NCBI GenBank assembly: GCA_903813345.2
Contig: CAIIXF020000009.1
Span: 38,183,759 to 38,247,758 of the forward strand
Direction of reading: 5' to 3'
Length of the DNA: 64,000 bases
DNA from: Owenia fusiformis
Taxonomy: Eukaryota > Annelida > Polychaeta > Sabellida > Oweniidae
Positions 1-64,000 of the stretch are shown piece after piece. Each line of letters starts with the position of its first letter. The first letter of the stretch is position 1. A model generated the notes under the pieces. That model was not told where the DNA came from. It ran no database searches and saw only the letters and a program-made list of their open reading frames with translations. Both the position numbers and the translations under genes were made by a program.

Positions 1-786
1 ATACTAGGGATGACTGAATGTTCATAACTACTGCGCTGCAAGGTCATTATGACCCAATCAATTCACAAAACACATCATAAAAATAAAGACATATTTCTGG
101 TATACAAATCAAACTAATTTCTCTAATCATCTGTATTTTCTCCATTCTCTTGATCGATTTATGTGACATTATGAGAACATAATAAAAAGCCCAATGAGTT
201 AATTTCCTTTTTTTGTTATATAACATTGATACTTGGTCTAACAAAACGTTCATTACTTCCTTTTTAGCAGACTAGAATTCGCAAAGAACTTTAAAAGTGA
301 GTGTAAATAATGGCTCGGTGATAAATAACAGTTAACTGTCACATTGCAACAGTTTAAAATCAATTAAATCTCTCTTAGCAACCACAAATTTATGTTTTAC
401 TCATTAGGATCATCAGAATCTCAAGAATTCTCTGCTTACTATTTTTAGCATTCACCAATGAAAGATTGCATCAAGCCTCTTGAACTACATCTTCTACCTC
501 ATATTTGACTTTGAAGGTGGTTATAATACATTTAAAATGAAGTTGAAGCAAGTGAAACTTTGAGAATAAATATTCCCCTATCCACATTCATAAGGCCACT
601 GAAGCAATGATGCTTACTCCTCCAATAAATAAGAAGATAACAGGTAGTCTTACAGCAAGTCATTGGGCATCTCCCCCATCTTTCTCTAGCCACCTTCCCC
701 ATCTTTCTCCTAACCCAGATGCAGGGACCTCATGACAGACACCAAGTACCTCTCAGTTGAACCAAGGTTCAAAAATCTCTACTTAC

Positions 787-960
787 CCTTGCATTATCAT
801 AGTGTGAGCCCCCACTCTTGCCACTATCTAGGCTAGCTAAGCTGTTTCTGTTAGAGCCAGTAGGGCTGTCTCTACAAGGACTCCCAGCCCTGATGGACCC
901 CCCATTGGAGATCCTTGGCCATTCAATGTGTTCTGGAGTGCCAGGCTTTGGATAAGGCTG
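787..960 (-). CDS. caskin: Caskin-like linker exon (58 codons, phase 0-0)
   Basis: A 174-nt exon on the minus strand, entered from an acceptor TTTCCAG and left through a full-consensus donor AGG|GTAAGT. It is open in one frame and encodes a Ser/Gly/Arg-rich stretch that includes PKPGTPEHIEWPR, then GSPCRDSPTGSNRNSLASLD, then SGKSGGSHYDNAR. There is no folded domain; the composition fits the disordered linker between the SH3 and SAM domains of Caskin scaffolds. RNSLAS echoes the RNSYGS motif of the exons at 36.2 and 34.5 kb, which ties it to the same gene. It starts and ends at phase 0, so it cannot follow the 34.5 kb exon (phase 1 end) directly: at least one more exon must lie between. A CAGCAG at the acceptor allows loss of one Gln by alternative splicing. 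The exon itself is well supported; the family call rests on context. Confidence 0.72.
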
Positions 961-1105
961 CTGGAAATATATGAAAGATGCATTTAATGAATTGGAACAT
1001 TGGCTTCATTTGAGATTGTTAAGATCCAATGTGCAACTGGCTTTGGATAAGGCTGCTGGAAATATATAAAAGATGCATTTAATGAATTGGAACATTGGCT
1101 CAATT
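948..1105. repeat. Tandem duplication of a 3' splice site region
   Basis: The stretch at about 948-1015 (end of the 787-960 exon plus its acceptor, pyrimidine tract and upstream intron) is repeated at about 1039-1105 with only a few differences. Both copies carry the acceptor TATTTCCAG followed by CAGCCTTATCCAAAGCC. The distal copy would splice into an open frame for only about 20 codons before a TAA, so it is a decoy acceptor rather than a second exon. Confidence 0.8.
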
Positions 1106-3599
1106 TGAGTTTATCAAGACTCAGTGTAGCTTTGGGTAGTGATACTGGAAATACTTGAGATGAATATTATAGAAATAGCGATTCAATCTGTTTGCCTAAC
1201 TTCTGGAAAAAGTGCTGAAAATGAAGATGTTAAAAATGTAAAAATCATTACATGTTATCTGGTCATTTGGAGTGGCTATAATTTATTGCTATAGTGTTCC
1301 TAACAACTCTCTTGATTCTTAGATGTTTCATTATTTCTAGGTTCTCCTTTGATTTCTTTCAGCTGGATTGAAAAAGCATTTATCAAGTAGGCCCTATAAT
1401 AAAGTACCTTCAGTAATACAGACGCAAAACATCTTGATATTACATTCAATCTGAGATGAACTCATGCGGACCAAAGATATGATTGTTGAACTAATTGGGA
1501 ATATAATTCCTTTGAGTATTTTGACCTTCCGATGATTCTTCAGCGTGTATATAGATAAATCAACTTGAGCTTGAACATGTGAGGCAAGGCTATCTAAATA
1601 TTCCAAAGATAACATTCCCAAGTTGCCTTGTTGTATTACCTAACAGAGTTAAGATGATCTTGGAAATAACGTTTTCTTCAGCACGAGCAGTTTCATTTAA
1701 AGTACAGCCTGGTTAGCTGCTATATGTAGGTTTAACCTGTCCTTTATCCTAGCTAGGGGAGTGGTTCATCCAAGAGTTGAGATGATTTAAAAGTATTAGA
1801 TGAACATGCTACTATGACTTTCTATGACAACACAAGAAAACATGGTCAATGATATAAAGGCCCATTGTAAAATGAGTAGCATCATAAGCATTTTTGAGAG
1901 GCACCCCATTGTAAGGTTTTGTACCAGATTACCCTCAACCCAGACACTGGCAAGTAAAACTCTATGTCAATGAACACCTCTCTTAAAGTTGTGCCAGGTG
2001 GGGTATATGATTGTCTATCTACAAATAAGCCACCTCCAAGCACAGGGGTCCAGTCCTAATCAATAAGCAAGGAACCTTTGGATGAGGGCAGAAGCACTCC
2101 ATTTGGAGAATGTAATGTTAGTCTGATTCATTTTGGTAGAACCACCCCAGGATCTCTAGGGGAACACAGTGATAACCAAAACATAACAACAGCATGTCAA
2201 CTTTCAGCACCAAACCTGTGGATAACATATCACACCCTCATGTTTTAATAAACAAAATATACTAAAAAGGAATGAAATAAGGGAGAAATAAAGTAAACAG
2301 ACATGATGTAGATACTTCAAATTATATAGAAATCTCAGACAATCAAGTAGTTCAAATGTTAGAGAGAAATTGTGAGCAGACAGGACATTTTAATGACTCA
2401 TTTCTTCACCTTTCCATGTACAGGGCGTATAGGTCCTGGCCTTGGATGACAGATTCATTCATTTTGTTCATGAAATTCAGAATGAGATATATATGTGTAA
2501 GAATCACCCTGAGAAAGCTGTTACATTTGTTGCACAAGATAAAGATGAACTTCATAACCTATCTTTTTTTAAACATAACACTGATGACACTTTTGGCTAC
2601 AATGGTTACCATACAATATAATATTCTTGCTCATTACTCAACCAATGCACCTTGTGGGCCTATATATTTCAAAAACTGCCACCATAGGACTGAGGGGACA
2701 GCAAATGGGATTCATGCCTAGGTTCTCTTATCCATCAAGTATAGTTGGGTCATCAAGGACACTGAGATCACTGTCAGCTGGCAGACATAATCAACCAAAC
2801 ACTTCATTAATCTCTCATCTCCTAAGTGAATGTGAACACACTCTATCAACCACTATAACAACACACTTCATCAACTATACCAAAACAATACTCCACAAAT
2901 AAATCAAGACCAACTAAGGCCTAATGAGGACATGTTGACTTTGGACAGCAATAAGGAACACTAAATATAAACTGATATATTTTGGTAAGTAATCTAATCA
3001 CAACATCAATTCTCATCAAATATAAGTGATGAATACAGTCTACTACACAGCCTTGTGATAATACATAGACATGAGATGACACTTTTTGACATATTTATAT
3101 TTTGTGACTTTACCAGATTGTCTCTTCGCTTAAAGACAGAAGTAAAGATGACTTCATTCTTAAAGACACAAATACTTCAAACAGTTGAAGCATATATTGT
3201 GATTTCTGCCAGACTTTTACTCTACAGACTGACAGATGTTCAATATAACAAGACACAACTACAAACTAAAGCTTTTAATGAGTTCTTCATGAGTTCCCCT
3301 CCTCCCATCCTTTCTCCAGCTACTTGACTCCATCTGACCAGACATTCAGTGGATCTTCAATGCAATCAAAGAAAAGCAAATAGATTTGTATGAATAGATC
3401 AGGCATACAAGAGCTAATGTTTACACAGAAAGACACTTAAAGAGATTCTATGTTTAGCCATCCAATCATTTACTGTTCTGTCACAAAATTCCTTTGCGAT
3501 TACCACATCCATGAAGATAACCTTTCCAATGGTAGGACATTAATCAAAATCACATAAGATCTGCATAGAGCTGAGGTAGTTGGGGTTATCTGATTGTGA
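1106..3599 (-). other. Intron; one weak exon candidate, otherwise nothing seen
   Basis: AT-rich sequence with no convincing coding region. Plus-strand open frames near 2356-2902 have no recognisable family and no splice or codon signature. The only item worth noting is a possible short terminal exon on the minus strand at 2728-2777, listed separately. Confidence 0.5.
2728..2777 (-). CDS. Possible alternative terminal exon
   Basis: On the minus strand an acceptor GTCTGCCAG opens a 50-nt frame that, entered at phase 1, reads (A)DSDLSVLDDPTILDG and then TAA. Phase 1 is exactly what the upstream exons at 34.5 kb or 33.6 kb would deliver, and the acidic serine-rich composition looks coding. The pyrimidine tract is weak, no AATAAA was located close by, and the piece is short enough to occur by chance. 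If used, it would end the protein before the SAM domains. Confidence 0.2.
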
Positions 3600-3600
3600 T

Positions 3601-4075
3601 GCTTGTAAGGTGTTATATAGCCATTGCTTGTAAGATGCCACAAAGGCTTTGCTTGTAAGGTGCTACTTAGGCCTTGCTTGTAAGTTGCTATACTTGCTTG
3701 TAAGTTGCTATGTAGCTGGTACTTGCAATGTACTAAATAGCCCTTGCTTACAAGGTACTTCATTAACCTTGCTTGTAAGAAGCTCACAATCCTTGCTTGT
3801 AAGAAGCTCACAATCCTTGCTTGTAAGAAGCTCACAATCCTTGCTTGTAAGAAGCTCACATTCCTTGCTTGTAAGAAGCTCACAATCCTTGCTTGTAAGA
3901 AGCTCACAATCCTTGCTTGTAAAAAGCTAAAAATCCTTGCTTGTAAGAAGCTCACAAGCCTTGCTTGTAAAAAGCTCACAATCCTTGCTTGTTAGAAGCT
4001 CACAATCCTTGCTTGTAAGGTTCGACATAGTATTTGGTTGACATGTAAGGTGCTTTGTAGTCCATGCTTGTAATC
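3601..4075. repeat. 24-bp minisatellite (CTTGCTTGTAAGAAGCTCACAA-type)
   Basis: About ten well-conserved 24-bp units (core CCTTGCTTGTAAGAAGCTCA) lie at roughly 3769-4020. They are flanked on the left by degenerate relatives (CTTGCTTGTAAGGTGCTA) from about 3601 and on the right to about 4075. Because 24 is a multiple of 3 the array is open in several frames on both strands, which produces apparent proteins such as repeated SFLQARIV. These are repeat artefacts, not genes. Confidence 0.9.
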
Positions 4076-4079
4076 ATCA

Positions 4080-5029
4080 GCTCCATCATTCATTATAATA
4101 TGTTATTGAACTATGTGCTACAAAGTGTATCCAGGTATTTATTATTTTGGATGATTATTCTTCCAGCATCCATACTACTAAGCAGACAAGTGATAAGTCT
4201 TTTGACTTTGCAAATTAGAATTGTCACATTGTATATTATATTTCTCCAGCTTAAGAAAATGGGAAGGGGTTACACAGACAATATATTAAAATACATATAG
4301 ACATTATGCCAGGTTTGGTTTGCCCACATCAAGGTAAGTTGCTTTCCAAGACTTGCTTTCTTGGAATCTCATTTCAAAACATCTGGAAGGCCTACAGCAC
4401 ATTAACCTTTCATAGACACCTGTACATGTTATCTTCTAAAGAATGTGATTCTGGCTTACATGGGCAGGCTCTTATGATGAACACTGCCAGGTGAGGATGT
4501 ACGGTGTCTGGATTTCAGCAGAAACCCATCAAGAAAATATCATCATCTTTTAAAATGCAATATAAATAAAACTGAGTGATATTAACAAGATATAAAGAGA
4601 GCAGACACAAAGTTGATACTCTAAATTATATAAAAATCAAAGCTTTTTCAAATTTTTTCAATTTATATGCTAACTTATGGCTGCTGAGCACATGGCTTAA
4701 ACATTGACAAATCAGCAGACAGCATGCCCCTTACATGAATGAACAATAACAAATATTCTATTTAAAATCAAATAAAACAACCAGTCTTATTTTAATATAA
4801 AAAAATCAAATTTTTTTCCAGAGAAATACGCATTGCTTAGTTTGACATTTTAAGTATGAGAAAAGCTACTGGTGTGAAACATACTTTTCTGTACTTATAA
4901 ACTAGGAAACACCAGTTCAGAAAGTTCAGAAAGTCTGTTACCTCCATTTATATGTTCAATAAGATATCATAATCCAACTTTCTTATCTTCTTATAGGTAA
5001 AATAGGGGGTACTATTTAAAAAATAGGAC
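4080..5029 (-). other. Intron, nothing seen
   Basis: AT-rich sequence without coding-like frames, splice-bounded exons or clear repeats. Confidence 0.5.
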
Positions 5030-5995
5030 CCACGGTCCTGTGCTCACACAGTTTGGAACCTTCAGAGGAATGTATATCCTGACTTTAAAACAAAAATATT
5101 GATTTGGATTTGTAGTCTTGAACTTTGAGAAATAAACTTTGATAGCACAGTTGTGTGACCTAGTTTGATGACCTTTGACCTTGAAAATTTGACTTATTCA
5201 GAGCTCAGTAAGGTCTTTTGTGATTAAGCTGACCAAAATTTACATCCAAAAATCAATTTGAAAAATCAACTTTTTTGACCTTTCGAAGGTCACTGAAGGT
5301 CAAGTAAAGGTCAAATCCTAAAACTAATGTCAGATCTGAGCTCCTGGCAACTTGTAGATGATTTTAAAAAAAAAATTTGGTCAAATTGAAGCAAGTTGAA
5401 AAATAACTTATTTTTACTGTTTTTTGACGTCAAATATCTCAAAAACTGTAAAAATTTGATGCTGACATATATTGAGCAATATGTAGGGAATGCTTAAATC
5501 TAGTAATGATGTAATTCATTGCAAGAAATGATCTAAACAAACTTTGAGAAACTTGTCAATCACAAAACCTGCCATTGACTTAATACATGAGAAAGTTTCC
5601 TGAAAATGACTAAGTCCTACTTTTTGCCAAATTTTATAGAGTAAACACCAAAAACTGTAATTCCAAGAGCTTTGAAATCTTCAGAGGACATAAGTTGCAT
5701 ATACAGCAACTACTAAAAGTTATTTGAAAGTTCTACTTCAACAAAGTGTCTAGTATTTACAGAAAATTTGACTTTTTGACGCCAAAATCCGCAATTTCTC
5801 GGAAACCGGGCGAACTTGGGAAATGGCGATGATAGGTCAAATAGGCATTATAGATATGCATAAAATGAATGTGGGTACGACTCAATCCGAATAGCAGTTT
5901 TAATTTGTGCGGCCAATGTTGACGGACGGACCAACGGACGGATCAACGGACGGACAGACGCCTGGTCGATCCCATAGGCTCACTGTGTGAGCCAA
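5030..5995. mobile_element. GACGG-tailed DNA-transposon-like element
   Basis: The right end carries an array of GGACGGAC/CAACGGACGGA followed by a palindromic GGCTCACTGTGTGAGCC. The left end has TGCTCACACAGT, so the two ends share GCTCACACAGT in inverted orientation. The interior is rich in short GACCTTTGACC/AAGGTCA repeats and has no long ORF. I associate such GACGGAC...GCTCAC tails with interspersed elements of molluscs and other marine invertebrates. The exact ends and the target duplication were not resolved, so boundaries are approximate. Confidence 0.5.
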
Positions 5996-7225
5996 AAAGG
6001 AATAATTCATTCAGTCCCTGGAGTCACAGGTTATAAAAAGATGATGCAAATGGTCAATTGGTTATTAAAAGGAGAACTGGAGATCAAATTTTCTGTTTAT
6101 CAGGAAATTAATAAAAACAGATAAACCCTATAATGTTATGAATGAAGATCAAATGCATTGTATCCAAAAGTCTTTCAGCAAGTGCCCACAATCTCCTGTG
6201 GACAACATCAAAGCCTTATGCAAAACCTATGAGCCAACTTCCTCATTTTCTATCCTGTGCTCTATTTATTTAGATGCTATTTGAATTCTGTGTTGATTTT
6301 CTAGTCTGATATGCTCATATTGCTGTTATCTATATTGGTCAAGTAGTCATAGAAAGCAGAACCATATGATTAGATCCAATACCTACAAAACCTTGGATCC
6401 CATATCCAATTATATCAGACCTCATGAACTTAACACACCTGAACTTAGGCCTCAAATATGAATATTCCGTGTTTCTTTAATTGCATTTGGCCTGGGTAAA
6501 GTCTTGATATATCATACTCTTTAGTTTTTATCAGAAAAACAGATAATTAGTTTTATGGCCTCTGTATGTCAATTCGAGTTTCCATCAAAAGGAAATTCTT
6601 GTGTTTTTCACTTCCAGAAGTTATTTTAAACTTTGGTTTTTACGTCACATTCAATGGAATCTACTGACTCACTGATTCTACGGCTAGATTGACAGTAACA
6701 TAGAACCTTAAAAAGCAGACCAGACACTTTTTATAGACAACAGTTTCCTATTTTGGACATAACAGAAACAGGTACCAAAACTAGCAAGTATGGGTGAGTT
6801 TACAATGTTGTGATGTCATCTGTATGTTACTCTGTATATCTTACTAACTAGCCCTTATAAACAAGCCATCCTTGTCAGCAACCTCCTGATCACAGCACTG
6901 CACACATAGTCCCCAATCATTAATGTTAAAATGTAATGAATGGAACTTCTGTCTACCTATGTGCCCCCTCCCATTCCAAGATAAGTGAGGCACTGACAGA
7001 GAAAATAGTACCTTTGTTCAAACCCCCATCAGCAAGTAAATAACCCAAAATCATTATCCTGGGTGATATTCAATCAAGCTATGGCCATCCATATATCATA
7101 AAGTACACATGCACAAAGACTCTTTCTCCTAAAGGAGACAATGCAATCCCTGTGAGAGACAATGAGATACCTGTAAAACACAAAAGGATACATGTGGAAG
7201 ATAATGGGATACATTTGTGTATTCC
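5996..7225 (-). other. Intron, nothing firm
   Basis: AT-rich intronic sequence. A 36-nt segment at 6957-6992 on the minus strand sits between a good acceptor (TTTTCTCTGTCAG) and a GTAGAC donor, but its translation is not persuasive and it is not called as an exon. Confidence 0.45.
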
Positions 7226-7720
7226 ATACCTACTAAGGTTCTAGGTAAATAACGAGCGGGAATATATACTGTATCTAGGGATATATCACCGAGGAGCGGG
7301 GCGGGATGGATACAGTCTGTATCCATCCCGGTCCCGCTCCTAAACATTTTTTTCATTTTTTTAAAATTTTTTTTTCCTAATCTTTTTTCAAAATTTTTTT
7401 CCAAATTTATTTTCAACATTTTCAAAAAAAATTTCAAATTTTTTATTCAAATTTATCAAATTTTTGGAAAATCTCGCAATCTTTAAGAACAAGAAAACGT
7501 GTACCGTATGTTTTGGGATTTTGGAACTTTATAAGGTATGATGTTCCTATAACCTCAGTAGGTATGAAATACATCTGTTATGTACGGTCGGTTTTGCATA
7601 CAGGATTTATCCCGCGGGAAATATGTGTATCTCCCTCGGTCCCTGCGGTCCCTCCGGAGATACACATATTTCCCTTGGGATAAACCCTGTATCCAAAACC
7701 TCCCAGTACATAACCCTTAT
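7226..7720. mobile_element. Compound inverted-repeat element with two hairpins
   Basis: An outer inverted pair, CATACCTACTAAGGTTCTAG at 7226-7245 and its near complement around 7549-7566, brackets a T/A-rich stretch and a 48-nt GC-rich hairpin at 7293-7340 (GGAGCGGG...CCCGCTCC with GATGGATACAG at its centre). Immediately to the right, about 7579-7716, a second hairpin has arms of nearly 60 nt around GGTCCCTGCGGTCCC. It has no ORF beyond low-complexity frames. Most likely a non-autonomous foldback or MITE, possibly two side by side. Confidence 0.6.
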
Positions 7721-9913
7721 ATATCAATGACACTACATCAATGCAATACATCATCATGACGAACCATCTCATTTCTTCACATTCATTTTGCTTGTGACTA
7801 TCAAAATGCAAACAAACATACATATCTTTCATATCTGCTAATTAATTCACATTTTATCCACATTGAAGGATTTACATGGAGGAAGATGTCATATGATATC
7901 ATAACTGATTAAAAATTCATCATAAAAATACTTTTGGTCATTTTAATGACCAACTGGCACAACATGACTGTGGCTGCCCGGATGTTTGGAAATGTGCTTC
8001 TGGTTTTATAAATCAACACTATTCAAGAACACTTTTCTGATTGGATATATTGAACCATTCTGATAACTTAAATCAAAGCCCAATTATGACTCAGGTATCC
8101 CCTCCCTATAAAAAATAAATAAATAAAATTTAAGATAGATTATAGGTTGATGTTACTTGCAGTAATAGCCCAGTGTCCAACCCTAAATCTCTAGAAACCA
8201 CAAAATTGTATGTTTCCATGATAATTGAAGCTCCATCCTGTTTGTCTTGTTGGTTCCAATCATGTTGAATTATAGAAGATATGGACAGAAAGAGTAGTAA
8301 GAATGTTAAGGGTTTGAGGACACGACCCACCAATCTGCAACATACACTAGATGTATCCTCTCTATCTAAACCTCACTGAGATAACCCACAGATAACATAA
8401 CAAGCAATAACTCATTGTTTTGTCAACTCATTACAGCCTCAATTGAACACTATTATATGCTTGGTTTCTTCATAAAACATGCTTCATGGTATCAATGTTT
8501 ACATGATTAATATGGACAAGTTCAAAGCAGAATGTCACAAAAAGAGTTTGGTGCAATGGTGATCCAGTTTGGTTCACAAATGATGAAACATCAATCAATG
8601 ATTATGAAGATGAAACTTATTCAAAATAGTGTCATTTCTTAATTTCAGTAATCAACTTCATCTAATTTTAAGTTTCAAATTCATTTTCAATCGTATTATG
8701 ACTTTCGGAAGCAGTAAATCTATGAATTTAATATTGCATCATTGATTTGAGTCTCATTTGAAATTAACTCTTATGAAGATAGGTTGTTTATATCTCTGAT
8801 TGAGCTAGGTGTAGATGACATGGACCAAAGTAGTGTTATCATAGAAGGAATCCCCACAGTGTCCAGTTGGTTTTGCCTCATTCTGTATTCCATGTCTTCC
8901 ATGTTGAATAATCTCAAACCTTACACTAGAGATTGACACACTTTCTACTATCAAAATTCCACACTTTAAAACAACATAAAATCTTCTATTTATAACAGTG
9001 TTGGAACCTTTCTGACATATATCGGTTTTCAAAACTCTTCTAAGTTGAAGTAAACCAGTTTGATACCCTGAGTGCAGAGATTAGCTAAAAGTAAGATGAA
9101 GCTCTCTTTTAAGAAGTCAAGTTAAACAAATGGAAAGGGTACCAGGTTGAGAGTTGTTCACAAAAATATAAACATGAACTGAATTTTAAAAATGAGTGTT
9201 TCTGGTTGTATGATGATGTTTGCCATAACATGTTTGCACGTACTCTTCCAAGGTGGAATCCTTCTACGCCAAGTACGCACACATTTTCCATGTCTTATGA
9301 TGTTTAGAGAGTAATATAAGATTTGTCACTTTCAAGTTGTGTATGAACTGTTAACAGGTGAAGTACAATTACTGCTTGCTAATATTACATGTACATGAAA
9401 AAATACTTATTTTGCATCTTATATGACCTGTACTATATATCTATAGTTTCCAAATGTGCTTGATGTCTTGATGCTTTTATATAATCCAAAATGGGGATTT
9501 TATAGTTCCTTATTCTAATAAAGATGAATGCAGCATCAAATTCATATATCATTATGTTTGTACCATTTTGTAACTGGTTCTTGGAGAGTATGTGATAGAG
9601 TAATATTATCCACATACAAGGGTAAGTTTACACCACCAGCCCTAACATTATCCTTGAGTTTTCTTTATTGCTCCTAACATATCAAAGTACCCAGTTGCCC
9701 CCATGTTGTAAGATAGAGATCACAGAGAATAAACTATGATGGATTGCTTGAATTCATTACACATTAAAATAGGTACATAAAAGACAAATCTTATAAAGGC
9801 AAAATAAAGGTTGAATACAATGTTAAAGTTACCCTTTGCATTCGTTTGACTTCACTTCTTAAAAGAGAGCTTCGTCTTCACTCTTTCAAACTAAAATAAA
9901 TCTGTGAACTCAC
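7721..9913 (-). other. Intron, nothing seen
   Basis: AT-rich, with no splice-bounded coding-like frames recognised and no tandem repeats of note. Confidence 0.45.
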
Positions 9914-9967
9914 CGCGCCAATCAGTGTTCGTCGGCCAAATTTGACCGACGTTCTATATATGGTCAT
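9914..9967 (-). CDS. Candidate alternative first coding exon of Caskin
   Basis: On the minus strand an ATG (GGAATGACC, purine at -3) opens an 18-codon frame, MTIYRTSVKFGRRTLIGA, that ends exactly at a strong donor GCG|GTGAGT. It ends at phase 0, the phase at which the next known exon (787-960) begins, so splicing is in frame. The segment is clearly richer in CpG than the surrounding introns and lies just downstream of promoter-like motifs at 10020-10200. A short upstream ORF (10015-9974, 13 codons) ends 6 nt before this ATG. If real, the isoform would lack the ankyrin and SH3 domains and keep the late linker and SAM domains. The prediction rests on sequence signals only; a GC-rich transposon remnant is the main alternative. 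Confidence 0.4.
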
Positions 9968-10210
9968 TCCTTCTCACGTCTTGTTGAGCCCGGAATTGAC
10001 CAATGACATGCGCATATTTAATTAGAACGCATTTGGCGTATGTTTCTTCAAGCTGCCTGATTGGTGGGAGAAAGGTCAGCGCGTAGGTCAAAAGTGATTT
10101 ATTACCCAAACTGTCACCGGTACCCGTCGTGGGGGCGGGACTACTGAACTGTAATATGGTCTCTACTAGGCAGAGTGTAGTTTAACTAGACTCTGCACGC
10201 AGGGTATGTT
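9968..10210 (-). promoter_or_regulatory. CpG-rich promoter-like segment with CCAAT and GC boxes
   Basis: Within AT-rich intron, this stretch holds a GC box (GGGGGCGGG at 10131-10139, CCCGCCCCC on the minus strand), a CCAAT box read on the minus strand (CACCAATCAGG at about 10056-10066), further CCAAT/ATTGG motifs near 9999 and 9918, and an NRF1-like TGCGCATG at 10007-10014. It also contains CpGs not seen in neighbouring introns. On the plus strand a strong donor-like GCAGG|GTATGT occurs at about 10204, so a bidirectional promoter is possible. Function is inferred from motif content and from the adjacent candidate first exon. Confidence 0.4.
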
Positions 10211-10340
10211 AAAGTAGATCTAGCACATCTCACTGACTTTCTCAACAACTCATCTCAACAACTTTCTAATGCACACATATAGAGTAATGGTAACACAAAC
10301 AAACACATACATGCATAACCAATTTGGAATATATATTGTA

Positions 10341-10640
10341 ATACATTAATGCCATGATAACTTTTGAATATTATTGATAACGCATCAATGCCATGATAAC
10401 CTTCAAATGCAGATAAAACATCATTGCTATGATAACTTTATAATACACATGGTAACACATCAATGCCATGATAACTTTATAATACACATGGTAACACATC
10501 AATGCCATGATAACTTTATAATACACATGGTAACACATCAATGCCATGATAACTTTATAATACACATGGTAACACATCAATGCCATGATAACTTTATAAT
10601 ACACATGGTAACACACCAATGCCATGACAGCATCTTGATA
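10341..10640. repeat. 39-bp minisatellite
   Basis: Five to six essentially identical 39-bp units (ACATCAATGCCATGATAACT plus TTATAATACACATGGTAAC) run from about 10450 to 10628, with diverged units from 10341. Since 39 is 13 codons, both strands remain open and give spurious 13-residue repeats. The near identity of units indicates recent expansion. Confidence 0.92.
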
Positions 10641-13600
10641 CCATGGTAACAAATCTATCAATTGATCCGATTCCTCCAACATAAGCACACAATGTTCCAA
10701 AATGGATTAGGCAGGGTGAAATTGAATCAAATGTGTCAAATCAAATTAGGGAGACATTTGTGAAGTGTGACTCAATGATGAAAGTGTAACATGAAGAATG
10801 GATACGTACAGGCATCTTGTGATTCCTATTTTAATAGCATATTTTTATATAACAAATGCATACCAAAAATACACAATTAGTTATTGATCCATATCATTAG
10901 TATTTTCTACGCTTTATTGAGTAACTCTAATAGTTAAATGTAACTAAAAGAACCTCTGAGAGCAATAGTTAATGGTTAAATGAGTCAAGATATATTAACA
11001 CCCTGAGTCAGACTTCACCAGGTATAACTTAACCTATGTATGGTGCAAAAACTTACTAAATCACTAAAAGTCCAGGTATAGGCTTGTAAAGATCAAAGAC
11101 AACCCAGAGGCACTAAATTATCCAAGAAATGAGGCAAAATGATGTATTCAATCAGAACTAACCTTTGAATATATGATACTCCAAAGTAATCCCTATAAAC
11201 TGTATAAATATAAGTTCATAATCCAGTTCCAGCAGTAGAAAATCCTTAAGTTTATCCAAAGAGAACTTGAAATGTTTTTGCTGCTGTTTATGTTCCAGTT
11301 GAGCTGCAGATAGAGAGATTTCCTGACCTAACCCTATGGTGTACCATACATGTTGGCTTCATCAGCAAGGAACCCTCCCTTAAAGATACACTATTAAGAT
11401 GCTTGTGGTTGCACAGAAGTAAAGATCAGAACTAAAATTCCATATATGCAGACTGAGACGTAGACATATCATATATGGAGGCAATTTCATAGAATACATA
11501 TATATAATCCAACTTTTGAACCTATATTACAGATATAAGTGCGCGTAATCACAAGTAAGGGTTTTTGTCTTACCAACTGGGCCAATGCTGAAGAATCTAG
11601 TGAGGAGTATTACCTCTTACTATGAACACATTGAGGCAGTGTGCTCAAACCATCAGTTTCTCAACTACTCATTACCAAGAATATTGATAATAACTATCAC
11701 AATTACATAAGTTTCTTCAATAACATACAAGAATGGAATAACTCCTGATGCCAGCTAGCTTTGATCTAAAGATTTCTCAAATGGAGGGTCTTCTATAGAA
11801 CAAATACAATGTGGTGTTTTCTAAACCTAATAAGAGTTTACTTCATTTTATGAGGTTTAAACTATTTCTTTTCTCATTATGGAACATCTACATTTTACAT
11901 TAATTTCAGGAATTAGCATGCCTCAAGACCAAATTTTTCTAAAAACCTCCATAAGACAAATTCTTATAATCTGACATACATAGCTTCTTATATTTTATAC
12001 ATTTCCGTAGATTCTCCTCTTAACTTACTATTTTTTACTATTTGAAGGTATTGTATTTCAAACTGTCTATTTCAGTTTGTTCTTGTTGAATTGTCTTGCT
12101 TGGTACACTCCAGTAGAACCTTAGATTGTGAACACCATGCAGCAATGGAAGTGATCACTAAGTACTTATGTTTGAAATGTTTCAAAATCCAAATATAAGA
12201 CATATGACAACATTTCTCCAACCATAAGAAAATTTTTCCATGTAGAAGTTAACAAAGCTCCAACATATCATGTTTGATGTAATAAAAATATTGGGTAGGG
12301 GGAGCTCCAGAGACCAGGATGATATGGAAGAAAACAATCACAGGCCTATGCTGTAGAACACATGTACTGAAATCAAAACCAAAATGTTTACTTAACCATA
12401 GAGAAGACAAAACAAGCAACCATCCTACAAGAACAAAGATAGAAAGACAATGGATGGAAACATGAGAAATCAATTGCAAATCCTATATTTGAATATAAAA
12501 TAGTGTTAATGATTAACTATAGCTCAAAGTCACATAACAATAACATTTCAGTTCCTCTGTTGAGTGAAATCTGGAAATAGCTTTCTTGATGAAGTCATGA
12601 AGGACATACCCTGGCTATGATTGCTTCCTATTGATGGTACATGAATAATAATTCACATCAGTGAGAATGCAAAGGGAGACATCTTGGTAAGCCATTGCAC
12701 TATTGCAAGCAGAACAGAGGGCCTGGCAAATCATAATTTGAACTAGCCGCCTTTCTTGTTCAGTATTACTAATCTGGTAAGAACCAACATGGTAAAAAGC
12801 TGATATTTTGTAAATTAGGCCTTTCCCCGAAATACAACCATTTAGTGAAAATTACCATGATGGACCTGGCAGATGAATGGATGGATGAACGAATTGATGT
12901 TGTATGGATGGACAAACACATGGACAGAACGATGAGTGGGTGTTTCAACAGGCTCATGAAGTGAGTCAAAAATAGCAGAAGACAAGATCAGAAGGGATCA
13001 TGCTAAGGTACTATCAGAATATTCCTTTTAACCATATAATGGATCTAGAAAACAGCAGCATCCTTTGAAGTTATCTCCTTAAATCGTGTCCTCCACTTTT
13101 CATACCATTCCCTCTACGCATGGATGGCATGAATTCTATTGTTCAATGAAACATGAAAATGGATATAGAATGTGCAATATGAGAAAATGACCCATTTATT
13201 CCATAACTCTACCGTAATATTCATGGGAAGATAAAACACCATGACCAAGTAGAATCTGGCTTAAAGAAACAACCATTTTAAAACAACTCTGCTTATCTGT
13301 ATACCCATCCTTTCCCTTGAATAAAACTGCATTGCACATCTAAAATAGAAAATTCCCTCTCTTGAAAACTTCGCAAGTATTTTAATAATTGTTTCATTTC
13401 ATTCATGTCATTGTTTCAAAATTCCAGAAGGTTTTCCATTTAGGTCCTATAACAGAGGAACAGACATGGCTGAGGATGGTGTTTGTGTAAAGTTGCTTGA
13501 AAAGTTCACCAGGAAATGTATTTTATGGTTTAACCAGATGTGTACAAACAGATGGTTACAATACCCTAATTCATCATCTCCCAGACTCAGTGCCTTCAAA

Positions 13601-13988
13601 AATGATGCATAAATGTTGTCTTTATAACAGTGAGAAAATGTATAAACCAAACTTATTGCTTGTTTATTGGCACAAAATACAATCTGGATCCCATCATACA
13701 GGATCCTACAGGATGTATGGTATTTATTTTATTATTATGACATTATTTCATATTATCAAATTATGATTTTAGGACCTTTCCATTTAGCTTTGTTGACTTT
13801 CCAATATACAGAATTAAAATGACATTTGGAAGATTTAGAGGAATTGCCTAGCTGGGATCACCCACTGCTTTACTCTTCAATCATAATTCCCTTCATGGGT
13901 TCTTTTAAATGATGCCAGAATTGAGTAGCTACATCACTATATCCTATTGTCTCCCTAAGGAGAAGCCTCTTAGCCAGATGCAACTCCC
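10641..13988 (-). other. Intron with one micro-exon candidate
   Basis: AT-rich sequence. The only splice-bounded coding-like piece I noticed is the 23-nt segment at 11574-11596, listed separately. A strong donor-like GTATGT on the minus strand near 12610 has no plausible exon attached. Confidence 0.45.
11574..11596 (-). CDS. Candidate 23-nt micro-exon (phase 1 to 0)
   Basis: The minus strand shows acceptor ACTCCTCACTAG, a 23-nt body and donor TTG|GTAAGA. Entered at phase 1 it reads xSSALAQL (first residue depends on the upstream base) and leaves at phase 0. That is the conversion needed between the upstream linker exons (phase 1 end) and the 787-960 exon (phase 0 start). Its size makes a chance match quite possible, and an internal TTCTTCAG gives an alternative 14-nt version with the same phase. 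Confidence 0.27.
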
Positions 13989-14321
13989 ATGTCATTTGTC
14001 TTGTCTCCCATGTCATTTTTCTGGTCTCCCTTATGTCCTTACTTAGACACTACTCCCTCCATTCATTCTCTTTCTATAGAACATATTTCCAACATATCCC
14101 CCACCCCTAGACAACAAAATAGATTGATTTTGCTTCTTCAAAAGAGAGATTCATCTGTTAATGCTCTAGACTCAGACACTTGTGGTACAATGTATGATGA
14201 AGTAGCAGCTGCTTTAGGGGTTTCAACTATAGCAACAAATCGCTTTGTGAAAATACATCAACGTCAGAAAACAGCAAACATGTCTCTACTTTCAACAATC
14301 AGGTCACACCGACCCTCTTGA
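13989..14321 (+). pseudogene. Possible decayed transposase-like ORF
   Basis: A plus-strand open frame whose second half contains YDEVAAALGVSTIATNRFVK, which resembles a helix-turn-helix DNA-binding segment of the kind found at the N-terminus of Tc1-type transposases. The first half is low-complexity and has no similarity I recognise. No terminal repeats, catalytic triad or downstream domain were found. The opposite strand is also open here, so the resemblance may be accidental. Confidence 0.15.
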
Positions 14322-17300
14322 AGTGAATTTACTGGTACAACCACTTTGGTAATATTGAGGCAGAGGCAACGTTTGACCTTTTCTCATCTCATTCCAGGCT
14401 CGATTTCAAGATTGCAATAAACAATGGAGCGAGAGGATTTGTAGAAATCCCAATAGATTTCATTGTAAGAGTCATCCAGACAAAAAACATGCAAAAAAAT
14501 AATAAACGGATTATTAATAGAAATTGATAGAAATCATGTTTTGAAGTCTGGCATTAACTTTCTATATTAACCCCCTCCAAGAAACAAACTTCTATTCCTT
14601 GGTTAGGGAAATGAAGGAATAAAGGAACAGAGGGTGGGGAGTAAAAAATTACATGCAAGATGGTTTCCTGAATGTACAAATTATTTCAAAATTGTCTTTT
14701 CAAGTATGATGTTTTGGTTGATTTTATAATGCTTATTCATTAGCGCTAACTGCAAACATGAAAAACATGGTAATTTTCAAGAGATAACAGTACCCCCATT
14801 TTCGCAAGCTCAATTGTCTAAATCAACAAGAAATATAAATATATTTGATGTTCCTACATCTCTGGGCTCTAACAATATACATGTACTACTATAACAATAT
14901 AATGATAATTACTTGACATTATTTAATCTACAATGACTTCATTATAGTGTCTTATTTCCAATTAAGAGTACTGGTTTGCGTAAAACTAGAAGAGCTGATT
15001 GTTAAGGATGACATTCTAGTCCACGACAGCATATGTAAAACTATATGAATGTATGAAAGACCAAATCCTTAAAGGGTTTGATTATTAATAGTGCAAGATG
15101 ATGAAAAACAAAACCAGTCATTACAGAAACAATCCCCAATACCCCAAATATAATGCAGAAAATATCACCCAAGGGTTTGTTTTAGGAATTTACTTAAATT
15201 ACAATTGTTGTCTACTTTTTGAGGAACAATAAACTGAATTTGGCCGAATTATGAATAACAATTGCGAAAACGGACCCCAGAGTTTGAGTTTCTAAGCACT
15301 GATCACCATTCTAACCCCCCCCCCTCATGCCTGAAGTAATAACTACATGTTGACTATTATTGACTTGATATAATTTCAATCAAGTGATTAACTTTAACTG
15401 ATCCTCTATCTATGTATATACATGGGCTCATTTCCTAACTGTTCATACATTCTCTTGTGTAAAGTATAACCTAGTAATGTTCATTCATTTTCATTTTCAT
15501 TCCTTTTAATTTCTCAGATTTCTTCTAAATTGGAAATATCAAACCACTATTAAATGCCATTTAATCTTGATTGATATTTAGTATCAGCTTTTGAAGTCAA
15601 AACAGAGATTGAATGAAAATACTAAATTGGAATGTCATTTTGAAACAATGTGTTAACTGATGCTATCAAGTGATCAAACATTGACAAGGTATTAAATATT
15701 ATTATTGTTTCATGAGATGACATCCAAAGGGAAATAAAAATTAAGTATATAATGTTTCAAATGAAACTGATCTAAAATGACAATAATACAACCACACTTA
15801 TTGCACTGTTATCATTCAAACATATTGAAAGAATAGTTCGCTTCCATGTAGACACATATCATCAGTTTTTTGGAAGTAATGCTCATGAATAAAAAATTAT
15901 AACCTTTTCAATGAAATTGTAATTTGGACCCCTAAATAAATGCCCCAGACTCCCAAATTGTTAAGCCTTATTCTAATATAAATCACATGGGTTTGATACA
16001 AGCAAAGACCAATCTACTTCTTCATGTCTAATTCCTTTAGTTCATGGATTATTGATAACTATCAAAATACCATCACTTTATGTTTTATACATTAACTTGG
16101 AAACCAGCGATTTTCTCATTAAACTTGACTGACTTTCTTTGCTAGCCAATGGTAATATTGCATTATTGACAGCCCAAATTTACGATCTCCTTGATAAATT
16201 GTCTTTAGAAAGATTTTTCGCTTGTCCAAACTTTGTCCGAACTTAATGAATCATAGGTGATCCTTAGTAAGGATTACATATAAAATTGAGCTACTCTTCG
16301 TCAAAGCAATAAATGTAGAAGATCACAAATGACCAAATATTGATCAAGTGGATTTACACATCGCCTGAAATTCTTCATTTGCAATTCCACTACAAAAATG
16401 ATCCTACATCAATTTATGACACTTCAATGCCAAATTCTTCAATTATTGGCCAACACTTTTATTTATCTTAATCTTAACACCAGACCCTATATGATCATTT
16501 GTCATTTCTTGATAAATAACACTGACTACTTGACCCCTTGTTATTGTAGAAACTCCTGCAAGCTGGCAAGACTTGGCCCTGATCAATGGAAACACTTGGC
16601 CATGATGAATGGAAACACTTGGCCATGATGACATGGAAACACTTGGCCATGATGACATAGAAAGTGTGCCAAAGAGATGATATACAAGATTTCTCATGGA
16701 AGGCCCAGGGCCAAGAGAAAATACTGTTTCTAAAGACTATCCACATGTTAAAACACTTAAAATAGTCAATGAGTGATACCCTAAATCTCCAGAGCTAGCC
16801 ATAGTAGCCTCTGGGTGGTAGAGATAATGTTAACCAAATCTTAACAATCTCAAATGAATGTTTTAGGCTTTTATAGACAGAGCTCATGTTGCCTTTGTTA
16901 GGAAATGCCTGTTTGAACATAATGTGAATGTAAGCTTCTTATTGACAGGAAATGTTCCAGTATTTTTTGAGAATATAGAGTATTAAGGTTTCATTGACCT
17001 TAACAATATTTTTTACAAAAATAAGGTAATATCTAAATGTCATTTTATTGTAAAAATGTCCCCAAATATCAAATAAATATTCTCCTGTTAAGGGTCACTG
17101 AATGCCATATTCTACCATTATTGAAATTGAGTAGGTGGTCATGTGATATTTAGAATTCAAATGATTAATCAATGTCAATCAATGAAATATTTAAAAAGAA
17201 ACGTTTTCCTGATGTTTTTGAGCATCCTATACCAAATACATGTACCTTATGTTTTGAGGAGACCTTCACAGATGTATATAGTCTCATTTATTCTATTAAA

Positions 17301-17999
17301 AGAGAGCTTCATGAACACCCCCTCATATACTCATGGTATTAAGCCCCGCTGCCCCCCCCCCCCTCCCCTTGTAAAGACCGACAGGGTATCCAAGGGTCAT
17401 GAGGACGTAATTGCACCAGACTAAGAACTACCAAATCCTGCTATTTAACACGTCTACTTAAAGGATCAATAGATCTGATAGGAAATCTATTATGATATTA
17501 CAACCAAGGAGTACTGACTCCAGAATTTAAAGAACAGCATGAACATTCAATATAAGAACACTAAAGTAAGTACTGCAGTCTGTAAAAATAGTTCAATAAT
17601 TTTTTTAATAAACAAAGTTCTTGATCAATAACAATGACTTGTGTCATCTCCATTCTGCACTTGTTTAACAAGAGAACAAGTGATTTATCCCACAGAATTT
17701 AGTGAGTTTTGTAACAACAGTCTTTTGTGATTTAAACTCTTTGATAAGAAAAACACTTCACCAGCAGATCTTACTTCATTCCTTTTCCCCTTGGAATAAT
17801 TGGTTCATTCTTTTTTCCTATTTTTCATTCACTCAAACACTGGGTTGAATAGTTGAATAGTATAGTGGAAGAACTAGAAAGTGCATGGAGTAGACAGTGG
17901 GGAGCTAGAAAGTGGGACGCCAGGGGTCTAATGCAATAGAAAATAGGGGTATATAGATAGTTGGGGACATCAGGGGTGAAAAAGAAAGTATGGAGAAAT
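14322..17999 (-). other. Intron with a short tandem repeat and C-run
   Basis: AT-rich intronic DNA. At about 16568-16655 three to four diverged ~25-bp units (CATGATGACATGGAAACACT TGG-type) form a short tandem repeat that creates overlapping false frames. Poly-C runs occur at 15317-15326 and 17349-17360. No exon was recognised. Confidence 0.5.
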
Positions 18000-18004
18000 G
18001 GATA

Positions 18005-18090
18005 GTAAGATGGATGAGATGACCTTGACATTGGATGAGATGACCTTGACATTGGATGAGATGACCTTGACATTGGATGAGATGACCAGG
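18005..18090. repeat. 21-bp tandem repeat, four copies
   Basis: GATGAGATGACCTTGACATTG is repeated in direct tandem from about 18011 to 18088, the last copy ending in a variant (GATGAGATGACCAGGGACTA). It sits in intronic DNA and creates a repeated frame on the minus strand that is not a gene. Confidence 0.85.
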
Positions 18091-20630
18091 GACTAGATGA
18101 CTTTACCAGATATATACCCCAGATGAGACCTACCACCAAATCCCATTCACTACCATTCATCAATAACCATGACAACTGTATCTATTCTATATAAAGACTT
18201 ATGATCCCAGTGCACTGAATTCCATCACATAAATGGCCCATTTCTCTAGCAACTGATTGATACCAGAATACGAGAGCAATTTGCTGAAACTTTCATTGCA
18301 GAGATCTTTATCTAATGGTGACACACTCTGGTTAATCTCAAAGTTTGATCAAATTAATCCACTGATAAAAATGTTTTATTCTCTGTTTAATAGAGTTTAT
18401 TGAAAATTGATGGCACGGGTGAATCAATAACCAGTGAATCAAGGTCCCTAGCTATTTGTGGGCCACGAAATTACCCCAAAATAATAAAAATAGAACTACC
18501 AAATTATTGTTCTAATATGTTTGATTGCAGTTTGTATAATTTACCCATCAGTAGGCCAATTGCTTGATTCTATCATGAGTCACAATTTTTGAAATTTAAT
18601 TGTTTCCCACGTCATTGTAAAAATAAGAAATGTGAAATTCATCAATTTTGATAACTATGTCAGAAGAAGTAGGTTCAAATAAATAAATATCATCCTTCCT
18701 TCTCTGTGGAAAATGCTATTATGTCAAACCCAATCCCATCTTCTCTCAAACTTACATTGGAAAAGGAATGGGGAAAGGAACCTAGACTTGATAGAAGACT
18801 ATGTTTTCACCAATTTCACCAAAATCTGACGATAAAGCAGTTAAGTTGTGATAAGTGAAATTATGACGAGAATATGAAAAGAATTGATGCATGAAATTAC
18901 ACAGAAGATTATACTTGGAGGTTAACCATACGGATCCTAATCAAGAAATTATATGATCTCATATTCTTCCCAAATGGGTACTCTTAATATTACAGCCAGA
19001 AGTGATCCAGCTATTGTTGAATCCTTTTGAGTCCATTGCCCTTTAAAGACTAATGGTGGGTGTAAGGAAGATGAAACAGCCCAAAATTGACAAAAATTGC
19101 TGTTCAAGTGTAGTGAGCCCAGAGTAACATAAATGGAAGCTCAGATATTTGAAAAATGTAATACTGTTTTTCAAAATATTAATCAATTGGTTAATTGCAA
19201 ATGCATCCAAAAAATGTATTCAAGTAGTCTTTCAATACCGATAAATAATCTATCAGAGCAAAATAATTTCAATATCCGCAACATATTTTTGATGAAAAGC
19301 AAGAAAAAAGAAGTTGTTATCTTAATATCTGACTTTGAACTTTGAGATGAAGTCCTATAAATGCTGGTATAAGAGGCTAATCAATAACATTCAAGTTGAA
19401 AGAGTAAGAACTGAGGAGAAGAATAAATCCTTGAATGATGACAGAGTGAAGTGGGAACCATGACAACCTAGTTTTATACAACACTGCAAAATCACACAAA
19501 AAAGATATTTGTCCGTATCCTGTATCTGGAATTCTTGATTGAAAAATTGATTTCTTAATAAAATACATTAGCAGCTTCACAACAGGGGTTCACTCCATTC
19601 CGGTTATGTGGAAAATATGTAGTTCCAGGGGAAAACCCTGAGTATGCTTAACATCATCTAGCCAAACTACCCTCTGACTTGCACTGGCAATTTCACAGTT
19701 ATAACACTGAGAAAATCTTAATAGTCTCAAATGAATCTTTCGTGGCCTTTTATAAAGCTTATCAGTGAAATTAATGTTATTTAAAAAGTAAAAATATATT
19801 TTCATGATTTTGGCTGCATATTCTGAAGCTTAAATCCCAGAATTATCTCTAATTTGAAGAGTGTAGACAATGTTAAGCTATTGAAAAGAGTATCAGAAAA
19901 GTATAATTGAAAAATGAAGATTGTATTAAAATGAAAGACATAACAGTGTCTGCATAACACGGCTTAAACAGTTGCCCATGATGATATTTCACAGGAATTT
20001 CTTTGATATTTGGAGAACGGGTTACCTTGCCTCATTCGCAGTATCTCAAAAGTAATTAAAAATCTTTAGAAAACACACAAGATACAATATTAACAGGTGT
20101 GATATTACAAAGTCTTCAAACTGAAATTAAGTGCAGCATTACCGATCATTTTAAACATTGTGAATCTAAGTCTCCCAATTTGACATTATAGAAATGGGTT
20201 AATTACAATTTTATTAATAAACTTGGTTGATCTTTCTTATACCCACACTTTCTTAAATTGATTTATTCATGATGAAATATGGGTTCTGTTCTTCATTAGA
20301 ATTAATGATTACAGAAGGAAAAATGCATTCTTATCAACTGAGAGTCTTTACAGAGAAAAATGGGATACTTTTTGCCAAACATAGAAATATTGGCACAATT
20401 TGGTGAAATATTTCAGTTGTTTGGTTTGGTACAAATTCTGGCAGATGCAATTTGATGCACAGCTTCAACAGAACAACTAATTGCGTCTATTATTATATGA
20501 GTTTCATTATGATTTGGTTTTATATAAGGTACAACACATTCCTATAACAGGTTGATGTTCTGGCAGTATTATTTCTGGATACATAAAACATATTGACATG
20601 TCTGTATGTTGGGAAGTATAGTATGAGACA
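18091..20630 (-). other. Intron, nothing seen
   Basis: AT-rich, no splice-bounded coding-like segments recognised. Confidence 0.45.
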
Positions 20631-20635
20631 TTGTC

Positions 20636-20695
20636 AAACAAACAAACAAATAAACAAACAAACAAACAAACAAACAAACAAACAAACAAACAAAT
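20636..20695. repeat. (CAAA)n microsatellite
   Basis: About fifteen CAAA tetranucleotides with one AAAT interruption. On the minus strand this yields a false MFVCLFVCLF frame. Confidence 0.97.
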
Positions 20696-22818
20696 CCCTT
20701 ATAGCATCCCTTATCCATGCAACAAATTCACTAATTGCTAGTTAAACTATAATATAATGGTCGTAGTCTATCCCACAGGACCATGTTAGATGTCAGTAAT
20801 AGGATTCCAAGTGTCTGAGGATTAGTCTAAATTATGTCTTTTGATGGCTCATTGATCAGTGATTGCTTTAACAAATACATCTTCTTTTCTTATTAGATAA
20901 ACACAGCATGGTTTCTGTAATAATGAATAATAAACAACCGAAGAGAAAAAAAGCTGAGAAAGAATATGAAGTCCTGAAAGTATATGAATGATTGGAAGGG
21001 GAAGTATTAATAAATCACTACATGTATATGGTTTCTCCAATTTTTAGCTTACGAAGTAATATTCTAAGAGAGGATTTGATTCACCCATCCTTGGTGATTT
21101 AATTGCAACATTGTCCTGGGTTTAATTTCTGCATTTAGAATGTTTGAACTGCTTTTTGACGACCACTAATCCTCTCTGAATAACAAGTGCATTATTGGAC
21201 ACAATTATTTCCTGATTTAATGGCACATTAGATCATTTGTTCTGATTTACTAGTCTATTGCACGACTAGAGAACGATTTAAACAATACTGTAACTTGCAT
21301 TAAGAATATTAAATAAAAAATGATTCCATCAAGTCACTTCCAGCCCAAACCCCTACACTATCTGTTTAACCAGACAGTTTCTTTTAAGAATAAGAAGGGA
21401 GGGGGAAAGAGGCTTGATGCAAGCATGTATTTTTGAAAAACAAGCTTACAAATACCAAATCACGTAAATTCATCATAAATCTCTTACTTACCTATAAATT
21501 GAGATCTCTTTGTTGTTTTATCACTTCATGGTTGAATTAATACAGAATTACAAACTAATCGAAAGTTAATACATATCCATGCTGTTGCATATTTTACACT
21601 TGGTTTAATCGAGTATAATCCTAGCTGCCTATAATGTCCTCATAATCCAATCCACATCCAAATTCCAAATCTATATCCTTGTGATTATTTCTTATGAAAT
21701 CATAATTAATGTGTTACTTAGTGTCTAATACAATCCTGGTGCTGCTATGTCAATTGTTATAATCCTGGAAAGTTATAAAACTGCATCAACTGCACTCTAC
21801 TGTATTGGTAAGCATCAAGTGAGCGGCAAAATATTGGCATTTCTTATAATTAACAGCTAACTACTGCTGGCAGAATCAGAATCTGCAACAACTTCCAAAT
21901 TATTCTGGTGGTCTTTGGATGATTTCTATTGCTCAACTTTTCAAAGTTTTGTGCATTAATAAAATTCATTCCATGATCTTTGCTTGAGTTTTTGAACTTC
22001 TTAAATATTTCTTAGGGAATTCCGAACAGGTTTCCCTACCTCTCAGAACAGACAAAAATAGAAGTTTGCAAAAAATACTCCTTCAAAAGTCTAATTTATC
22101 TGAGAAACTTGTGCCACCTCCAATCACCGGTGTCAATAAACAACATCACGGAGTATGTCCAATGAATAACTCATCATAAGTTTCTATTGTCTGAGAGTGT
22201 CTGGAATAATATTTCTAATGCCTCAGTGAATTGATGGAATATTGGACTGTGATCTGGTAATCCCTAAAACTATGGAATAAGTCATGACTTCTGCTGACTT
22301 GTAGGCATACACACTTCACTACATTAGATTGATGGCTTTTGGGTGGGACATTGGATTTGGTGGATGGGGGGGGGGGTAAGAACTGTTATAGTTATGAATG
22401 ATTAATAGACTGAGTGAGTTTACAAAGACAATTAGGAAATTACAGAAAGGAAAGTGGATGGTCAAGAAGGGCACACGATACATTGAAATAGTGAACCAAC
22501 TAACACATATGAGGGACAATATTTTTCTTGGGCCTATAATATTTTGTCACTTGCTAAAAATGAGAGAATATTGATCCTGTATTGCATTTCTTTGGAAAGA
22601 CATTTACAAGTGAAAGATGAGATAAGAAGGTGGGAGTTTTAATGCAAAATTAATTAAGTTGGTGTGATAAATGACACCGGTATTCGTATAAGACACATTT
22701 GTATGGATAGTTCTAAGGCTTACTAATTAGACAACACCTTCATCAATCATAATCACTATGTCATCAATTTGTGAAATACAAGAAAACATCGACAGATTTC
22801 CAATGAAACAATAACAAA
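20696..22818 (-). other. Intron, nothing seen
   Basis: AT-rich, with a short poly-G run at about 22365-22376. No exon recognised. Confidence 0.45.
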
Positions 22819-22933
22819 GCATTAACATGCAAAATGTCACCACCTGCCATTTGTTACAGACACCGGCCACCAACCACCATACGCTGAACACCAACCATTG
22901 AACACCATCCACCAAGAAAAGCTGTAGACCATG
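22819..22933. repeat. Dispersed repeat, copy A
   Basis: Starts GCATTAACATG(C)AAAATGTCACCACCT and continues through TTGTTACAGAC and a run of CCACCAACC-type triplets to GTAGACCATG. The same order of blocks is found at 32418-32541 and, more diverged, at 44905-45060. Three copies in one window indicate an interspersed family, perhaps a short element; no terminal repeats or RNA polymerase III boxes were identified. Confidence 0.6.
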
Positions 22934-25900
22934 TCAATGTGTGAACCACTTTTATTTCTTTAAATTTGAGAGCTCCAGCATTTTAGATTTGAACGAGTCA
23001 ATAAACACAAATTAATTAATTGCTTAAAGGTTAAGATGATCCAAAAACTAAATACTGGCAAAACATACCATACATTGAATTCTGCATATGTTAGGCTATT
23101 CCTAGATTTTCCAGGTTGCCATGGGGTCTGGATTCCCCTAGGTTTGCTAGGCCCGTGACTTATAACAGAGACATCATATTAAAATAGTCTTTTTGTAACA
23201 TGCCTGCTAAATACTTGGTAAATACACAATCAAATATCAAGATGGTTCAGCCCTGCATATTGATTCCAGCCTCTTCCACTGATCAGAAATATTGAACCAG
23301 GGATTGAACAGTTTTCATTATTAGACATAAGTGTTATAGAGCCGCTACAATTAAGTTATATCTGGAATTGAATTATATCCTAGGCTGCTGCCAAACTAAG
23401 TTCAGAATCTTCAGATGTACAGGAATTTATAGACTCAAGGGTGCATTCTATGAAATATAATGAACTGACTTGAATGAGTAAACTTATAGAATCTTAAATC
23501 ATAACCATGTATCCCTAAAAATCATAAATTTAATCAAACTTTTCATCTAATTTTCCCGTATTTTAAGTTGGAGAGGGGTACACCAAATGACATGCTTAAA
23601 ACTCCATAAGCAGCTAGATTTATTTTCTCTATAAGTTAGATATACAGAGCCCTTATCTTTTGTGTACATGTAAAGATTTAGTAACAAAACACAAGAACAT
23701 ATCATTCCAAACCACCCTTACCATATAAGTTACTAATATCAACCTAGCAAAACATCAACATCCGCTTCTTGGAAACTAAAAAAATGTATTATTCTGCCAA
23801 AAGCATTTGGATGTTGTGTTTTGCTTTGTTAAGACATTCGTTTGTGCATTTCTCAAGCAAATAGGGACTTACAGAATAACGAAGTGATGTCCATTCAAGT
23901 TATCAAAGCAGAGCATCCCCAAGGGAATGTTTAATAAAAGATTCAGTAGCTACTAAAAACTTATCTCTATGAATAATGCCCTTTTAACTGTCCTGAAAGC
24001 TGCCCCATATTTGATCAATGAGTTTTTATGAAACCAAGCAGACATGATCCTTTGAGAAAAAAAAGCTTTAACGTTTCTGAACATCATACTGACATAACAG
24101 TGATTTGGTAAGGCCATATTTTGAATCCTCCCCAGTAAATCAAGGATGAAGGTAGTATTCTGAGATAAAGAATACTGTACCCTTGTTAGTGTGGCACTTT
24201 TGGTGATTACACCAATTTCAAATATTTGGCTACTTTTCAATTTGGTTTCACCTGAGCATAACCTTAATCACTTATAAAAAAGAAGTTCTGATTAGTCAAC
24301 ATTCAAACTGGCAATTTTTATGACTATAAGGTAAAAATGGTCATGTCATTAAAATTGCCACGTAACCACGTAATGTTATTTGACTGCTCTGCATTATGTC
24401 TCCACTGGCTAATTAATCTTGAGATGATCCCTATTTATAGCTGGTTGTTATACTAGTGGCAAGTAATCGAAAACACATCATGTTGGACTATTTTCATCTT
24501 TCACGCATTCCTGTCTGATAACACATTACGCAGGCTCCATCTATCCTCCATGAAGTCCTGTTTGATAGTGCAAAACTGTTGCCCCATCTATCAACAAATA
24601 TAATTACAAAACACACAGTTTTCACAAATTCTTTAGTGAATTATTCAGATGAAATGTTAAGAAGACTTGATTGCCATTGCATTCAAGGTTTCTTTTCAGC
24701 AAGTCATCGTAAAAATCAAGACAGCAAAATCACCAGAATATGATCTCCATAACCAATAATTTATCTAATGACTCAGAAAAACAGAATGATAAAATCACTC
24801 GATTCTCTTTTTGCGATAAATATAGACAAGATAGATGATTGCATTATGGGAATTTCAAACTAATTTCTGACACGTCATGCTTGATATAAATCTGTCTCGG
24901 TAGACCTAAATGTAGATGGCCGGCTGCATATGATCCTTCTGAGGGTCACTATGGAACATATCACTGATTACATCATTGAGTAAAGACACAGCAAGTACTC
25001 ATAACTCAATTTAAAACTAAATAAGGGATGATGTCAAAATGTTGACAGTTGACAGGAAAAACAAAGTGAACATTATTATAGTTCAACCCTCTACTCAAAT
25101 GTTGATTTGATGTTTGAACAATCAACAAAATAAAATAGATGATGATCCTTAAAGTGATACACAAATCAAACAGTGAAAGTAATTTTTGTGATAAGTTAAT
25201 TATAAACAACATACCCCTCATCTGTAATAGCAAATAATCCATAATCTTAGATTAATTTATAATACTCCATATTTTGATTTTTAAATTGTCTCTTACATTT
25301 TTACTATGTACTGATAAAATCTGTTTTATGTGTAAACTCTCCCTAAAATGTGTCTGATTAGATGGCCTTATTAATGATAACTGTATAATATACAGATGGT
25401 GTTTACACTAACTGTATACTCAAACATGTTTATATAAATATATAATCAACATTATGTATGCCTACAATTGTATAATTTACACCACAATGTCATAACATAA
25501 GTAATTACAATAACCAATTAACTTGCATAATCACCATACATATTCTAATGTTACATTATTTTGCATTACTATTACTCAATATGTTACCTATGCAAGGCAA
25601 CAGTTCTGGCATAACACCATGAGGAACAGTGGTAAGTTGACCATCACTCCAGGTCTACCAAACTATCCACATACAAAAAATCATAATGTCAGAAAATCTG
25701 AATAGCATCTAAAGGAAATGCTGAAAGATAATAATGATTTAGTAAAAGCAAAAATATTAGTAAAAAAAACTATCGCAAGTTTCAGATTTTCTACCAGATC
25801 AATGCTAACCAATAGAAAAACCTCTTTTACATTATATCATATTTGATACACAGTAATACAAATATGGTTTGCAACTGAATCGTATAGGATTCCAATGACT

Positions 25901-28900
25901 TGACTATTGATTGATTCCCAAACCCTTGTACCTACATAACAACATATAGTCAATGTAACGGATATGTCAACATAACATATGTATATTGATAAATTGCGTA
26001 TCATGCAATCAATGAGCATCATGTTTCTGCATTTGTGGAACTTGTATGGACAAAAACTCAGAAGTTTTAACACATTTAAGAATTGAAAACACAAAAATAT
26101 AATGCGTTACATCCACCAAATGCCAGACACAGAAACAGTGGTTGTGAATAACAATACTAATGCAACATGAAAATCAATAGAGTTCAAAGATACTGAGGAC
26201 AGTTTAAACGAACCTTCAAACTCATTTTCAAAGCAGTCTGATAATATACGGACAATACTCAACCAAAATGTAACAGAAAATCGACATCAGATTAATCGAA
26301 AGTAGATTAGTTTTTTGAACACAGTCTAAAATCCTAAGAGCACTTCAATGCTAAGACAGATGAGCTGTGATTTACAAGAACAGTGAGGTGACACGGAAAA
26401 ATAAATTCATCAGACATTATTGATCAGATTGGAATCAAAGTTTTACAACAAATTCAATCATTATACCAGGGTCAAAGTGTCTGACTTTGCCATAAGTCAT
26501 TTAAGTAGATGCTCTGATATTTTTCTTGAAATTATGATCTTATTGAGGAACAGACTCCCAAAGGAAAACATATTTCCATCAAATTAGTCAAATATAAATG
26601 AAGACGATGATTGTGCAAATGGCTGTACAAAATTTATAATTTTTATTTATCAAGAGACTCTAAAATCGTTTTTATGTTGCAAAGCAAAGCAATTAAGTTC
26701 TACCAGAAATTGGTATTCCAAGCACAAAATAAGTACACTCATACTAATTTTCCATTGAAAACCATTTCGTGACTTTCAAAACTGGTCAATATATTCAGGA
26801 CACCACTTGATAATCGTAATGTTATCTAAAAATCCAAGTTCAAACCACAAAACAACAATCTAATCACCAATAAGATTATCCACGTCTAAAAACATGCCCT
26901 GATTGATAAATAGAATTTAGTATTCCTAGACAACTTGGCATTTCCAAAGCAGTCAATCAAACGTAACAAAAACCTTTGAAGGTAGTGATAACTAAGTACC
27001 TTTTCTATTAGTCGTGGATGAATTTAATCAGAGCGTGAACAAATATATAGACATTTTTTATAAATGGGAAGAAGCCTTGATGTCAACTCTTAGAGATTCA
27101 AATGGTTCCTATATCTGAGTACAGAGCTCAATTATTTGAAATTTCTACTTTATGAAATCTGTTTTCAATAAAAAGCTAACATTGAATGCTGTATATTAAG
27201 ACTGGGCTAATCGATGCATCCATTTTAATGCTTTATTTCTGTAAGGGAAGTATTATTATATATAATGTTGATTAATATGGTCTTATAGGTGGGCCAATCA
27301 CCCAAATAGCTTTCATTTCCCATTTTGTGCCTGTTAGATATATCAGTTCATCTAAATACAGTTGCTGTAGAAGAGACACCCGACTTGACCTAAAATATGT
27401 AAACTACAAATTCTGAAAATTAAGAACATGCTTGTATATGCAAAATTTGTAATAATTCCACAACATAAAATTACACATCCATAAAAAGTAAACCCTGGTA
27501 ATAAAACTTATAAATGACTTTTGTAATCTTATAGATAGGTTCAACAATATGGTATACATATATTACATAAAGTTTGTATTATTACATGCACTCAAACAAG
27601 TGATTATTTACGACATTATGTTGTAAACCAAGGAAATGAGACAATGTAGTCATTATGACTATGGTCTATTGTCATTGTCTATTTCCCAATAATTGTAAAA
27701 CAATGTGCTATGAGAGAGGCACCCATGAGGAGATTCATGTGAGGCCAGCTAAACAAATCTATTAAGGATCAAATACCTTTGGGGTCATTTATACTTGAGG
27801 AATTGAATTGAGATTGAGGATTCAAAATAAAGATAATCTACTCACGTTATTTTGCATAACTGGCGGGAACTGGAACGTTGAAGATCGGCCATATTCATCT
27901 GGAGACAAACAAGAGGAAAACATTGTATAAATCTGGTCACATTTCAAGTATGCCATCTTTTAATTGCATCAACTATGTACAGTATGTTGTTGTTGTTATT
28001 AATATACGAAAGTCTTGTTCTGTTTTTGTTACTGACTGCAATTTGCAACTTGTTAATGTTCAGAGCTTCTCATGTCTTATGTAACTATCCTGTAAATCCA
28101 ACAACTTGTTTATTTGCACTCCTGACATTCAAGTCACTTCCTTGGTGAAGATTTTGAAAATATGAGGTGAGATTTTCAATTTTGCTTCAAAAAAGCACTC
28201 CAGTTTTAGTTCCACACATGTAGATTGCAATTCAGGTCAAATTCTTAGCGAAAATATACTTTTTGTTTTCTCTTTTTGTTCCTTTGGTTCTTTCGAATGA
28301 TAAACAAACCACTTTCCAGGATGCTATACACAAAGTACACTCCTTCCCATGAAGCAACTGCTGATCATCTGACCAAAATTGAACTAATCAGAGGTGATGA
28401 ACTACAAAGTGAACATTAACATATTGGGATATCAGCAACCTCTCTTAATAGTATCACTTTAAGATAGTTAATGGCTGTGGATGATAAAACTGTGAGGTAA
28501 TGTGCTATAAACACCACCAATCTAGTTATGTTTTACAGTTACTATATCACTTTTAATCCTCATTCTAATCTCTGTCTATTTACTTAATTACATCTCGTTA
28601 AAAGAAACAAATCACAAATATTGTTTTCATTAAATAATCCTAAGAGTGTTTTAGTTGTCAGGCGATCCTACGTGTTATCCAAAATCTAGTCATCAGTCAT
28701 TTAACAGCTTAACTTTCCAATGGTAGATCTTGGCTTCTCTTAGCAGGAATTAACTTTACAACTTCTGCATTCATGAATGGTTATCCAGATTGATCATTCA
28801 GTCCAGGACATCATTACTTCTTCATTTATTTCACAGCTTTCTTGTATCCTTTTATGTGGTGACTAAGTCATAAGGATTCAATGATGCTTAATGAATGATC

Positions 28901-31900
28901 TAAATGACATTTTTCTCTTTTTATCATCAATTTCTCAAACTATTCAATATTATGTCTTTGCGATATTAATTTCTCTGATTTTCTCATTACTAAAGCAATC
29001 AAAATGACATGAATCACTTTTAATCCCGGAGGATCCGAATATTCATACTTTCTTTAATTGTCACTATCAATTATTCTTTATGACGTTCAAATCCAATACA
29101 TCCTATAGGATACCATCAGTTCTTTGACGATCTTGTAGTTTAAGCATGTTCTGAATCTTCAATGTTCAAATCTGTCAATTGTTTTCTCTACAATTCTATT
29201 GTAGAATAACTCTTAGGTGTCTTAGCCTAATTAATTAACTCTTTAATATGCTAATCTATTAATTCCAGGTCAAAATTCACTTGTCAGTTCTAGTAAAATT
29301 ATCCCAGATGGCTTATCTCCATGTAAAAGTTCCTTTAAGTCCCAACTTTCCTAGTCTTCGTATTGTTCCAAACATTTAGGATTTTTCACAATTATCACTA
29401 TGGCCTGCCAACTCTATATATCTCAGTCTAGGCCACAGCCCCAAAATAGACGTGACTCTCCATTCATCAACATGGGCTGATTTCCTTATTTGGAATGTTT
29501 ATGAAGAGCTATGTATTAGTCTGATTTGATCTCAATTTGTTCTGCCATTTTGCTCAACATTAATTTAATCTGTCGCATTTTCAAAAAATTATCTATAATT
29601 TTTGTTTATTATGAATCTATATATTTATCTCCCTGTGATTTCCCCTCTATTCATATTTGAAAATTCAACTGCTGTAATATTTCTAGGCTGAACCTCTATA
29701 ATGGCAATTTCCCAGATAAGATATATTTTTCTCAGATTGTTTACATAGAAAGAAGTCTCATCTGTTAGTCCCCTCTTAAACATGCTTGCATTATTCAAAC
29801 ATGATTAGATTATCCAAATAATCTACTGTCAATACGAAAGAACCTTAATCCTATCAACCAATCAAACGCTGAGATCCTCATGATGTCACAATGAAATGTC
29901 AATGACTGAGGTGAAATTGCGCGCTTAATTGAAACAATTTTGTAGTTTGAATAGACTCCCTTTCTAAACCTACTTGCTTAAATCAAATCAATGAAAACTC
30001 AATTTATTAGTTAAATAAGAATTGATGTTTATTTCAAATGAGATAACCAAGCTTCACTTTCTTCCCAAAATATTGGACAACTGACATTCAAATTGTCACA
30101 ATTATCTCAAATTTTGGTTAGATTAACCAGTCAGTTGGAAATAGTGATTTTATTAATTCTTAAAAACATATCAGCATCTTTTCCAGTTTTTTATGTTCTT
30201 TTTTTCAATAAAAGAGCCAAAACGTTCATCAAATTGTCAAAGCTAAATAATATCGAATAAAGCAAACATATTTTTATTGAACAACTAAGTGTTATTTCAT
30301 TTAGACTTAGATCCAAAATGACATCAAAATGTATTCATACCATCATGACAAACAGCGCAATGCATCAAAATAAAATCCCACTTATTGATAATCACTTGCC
30401 AGAATGCAAAACAGAGTTATTCAGATAAATCATGTCATTTCTGAACTATTAATCCCACAATGCATCAGATATAACATTCTCTTAATGATTTTTGATGCAA
30501 TTTCTTGGGATTGACAGTCCTCTTGTGTCCAATTGAATTAGAAAATCAAGAATTCATGGAACTACTTGAGTAAGCATCTCTCAAATAATGACTTGAATCA
30601 CATCCTACACTAGCTGATGTTTTATTTGGCATATTTACAAGACTTGGGTGTGTATATGAAAAATACTGATGGAAATCATGTGTTTAAAAGCTGAATTAGC
30701 AAGGAATAAAGTAAATACACATCAACCAATCATCTAAATCAAACTCTTGACAAGTGAGGAATGCAAGAAAATCAGCACTATTTGATTAATTATTTTAAAG
30801 ATTATAGTAATATAAAGGACTTAATTGTAAACATAGGTATACTGGGATAATTGTTTCTACCTAATGGTAAATATGTCAAGGTTGCCAAGACACCAGTAAA
30901 CAACAATAGGTGAACATGTCTTGCCCACAAGTTATAACATCAAATATGTTGCCCTAAATATATTGCTCTACATCTTACATCGAGTGTGTTACAGTGCGTC
31001 CAATAAGCAGTGTGCTGATGCATCAAGAATGGGTGAAAACAAGTAGTAGCCGAAAGTAGAGTGCAGCAAAGCTTTATTGTTGAAGTAAAGGTGAAACAAA
31101 GTGTTAGTTCAAGAATAACCTGCTATCTCTATCATTATAGCACAGGATCATGAATTAACCCCTACATTAAAACATCACACTGGTTTGTTATAACATACAA
31201 ATAAAATAAGAACAAATGTTGAATAAAGAAATATTCTGAATTATATGAAACATTGAGACAGTCAGTCAGTTCATCTAAAGTTTTAGAGTAATTGGAATGA
31301 TCATAGAGGAATATTACCAATAAATGGTTGTACTTAAAGAGAAGGGCATATCTGCATCACAGGCAGAAGTATCTAGCAAACATAACAAAACATGAAAGCA
31401 TTCAACCAAGAGGAACTTTCCATTAGACATCAAAACAGCGGGAACTGATAGTTAGAATTAAAGGAAAAGGCAATCTTTTTGAAAAGAATCCCTGGCCCTG
31501 TCTAAGGAAACTGCAATGTTAGCCTACCCAACTATCTCAAATGATTAACCCATAACTATTTAATAAAATCTAAATGAGACCAACACTGAAGACTATCAAA
31601 ACACAGTTAGAAATGGCTACTGTTTATTTAGGCTAAAACTGTATAAATCTTGTAATAAGCCATTAACAAACACACCATTGATTATAAAGTCACTCTAACT
31701 TGTAATATGATGCAAGATCCAATCATTAATTTGGAATTGATTTGAAATTCAAGAAAACAATTTCCCTCTGTGTTGAGATACAGCTACCATGTTCTCCAAT
31801 TATGTAACCTCTTGATAGGGCACACTCAATGTAAGATATAAGTCATGTTGCCACAGGTGAAATAGCAACAAATGTTGCTTTACTATCTTACTGCTGATGA

Positions 31901-31937
31901 ATATAAACCAGGGATCTATTTTCATTGCCGTGGATAC
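22934..31937 (-). other. Long intron, nothing firm
   Basis: About 9 kb of AT-rich DNA. A possible start exon on the minus strand at 27846-27892 (ATG in good context, 15 codons, donor AAC|GTGAGT) ends at phase 2, which no downstream exon in the window accepts, so it is not called. A minus-strand frame of 95 codons at 23953-24240 has no recognisable family. Confidence 0.45.
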
Positions 31938-32386
31938 TAGTGTTGTCGCGATTAATCGATACATCGCGATATACATCGCCAAAGCTGATTCTGGCGATGC
32001 ATCGATGTCTGAAACAAAACATCGATGTTTTTAAAAAAAATTGATTTGCTAAAAATCACCCTTTCTTATCTTATTTTGACGCAAATCGCTTACTTTTCTC
32101 ATGTCTTATTTCATTTTCCAATGTTTTCTGATATTCTTTCGCTTTAAAACTGTTTTAGCTAGTCGAAATGAACCATTAATCTAAAAAAATTACTTTACTT
32201 TCATTTCACCCTTACTAGAAGTTCCCGGATGTACCGGATGTTCGGTATTTTAGTGCATTATCGTTCAGTATTTCAGTGCACTTTTCTCGGACTTTTTCGC
32301 GATGTGCATCGCGATGTGCATCGATGTTTAGTACTGAAAATTGCCGATGCATCGATGTACGATTATGGCACATCGCGACAACACTA
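31938..32386. mobile_element. hAT-type MITE with 8-bp target duplication
   Basis: A 449-bp element bounded by perfect terminal inverted repeats TAGTGTTGTCGCGAT and ATCGCGACAACACTA, flanked on both sides by the direct repeat GTGGATAC (31930-31937 and 32387-32394). An 8-bp duplication is the hallmark of hAT transposition. Subterminal ATCGATG/CATCGCGAT motifs occur repeatedly in both orientations and probably bind transposase. It has no transposase ORF, hence non-autonomous. The perfect ends and duplication suggest fairly recent insertion, about 30 bp from the edge of dispersed repeat copy B. Confidence 0.93.
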
Positions 32387-32417
32387 GTGGATACTGTGAT
32401 TTCAAGAGAACAACAAG

Positions 32418-32541
32418 GCATTAACATGACAAAATGTCACCACCTAGTTGCTCACAATATTGTTACAGACGACAATCGCCAACCGCCAATCGCTGATCGC
32501 CAACCGCCGTCACTTTTTGGTGGTGACATAGTAGACCATTG
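32418..32541. repeat. Dispersed repeat, copy B
   Basis: Same blocks as copy A at 22819: GCATTAACATGACAAAATGT, CACCACCT, TTGTTACAGAC, CCAACCGCC-type repeats and GTAGACCATTG. A GGTGGTGACATAGTAGACC end is more complete here. Confidence 0.6.
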
Positions 32542-33603
32542 AATTACTTTTATGGAATCTCAAGAAATGCAACCAAACATAAATAGGTCAGCCTTGAATT
32601 GACCCAATTATTTCAAAAACCACAATTAACCTATTTCGACCTGCCAAACACGCTGATTTGATGTGGTTTATTAACATGGTGTTATCCTTAATCTTCAGGC
32701 GTTTTAGTGGCTTTTGTAGTTTTTTTTCACATCTATAAAAATACTTTTACCTGTGTACCTGTGAATAAATTGGTAATATTTTTTTATGTTTATCAATATG
32801 TAAAATCTGCCTAAACACCTGGTTTTCTTGCCTTTCTATCTCTATGTATGCTAATAAACTTTTTCAATGCAATCTCTACTTGTCCCCTCTAATTTGCAAT
32901 ACCACCCAAGCCAACCATAACTTCTGGACCTGTCAAAAGGTGATGTTATCCCAGAACATTGGGGCCCAGGAGATGTACCCTCAATACAGATCTTGATGAA
33001 AACCCTTTAAAACATATGCTATATCTATCTTGCCTAGTTTTGTCTGGCTTGTCTGTCTGACCAAGGCATTGGTTGGAATGGAATAATTAGCAACATATGC
33101 CTTTACTTAGCACCCAGCAGAGGGTAGGGACACCCTAGGTGTACTGTGTGTGGCTCATAGCAATCTCTGTAATTCAAATGAAGTGCTTTGAAATCCAGGT
33201 GGAGAACAGAATCTCAAAATCGCAGTACATGTACATGTATAATGGTAAAGTTTATAAAAAAACTTACAACAAATATTTCATGCCTTTGCTCTATCTATTT
33301 TCTGACAAGAAATGATGTTAAAATGAAGTCATAGATGTATTACTATAAAAATTGGGTTTGGGGATGAGCTTATACATAATAAAAGCTAATATGTTGACAT
33401 AATTAACAGAAGCCCATCACTTATTCAAAGTGTGATAAAAACCAGATTACCTGTGGCCAAAACTTTATTACCCATAGCCAGAAGTAGATCATCTGTGGCC
33501 AGAATGTAATTACCAGTGGCTAAAATATCAACTATTTAATTATCTCCAGAGTAACCACATGAGTGCTGTCTATAATCAGACAACCGCAATAAAAACAACT
33601 TAC
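32542..33603 (-). other. Intron with a degenerate ~31-bp tandem repeat
   Basis: Around 33445-33530 three to four diverged copies of a TGTGGCCARAA...ATTACC motif occur. The rest is featureless. Confidence 0.5.
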
Positions 33604-33636
33604 GATTATCTTCCTCTGACCCAAGCCTGACCCCAT
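33604..33636 (-). CDS. Candidate 33-nt micro-exon (phase 1 to 1)
   Basis: On the minus strand an acceptor GGTTTTGCCAG and a donor ATC|GTAAGTTG bound 33 nt. Entered at phase 1, as delivered by the 34521-34657 exon, it reads (D)GVRLGSEEDN and leaves at phase 1. Both splice sites are good and the in-frame insertion of 11 residues would be tolerated in a disordered linker. It is short, so chance cannot be excluded. Confidence 0.4.
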
Positions 33637-34520
33637 CTGGCAAAACCTAACCTAATTTCAAAATACAGGTAAGTTCACATCAACCTAACACCACAGCTAA
33701 AAATAAAGATCAAAACAGCAGAGCAATCGATTTTTTCTCTAATTTATGAAAAGGAATTAATACACGGTACCACAAAGATAATTTTTGCTTTACTTCCACT
33801 TTCAAAATACTCCTACACATTTCACATCAGATTGTCATAAACACACATATCATCATTTTTCTTCTGCTTGAGTTTCACTTTCAACCCCACATCAAAGTTT
33901 AAAGGTAAGTCATTTGAGACATTTTTCTGCGCCTGCCATATTAGTTTAGGACCATTGGTCTCAAATCTGTCATCTGGATTTGTAGATCTTTATCTATTTT
34001 GGTTTGTTGGTTCACCAGAAATTGCTCCCAGTCTCCGGTTTCTCTGAGAATCCTTCAATTACATTTTCAACAGGGATGTCCATAGTTGTCAACATGTCCA
34101 TAGGAGTCAACATCATGTGTTTACAATCTTCACTATTGTTCATGGTTAAAGGAATTGGGTCTAAATCATGGTTTTGGGAATTTCAGCTTTTTTGGTCCCT
34201 TGATGTTCTGTCCTTTTTCTGGTTTATTTGTATTTTTTATTAATCTGTTCGGAAGGTCTTTGGTTTCTTTTAGAGTTTTCTCATTCACATTTCATTAATT
34301 TCTTCTCTACTTCTATGATTTCACACATTATAGTTCAATTTAAGCAGAATCTTCTAAGATTTCATTGCGTGAAAGATAAGTTTTACATCAGAGCTGAGCG
34401 ACATCTATACAAATAAATATAACTTATTTTGATGTTTTATTGTACAGTTCTAAATAATCCAGAACTGCTGGGGAATTTCTTTGCTTTCTGAAATAAAATA
34501 TTGACTGAAGTTTGACCTAC

Positions 34521-34657
34521 CTCGACCTGCAGGTGACCTTGGTGATCTAGGTGACCTTGATATTCCCAGGAAGCGTGGGGAGTAGTTTGGGGAGGGAGGG
34601 GGTGGGAAATTGTCATCTGGCCCCAGACTCCCATAGGAGTTACGTCCATTGTGATTC
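34521..34657 (-). CDS. caskin: Caskin linker exon (RNSYGS and SPR-rich)
   Basis: A 137-nt exon between acceptor ATTCCTTCCAG and donor GAG|GTAGGT, entered at phase 2 and left at phase 1. Read in that frame it gives NHNGRNSYGSLGPDDN, then FPPPPSPNYSPRFLGISRS and PRSPRSPAGR. The RNSYGS is the same motif seen twice in the upstream exon at 36.2 kb, which fixes the frame; the alternative, longer open frame is out of phase and meaningless. The polyproline PPPPSP and three SPR repeats suggest SH3/WW ligands and proline-directed or basophilic kinase sites, as expected of the disordered region after the SH3 domain of Caskin. Confidence 0.85.
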
Positions 34658-35016
34658 CTGGAAGGAATATGTGTTTATGAGAAAATGAACAAATTACAGG
34701 GTGTTCAATAAGTAGAGCTTTTTTTGTTCTGTATAATTTCAAGGTTCTTCACAGATTAAAAGTAAACATACGTGATATTCAAATCACACAACTATTTTAT
34801 AAAGTTATTTTTCTATTTATTATCATTATTAGGAGCAAATTGTATTGTTAATTTAGTAAGTTCTTATTTTTACTACTTAAGGAAACATCAAAAAATGGTA
34901 AAAAGATCTGAATTGATCATAAATTTTTAAATAGATTTTATTGATATATTTTGCAATGGATGCAGAATAATTTTTAAATAATCAACTGGGCACATACTGC
35001 ATGAGTTGAAATGAAG
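34658..35016 (-). other. Intron, nothing seen
   Basis: AT-rich intron between the linker exon and the 3' edge of the splice-site minisatellite. Confidence 0.6.
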
Positions 35017-36238
35017 AATCCAAAATGATACCTGGTGTCTATGTGTAAACTATTGCTACTACTTATAATCCAAAATGATAGCTGGTGTCTATGTGTAAAC
35101 TATTGCTACTACTTAGAGAATCCAAAATGATACCTGATGTCTATGTGTAAACTATTGCTACTACTTAGATAATCCAAAATGATACCTGGTGTCTATGTGT
35201 AAACTATTGCTACTACTTAGAGAATCCAAAATGATACCTGGTGTCTATGTGTAAATTATTGCTACAACTTAGAATCCAAAATGATACCTGGTGTCTATGT
35301 ATAAACTATTGCTACTACTTAGAATCCAAAATGATACCTGGTGTCTATGTGTAAACTATTGCTACTACTTATAATCCAAAATGATAGCTGGTGTCTATGT
35401 GTAAACTATTGCTACTACTTAGAGAATCCAAAATGATACCTGGTGTCTATGTGTAAACTATTGCTACTACTTAGAGAATCCAAAATGATACCTGATGTCT
35501 ATGTGTAAACTATTGCTACTACTTAGAGAATCCAAAATGATACCTGGTGTCTATGTGTAAACTATTGCGACTACTTATAATCCAAAATGATACCTGATGT
35601 CTATGTGTAAACTATTGCTACTACTTATAATCCAAAATGATACCTGATGTCTATGTGTAAACTATTGCTACAACTTAGAGAATCCAAAATGATACCTGAT
35701 GTCTATGTGTAAACTATTGCTACTACTTAGAGAATCCAAAATGATACCTGATGTCTATGTGTAAACTATTGCTACTACTTAGAGAATCCAAAATGATACC
35801 TGATGTCTATGTGTAAACTATTGCTACTACTTAGAGAATCCAAAATGATACCTGGTGTCTATGTGTAAACTATTGCTACTACTTAGAGAATCCAAAATGA
35901 TACCTGGTGTCTATGTGTAAACTATTGCTACTACTTAGAATCCAAAATGATACCTGGTGTCTATGTGTAAACTATTGCTACTACTTAGAGAATCCAAAAT
36001 GATACCTGGTGTCTATGTGTAAATTATTGCTACAACTTAGAATCCAAAATGATACCTGGTGTCTATGTATAAACTATTGCTACTACTTAGAATCCAAAAT
36101 GATACCTGGTGTCTATGTGTAAACTATTGCTACTACTTATAATCCAAAATGATAGCTGGTGTCTATGTGTAAACTATTGCTACTACTTAGAGAATCCAAA
36201 ATGATACCTGGTGTCTATGTGTAAACTATTGCTACTGC
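35017..36238 (-). repeat. Minisatellite made of a duplicated exon-intron boundary
   Basis: Twenty-four direct units of 50 or 52 bp (plus-strand core AATCCAAAATGATACCTGGT then GTCTATGTGTAAACTATTGC). The last unit, at the right, overlaps the 3' end of the Caskin exon 36208-36415 and contains its working donor. Read on the minus strand, every unit repeats exon-like AGCAATAGTTTACACATAGA, CACCAG and the intron start GTATCATTTTGG. Twenty-one units keep CAG|GTATCA; three (at about 35073, 35381 and 36141) have CAG|CTATCA and have lost the GT. Units 5-8 and 20-23 share the same private variants in the same order, so the array grew partly by copying blocks of about five units. Confidence 0.95.
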
Positions 36239-36415
36239 TTCCATACGAGTTCCTCTCCAGTTGGCCATTATAACTGCCGTAAGAGTTCCTATCTATGAGG
36301 TGGGGGTTACTGTTGTGGTAAGGAGGGTTACGATTAAGTAGGTCGGGCACCTGTGGGGTGTTCACCTTCTTTAGTCCATAGGCACTCAACCTCTGGGGGT
36401 TGTGATTTATCACAG
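36208..36415 (-). CDS. caskin: Caskin linker exon following the SH3 domain
   Basis: A 208-nt exon entered at phase 1 from acceptor CACCTTGCAG and left at phase 2. It reads (A)VINHNPQRLSAYGLKKVN, TPQVPDLLNRNPPYHNSN, PHLIDRNSYGSYNGQLER and NSYGSSSNSLHIDT. The donor is CAG|GTATCA inside the first unit of the adjacent minisatellite. This choice is supported because the resulting phase 2 end joins the 34.5 kb exon in the frame that continues ...DT-R-NHNGRNSYGS. If the donor is skipped, the frame reads RYHFGFSK and stops. Asn/Ser-rich, disordered, with two RNSYGS motifs (R-x-S, basophilic kinase type). It follows the SH3 domain directly, as in known Caskins. Confidence 0.88.
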
Positions 36416-37445
36416 CTGCAAGGTGAAAAACACATCTGCATTAGACATGTAATGCAGGATTCTACATGGATTGCAAAATTTTCAAGAAGTTGAAGTAAAT
36501 TATCTTTTTATTCTGAATAACATGAGGATATGTTTTCTGAAAAGTTTTTACTTAAAATTCAAGAATTCGATATCATATCCAGGCAGAAAGTTAGGCAATA
36601 TTAGATATACATGTAGTATTAAGAAAGAAAACATATGATAAATAGAATAGAGGGCTGTACTGTAAATGCTCAGATCTTAAGTGCTTTGCCACCAAATATA
36701 AATTTCACTTGACTATAGTAAATGGTCCTGTCTCTTGTTTCTATCCTTTTCAATACTTTGATTCCAGTTATTTAAAAGAGAGTTTCATTTACATGTGGCT
36801 GGTAAAAACTACAAGGCCCCCTGGACTTCCGGATGGACCATTTAGCCAAAATGGCAAAAACTAAGGACACATTGGTAATTTAGATTTTCATTAGTATTTT
36901 CAGTATTTTACAAAAATTGAATGTTAACCATAGTAAAGCTGTATTTATGAAGGAATCAATGTGAGTGTGTTTAGTTGAGTGAGTTATAGATAGGATGTAC
37001 ATCCACCAGTTTACCTGCATTCTTCACACATAGTTCTCTCCCTACAATACAAATATTACAAAGTCCTGCATTCAAATCTGTGTATAAACTACACTAAAAT
37101 ACACTACACTACAGTTTGCTACCCTTTGGACTCCTAAGAGCTTTGTCCAACCTCTACACTCAGGGTAGCAGCTTAAGAACAAACACTTGAAGACAATGCT
37201 ATGCAGCAAACAGGAGTGGGAAGGAATTATTTATGAATGTGGAAACACATACAATATACCACGGGCACGGTACATTACAATTTATTGATATAAATAACAT
37301 ACACTAAAAGAAAGACTAGCCATAACAAAGGGTACTGACATGTACATATACATACAACAGTTCACATAGACAACTACAATATATGTACATATATACAACT
37401 ACAATACATGTACATATATACAAATATACAATAAGTTGAATTTAC
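36416..37445 (-). other. Intron, nothing seen
   Basis: A 1-kb intron between SH3 and linker exons; AT-rich, with short ACATGTAC/TATATAC repeats near 37330-37430. Confidence 0.7.
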
Positions 37446-37557
37446 CTTGTTTATCTACCAGGACTACATGATTACTTGGGAAGTAACCAGATTTGGCTAA
37501 TTGTCCATCATGCATCACAAAACCTTTCCACATTCCATCTGGACACTGTTCTAGCAC
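37446..37557 (-). CDS. caskin: Caskin SH3 domain, C-terminal half
   Basis: A 112-nt exon (acceptor TGTATTTCAG, donor CAAG|GTAAAT, phase 0 to 1). It reads VLEQCPDGMWKGFVMHDGQ and LAKSGYFPSNHVVLVDKQ. VLEQxPDGxWKG and GYFPSN are the distal SH3 strands; the W and the YFP are positions that normally build the peptide-binding groove. As I recall vertebrate CASKIN1 and CASKIN2, the corresponding stretch is VLEQHPDGRWKG followed by GYFP, which is the main basis for the family name. Caskins are cytoplasmic synaptic scaffolds that bind CASK in vertebrates; whether this one does cannot be read from this exon. Confidence 0.93.
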
Positions 37558-37879
37558 CTGAAATACAGTAAACATATGAAATATAGAACACAATTATACA
37601 GTGTGGTAAAATATGTGATGCAGTTAACACATGTAATATGGTATCCATATTCAGCATTGTAAACTGACAATATAACTGATATGTTTCATATGCTAAGCAT
37701 ATATGCCATAGGTATAGAAAATATATTCTTTATCAAAATAATAGAAAATATAGTCTTTATCAATATAAATAGATGGCATTGTAATCAAATATTTAATAAT
37801 TATGATGAAAAGAGAACATCTTCTAAATAAAGTTTTAAACTTAGTAAAATGAAAAGACAAAGAAGTAAGTTTCACTTAC

Positions 37880-37974
37880 CGTTAGGTAGTCGCCTTCTTT
37901 GAAGCATATACTATTTGGCTCATAAGGATTACTAAAATCTTTCAAGGCACGGGCATATACTGCAGAGCTCGCAT
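37880..37974 (-). CDS. caskin: Caskin SH3 domain, N-terminal half
   Basis: A 95-nt exon (acceptor TTCTTTCAG, donor ACG|GTAAGT, phase 1 to 0). It reads (D)ASSAVYARALKDFSNPYE then PNSICFKEGDYLT. ARALKDF and the FKEGDYLT turn are the first SH3 strands (ALYDY and diverging-turn positions), with the ALKDF spelling shared with vertebrate Caskin2 as I recall it. It follows the ankyrin exon in frame and joins VLEQ of the next exon, reconstituting one SH3 fold split by a 322-bp intron. Confidence 0.93.
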
Positions 37975-38454
37975 CTGAAAGAACACAAAAACATGAAGGG
38001 CAACATCTGAAAGACAAAACAACGGAAACTCCTCCAAGTCATACGAAATTAAAAGAAGTTTCATTTCAAAAGTGAATATTGAATGTTGGTCTTCTTCTGA
38101 TGTACAGTATCTGCCATCCACATTACTTGAAGTTCAAAAAAAAGGTTGGCATATAGTCTACTCGATCAAATAAAAAAAAATGTGATCATGTTTTGATGTA
38201 TTGTTTAAATTGGCACCTTTGAGAGATAATGCAAAGATCTTTGACCATCCTTTTAATATAATCAGGTGCTGATAACCTTCTATTAAAACAATAGAAACAC
38301 ATGTTATCCTTTGAGTATGAATGCAATAAAGGTCAACATATTTGACTTGTTCATAAACAAGTAGACCTCAACATGAAATTCAAGGTGAAAGATATGTTCA
38401 GCAATTATTGATAAAATGTAAATTAATTTTCTGATATAAATAGTGGTGCATTAA
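37975..38454 (-). other. Intron, nothing seen
   Basis: AT-rich intron between the SH3 exon and the foldback element. Confidence 0.6.
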
Positions 38455-39378
38455 CACCCTTGGTATACGCAGCTAACGAAAATTGACCGGTACGGGTCAA
38501 AAGCTGGACCGGTACGGGTTAACGGTTTTATTTGAATTTAAAACAGCCATAACTTGCTCAATATTGACTTCCTTGTGTCTAATTTGAAATATATGATACC
38601 TCCCGATGCTTTTTAGTACCCCAATTTTTTACAGATTTTTAAATGGACCAAAACTCTCTAAATGCGCATTTATGCTCTTTTCTCTCAAAAACGACTGTCT
38701 CATTTTCACGATAACTTTTATTTAGTACTTCTAACATATAAGATCTATTTTTCCCATCAAGGTATGATGTAAATGACATGCTATTTACATCTTGTGAGTT
38801 TCAATGACGCACGTTTGATTTTATAAAAAATGCCAAACTTTGTGACAAAGAATTTCATCCTGCTTGCAGCGAGATGACTGACCGGTTCGGGGCAATAGCA
38901 TGAACATAATTTAGGAATCTTTATACATGTGTGTTATTGCCTCGAACCGGTCCGTCTTCTCGCTGCAAGCAGGAGGAAATTCTTTGTCACAAAGTTTGGC
39001 ATTTTTTATAAAATCAAACGCGCGTCATTGAAACTCACAAGATGTTAATAGCATGTCATTTACATCATTCCTTGATGGGGAAAAATAGATCTTATATGTT
39101 AGAAGTACTAAATAAAAGTAATCGTGAAAATGAGACAGTCGTTCTCGAGAGAAAAGAGCATAAATGCGCATTTAGAGAGTTTTGGTCCGTTTAAAAATCT
39201 GTAAAAAATTGGGGTACTTAAAAGCATCGGGAGGCATCATATATTTCAAATTAGACACAAGGAAGTCAATATTGAGCAAGTTATGGCTGTTTTAAATTCA
39301 AATAAAACCGTTAACCCGTACCGGTCCAGCTTTTGACCCGTACCGGTCAATTTTCGTTAGCTGCGTATACCAAGGGTG
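38455..39378. mobile_element. 924-bp near-palindromic foldback element, TSD ATTAA
   Basis: The element begins CACCCTTGGTATACGCAGCT and ends with its complement, flanked by ATTAA on both sides (38450-38454 and 39379-39383). The left arm (38455-38900) is complementary to the right arm (38932-39378) almost throughout, leaving a 31-nt loop. The arms differ by scattered substitutions. Tandem ACCGGTACGGGT motifs lie near both ends. It has no ORF. It is a non-autonomous foldback DNA transposon; the TTAA within the duplication could point to a piggyBac- or Kolobok-like mobiliser, but the superfamily is not proved. Lying in a Caskin intron, its transcript would fold into a very long duplex. Confidence 0.93.
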
Positions 39379-39383
39379 ATTAA

Positions 39384-41084
39384 GCCTGTGAAGACATTCA
39401 CCCATATCAACTCCACCTCCTACTTCAAATGAGGTGCAAGTAAGGGGGGGGGGGGGTGTCAAGGGCTTGTACTGGCAGTACAATAAAGATTACTTCAATA
39501 ATAACCTCTAGGTGAAAGATTCTACAATATAATTCAACTATAAAATACAAGTTCAAAGGGTCTGGTGCTATCAACTTAAAGTGCTTTCATATCTCATATT
39601 ATTGGGGTACAAACTCCCTATATGCTTGTTTGTTTTATCTATTTTTGTCTTATCAGACTCTGAAATGTTGTTTTAATGACTGGACAGTGGACAGAGCTTA
39701 TCGTGGGCTATATAAAATATAAGATAAATAGTTGGCCCTAAATCAACCTTTTGGTGCAAAAGTAGATTTCTAAAATGTTACATTTTACTATAGCTAGCAT
39801 ATGATAAATAAACCACATCAACTCTTGTTGTCGATATAACAGTGTGATGAGTATCAGAATGCAAAAATAGATCAACATTGAAAGATTACATCAGGACTTC
39901 AGTCTTAGAAACAGTACCCAAAAACCTTAATCTTCTATAATTCACACAGTTCCCTAATTAGTCATTTATTCTGGGACTGTGCACAGAATGAAGAATCTGA
40001 CACTTAATAACAAACACACAGGTGGTCGGAAAATTGCTATTCTTACATCAGGATGTTTTCTTTTTATTCAGAAATGTTCTAAACTTACTTGGGTGAACCA
40101 AATATTAAGAAAGGCCAAATATAAGGTTGGAAGGCTAATTAAGCCCCCTCTCCGGCGGAAATAGGGTGATGCATTGCTATTTTTAATATTTTGTGTGTAA
40201 AACTCAATTTTGATAAAAACTGGACAATTTTAATGAAAACTGGACGAAGAATGACACACGCTCCTCATAAACCTTAGATAAACAACCATTCAGTGGAACC
40301 AAAAAGCCCTGACCATTTTCAATCCATTTATGCAGCTCATAATCAAATTGTATCTCAAATAATCCGAGAAAATTGGATGGTTCTTTTAACATAATTCCCA
40401 CCCAAGAGACTTAGCTCTATTTTATACTAACAAGAAATAAGTTAAGTTATTCATAGCAGAATGGTTTTTATTTTTTAAATTGAGTTGGTAAAGAATACTT
40501 TTGGCCATTTTGATGAATGATTTAATATGTTGATTAATTGTCTGTTTGTTTGTTTATTTGTTAGGTTTGCTTAATGATTGATTGATTGATTAATCAAAGT
40601 AAGATGTTATTCAACATTTTTCTGCAATTAATCATCATATTTCTTTCATAAACAAGTCAGTAAATTTTACCCACTCCACAGAATTGTTTTTCTCCAAAAC
40701 ACTAATTATTCCATGAAAGATCTGAATTCTGATGTTTACTGTTTTTCCAGGTGTGCAAAATCTCGTAAACCAAGGTATGAACCTTGAAAAAACTGATGAT
40801 CAAAATACTAAATTTTTCATATAAAAAAATCTCAAAATTGGAAATGGGATATCATAATGGTAGCAAGAATATACTTTGAAATGTAAAGGTTTCCAAAATA
40901 ATGCAATCTTGCAATATTTATAGAGGAATGTAGCATTGGATATGAAGATTCCAATTTGGAAGGTTAATGTATATTTTCCTTCTATGATTTATTATAGCAT
41001 TTTGGGTGAATGCACTGAGCGACCTTTGAGGTGTAAACTCTGGAAAAGTTGAAAACAGCTGACTAAGGGGGCATGTCAAACACT
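39384..41084 (-). other. Intron, nothing seen
   Basis: AT-rich intron with a poly-G run at about 39446-39456 and a short (TTGA)n stretch near 40574. No exon recognised; none is required, because the flanking ankyrin and SH3 exons join in frame. Confidence 0.6.
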
Positions 41085-41086
41085 GG

Positions 41087-43021
41087 TACCTGTTACACTG
41101 CTGGGTTGAGTCTAACGAAGCATTTTTGTAACGAAGGTTAGCGAAAAAATAGTGTCCACACTGGCTTTATCCAACCCTAACGAAGCAATTATTTGGTGTT
41201 ACACTGCACTTAAAATGCTTCGTTGCGCGTGCGCATTACTCATCTGCCCCACCCACTTATTATGATTAATATTTTTATTCTTTTGATATAAACCATTGAT
41301 CAAACTCAAAAATCTAATTTTTAATCTTTATTTTAACAAATCAGCACAGAAAAAAGACTAGTTCAAAATTCTCAGGAAAATAAAACAAGATGAATGTGAT
41401 CATTCCGTACACATGTCCATACATTTTTCCGATCATTTCGATTTTTATATATTTCAGCTGTCAATACGATTACAGGTATTGTTTTCATTTTCTATCATTT
41501 CCTTTGGAAAACATATGGAATAAAATAGGCCTATGTTAATTAGTAGGAGGAATTGGATACGGGGTTTATACAGACGACTAGTATGTAATATCGTATAAAA
41601 ACGTTCAATTTCCAAATGGACTTCTCAGTTATATTTCAAACAGTGTAGCCATTACTAATATATCTCGGTGTTCGGCTGGTGGTTTAACTCACGCGGTCCT
41701 AACTTCGACCGTTAATTTGAATTTTCGACCTACCAGATGCTTGAAAATCAAGCCTTGCGAGTCTCATACTGCAACGTTTTTCTTCAAACCTATACCATTA
41801 AAAGCAAAACAAAATTGCCTTTCTGTCGGTGCATTACTTTATTGTAAAGAGTCCCTCGTTCTAGCAGCGTTTTGGTCCCCAGCTGTTAGAAGGCCTTCTT
41901 ACCGCTGGGGACCAAAATGCCGCTGGAAGTAGAGACTTTGTTTAAGAGAATAATGTACCATCAGAAAGGGATTTTTTTTTATGCTTTGAATGGAACAAGT
42001 TTGAAGAAAAACGGTGCAGTATGAGACTCTTAATCCTTGATTTTCAAACATCCGGTAGGTCAAAAATTCAAATTAACGGTCGAAGTTAGTACCGCGTGTA
42101 ACTACTATTTCATGACCAATTCATTTTAATATGAATATTACCCGTCTCGCCAATACTCCATGCATATTTGAGTGAGTTTGACATAAATAAGTATGTTAAT
42201 CCATAAGCCGTCCGTTGAATTCGAAAATGGCGCAAATAGGAAGAAACTTGAATATCAGTTATAAGCATCGTCTTACGACACATCAATAGTGTTTGGGGCT
42301 GGCCTAATACATGCAGCCTCTCTGTGGCAAATATCTGTCGACAAGAAACAATTTTGGCCACCGTTCCTTGTCCGCAGGTTTTACCGTATTTGTATATGAA
42401 GTTTTGAAACGTAATTAATTCAACATATTTAAACAGAGACGGAGTTTTCTGAAAGAGGGACATTTAAATATTCTAGGTTTATTCTCTAAAAGATCAGATA
42501 AACGTTTCAAAACTACCGAATACATATACGGTGAAACCTGCGTTTTTTAGATTTAATACTTTTTGTCATATCAATGCGAGGAAAGGCAGGGAATCGAATG
42601 AAATGCTACGAAAGACGGTAAATCACATTTATACGTGGCGTTTAGGGCTTGAGTTAGCGTCAATCAGTGACGCAAATAGATAATTATTTTAATCAAAACG
42701 TAGCATTATAATAATACGTACTTAAAAAACATGTTCTTTCCTCGCGATTCCTCTCATTTAATTCAAAATGATGAATGTGCTCTTTATTACGCGCATGCGC
42801 AAACCGCCAACTAAGCATTTTCTAACGAAGCTACCTGTTACACAGGCCAAAAAAGCTTCGTTGGAAGCTGACCTTCGTTGAATTTTCTACTCAATTGCTT
42901 CGTTATCAACTAAGCTTTTCCAACGAAGGCAGAGGTGTTACACTGGCCCAAAATTGCTTCGTTACGAAGCTTTTTGTCAAATTGCTTCGTAACGAAGCAT
43001 TTCAACTAGCCTGTGTAACAG
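41087..43021. mobile_element. ~1.9-kb non-autonomous DNA transposon with TAACGAAG subterminal motifs
   Basis: The ends carry inverted CCTGTTACAC (about 41090) and GTGTAACAGG (about 43013). Inside both ends are many copies of TAACGAAGC/GCTTCGTTA in both orientations (at least four on the left to 41223 and eight on the right from 42822), the usual look of transposase-binding arrays. No transposase ORF was recognised; the 117-codon frame at 42110-42463 resembles nothing I know. A second, nested foldback occupies 41691-42101. Target duplication was not resolved. Confidence 0.75.
41691..42101. mobile_element. Nested foldback MITE inside the 41-43 kb element
   Basis: Left arm from CACGCGGTCCTAACTTCGAC and right arm ending in the complement of CACGCGGTACTAACTTCGAC. 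Homology continues inward through TTGAATTTTCGACCTACC, a run containing GAGTCTCATACTGCA, and a central hairpin around GGTCCCCAGC and GCTGGGGACC (about 41875-41910). Ends are clear to within a few bases. It has no ORF of its own. Confidence 0.8.
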
Positions 43022-43176
43022 GGGTCACTGAATCCAACTTCCTGTAAGTGTATGTGTAATGGCATGAAGATGAATTAAAATTATGGGATATAATCTATAA
43101 GCAAATCACTCAAATAAGTTTAATATTATGAAATGACATGAACTTGGAAAACAAAACCTAATATGAGGAAGGTATT

Positions 43177-43975
43177 TTTTTTTTTTTTTTTTTTTTTTTA
43201 TAGGTTATGTTTTATTTATCAATACTATCATTTCACAATGTCCGACAATGGGCCAAGGCCATTGGCATTAGTGGCCCATGTCAATTTTCACAAATACACA
43301 TTTATACAATTTCTAAAATAGAGTTAAGTAGGCACATAAAAATCAAGTAATTTTAGGCTGCTGAACACTCAGCATGACAATACATATAAGTTACATGTGA
43401 CATTTTACACCAAATATATAAGGTTAAACATAGTCTACAATTAAAGAAATAAAGTTGGCAGTTGTTGTGACTATAAGCTTGTTAGTTTCAATTTTATATG
43501 TTGAGCCACCATATAACAATGTATCTAGTTTCTCTTTTGCATTTAGTTTGTTATAATGGTTAATGTTGAAATTGGGTATCCCTGCAAGGTCGAGTGCTAG
43601 TTGTTCCCTGAGATCAAGTAAAAGGGGGCAAGAAAAGAATAGGTGTTGGGTTGTCTGAGATCGAAAACCGCACAGGCATTGAGGATTGACATTATTGAAT
43701 TGATGCTGGAACTTATGGTAACGAAAAATGAAATCACATCTGGTTTTATTAAGCACTATTTCAGCTTGCCTGTCTAAATTCAAGTGGACTGTGTCAATTA
43801 GGGTCTTCTTCAGAAATAAATGTTTTTTAAGATGGTATTTAAAAGTGCGCTTTATTGGAATGGTTTTGAGTTGATCAGGTAATGTGTCCCTCTCCCATTC
43901 AGATATAGAAGAAACTACAGTACCGCGTCTAGTTTTTTCAGATTGTTTCGCGGGTACAATAAAATGGGGCGTTTT
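43177..43975 (-). mobile_element. 5'-truncated LINE insertion with poly-A and 13-bp target duplication
   Basis: A minus-strand non-LTR retrotransposon copy. The element ends in a poly-A tail (T-run at about 43175-43199) and is flanked by the perfect direct repeat TGAGGAAGGTATT (43164-43176 and 43976-43988). About 800 bp of the 3' end is present: the last part of ORF2 plus about 250 bp of 3' UTR. Severe 5' truncation with an intact duplication is typical of target-primed reverse transcription. Recent, because the duplication is perfect and the remaining frame is uninterrupted. Confidence 0.93.
43424..43975 (-). pseudogene. LINE ORF2 C-terminal fragment
   Basis: About 180 residues of the C-terminal part of a reverse-transcriptase polyprotein. 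SISEWERDTLPDQLKTIP and FKYHLKKHLF correspond to the segment after the RT domain, followed by CLCGFRSQTTQHLFFSCPLL, a Cys-Cys-His-Cys zinc-knuckle-like motif common at the C-terminus of several LINE clades. The frame runs to a stop at 43424 without interruptions. The catalytic RT and endonuclease domains are absent, so it cannot act alone. The apparent start codon upstream belongs to flanking DNA beyond the insertion and should not be annotated. The clade was not assigned. Confidence 0.88.
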
Positions 43976-43988
43976 TGAGGAAGGTATT

Positions 43989-44904
43989 GACTGGTAAATG
44001 AGAAATAACATCAGACTCCCTTTAGGAGACATCTCCCTTAGGAGACAAGAGGCTTGGAAGTTTCTCCTTTAAGAGAAACCAGGAGCAAATGTTATATATC
44101 TAAATATATATAAAGTCTTCTATGACTTCCCTGTATGCCTAAACTTATGGGGAAAATAAAGGGGCAAGTGTGGCTTGATACGAGACTCACATATTAAAAT
44201 GAAACAACTCTTGAAACATCCCCACATTATTGTAAAACATAATGTTGGCCATTGGATGTATTGAAGCTATTAGCGAGGCACATCAGGCAACAGACAGTCC
44301 AAGAGGTACCTCCTAATTGATAGTTACTGAGCTATTTCACTGCAGGAACGTGGAAATGAATAATTAGATTCAATAGTATGTTCTCCATATGAATATTGTG
44401 GCATTTTGGAAAAACAATCAATTAGCACTTAACATGTCCAATTGTCCAGTTAAAGCAGTTAAATTGAAATGGTCTAAGACTGGCCAGAAATACTCATGTA
44501 AAGGTCCATCAGTAGGCAATGAGTGGTTTTCTTCATTTGTTTAGTCCCCGGTAATTTTCCTGCTTTTTTAATTTGTTTTGCGTGGTAATGATTTTAATGA
44601 ATCCCCTGTACAGCAGCTATTTTACTGTATCAATTAAATCAAGGAGTGTTTTTGAAAATATATTCCATTTCCTGGTACATACTTATTTTATTTTTTGTAT
44701 GTTTTAATGTAGGAGAATGATTTAACTTTGTTTCCTTTTAAGAATATATATGATTTAAATAAACAACGACACCAAAGATCAATGTTGAACATGATCAATC
44801 TATCCATTAAATTGACATAATAGCTTTCCTTGATCCTTGTATTTGACTTTATGTCTTTATGTATATGTATGCGTTATTAAGCAAGGAAGTAGTGAACCAA
44901 AACT
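43989..44904 (-). other. Intron, nothing seen
   Basis: AT-rich intron. Confidence 0.6.
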
Positions 44905-45060
44905 GTAATATAACATGTCACCTCTTGTGAATTGTCACAAACATGATCCAATTGGTAAAAACATCGACCACGACCAACGCAAACATCAGTTGACGACCGC
45001 TGACAGTGAACACCAACCACCAAACGCCATCCACAAAAAGGTTGGAGACTACAACACTTT
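44905..45060. repeat. Dispersed repeat, copy C (diverged)
   Basis: Shares GTCACCTCT, CGACCA-type triplets, GTGAACACCAACCACCAA, CGCCATCCAC and GGAGAC in the same order as copies A (22819) and B (32418). More diverged and with an insertion. Confidence 0.5.
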
Positions 45061-45672
45061 TGGTTGTGACTTAAAAATGATAAAATCATCAAACTTACCT
45101 ATAAGGTGTAACAGTTACCAATGAAATTGCAATCAACTCTACTATAAAGCCTTTAATACCAGTAATCCTTATACATATGGTCATTTTGAAAAACATTTTA
45201 CTTTATTTCATTTTGAAATGTCAAACAAAATAGTTGCTTTAGGAACATGAAAACAAATCTTTTGAAAGCATAGATGAGCATGTTTCGTACACATTGCTAT
45301 CTGTAGTCTATGTGGTTGTAATACAGGAGTGTTGATTTAAACATCATTTCAAACAGAGTGGCCTTGTACTTTTTCAAATCACAAAAACTTGGCCAATATT
45401 CAATTTAATATAAATGTAAATATGGTCAAAATGTATTTTTGTAACCTAGTTTGACTTTTGATCAATGTGCAATGACGACAAGTATCAGTTGAAGTAGTTT
45501 TCTATGATGATGTCATTTCAAATACTAGGTTTATTATAGCTAGGTAATTGATTAATGATGTCACATCAATGAGTGGTGTCATGTATATGGTTGATGTCAT
45601 GTCTAAGGATGGTAATTACACAGATTGAATAGGATAAAGAAAACCATTAGAAATCCAAATAAAAAGACTTAC
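45061..45672 (-). other. Intron, nothing seen
   Basis: AT-rich intron directly downstream of the ankyrin exon; short GATGTCAT-type repeats near 45500-45600. Confidence 0.6.
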
Positions 45673-45781
45673 CTTTTAATAATTGTTTTAGTTCTTTGGC
45701 CGCCTTAGAGGTAGTGTATTTATTCACAATATCTAGTGCAGTTTGGTCGTATGAGTTAGGTTTATTTACATCTATCCCACA
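45673..45781 (-). CDS. caskin: Caskin last ankyrin repeat, C-terminal part
   Basis: A 109-nt exon (acceptor GTATTTCCAG, donor AAAG|GTAAGT, phase 0 to 1) reading [19 protein letters not shown] then [17 protein letters not shown]. GxDVNxxNxYxQTALDIV is the start of an ankyrin repeat and TTSxxAxELKQLL its closing helix; Caskins carry this same spelling at their last repeat, just before the SH3 domain. It joins the SH3 exon in frame across an intron of about 7.7 kb. The preceding half-repeat (ending LLL) and the earlier repeats are not found in the 18 kb to the right, so either a very long intron follows or this transcript starts from the 50-kb exon. Confidence 0.93.
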
Positions 45782-48700
45782 CTGGAAATACACAAATTGA
45801 ACTACATTAACATTTACATTCAGAAATATATATTCATGAGATGTTGCATTCATTAAATCAGTATGAATAAAACATATAATTTCTAACTCTATTATTATAC
45901 TGTACTTTTTTTAAATCACATATTTCAAACTTGAATACAAAAAATAAATAAATGAACATGCAGTTTGGTTTTGGATTGAAAACAAATACAATGGTTAATT
46001 CAATAAAAAAATCTTACAATGATTTTGTCAACCGAATCTCCAAGCGTTTGTTATATACAAAAGTAAAATCTGTATATAGTGAACACTAATGGAGCCACAA
46101 GAAAGTGTTTGATACAAGTTCAACAAGCTATAATACTGATATGGCTACAAACTAGAGCCTTTAATCTTGAGATCCAGATATAGATGTACCTTAAAGGGTC
46201 TTGCTTGGAAAATAAAACACATCTAACCCCTAAACTACACTGAAGTATTCATATAAATTAACACCATTACATCCCTTCAGAACACTACAATCTGGAGTAA
46301 TACCTTGAAATCTGTTGATTTATGATGTAGTAAAGTATTTTAATTACAGATTCTTAAAACATCAGTTGATTAACAACCCAATTTCAAAAAGTAAATTGAG
46401 GTGAGAAATATTTCTCTCACATCAGACTTGGCATTTATGATGCAATTGATGGAAATTGTAGTTACTCCTATATACAACCTTAATATATGTACATGCAATT
46501 ATAGTAATATAAATCTTGTCTTATAACAACTCTCTAACCCCCCCCCCCCGCCCCTCCATCCTCCTCTCTTTATACTTTCATCTATTGGGTTTACTTGCAT
46601 CTTGACCGTAATTTATATCGATACATACTACTATATTACATACTGTTTGGCATAACTCTTGGCTGAATTACAAGTGCATGACTGAGGAATAAACCAGTTT
46701 AACAATATGGTTGAAGAAATGGAAGGTAGGGAGAGGGACCATGGAGAAAGTTGTCACTTTTCATGTCGTTCATGATCCATGCAATGACGTTTTCTTGATT
46801 CTGAGTTGAGAAACAAATGTTCTTTCTTCGTACTTGTCAGATTAAAAAACAAAACAAGAAATATTATCTCATTACTAGAAATCATAATTAACCTACAATA
46901 TTGCATCATCAGCTTCAATCCACATGTAAACAATAGATAAACAATCAATGAGTTATGCCTAGTCAGGTGTTATAGGCCTTTAAGCTCTGTTCTTACCTCA
47001 GATTCACCTCCAAAGTGTCACTATGACTTACCAGGACTTGCTTTCTATGAAGAACACAGATAACTGTCCAAAATCCCTTTTATTCTATTAATTTTGCAAT
47101 ATTACTCAATTATACATATTTTTATCCAACAGATTATATAATAGATTTAAATTATAAAAATGTCGCAAAAGCTTTGTCAGTTTTTTAAATGAGCTTATTG
47201 CATGCAAGAAAAGAAGACTTCCACTGAGATGTAAGATTGATGGTGAGTTCAGGATGTTACAGTTTCATTAACCTGTTTCTCTATTGTCTGTAAGTCTATT
47301 CATCTCTCTCTTCATCCTATCTTACAATGATGTTAACAAGATTATCACCAATACAACAATAATCTGCTAATTCAATACATTTCTCTTTTAAGCTCAATTT
47401 GTTAGTAAACTCACTTTGACTGATAATGAGCCTATAGATATTTAAAGCATCACATTTCTTCTATATTTAATTACTCTTATGAATAAATTCTCAAGTTATG
47501 AAGAGGTATACTTTTACAAGTCCAGGTATAGTTCATGATTTGACATCAGTATTTAGCAGTTCAAAAAGAATCAATTTAACAAAGTGAATTTAGACCCAAA
47601 AATGTAACCTCTTTTTTATGAGTACTACTATAATTATAGAAATTTTGTTGTGATTGTTAGAGGGAGGGGGAGGTGATAGTTCTTAGTCAAACTTAATACG
47701 AAAACAAAACAGTAAAGATGTTACTGAAATATATTGTTGAAACCTTCCACCTGACAATTCTAGCAACTGTCCTAAAAGACAAGATCCTCAAGACAGTAAG
47801 ATGAAAGAAAATGAACAAACAAAAAAGGAAAACAAACAATTTAAGGCCATGGCTACTCAGAGTTGGTCAGTCTAGGCCAACCTGAGGGTAACATGCACTG
47901 AAACACACTACACTCCCAGAATATTTACAATAGAACCTGAAAACATCAGTTCAAAAATATAACACAAGATCAAGGAGGGACAAGGTTATCCTGGAATAGA
48001 ATGACAGGTCTTTTGGCTGAGATTTCACACTGGAGATGTTTTATATATCATATTAGGATTCTTTTACAGTCCCATGGAATAGTGTTATGGGTTATTAGGG
48101 TCTTGTTTCTTCTTTGTGTTTCTCCTACCTTTTCCAATCATTTTACAAAATTTTGGATTCTGGTGTTCTCAAATTGTTCCTATTGCCTATAACTCCTACT
48201 TATTGTCATACCTACAGCTTCTAATATCTATCGGAGAAACTCTTGAAAAGAAGATATTTGGCAAATCAGAACCAAAGTCTTAACCAACCATTGTTGCACT
48301 TTATGACAATACCAATCCTCAGTAGTAGTAGGCTAGTACATATCTCAACATATCTATAAGTTATATGTAAGGGACGCTCAGAGCAATTTTGATACATGTG
48401 TAATGTTTTATAAATATAGGTCACGTCTTGCAACCATCAATATTCCCTGTCAAAATCAACGGAAAGGCCCCTTATACCGAACATAACAGAATGACTGCGG
48501 GTGAATTACCATCAACCAATTGCCTCAATAGAATCCCAATGTAATAACACCTTAAATGAAAATCAAATAGCAACAACAGTTGTTAATTGCCGTTTATGAA
48601 AAATGAATTTTGATGCGACACAGCTTGATGTAACGTGCATACCGGAGCATAACATGTTTGCTTTTCAAAGGACAGAGGGATAAGAATGAAGACTATTAGA

Positions 48701-50037
48701 TCACAGGGATGATGAAGGAGACATGTGTTACCTAGGGGGGTGATTTATCATATTTGCTTTACAATTAGAGAGCTGAACATCATAGAACATGTTGGGAATA
48801 AAATGAATAAATAAAATAAAAATACTTCTCAATATAAGTAGTTTTGAAATGAACAGTCAGTTAATATATTAGCTCTGCGTGACACTTTCTAATGTTCTAT
48901 AAAAACACAATCACAAAGAAACTAAGCAGATAAGACTGTTAAAAATATATACCTTTAACAAAATGATACATTGTCTTCTATCAAAGTAACCTCTCTTATC
49001 TGAATCCTACTTGGACCAGTCAAAAGTGTTCAGATTTGCAGTTGCACTTTGAGATTCTTTAAAATAAGACTGACAAATGAGTTTATATTGAGAGGTGTTC
49101 AGATTAGAGGTGTTCAGATTTACAAGTTTTACTGTGCCTACATTGGTTGGGAAATATCAAAGGGGAAGGGACATTTTGGGTTCTACAACCGTTTTACTTT
49201 TTCTGGAGAGTAGATTCTCATAAGTTTTAGATAAAGATAGACTCTGGAAACTCACAATGAGTCTCAAAACAAGACTAACTTATATTTAGAAGAATTCAAA
49301 CTTAATCAACATAACAAAGCATACTTCAGAAAGTAAATAAGTGATAATAAAAAGGTCATATGGCAAATACTATTCCTAACTGCTTATCCACTTATCCAAC
49401 CATTGGGTCTATTCCATAGCAAACAATACATCCTGCCTCAATCATTAACTTAAATAAACTGTCAACATAATCTTTATCATTTTTCATTTCTGTATAACAA
49501 CATTCTATTATTGATAATATTTGTTTATTTTTATATTAATTTCAGATATAATTGGGACCTCTTCAAGTGGAAGGGAAACTATGGCACACTTGTAATGAAC
49601 ACAAAATCAATTTCATATTTAAAACATTTTGATGTGCTATTGATTTCTCTAAATACTGGCAATAAACTACAAGTACCTGTGTATGCATGTAATATGGGGA
49701 AACATTGGACAGAGAACTTGGGATTTCATATATACCACACATATTTTAACAATACTGTTAAAAACTGCCACAATCTAAGGGTCATGTATTGAATTATAAG
49801 TTCAACCATTGCTATAAAAAATAATAACAATATAGTTCCTTTTTTCTTAGGGCTCTATTGTGTTTTTTAAAATGGATAAAGTGGTAGGTTAACTTCATGA
49901 TTTCAATGCTACTATACTGTATGTGGGGACTGCTCAATATAAGTGAATTGGACTTAAGCAAATAGGCATTCAAGAATTCATTCAGTAAATAAAGTTATGG
50001 CAAAAAACAAGAAAAATAATTGTAAAATCAATTTTAC
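45782..50037 (-). other. Intron, nothing seen
   Basis: 4.2 kb of AT-rich intron with a poly-C run near 46540. No ankyrin-like exon found. Confidence 0.5.
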
Positions 50038-50115
50038 CTTTTTATCCTTTTCTTTTTTCTCCTTTTTGCCAAGGAAGGAGAATGATCTCCTCTTCCCAAA
50101 CACCATCTTCTTCAT
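50038..50115 (-). CDS. caskin: Candidate alternative first exon of Caskin (basic N-terminus)
   Basis: On the minus strand, 26 codons read MKKMVFGKRRSFSFLGKK then EKKEKDKK and end at donor AAG|GTAAAA at phase 0, exactly the phase at which the ankyrin exon (45673-45781) begins. An in-frame TAA lies seven codons upstream. The first ATG has a poor context, the second (AAGATGG, Met4) a good one. The peptide is strongly basic with a KRRSFSF segment, the kind of patch that binds acidic lipids or calmodulin and is regulated by phosphorylation; that role is inference. An acceptor-like ATATCAG at 50127 would make it an internal exon, but at phase 1, which does not suit insertion into the middle of an ankyrin repeat. 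The isoform would keep half an ankyrin repeat, SH3, linker and SAMs. Confidence 0.6.
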
Positions 50116-50127
50116 TGAGTCAACATC

Positions 50128-53100
50128 TGATATTTAATCCAAAAGTATCTACTATATTCTTTTAATTCGTATGTAGATTTACTTATACATGTAGTATATC
50201 AACATGTTACGAGTTGTGTCATGATCATTCAAAAGATTGAAATCCTAATTACTTCTTAACGATTGTATTATATTCTGATGTATATCCAATCTTTCTCACT
50301 GGTGTTTTTGATAGTGTCTTAATGATAATTCATGATGAGATCTTACGATTCAATCTTGAGTGACACTTATAGGCTTTCCAATAAACTAGCCAGTACTGAT
50401 CAAGCGAAAGATTGAATCAATAATCACTATTTTTTCAATCCAACGAAATTCGAAAAACAGCTTAGTTAATATCCTAAAGATAAATGAGAACGAATCCCTT
50501 AGATGTATGTCGAAAAATGCTGGAATTTTAGAAATCTGTTGTTTCCCATCAATTGCTAATTTCCAGGTGAGCTTCTACCAGTTAGCTGCAAGTACGGAAC
50601 AACAGGCAAGAGAATCACTGGTATATACCTAATCCTGAGCCTCATCCACATGTGCGTTTGTACAATAATACATAGGGATTACAACGCCTACATCAACATA
50701 CAGTTAATCTGAGAATTTTGTGAATCTTATATAGTAGTGTTGAATTTCTATTGAGGTAGTCTTAATCAGTCTATGATTTTCTCATACTGTATGTAAACTG
50801 GTTTTCTCTTTAATCTATGTGCGTTTTTGATAAAATAGCATTTGTATGCAGATATTATATCTAGCCTGAGTCAATTTGAAATAAGAATCTTCTATTATAA
50901 TGCTGTATAGAGATAACAGTGAGGTCTCGATCACCTATGTACGGTTGAGGTATCAGCGGATGTACGTAATGCACTGTTTGATGAACCGAAAGAACAGATG
51001 AATTCTTGTACTACATATCTATGAATAGACCAACATGATGAAAGCATATGTTTTGTGGCTGCAGAGTTACTCTTAGAAATACCTGAGTCTCAAGTGAGTG
51101 TGGACTTGGATTTCCTGAAACTGATAATGTATTTACTCACTTCACCTTTTCCTTGAAACAACTGTTGCCTCTATTAGTATTCTCAATCAATTGTACTCTC
51201 TCAGCTTATATAAATCCTCCTGTACTTTGTTGAATGGATGAATATATCCCTAACTTGGAACTTTATGGGTCTATGATAGGATCTGTTTATTTACACAGTG
51301 AAGGTAAAACACTATAATAAACAGTTAAACTACTAGATCATTTCAATATCAATTTCTTGTCCCAATTGATCCCAGATAAATAATTTAGATGCAGCCTGGG
51401 ATTCGAAGAGATCAACTGGTGATTCTTATAATATTTCCATACTAATATTCTGCGAAGACTCTCCAGTTAAGAAGATAGTTTATGAATAATAAAGTACATC
51501 CGATAAGTCATTTATCCTATTATAACTTTCAGTTCTGTTCTTTTCTGATGTGCTTAATACCAATCAGATGTATTCTTATTAAATTTTATCATATCGTTAC
51601 ATCCGCTAGGATTTAATCCTCAGGTTGGTACTTAATAATTGTATAATATGATCTCTTGTATATATCCAACTCACTGTATGATACAAATCGACGCAAAGTC
51701 CAATATTCGATTCACAGTTGATTGTGATTGTTTCTAAAAAACAGTTCAAATAATTTCCTGCTGGTTGCCTAATGCTGTTTTTTATATTACTTTTCCGATT
51801 GTTGCACAGCTCATTGTTAATGTCAGATATCTCCACAAGTTCAAGTCAACCTTCAGGCACTAAACACAATAGAAGATTGCAAGCTATAACAAATGATCAG
51901 TTTACAATACAAAGTCTTGCATGCAGCCCCGATAATACATTGCCATATATGGTAATTCATGTATTAAAATCAATGTAGATGTCACCTCAAGTTGAGGCAA
52001 TCCTCGGGGCTGTGTGTTAGACTGTATATTATAATAGTTCAATGCTTCATGGTATACATCATATAGCAACTGATCATTTATAATGGCTATAATATGAATG
52101 GACTGACCGGTGATCAACTCAATAGCCTTAGTACATTTAATAATGACCTTTTGATGTCCATATTTAACAAGGGTCAGGTAATTAGTAAGTACTTTCCCCA
52201 GTGATATATCAAAGACTAAGGAACTCAAAGAAATAACCTCACCAATGACCAGTCAGTTTTCTCGCCTGAAAAAGGTATCAAAATACGAAGATGAACATTT
52301 TCTCAGAGTTCTAAGAACAGATGACTTTCTATATGACTTATAAATCTTCAGAATGGATCATCTGGCAACTACTTAGTATATTTTCCCAACATTACATTCT
52401 CATTCATACCTAGGACCTGGTTCTAATCTACTTCCTGAACATTTGTTCTCATAAATCTGAAGATCTGGTCATTTTGTTATGTCAATCTAATCATACACTA
52501 ATCTATAGATCCCCCTCCCCTATCTACATGTCCTCCTGAGACAAGGTGTGTAGGGAGTGGGAGAGAGATTACAAGATTCCTCTTTCACTGTCACTTTTAT
52601 ACCAAAATTCTCCCCATGGAATTAAATGCACAAATGGATGGACATTCAGTTTATTTAAAAATTTCCTACTATGCCTTTTTCTTGATTTTTGTGGTTGTTG
52701 CAATGTTCAAATGATTTCCAAAAAAGGTTTATGGCAAAAATCTGTATCACCAAAAGTTTGAATTGAACTTTAATCACTTGACAGCAGCTTCAAAAGATGA
52801 ATTCTCAAAACAAACTGCATTTTGATGAAAACAGAGGGCAGAATCACATCCTGCTTCCTGCCAATGGCACCTCTTTGGCATTTACGTTATTTTCATTTTA
52901 ATCAGAATTTAATGCATGGTTCCACTGACACTGTACTGTTTGACATTCACCCATACAATAATTGAGTTATATAAAACAATATGTTAGTTAATTCTATATT
53001 CTACAGAAACATATGCTTGACCTCAACTAATGACATCTGTTTTAAAATTACCCAATTCTTTATTCTTTAATTACTTTGAAGATCCCATAAAAAAGTTAAC

Positions 53101-55440
53101 ATTCTGTATATTTTTAACGATTTCCCATTCACTTATCCAATTCGCCGTCATCCTTACATAAACTTGCTAAAATCAAAATGTAAACATTTTCAGAGTTTTT
53201 CTACATTGAATTCTTCTACATTGTTTTTCTCCATTAGTTTTCTTTCCTCAAAACACTTATGTTTACGCAAATCAACAATTCCTCCCAATCTGGTTTATGT
53301 TCCGAACTCTTAGAATTTGAGCTTGATTCAAAGCTTACAGGTATCGACAATATCCCCAAACTGTTCCAATTGATTAATAGCTGAAATAGCCAGGTATTTA
53401 CAGGTAGGCTTCAGTAATAGATTGCTTTTTCTGCTCCTAATCCTTATATCCCAATTGTTTATATAACAGACTGACCATTACAAATCCATAATCACATTCC
53501 TAGACCTTGCTGCATTTTTTACAAAATGAGAAATTGTTAACATCTGTGAAATTCACTAGATCTTTTAAAATTTAAAAAGTTCAATAGCTCATGAGAACCT
53601 TAAACCTGTATAACCTTGAGAGAGTTTGACCATAAACTAGTTAAGACACGTGGCCGGACATTGTTATACAATTGTAATAATACTATGGGTATGTAATAAT
53701 AAATTAATTACAATGCAACATTGAAAACATGTATTAATTAGTGGGTAACATACTCCATAACATTATAGGAGAACCAATGTGAGCCTTTCATATCACAAAG
53801 GATTTGAAGTTTAATTCTATGTAATTGAGTTAAATGCATAAAGCCTATCACATAGTAAAGCCTCACATATGGGAAAGCATTCTTAGTAAAGCCCTCCATA
53901 TTATAAAGCCAACCCTATAATCAAGCCCATGCTATAATCAAGCCCTTCAAATTAGTAAAGTCAAGCCTATATACTGAGAAGTTATTATGATAGTAAACCT
54001 AATTATCCAAACTTGACAACCTCAAGGTCACATGCCAGTTATAATGACCTTGCCAAATAAAACATCATTCACTCATCACTGATATGGAAATGAAAAATAA
54101 TAATTAAAACAATTGATCAATTTTTGACTTCAGAGAAGTAAATCATGATAAATTATCAGACTGGGTGTACTTGGTGGAATGTTAACCATATCACAAAAAG
54201 TGAGACTTCCGAATCTAATAGTGTTTTCGGTCTGTAACTCCTCTTAAAAAAGCTTTATAGCAATAAAGTCCTACAAGATTATAAATCTGTAACAAAATGA
54301 AAGTTCATATGTAACAGAATGAAACTGCGAAAACCTAGAATAAGTCAGTTATCTCCCCCCACCCACCAAGCTGATTATAAAATACATGTTAGTTGAATAA
54401 TTATCCTCACAAATGAACAGTTATTTGAAGTCCAAATATAGAACTACAAAATATTTGACTGACATAACGATGTCATATTATATGACTTTGGCTGACTTTG
54501 GTTGCATTTTTTAGTAAGTTACATAATACAATAATGAATGTAGCATATGTAGGAGCACAAATGTGTAATACCTAATGGACCTAACAGAGTTTAAGATAAT
54601 GAAACATGACATGATAAATGAATAACAGTCCAACACACAACCACAAGAACTTGCACAACTGAAGTGGACTAAGTATAAGTTCCTTATAAGCAATGTTTTC
54701 TGAACCTGTGCACAAGACTGAAATAACTGATTTATTAACAAAAAATATCAATTTTTTATTCAAATCTATTCAGTAAGCTTTTAGATATAATCTCTCTGCA
54801 ACCAATTTTTCAAATTGGACATGGCTCATTCAGGGACCTGGCTCTTCCACAGCTTTATCTTTCTCATTCATGATCTGATATCAGTCTTTGGCAAAGCCAC
54901 AAAAATGACCCAATGCTATATCCATATACACAAGCCAATAACATGTCTGGACATTATTTCCTATGACTTGGCACTATACGGATGAGTACCATGGTCATTT
55001 GAGTCCAAGAATTTATCCTCAAATGTGGGAAAATTTATTACTGAATTGAGTGCCTCGTCATGACATAAGACCTCCTCTTAACTCATGCCAATACATAATG
55101 CTTGAGTACTATTATATTGTTGACCTAATACTGGAAATTCTTCACAAGAACTGAACAACTAATTAACACAGAGCAATCCTTATTAATAAAATATCCTTCC
55201 ATCAAAATATAATAAATCTGGTTATATCATTGTCTTTCTAGAAAACCTTATATATCTTGTTATATAATCCTCATCACCTTTCATTTATCCATATATCATT
55301 CAATTAATCCATTTGCTTTATTAATCCATTTTCTATTATTAATCCATTTTCTATTATATAGCAATCTTATTTCCATACTTTTTTCTATTTATCCATACAT
55401 TCCCAATATACTCAATGTTGACTGAGTGTCACTGCGATGA
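50128..55440 (-). other. Flank or intron, nothing seen
   Basis: AT-rich DNA upstream of the 50-kb exon. No ankyrin-like or other recognisable exons; no CpG-rich promoter. A degenerate repeat of (A)AAGCC(C)TATAATCAAGCCC type lies at about 53870-53960. Confidence 0.4.
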
Positions 55441-55489
55441 CTGTTCACTTAAAACGAATCTGACGAATCTAATAGATTGAACATGTTGC

Positions 55490-55605
55490 ATTTTGACACT
55501 TAACCTGGGGGTACGTCTACCTGTGCGTACCTGTATATTAGCAATCAACACACCTGTAACGAGTATATGTGTATATATAACACCTGTACCTGGCCGGGGA
55601 TGTTG
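55490..55605 (-). promoter_or_regulatory. Cluster of CAGGT motifs around a TATA-like sequence
   Basis: Within about 100 bp the minus strand has six CAGGT motifs (CAGGTACAGG, CAGGTGTTA, CAGGTGTGT, CAGGTACGC, CAGGTAGAC, CAGGTTAAG) and a TTATATATACAC. CAGGTG is an E-box core and CAG|GTR also resembles a 5' splice site. Either an enhancer/promoter or a chance cluster; no exon is attached. Confidence 0.25.
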
Positions 55606-58600
55606 ATGCAATATATTTACAAATACTTGATTAGTTTTATTTACACCTGGTTTGAATCTAGTTCTAATTCACACCTTTCCTGTTGGAAATCGTAGCAAAC
55701 ATAACAAGAATCGAATATGAAGGCAATTTACAGAACACTTCACATGTTCCCATACCATTTCTTTCCATGGAACCATGGGATGTGACATTTGCATAAACAC
55801 CAACAAGCAGCCAATAAGTATTTCAGAATCTCTTCAAAAGTTCAGTCTACTACACAGACCCTCGGAAACATTGCTGTAATATTGTCAACTCAAAATGTTC
55901 TTTTGTAATAAGGTAAGTCTTCTTGATGCCAAAACTAGTGGCAAAAACATGAGGACCCAAATATACAATATAGACATACCAAATACATAATATATACAAT
56001 ATGTATATTATTATTACATAAAGGACTTAATATACAACATTTATCATATAAGACTTAACATATAACAAGATTTATCATTCCTTGATCCAAGGATTGCAGA
56101 AATACAATTGCTTCGTCCCTATAACTCAATTAGTCTATTGCTACATGTGTTATCTTAGCGGGTTAGTGCCCCTTGATTCAAAGGAGATCACACATGGACC
56201 CCTTGAAAGTGTAAGCATGATTATCCCAATGATTTACCCAAATGCAAACATTGCACCAAGACCTTACCAGACCTTACTAAAGAGAATCTACATAGTGAAG
56301 ACATTCAGTATCCCTTAAAACTGTAACATCTTAGCTTCATTACATATCAAGGAACATATAAAAATTGAATTCTCATACACATTCATAACTCACTTACTTC
56401 CTGATTTCAATACAGTAACTTTTAATTAATAAGTAATTTTACTGTTATAGAATGGTTTTCTAACTTAGTAAGAGGCTTTTATAATATTTGTTTTTGACAT
56501 TACACAAACAAACATAAACGTTGACCATTCTCATGCATTGGCCCACCTTTCTCACATTGCTTCAACACTATTAGTCATAACACTTATAAAGGCACATTCA
56601 GTTTACTGGCCAGCCACAAGAAATGTCTCAAATTGAGCTATTACCCCATCTATCTAAATGGGTCAAGTCTTTTAACTGCCTTATCGTTAGGGTGGTCATT
56701 AGACTGTCTCTTATCAAAATCACATGAGAATTTACACACCTTTTTACACATGATCTCATATATCTTGAATGCAAAAATGAGCATTGGTCATTTCCTTTTA
56801 TAGAATCCAAACCCTTGAAACAAAAATAGGTTTTGGAATTTTACTAAATTTTGTTGGCATGGTAACCCAAACAATATCCAACAAACAAAAAAATCAACTT
56901 ATAAATCAAGCAACAATAAAAAAACAAAACACCATAAAATCAAAATCTTCAATAACCATATTACAGCCGATAAAACATCACTAATACAAAAAAACTATTA
57001 AAGCCAAAAAGCACATCAATTTAGAAAGACTGTTTTCTACAATGACAACATGTGACATACTGATAGTCGAGCCCATTCATTTCAATTGATATTTGAGTAA
57101 ATTCAATTAAAACATATTCACTAACCTAGATATATGATATCCCTCTTTTAAAAAATACAAAAATCTTAACATTTTTCATATTGCACTTTATCACACTGAA
57201 ATTCATGGTCAATGTGACTATTAACCTATTAAACCTAAAAATGCATAAATCCAAAGTATCAACACTTTTTTATAAGTTTGTTTTCATGCAAACCTCACTG
57301 CTGCTATATCATATTAAGAGCACTACATCCCAGGCACTATATTAAGTATTTAACATCTATTGTTAAAGTGCTCCATGTCTTATATGTAAATTGTTAATTA
57401 TATCATCATATTTCCTGTCAGAATCCTTTTACGTTTTTCGCACTTCTTTCATCCACCTTCTTGTTCTACAATGAGCTCATGAGGTTCAAATCCGCGACCT
57501 CTGGCCATCCAGGTTCAAGTTTATTTACAATCATTGCAAATTAGCAACTTTATCTTGTAAATCACATTAATAGTTCGTCAGTTATTTTTGTAGTGAGGGA
57601 GTATGCATGCTAAAGGTACAACTCCTCAAACACGTCATGTTTGTCTTTATTATATTCCAATCTTACATAGTCTTATGTCTTCTTACAATCTCACTATTTA
57701 CCCTCTCATAAAATTCCCTCTTAGTCATACAAATCCTTTAACATTTCTTTAAAATGATTATTTTCTGGCACTTATTCAATTTGGAAAGTCTACTATAAGC
57801 CCTACTACATAAATTCCTTGCAATTCCACTCTATTTTACAGTATTTCATTCTAAAATATGACCAGTTTGACATTTGATTGACAGGACATATCAGGTCTCA
57901 TTTGTTTCTAATTAGTAAAGGTAATATAAGATTGATCATAGCTAAGGTCTCCCTTGATCATAGCTATCACTATAATTGTATAATTTCATGAACCAATGCA
58001 ATTACCCATTTTAGGTCAGTTCTACACAGTTCTACAAAAAGGCTCAATTCTCAAATGATTTACATCGTTAATTACCATACTGGGCTTGTTTTCTGATGCT
58101 ATGCACTAGACTGGCTTAAGATTATGTAACAAATATGTTTTGATAATAAGAACAAGTATGCATAATTACTACACCTACTATTTCTTACTGTTCTTATAAT
58201 TAACAAAGCGTGTTACTTCACAACCATGACTATATTTCACTACCATGACTATACTTCACTACCATGACTATATTTCACTAAGCACTGCATTACCCAAACC
58301 TTTCATCCATTTATTGATTTCATTTGTGTACCTGACTGTACTTTGTCCAGATTTTGGGTCATATTGGATGTTTGAGAGTAATTTGCTATAAATGGCTAAA
58401 TATAGTCCTAAAATACAACTATTTGTAACTAACTTGAGAAAGGGTATACAACTTCAGATATTTAATGATCTCCACCTCTACTTTAAATGAAAACAAAATT
58501 ATAATCAAAACTAGGCTAAACTAAAATACCAATTAGACCCAATTCGTACTCTGGTTATTTATAATCCAAAGTCTTTGTCCTACATCAAAAATTCAATTGT

Positions 58601-59710
58601 GAATATTTTAAACATCAAGCTTTCTAATGGTATGCATATTTATAATCTGACATAAGAAACAATATTTGCCTTCATTCTATAATAGATTAAAATCAGAAAT
58701 CATAGGAAGAAGATACCCAAGAATGCCTTCTTAAGCTTTTAATCACCTAACAAGGTGTTTTATGTAAGTCTTGAAGGCATTCATTGGTACAACAGTACAA
58801 CACCAGAAAATACTTTGATTGTGATCATGAATTCAGTTAACACATCTGCCTTTTGTTTAGCGCAGTCAAAATAAGTAAAGTACATGTAATTAAAATTGTT
58901 AATTGTACCTAAATAACTCCAGCATACTTTTGCATTACATCTGTATGTTTATGTTTATGTATCTTTTATTCCACCATAAATGATGAGTACGTAATAACAA
59001 TGACATACAGTCCATCCCACAAAGTGAATGAATGAATGGCATAAGCCTTTCACCAGTTCATAATGTTTAGTAAAGATTGTAAAAGCTATAAAGCGCTGTT
59101 AATACTGTAATTTAGTTCTCTCTATTCCTCCCTGTTCTGTTTTAATTACTTCATATTCTGACATAATCACTCTGCAGTCAACAGGAATAATATCATTAAT
59201 CCAATGAAATCAGATTATTTTGAAACTATCTGATCTGAGTGTATCCTTGAGTACCCAAAGGCAAGATGAGTCTGTCGTGGCGTATGTGGTACACTGAGGG
59301 GCTCGCTTTAATTTGTACTTGAAGCTCTCCTTCAATCGAAATCAAAGTTTCTCCAAAGAGTTAATCCTGGAGAGAAACTTCTGTCAAGAAGGTTATTTTT
59401 GTATGATGTATTTTTATATGACTTGTCCATCCATCAAATATTATGACAATGTACAACATTTCAAGTATTCAATCTTGTGTAAATGTCATCTAAATGAGAC
59501 CTCTGCCCTATAAAACATGTAATGGCCTTTAGTGGTACATGTTACATACATGTAAATATGATATACTTAACCCTTTAACAAGAACTTAACTTCTACAATC
59601 TTTAATTAAGATATACGGTAAATATTTGATCTTCAATTAATGTCTAATCAGAAAATAACAATGCTGAATGTTTTCAATGTCACAATGTCAGTCATATGTA
59701 GTACAATATA
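55606..59710. other. Flank or intron with small tandem repeats
   Basis: AT-rich. Three copies of a 19-20 bp ACCATGACTATATTTCACT repeat occur at about 58224-58280. A tRNA T-arm-like string sits at 57480-57505 without the rest of a tRNA. No genes seen. Confidence 0.5.
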
Positions 59711-59841
59711 CAATAATTGACCTCTCCAGAGGTTTACTGTCAAAATTATATCCCGAGACTGTGAACCGAGACCGTGGGTCGAGGTTTACAGTCGAGGGAT
59801 ATAATTTTGACAGTAAACCGAATGGAGAGGTCTATAATTGT
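59711..59841. repeat. 131-bp hairpin (inverted repeat)
   Basis: Arms run from CAATAATTGACCTCTCC and GGTTTACTGTCAAAATTATA TCCC to their complement ending TATAATTG, with a semi-palindromic centre around GACCGTGGGTC. It adjoins, and overlaps by frame with, the tail of the recombinase-like fragment, so it is probably part of the same mobile element. Confidence 0.85.
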
Positions 59842-59845
59842 TTTG

Positions 59846-60136
59846 TTAGTCCGAAGAATATCCTAGATTTTTCTGACCCTTGAAGTTGACTTGAAGTTGG
59901 ATCCAGACCCTCGAGACGTTCATGTTGTATTTCAGTATATCGGCAGTAAGTTCACTCAATGGAGTCAAATTACTCTCCTGGGCGAAGTCCACTAAAAGCT
60001 TTGTACAAAGTTTTAGATTTTTCTTCGTATTTTGACTGTCTTTACTCTCTAAGAGACTAATAATATCCTCATCTTCAACATTTTTGAAACGGCTAGTGCT
60101 AGCGGCGGCCATTTTATCGTCTGATAATGACGTCAT
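59846..60136 (-). pseudogene. Fragment resembling the N-terminus of a Crypton-like tyrosine recombinase
   Basis: An open frame starting MTSLSDDKMAAASTSRFKNV and continuing EDEDIISLLESKDSQNTKKN. The pattern RFKNVxxxDIxxLLExKDSxNTKK is, to my knowledge, typical of the N-terminus of the Crypton/KIAA1958-type tyrosine-recombinase family found in many invertebrate genomes. Similarity fades after LTADIL, where the usual core-binding and catalytic domains would follow; instead the frame runs through unrelated residues into the neighbouring hairpin and stops. I read it as an internally deleted, non-autonomous copy. The CpG-rich 60 bp upstream (60137-60200, GCGCGGTG) may be its own promoter. The family call is from pattern memory only. 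Confidence 0.5.
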
Positions 60137-60269
60137 TTTAGTGGAATGCTGGGAATATTATTCACCGGCAATGCATTGCGCGGTGTACAGTTAAAATTAT
60201 TCACCGCTCGTTGACCAATCAAAATCGAGTATTTCAACTGAGGTACTAACAATAATATTTGTAATATCG

Positions 60270-60438
60270 GGGGTTTCATTAGCAGCAGGCAACAGGCAAT
60301 TTTCATTGGTTGCTTTCACAAAATTGCCTGTTGTTTTTAGGACTTCTCAACTTTTCCATGTTAAATTTATGATTTCCAATAATTTTGCCTGTAGTTTTCA
60401 TTTATCTAGCCTGTTGTGAGAAATTCTTGTGAAACCCC
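60270..60438. mobile_element. Small MITE with GGGGTTTCA termini
   Basis: GGGGTTTCA at the left and TGAAACCCC at the right bound 169 bp. CAACAGGCAATTTT and AAAATTGCCTGTTG form an internal inverted pair, and the CAGGC / GCCTG motif recurs five times. No clear target duplication was seen. Confidence 0.65.
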
Positions 60439-63400
60439 TATTACAAAATAAATGAACACAGCCTCTGTATACCAATGCATACAACAGATATATGCCATAA
60501 AACAATTTAAGTGTAATGGCCTGTGATGCACCAAAATATTGCTCCAAATGGGCCTGGTATTGTATGATGAATCTCACCATTTATGTTCTTCCGAATGGAA
60601 AACATACAGAAGAACAGAGGGGCAGATATATGATGCACGCTTCTATGATATCTCCTTTATTTCTGTTCACAGGGTCATATTTTATTGGGTTATCTCTGTT
60701 GTAATAGCTACCCCACAAGACTGCTGAACATAACAGGCTAATATTATCACCAGACAGATGTGGTACAACACATGCTTCTGACTCTTCTACACTAAAATGT
60801 TTTTTTATCCTGAAGATTCCTGGAATATTTGTTGGATCAACATTTCTATATTGCAACCACCTTGGCTAATAAGGGAGCATCTCAATAATCAAAAATTATG
60901 ATACTACCAGCTTGATATATTCCATAAGTACTATAATTGTAAAATAAAATAAAAGACACAATCCACCTAGATACTATAGTATTACAGGATTAAAATAACC
61001 TTTTAAATCAACCAACAACAACATGGTCAAAAGCCTAATATAATGAAAAAAATACAAAACAATTGATTTGACTAAACAAAGTAGTTCTTCAATGGTCCCA
61101 ATGAGAAATGTTTGATTTCTGCTATTTTTCTTTTTGCTAAATTGCATCAGTGAAAAAACTCACAATATCTGTTCAGAAATGTAGAAACTGACATCCAACC
61201 GTTACCACTTTACCAAGGGACCTGTCAATTTTGAAAAATACCTAAAGGAGTGATCATTTTTCTTGATCAGTGAATCAATCATGATGAGCAATTGAATAGT
61301 GAAGATTCATCATAAAAAGACGTTCAGAAAAGTCATCAGCGTAAATATCTTGAAAGTAATCCTCTGAGATGATCTTCTTCAAATTAAGAAGGAAACAGTG
61401 TTAATCAATTCTTTAGATATTTTAGTTACACTAAGATAAATATTTCATTCTGCGAATTTTTGATTTATTTATACTCAAAAATGCAATTTCTTCCTGTAAT
61501 CACAATTACTTTAATGGTTAAGCCACAACATAAAACTAATCCTAGAGAGTACCTTAATTGTGGTTGCATCAACACAATTACATTAGGGATGGGTCATTCT
61601 GAATAATGTTGGAATGTTACATGAAGCAAAAGGCTCTCTGCTGTAATGATCTATTCACTTAGCAATATATCATTATTCCTCTGTTTTTTCTGTTCATTAT
61701 TTCCCCAGGCAGACATAAAACAGACTGGATTGTCTAATCCCTGGGTTGCCCCAACCTATAACTCTATAACTATACACTAGATGTAATACTAATTGATTCT
61801 ATTATAGAGAGATCTAATGAGAGATTTCTTGGTACCAATGATACTCTGAACAAGTGCAAATATTGGCACGGGGGGGGGGGGGGTACAAGGTCTTAGTGCC
61901 AGACTAAGCTCACATAAACAACAGAACAGGACTGATCTCCCTTATGTCTGCATTTGAGCCATTGAAAGTCAAAATTCTCTTACACACATCATATTCTAAA
62001 TTACACCTATACTAGATTGTTATTGTTATATCAAGTTTGCATATTTCTAGTGGTTAATTTAGAAATCATGTTGAACAAATGAAATGTTGATATAAAACCT
62101 ACATGTTTGTATATGAAGCATTCTTAAATGACATCACAATCTGTTAAATCTGAATGTGATATTGTTTCAGATGACTGGTATAATCTTCCCAACAACATGA
62201 TTAAGCCCTATGAATGCCTCAATGCTAATAAAGAAAAATCCATTGATGTTACCACTATTCAAATATATTGGTGTTACCACTGCTCAAATCTAATGTTACC
62301 ACTGTTCAAATCTAGTGATATTTCCATACCACTGTTCAACTCGACCCAACAATGCCAGATAACTAGTCTGTTAAAACTGCTACACCTTTTACATTGTTCC
62401 AATATGCTACTACTGTATGTGTAAAGTTTAATCCTGTTCAGAAAGAAACTAGGTCACCTCCTCAAATGTTTTCTTTACATTTACATATTCTTATCCATTT
62501 CTGCATGATTGATCATTACATCATTGTACTATATGCTTTATTACTACCAGCTATTTCAGATGATGGTATGTTTCGATGACGACAACTATCTCTCTACCGA
62601 CACAGTATTGTATCACCTGCCTAAACATTATATTAACCTATTAACTTTCATAAATAACAATCCAATATGATTTCCTATATGATTTTATATAAGCCATAGA
62701 TAAGGTTAGTACTTATCAGTGTAATGATTTATTTTAACAAATGAATTATGTCTAAAAGAGAATCTAAAATAAATAAAATGACAGAATTTATAAATTAGTA
62801 CAAAACTGGTGTCATCCGATCTGTTAAGTTAAATTTGAAAGACATAAATGAAACTTAAACAACATTTAGAATGTTGAACTACCAAACTGGAGAATAAAAT
62901 ATAGATTGAATAACATCTTCAAATATTTCTAATTTACCCGACATTATTGGTAATGATACAAATAAATGAATGAAATTGAGGGTAAAATAAAAAAATGAAT
63001 GACTAGAATCTGCAAGGGATATACCTTATGAAGTGTTTTTGTGCATGGTCATGAAAAAATAATGCACTTGTCATGTACACCTCTTTGCAAACTCCATCTA
63101 GCATAAAGAGAGCATAACAGGAGCACATAACTTTAAGAAAGTTGTTAAAAAAATGTGTACATGTATAGTATCCATACACCCAAAACATGATTTACCTTTT
63201 AAGAACTAACAGTGAATTCAATGGGGAAATATATTGCATGTACATTGGTAATAGATGAATATCTACTTCTGATATGATAATATTAAAAGCAATGATCATA
63301 ACAGACACATTTATCACATAGCAGATTGTTTATCATGCCCAGCAGATCATTCACCTCATCCTATATACAACAATGATGTAGTATAATAGCTAAACTTGAA

Positions 63401-64000
63401 ATCAATATCAGATGCGATGCACATTTCCTTTCTGTAGAGACTCAGCCGTATCAAAATAACCGCAAACCGCAATTCATGGCGACAAAAGTCAAGTTTAACA
63501 TGATGTTGAAATATTCAAGTTCAATCAATAAATTAAACAGACTTAAACTAACATAAACATCAAGATAAAATTAATGAGTAGCAATGACCTTTAGTTTAGA
63601 TATATGCGTTTTGTATTAACACTCATACATGCTGCTCTAAGAATTTTTGAATGCTACATGGTCAGAGAATAGTGTCACTACGATAAACACATTATAATAA
63701 AACAATACTGTGTAGTTTTGTTTTAATGCAATAACTGCCATCTTTACTTAGTTTAGTAAATTAATTTTGACTTTTTCGCCAACAGGTAAATCAATGCAGG
63801 TAAGTATTATTGGTAAATTCCTCAGGTAAATACAATAACATCAATCTTTACAGCCTAATTCAAAAGGTAACTAAGTTATACTTTACAGGTAAATTCCTCA
63901 GGTAAGTGAATCACACCTGCAAGGTAAGGTCTGTTCTTGGTAATTAGTTTTAGGATCTGGGAGCAAGACAACAAGTACATATGACATTCCTTTCTTTGTT
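60439..64000. other. Flank or intron, nothing firm
   Basis: AT-rich. A poly-G run lies at 61869-61882 and a ~20-bp GTTACCACT(G/A)TTCAAAT repeat (three copies) at about 62253-62335. From 63783 to 63932 the plus strand has seven GGTAA strings, most in donor-like context. No exon could be attached to them. Confidence 0.45.

Follow-up and report, generated by a model that had tools for sequence, protein, structure and literature searches.

A 24-unit minisatellite across an exon-intron boundary of a Caskin gene is probably a largely neutral array with surplus splice donors

Do the many splice donors that a minisatellite has laid down behind an exon of a Caskin gene regulate how that exon is spliced, or are they by-products of repeat growth? 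The locus lies in a window of 64,000 nucleotides, by which we mean the whole stretch of DNA that was analysed (C9:38183759-38247758 of a 498-Mb assembly of 525 contigs). Positions below are those of the window unless a contig name precedes them, and a slash marks a splice junction. We favor, with a probability of roughly 0.72, the reading that this is a largely neutral minisatellite of the type called mirages in amphioxus, spliced mainly at the exon-proximal donor, and that the additional donors serve no function of their own.

The gene is on the minus strand and, judged by its predicted product, is Caskin or Caskin-like. Two exons, 37880..37974 and 37446..37557, encode the first and second parts of an SH3 region. 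Their spliced product matches Pfam SH3_2, and its best PDB matches among 38 solved-structure sequences are Caskin-2 (1.2e-11) and Caskin-1 (4.7e-11). Downstream on the same strand, at C9:38178539-38178673, about 5.1-5.2 kb beyond the window, is a SAM_1 match that putatively belongs to the same transcript. The SH3 and SAM matches together bear out the Caskin call that had been made from the letters. A comparison of the Caskin protein with the genome gave five matches, four to its own exons and one weak match (34%) with stops. Further upstream is a candidate exon at 45673..45781 (minus strand), delimited by TTTCCAG and GTAAGT motifs around an open frame. By eye it looks ankyrin-like; Pfam gave no match for its open reading frame or for its 36-aa piece. 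All exon borders are predictions from splice motifs and open frames. Among them are the two exons that matter most here, both on the minus strand: exon X (36208..36415; 208 nt, phase 1 in and phase 2 out), which contributes its final 33 nt to the repeat as the exonic part, and exon Y (NHNGRNSYGSLGPDDNFPPPP...; 34521..34657), with the acceptor CTTCCAG/GAATC.

Other features of the window touch on this gene or lie near it. An exon-like segment at 787-960 has the acceptor TTTCCAG, the donor GTAAGTAG and a frame that reads GSNRNSLASLDSGKSGGSHYDNAR; it may be another exon of Caskin, in which case, with no exon intervening, some 33.5 kb would separate it from exon Y. A nested palindrome at 38448-39385, apparently within a Caskin intron, resembles a foldback element, with arms at 38448-38755/39078-39385 (308 nt, 97%) and 38748-38900/38932-39084 (153 nt, 94%). 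On the minus strand at 43427-44068, a 214-aa open frame has a weak zf-RVT match below the cut-off (E 0.065) and may be the terminal part of a non-LTR retrotransposon.

The array crosses the boundary between exon X and its intron. TRF reports a single array at 35015..36240 (minus strand as the gene; period 52, 24.0 copies, 95% matches), and splitting it unit by unit yields 24 repeats 50 or 52 nt long, each joining 33 nt of exon tail to the first 17 or 19 nt of the intron. The sequence-only reading had the array right, with ends that differ by 2 nt (35017-36238), and also its composition of exon-like sequence plus intron start, with an exon-like part of about 32 nt where the actual length is 33 nt. 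It was also correct that the edge unit contains the real boundary: unit 1 is the true end of exon X. Donor +1 positions run from 36207 in unit 1 to 35031 in unit 24, 1176 nt apart. The junction reads CAG/GTATCA in 21 of the 24 units and CAG/CTATCA in units 2 (36155), 17 (35387) and 23 (35081), which agrees with the earlier count of about 21 GT units and three with CTATCA. The same TTAT variant follows in each of the three CT units. The two edges are distinct: position -30 is C in unit 1 only and T in the remaining 23 units, and unit 24 alone ends in TTC, where the unrepeated intron begins (34981..35014, minus strand; the end coordinate is arbitrary). Other changes are sporadic.

Exon flanks the array on one side and unrepeated intron on the other, which is what growth from the boundary itself would produce. 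Across the 236 nt compared, units 2-6 and units 17-21 do not differ (the identity was also found as a 251-nt match at 100%), indicating that the array copied a block of itself and carried the CT variant along. Such a block duplication suggests that array length is unstable. We looked for a second haplotype of the locus in the assembly and found none; one copy of the locus was all that turned up. The intron is 1550 nt long and would be 374 nt without units 2-24.

The unit appears to be specific to this locus. A search of the 498-Mb assembly with a pattern for the unit core gave 27 matches, 24 of them in this array, and exact matches were confined to the array; the reversed control pattern gave one match, and in such a search a missing match does not show absence. 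The other three matches, each with two mismatches, are outside the window on another contig (C481:2695-2716, 15569-15590 and 25766-25787). We therefore rejected a dispersed repeat or transposon, given that the unit is found only at this locus save for those three core matches.

Which GT ends exon X was approached by frame. We tried all 113 GTs between 36415 and 34660 as donors of exon X with the acceptor of exon Y. Ten gave a stop-free product and four kept the frame of exon Y: 36390 (GAG/GTTGAG, score 1.53), 36246 (CTC/GTATGG, 3.59), 36207 (CAG/GTATCA, 4.67) and 36186 (TAA/GTAGTA, -1.81), as scored with a generic matrix. The unit 1 donor (GT at 36206..36207, minus strand) has the top score of the four and joins exon X to exon Y in frame at the predicted borders, and it is likely the donor of exon X. 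It had been proposed on the ground that it alone gives the right phase. That ground does not hold, since four of the 113 GTs do; among the repeated copies no other one preserves the frame. GTs that do not keep the frame outscore it, two within exon X (AAGGTGAAC, 7.41, at 36365, and CAGGTGCCC, 6.82, at 36350) and one in the intron (CACGTATGT, 5.93), so matrix scores do not settle donor use. By the weight matrix the donor at 36207 is the weakest of the six scored in the gene (4.67 vs 7.33-11.91), whereas by the energy of the free U1 duplex it is not the weakest (-7.2 kcal/mol, the others -6.8 to -11.6 kcal/mol); the weight matrices and the U1 5' end are generic values, not values fitted to this species. 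All 21 GT donors have a single 9-mer in common, so strength does not separate them.

Use of a distal donor would have a uniform outcome. Read-through of the first donor adds RYHFGFSK and then meets a stop (TAG at 36183..36185, minus strand), just as the sequence-only reading had translated it. Among the five donors computed, the distance past this stop is 27 nt for unit 2, which has lost its GT, 77 nt for unit 3, the first GT-bearing unit past unit 1, and 1151 nt for unit 24. Because unit 3 is already 77 nt past the stop, all 20 further GT units satisfy the 50-nt rule for mRNA decay, and decay is predicted for each. These properties could make the array a rheostat of unproductive splicing, in which identical donors compete, the choice of a distal donor leads to the RYHFGFSK ending and decay, and copy number sets the amount of productive Caskin mRNA. 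The stop 77-1151 nt before the junctions and the shared 9-mer speak for such competition, and the use of several repeat donors in human IFI6 (below) is a precedent. On the other side, no constraint on the donors is seen, the most distal donor would demand an exon of 1384 nt, and the amphioxus mirages are reported, in the available text, to be regularly spliced. We consider this mechanism unlikely.

The in-frame stop just past the donor is also compatible with a composite terminal exon. Here a weak donor that is not used soon enough would allow polyadenylation in the intron beyond the array, and the product would be a stable short Caskin that ends in RYHFGFSK after SH3; U1 bound to the array would suppress this outcome. 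A possible polyadenylation signal, AATAAA, is present at 34937..34942 (minus strand), 89 nt past the last donor, and a T-rich stretch follows about 35-60 nt beyond it. However, chance alone will produce AATAAA in AT-rich introns, and this one has it twice, the second time at 34821; we regard a terminal exon here as highly improbable.

We looked for selection on the donor copies. Column variability was compared over 48 aligned columns (-33 to +15), up to where the columns begin to vary in length. Seven of the 48 vary, and the donor 9-mer holds one of the seven where 1.3 are expected (P(<=1)=0.61); in this comparison we saw no constraint on the donor copies, whose columns vary like the rest. With only seven variable columns these tests have little power, and absence of constraint does not prove neutrality. 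We also considered whether RNA structure hides the donors and rejected it: the RNA from 35600-36260 is less structured than shuffled versions (z +1.75), and all 20 shuffles fold at least as well.

A different role for the copies would not require that they be spliced. Downstream copies might bind U1 and strengthen the definition of exon X at a weak proximal donor while remaining unspliced themselves. The authentic donor is weak by the matrix and the array is not unusually structured, and inclusion of PAH exon 11 is reportedly enhanced by U1 binding downstream of the natural donor, in the available text of PMC5933811. Nevertheless, the donor copies show no constraint, unit 2, which would be the nearest helper, is without a GT, and a single site was presumably enough for the ancestral intron. 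We find such helper sites distinctly unlikely. A control of splicing that depends on length, in which some 21 weak donors of identical sequence either recruit U1 to the benefit of the proximal site or send transcripts into decay, and allele length sets productive Caskin mRNA, comprises the part of the rheostat and of the U1 helper in which array length sets the output. We judge it rather unlikely.

The units could also be thought to encode protein. Read in the exon's own frame, the units show six distinct codon changes, five replacements and one silent change, and stops occur in 0 of 24 units; no coding constraint on the units is visible in these counts. Each unit might supply an in-frame microexon (AAG/30 nt/GT) that preserves phase and codes for SSSNSLHIDT, with alternate units spliced in. 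The 30-nt piece fits in frame between exons X and Y and the units are free of stops, but the AGs of the array score at most -1.1, whereas five acceptors of the gene reach 0.3 to 5.9 on a generic matrix. Splicing between neighbouring units would require introns of about 20 nt, and the codon changes run 5 to 1 for replacement. Repeated microexons are extremely improbable. We likewise set aside a coding role as the main reading of the array, given the immediate stop on read-through, the weak microexon acceptors and the lack of visible coding constraint.

Minisatellites that span an exon-intron boundary are already known, and the Caskin array is a further case of the mirage kind. The name mirages was given to tandem repeats over such boundaries in amphioxus Adh3, and globin genes were described as having them too. 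Many but not all mirage units have AG/GT, haplotypes differ in length, and edge units escape homogenisation (PMC3087553). Units measure 10-160 bp (PMC3087553, PMC3902484). The Caskin array and the amphioxus mirages of Adh3, BflGb6, BflGb9 and TnC, as far as these are described there, are all minisatellite-like tandem copies of an exon-intron boundary. Each Caskin unit has exon and intron sequence across the (predicted) boundary, many but not all units have the signal (21 of 24 with GT), the interior has evolved in concert (units 2-6 and 17-21), and the edge units stand apart (C at -30 in unit 1, TTC in unit 24). The Caskin array is in another gene and, as indirect signs suggest, in another lineage. 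It has 24 units, whereas BflGb6 has 6 and 3 in two haplotypes, and it copies the donor side where BflGb6 copies the acceptor side (both as given in the available text). Variation in length among haplotypes is documented for the amphioxus mirages, compared with the one locus copy found in our assembly. For the amphioxus mirages, RT-PCR suggests regular splicing, and it is noted that AG/GT could act as cryptic sites and give aberrant transcripts (PMC3087553). The TnC mirages were added later with similar duplications in PGBD5; according to the available text, those in Adh and TnC do not give rise to aberrant mRNAs, and splicing of PGBD5 is seemingly not disturbed (PMC3902484). Among the papers of the open literature that were listed, none reported such an array in Caskin.

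Repeat donors can nonetheless be used elsewhere. Turri et al. are said to have found in 1995 that a minisatellite in human IFI6 (6-16, G1P3) provides multiple splice donors, a property shared with the Caskin array. The IFI6 unit is 12 bp long and in frame, whereas in Caskin a stop precedes every distal donor and no distal unit keeps the frame. Two downstream repeat units of IFI6 are described as donors in use, giving three mRNAs (PMC4526556, available text). In human segmental duplications, variable internal tandem repeats at exon-intron boundaries are, like the Caskin array, minisatellite expansions at a boundary that alter gene structure. They may form novel introns, and 66% of the intron modifications also show a transcript that retains the repeat, according to the available text of PMC2812944; in contrast, in Caskin an existing intron has apparently just been lengthened.

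For the largely neutral reading, the sequence shows that a segment of about 52 nt over the boundary underwent tandem duplication and grew into 24 units, with the five-unit block copy as one of the steps; slippage or unequal exchange is the probable cause. The intron would have grown from about 374 to 1550 nt with the coding sequence unchanged, because whatever follows the first donor can be spliced out with the intron. The spliceosome would mainly pick the exon-proximal donor, keeping exon X at 208 nt, and use of a distal donor would be occasional splicing noise that leads to a stop after the SH3 region and to mRNA decay under the 50-nt rule. There are points against this reading. A donor that is weak by the matrix, as at 36207, is where extra U1 sites could matter. 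The IFI6 repeat donors in use (PMC4526556), the possible cryptic sites in mirages (PMC3087553) and the human transcripts that retain the repeat (PMC2812944) also count against it, as far as the available texts go. With 21 identical donors and an inevitable stop, the array offers a clean natural system in which to ask which donor is picked. If it lies outside the cephalochordates, as indirect signs suggest, mirages would be more widespread than the available texts of PMC3087553 and PMC3902484 describe. Those signs are an annelid haemoglobin-linker domain (Eryth_link_C), which has three matches above cut-off (best 38.1 bits), and the GC of 0.315-0.387 in the 14 sampled stretches, whereas amphioxus has about 0.41; the genome is thus probably not that of a cephalochordate, and an annelid would be a guess. 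COX1 gave no match, nor did the mollusc haemocyanin domain, whose negative is uninformative. The array's importance would be far greater if Caskin output proved to change with array length.

How special is an array rich in donors? We sampled 204 kb (14 arbitrarily placed 10-kb stretches with a GC of 0.315-0.387, plus the window) for arrays with a period of at least 10 and at least 4 copies. There were 21 non-redundant arrays, about 100 per Mb, some of them long satellites cut at the ends of stretches and two of them 49-bp arrays in one stretch (L018) that may be related. At this density, some arrays are expected to cross real donors. As a rough estimate that assumes 200,000 introns and 45-nt units, there would be several hundred to a thousand boundary-crossing arrays genome-wide before selection. 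In 9 of the 21 arrays, donor-like sites (score at least 4.67) on one strand number at least half the copy number, and without the window's five arrays the count is 7 of 16. The donor columns are as variable as the rest, the missing GT was propagated as the array copied itself, and donor-like sites are frequent in other sampled arrays, and a splicing rheostat is therefore unsupported. The field of tuned or cooperating donors in the sequence-only reading fares no better, given the donor columns (1 of 7 vs 1.3), the three units without GT, the 9 donor-rich arrays in 21 and the regular splicing reported for the amphioxus arrays. Two of the other repeats can be described individually. A 24-bp minisatellite at 3767-4019 in the window (10.5 copies) has donor-like sites on both strands, the best being AATGTGAGC on the minus and CTTGTAAGA on the plus strand. 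In one sampled stretch, a 96-bp satellite of about 51 copies (L007:5083-10000) runs to the end of the stretch and has 97 donor-like sites scoring at least 4.67 on the plus strand.
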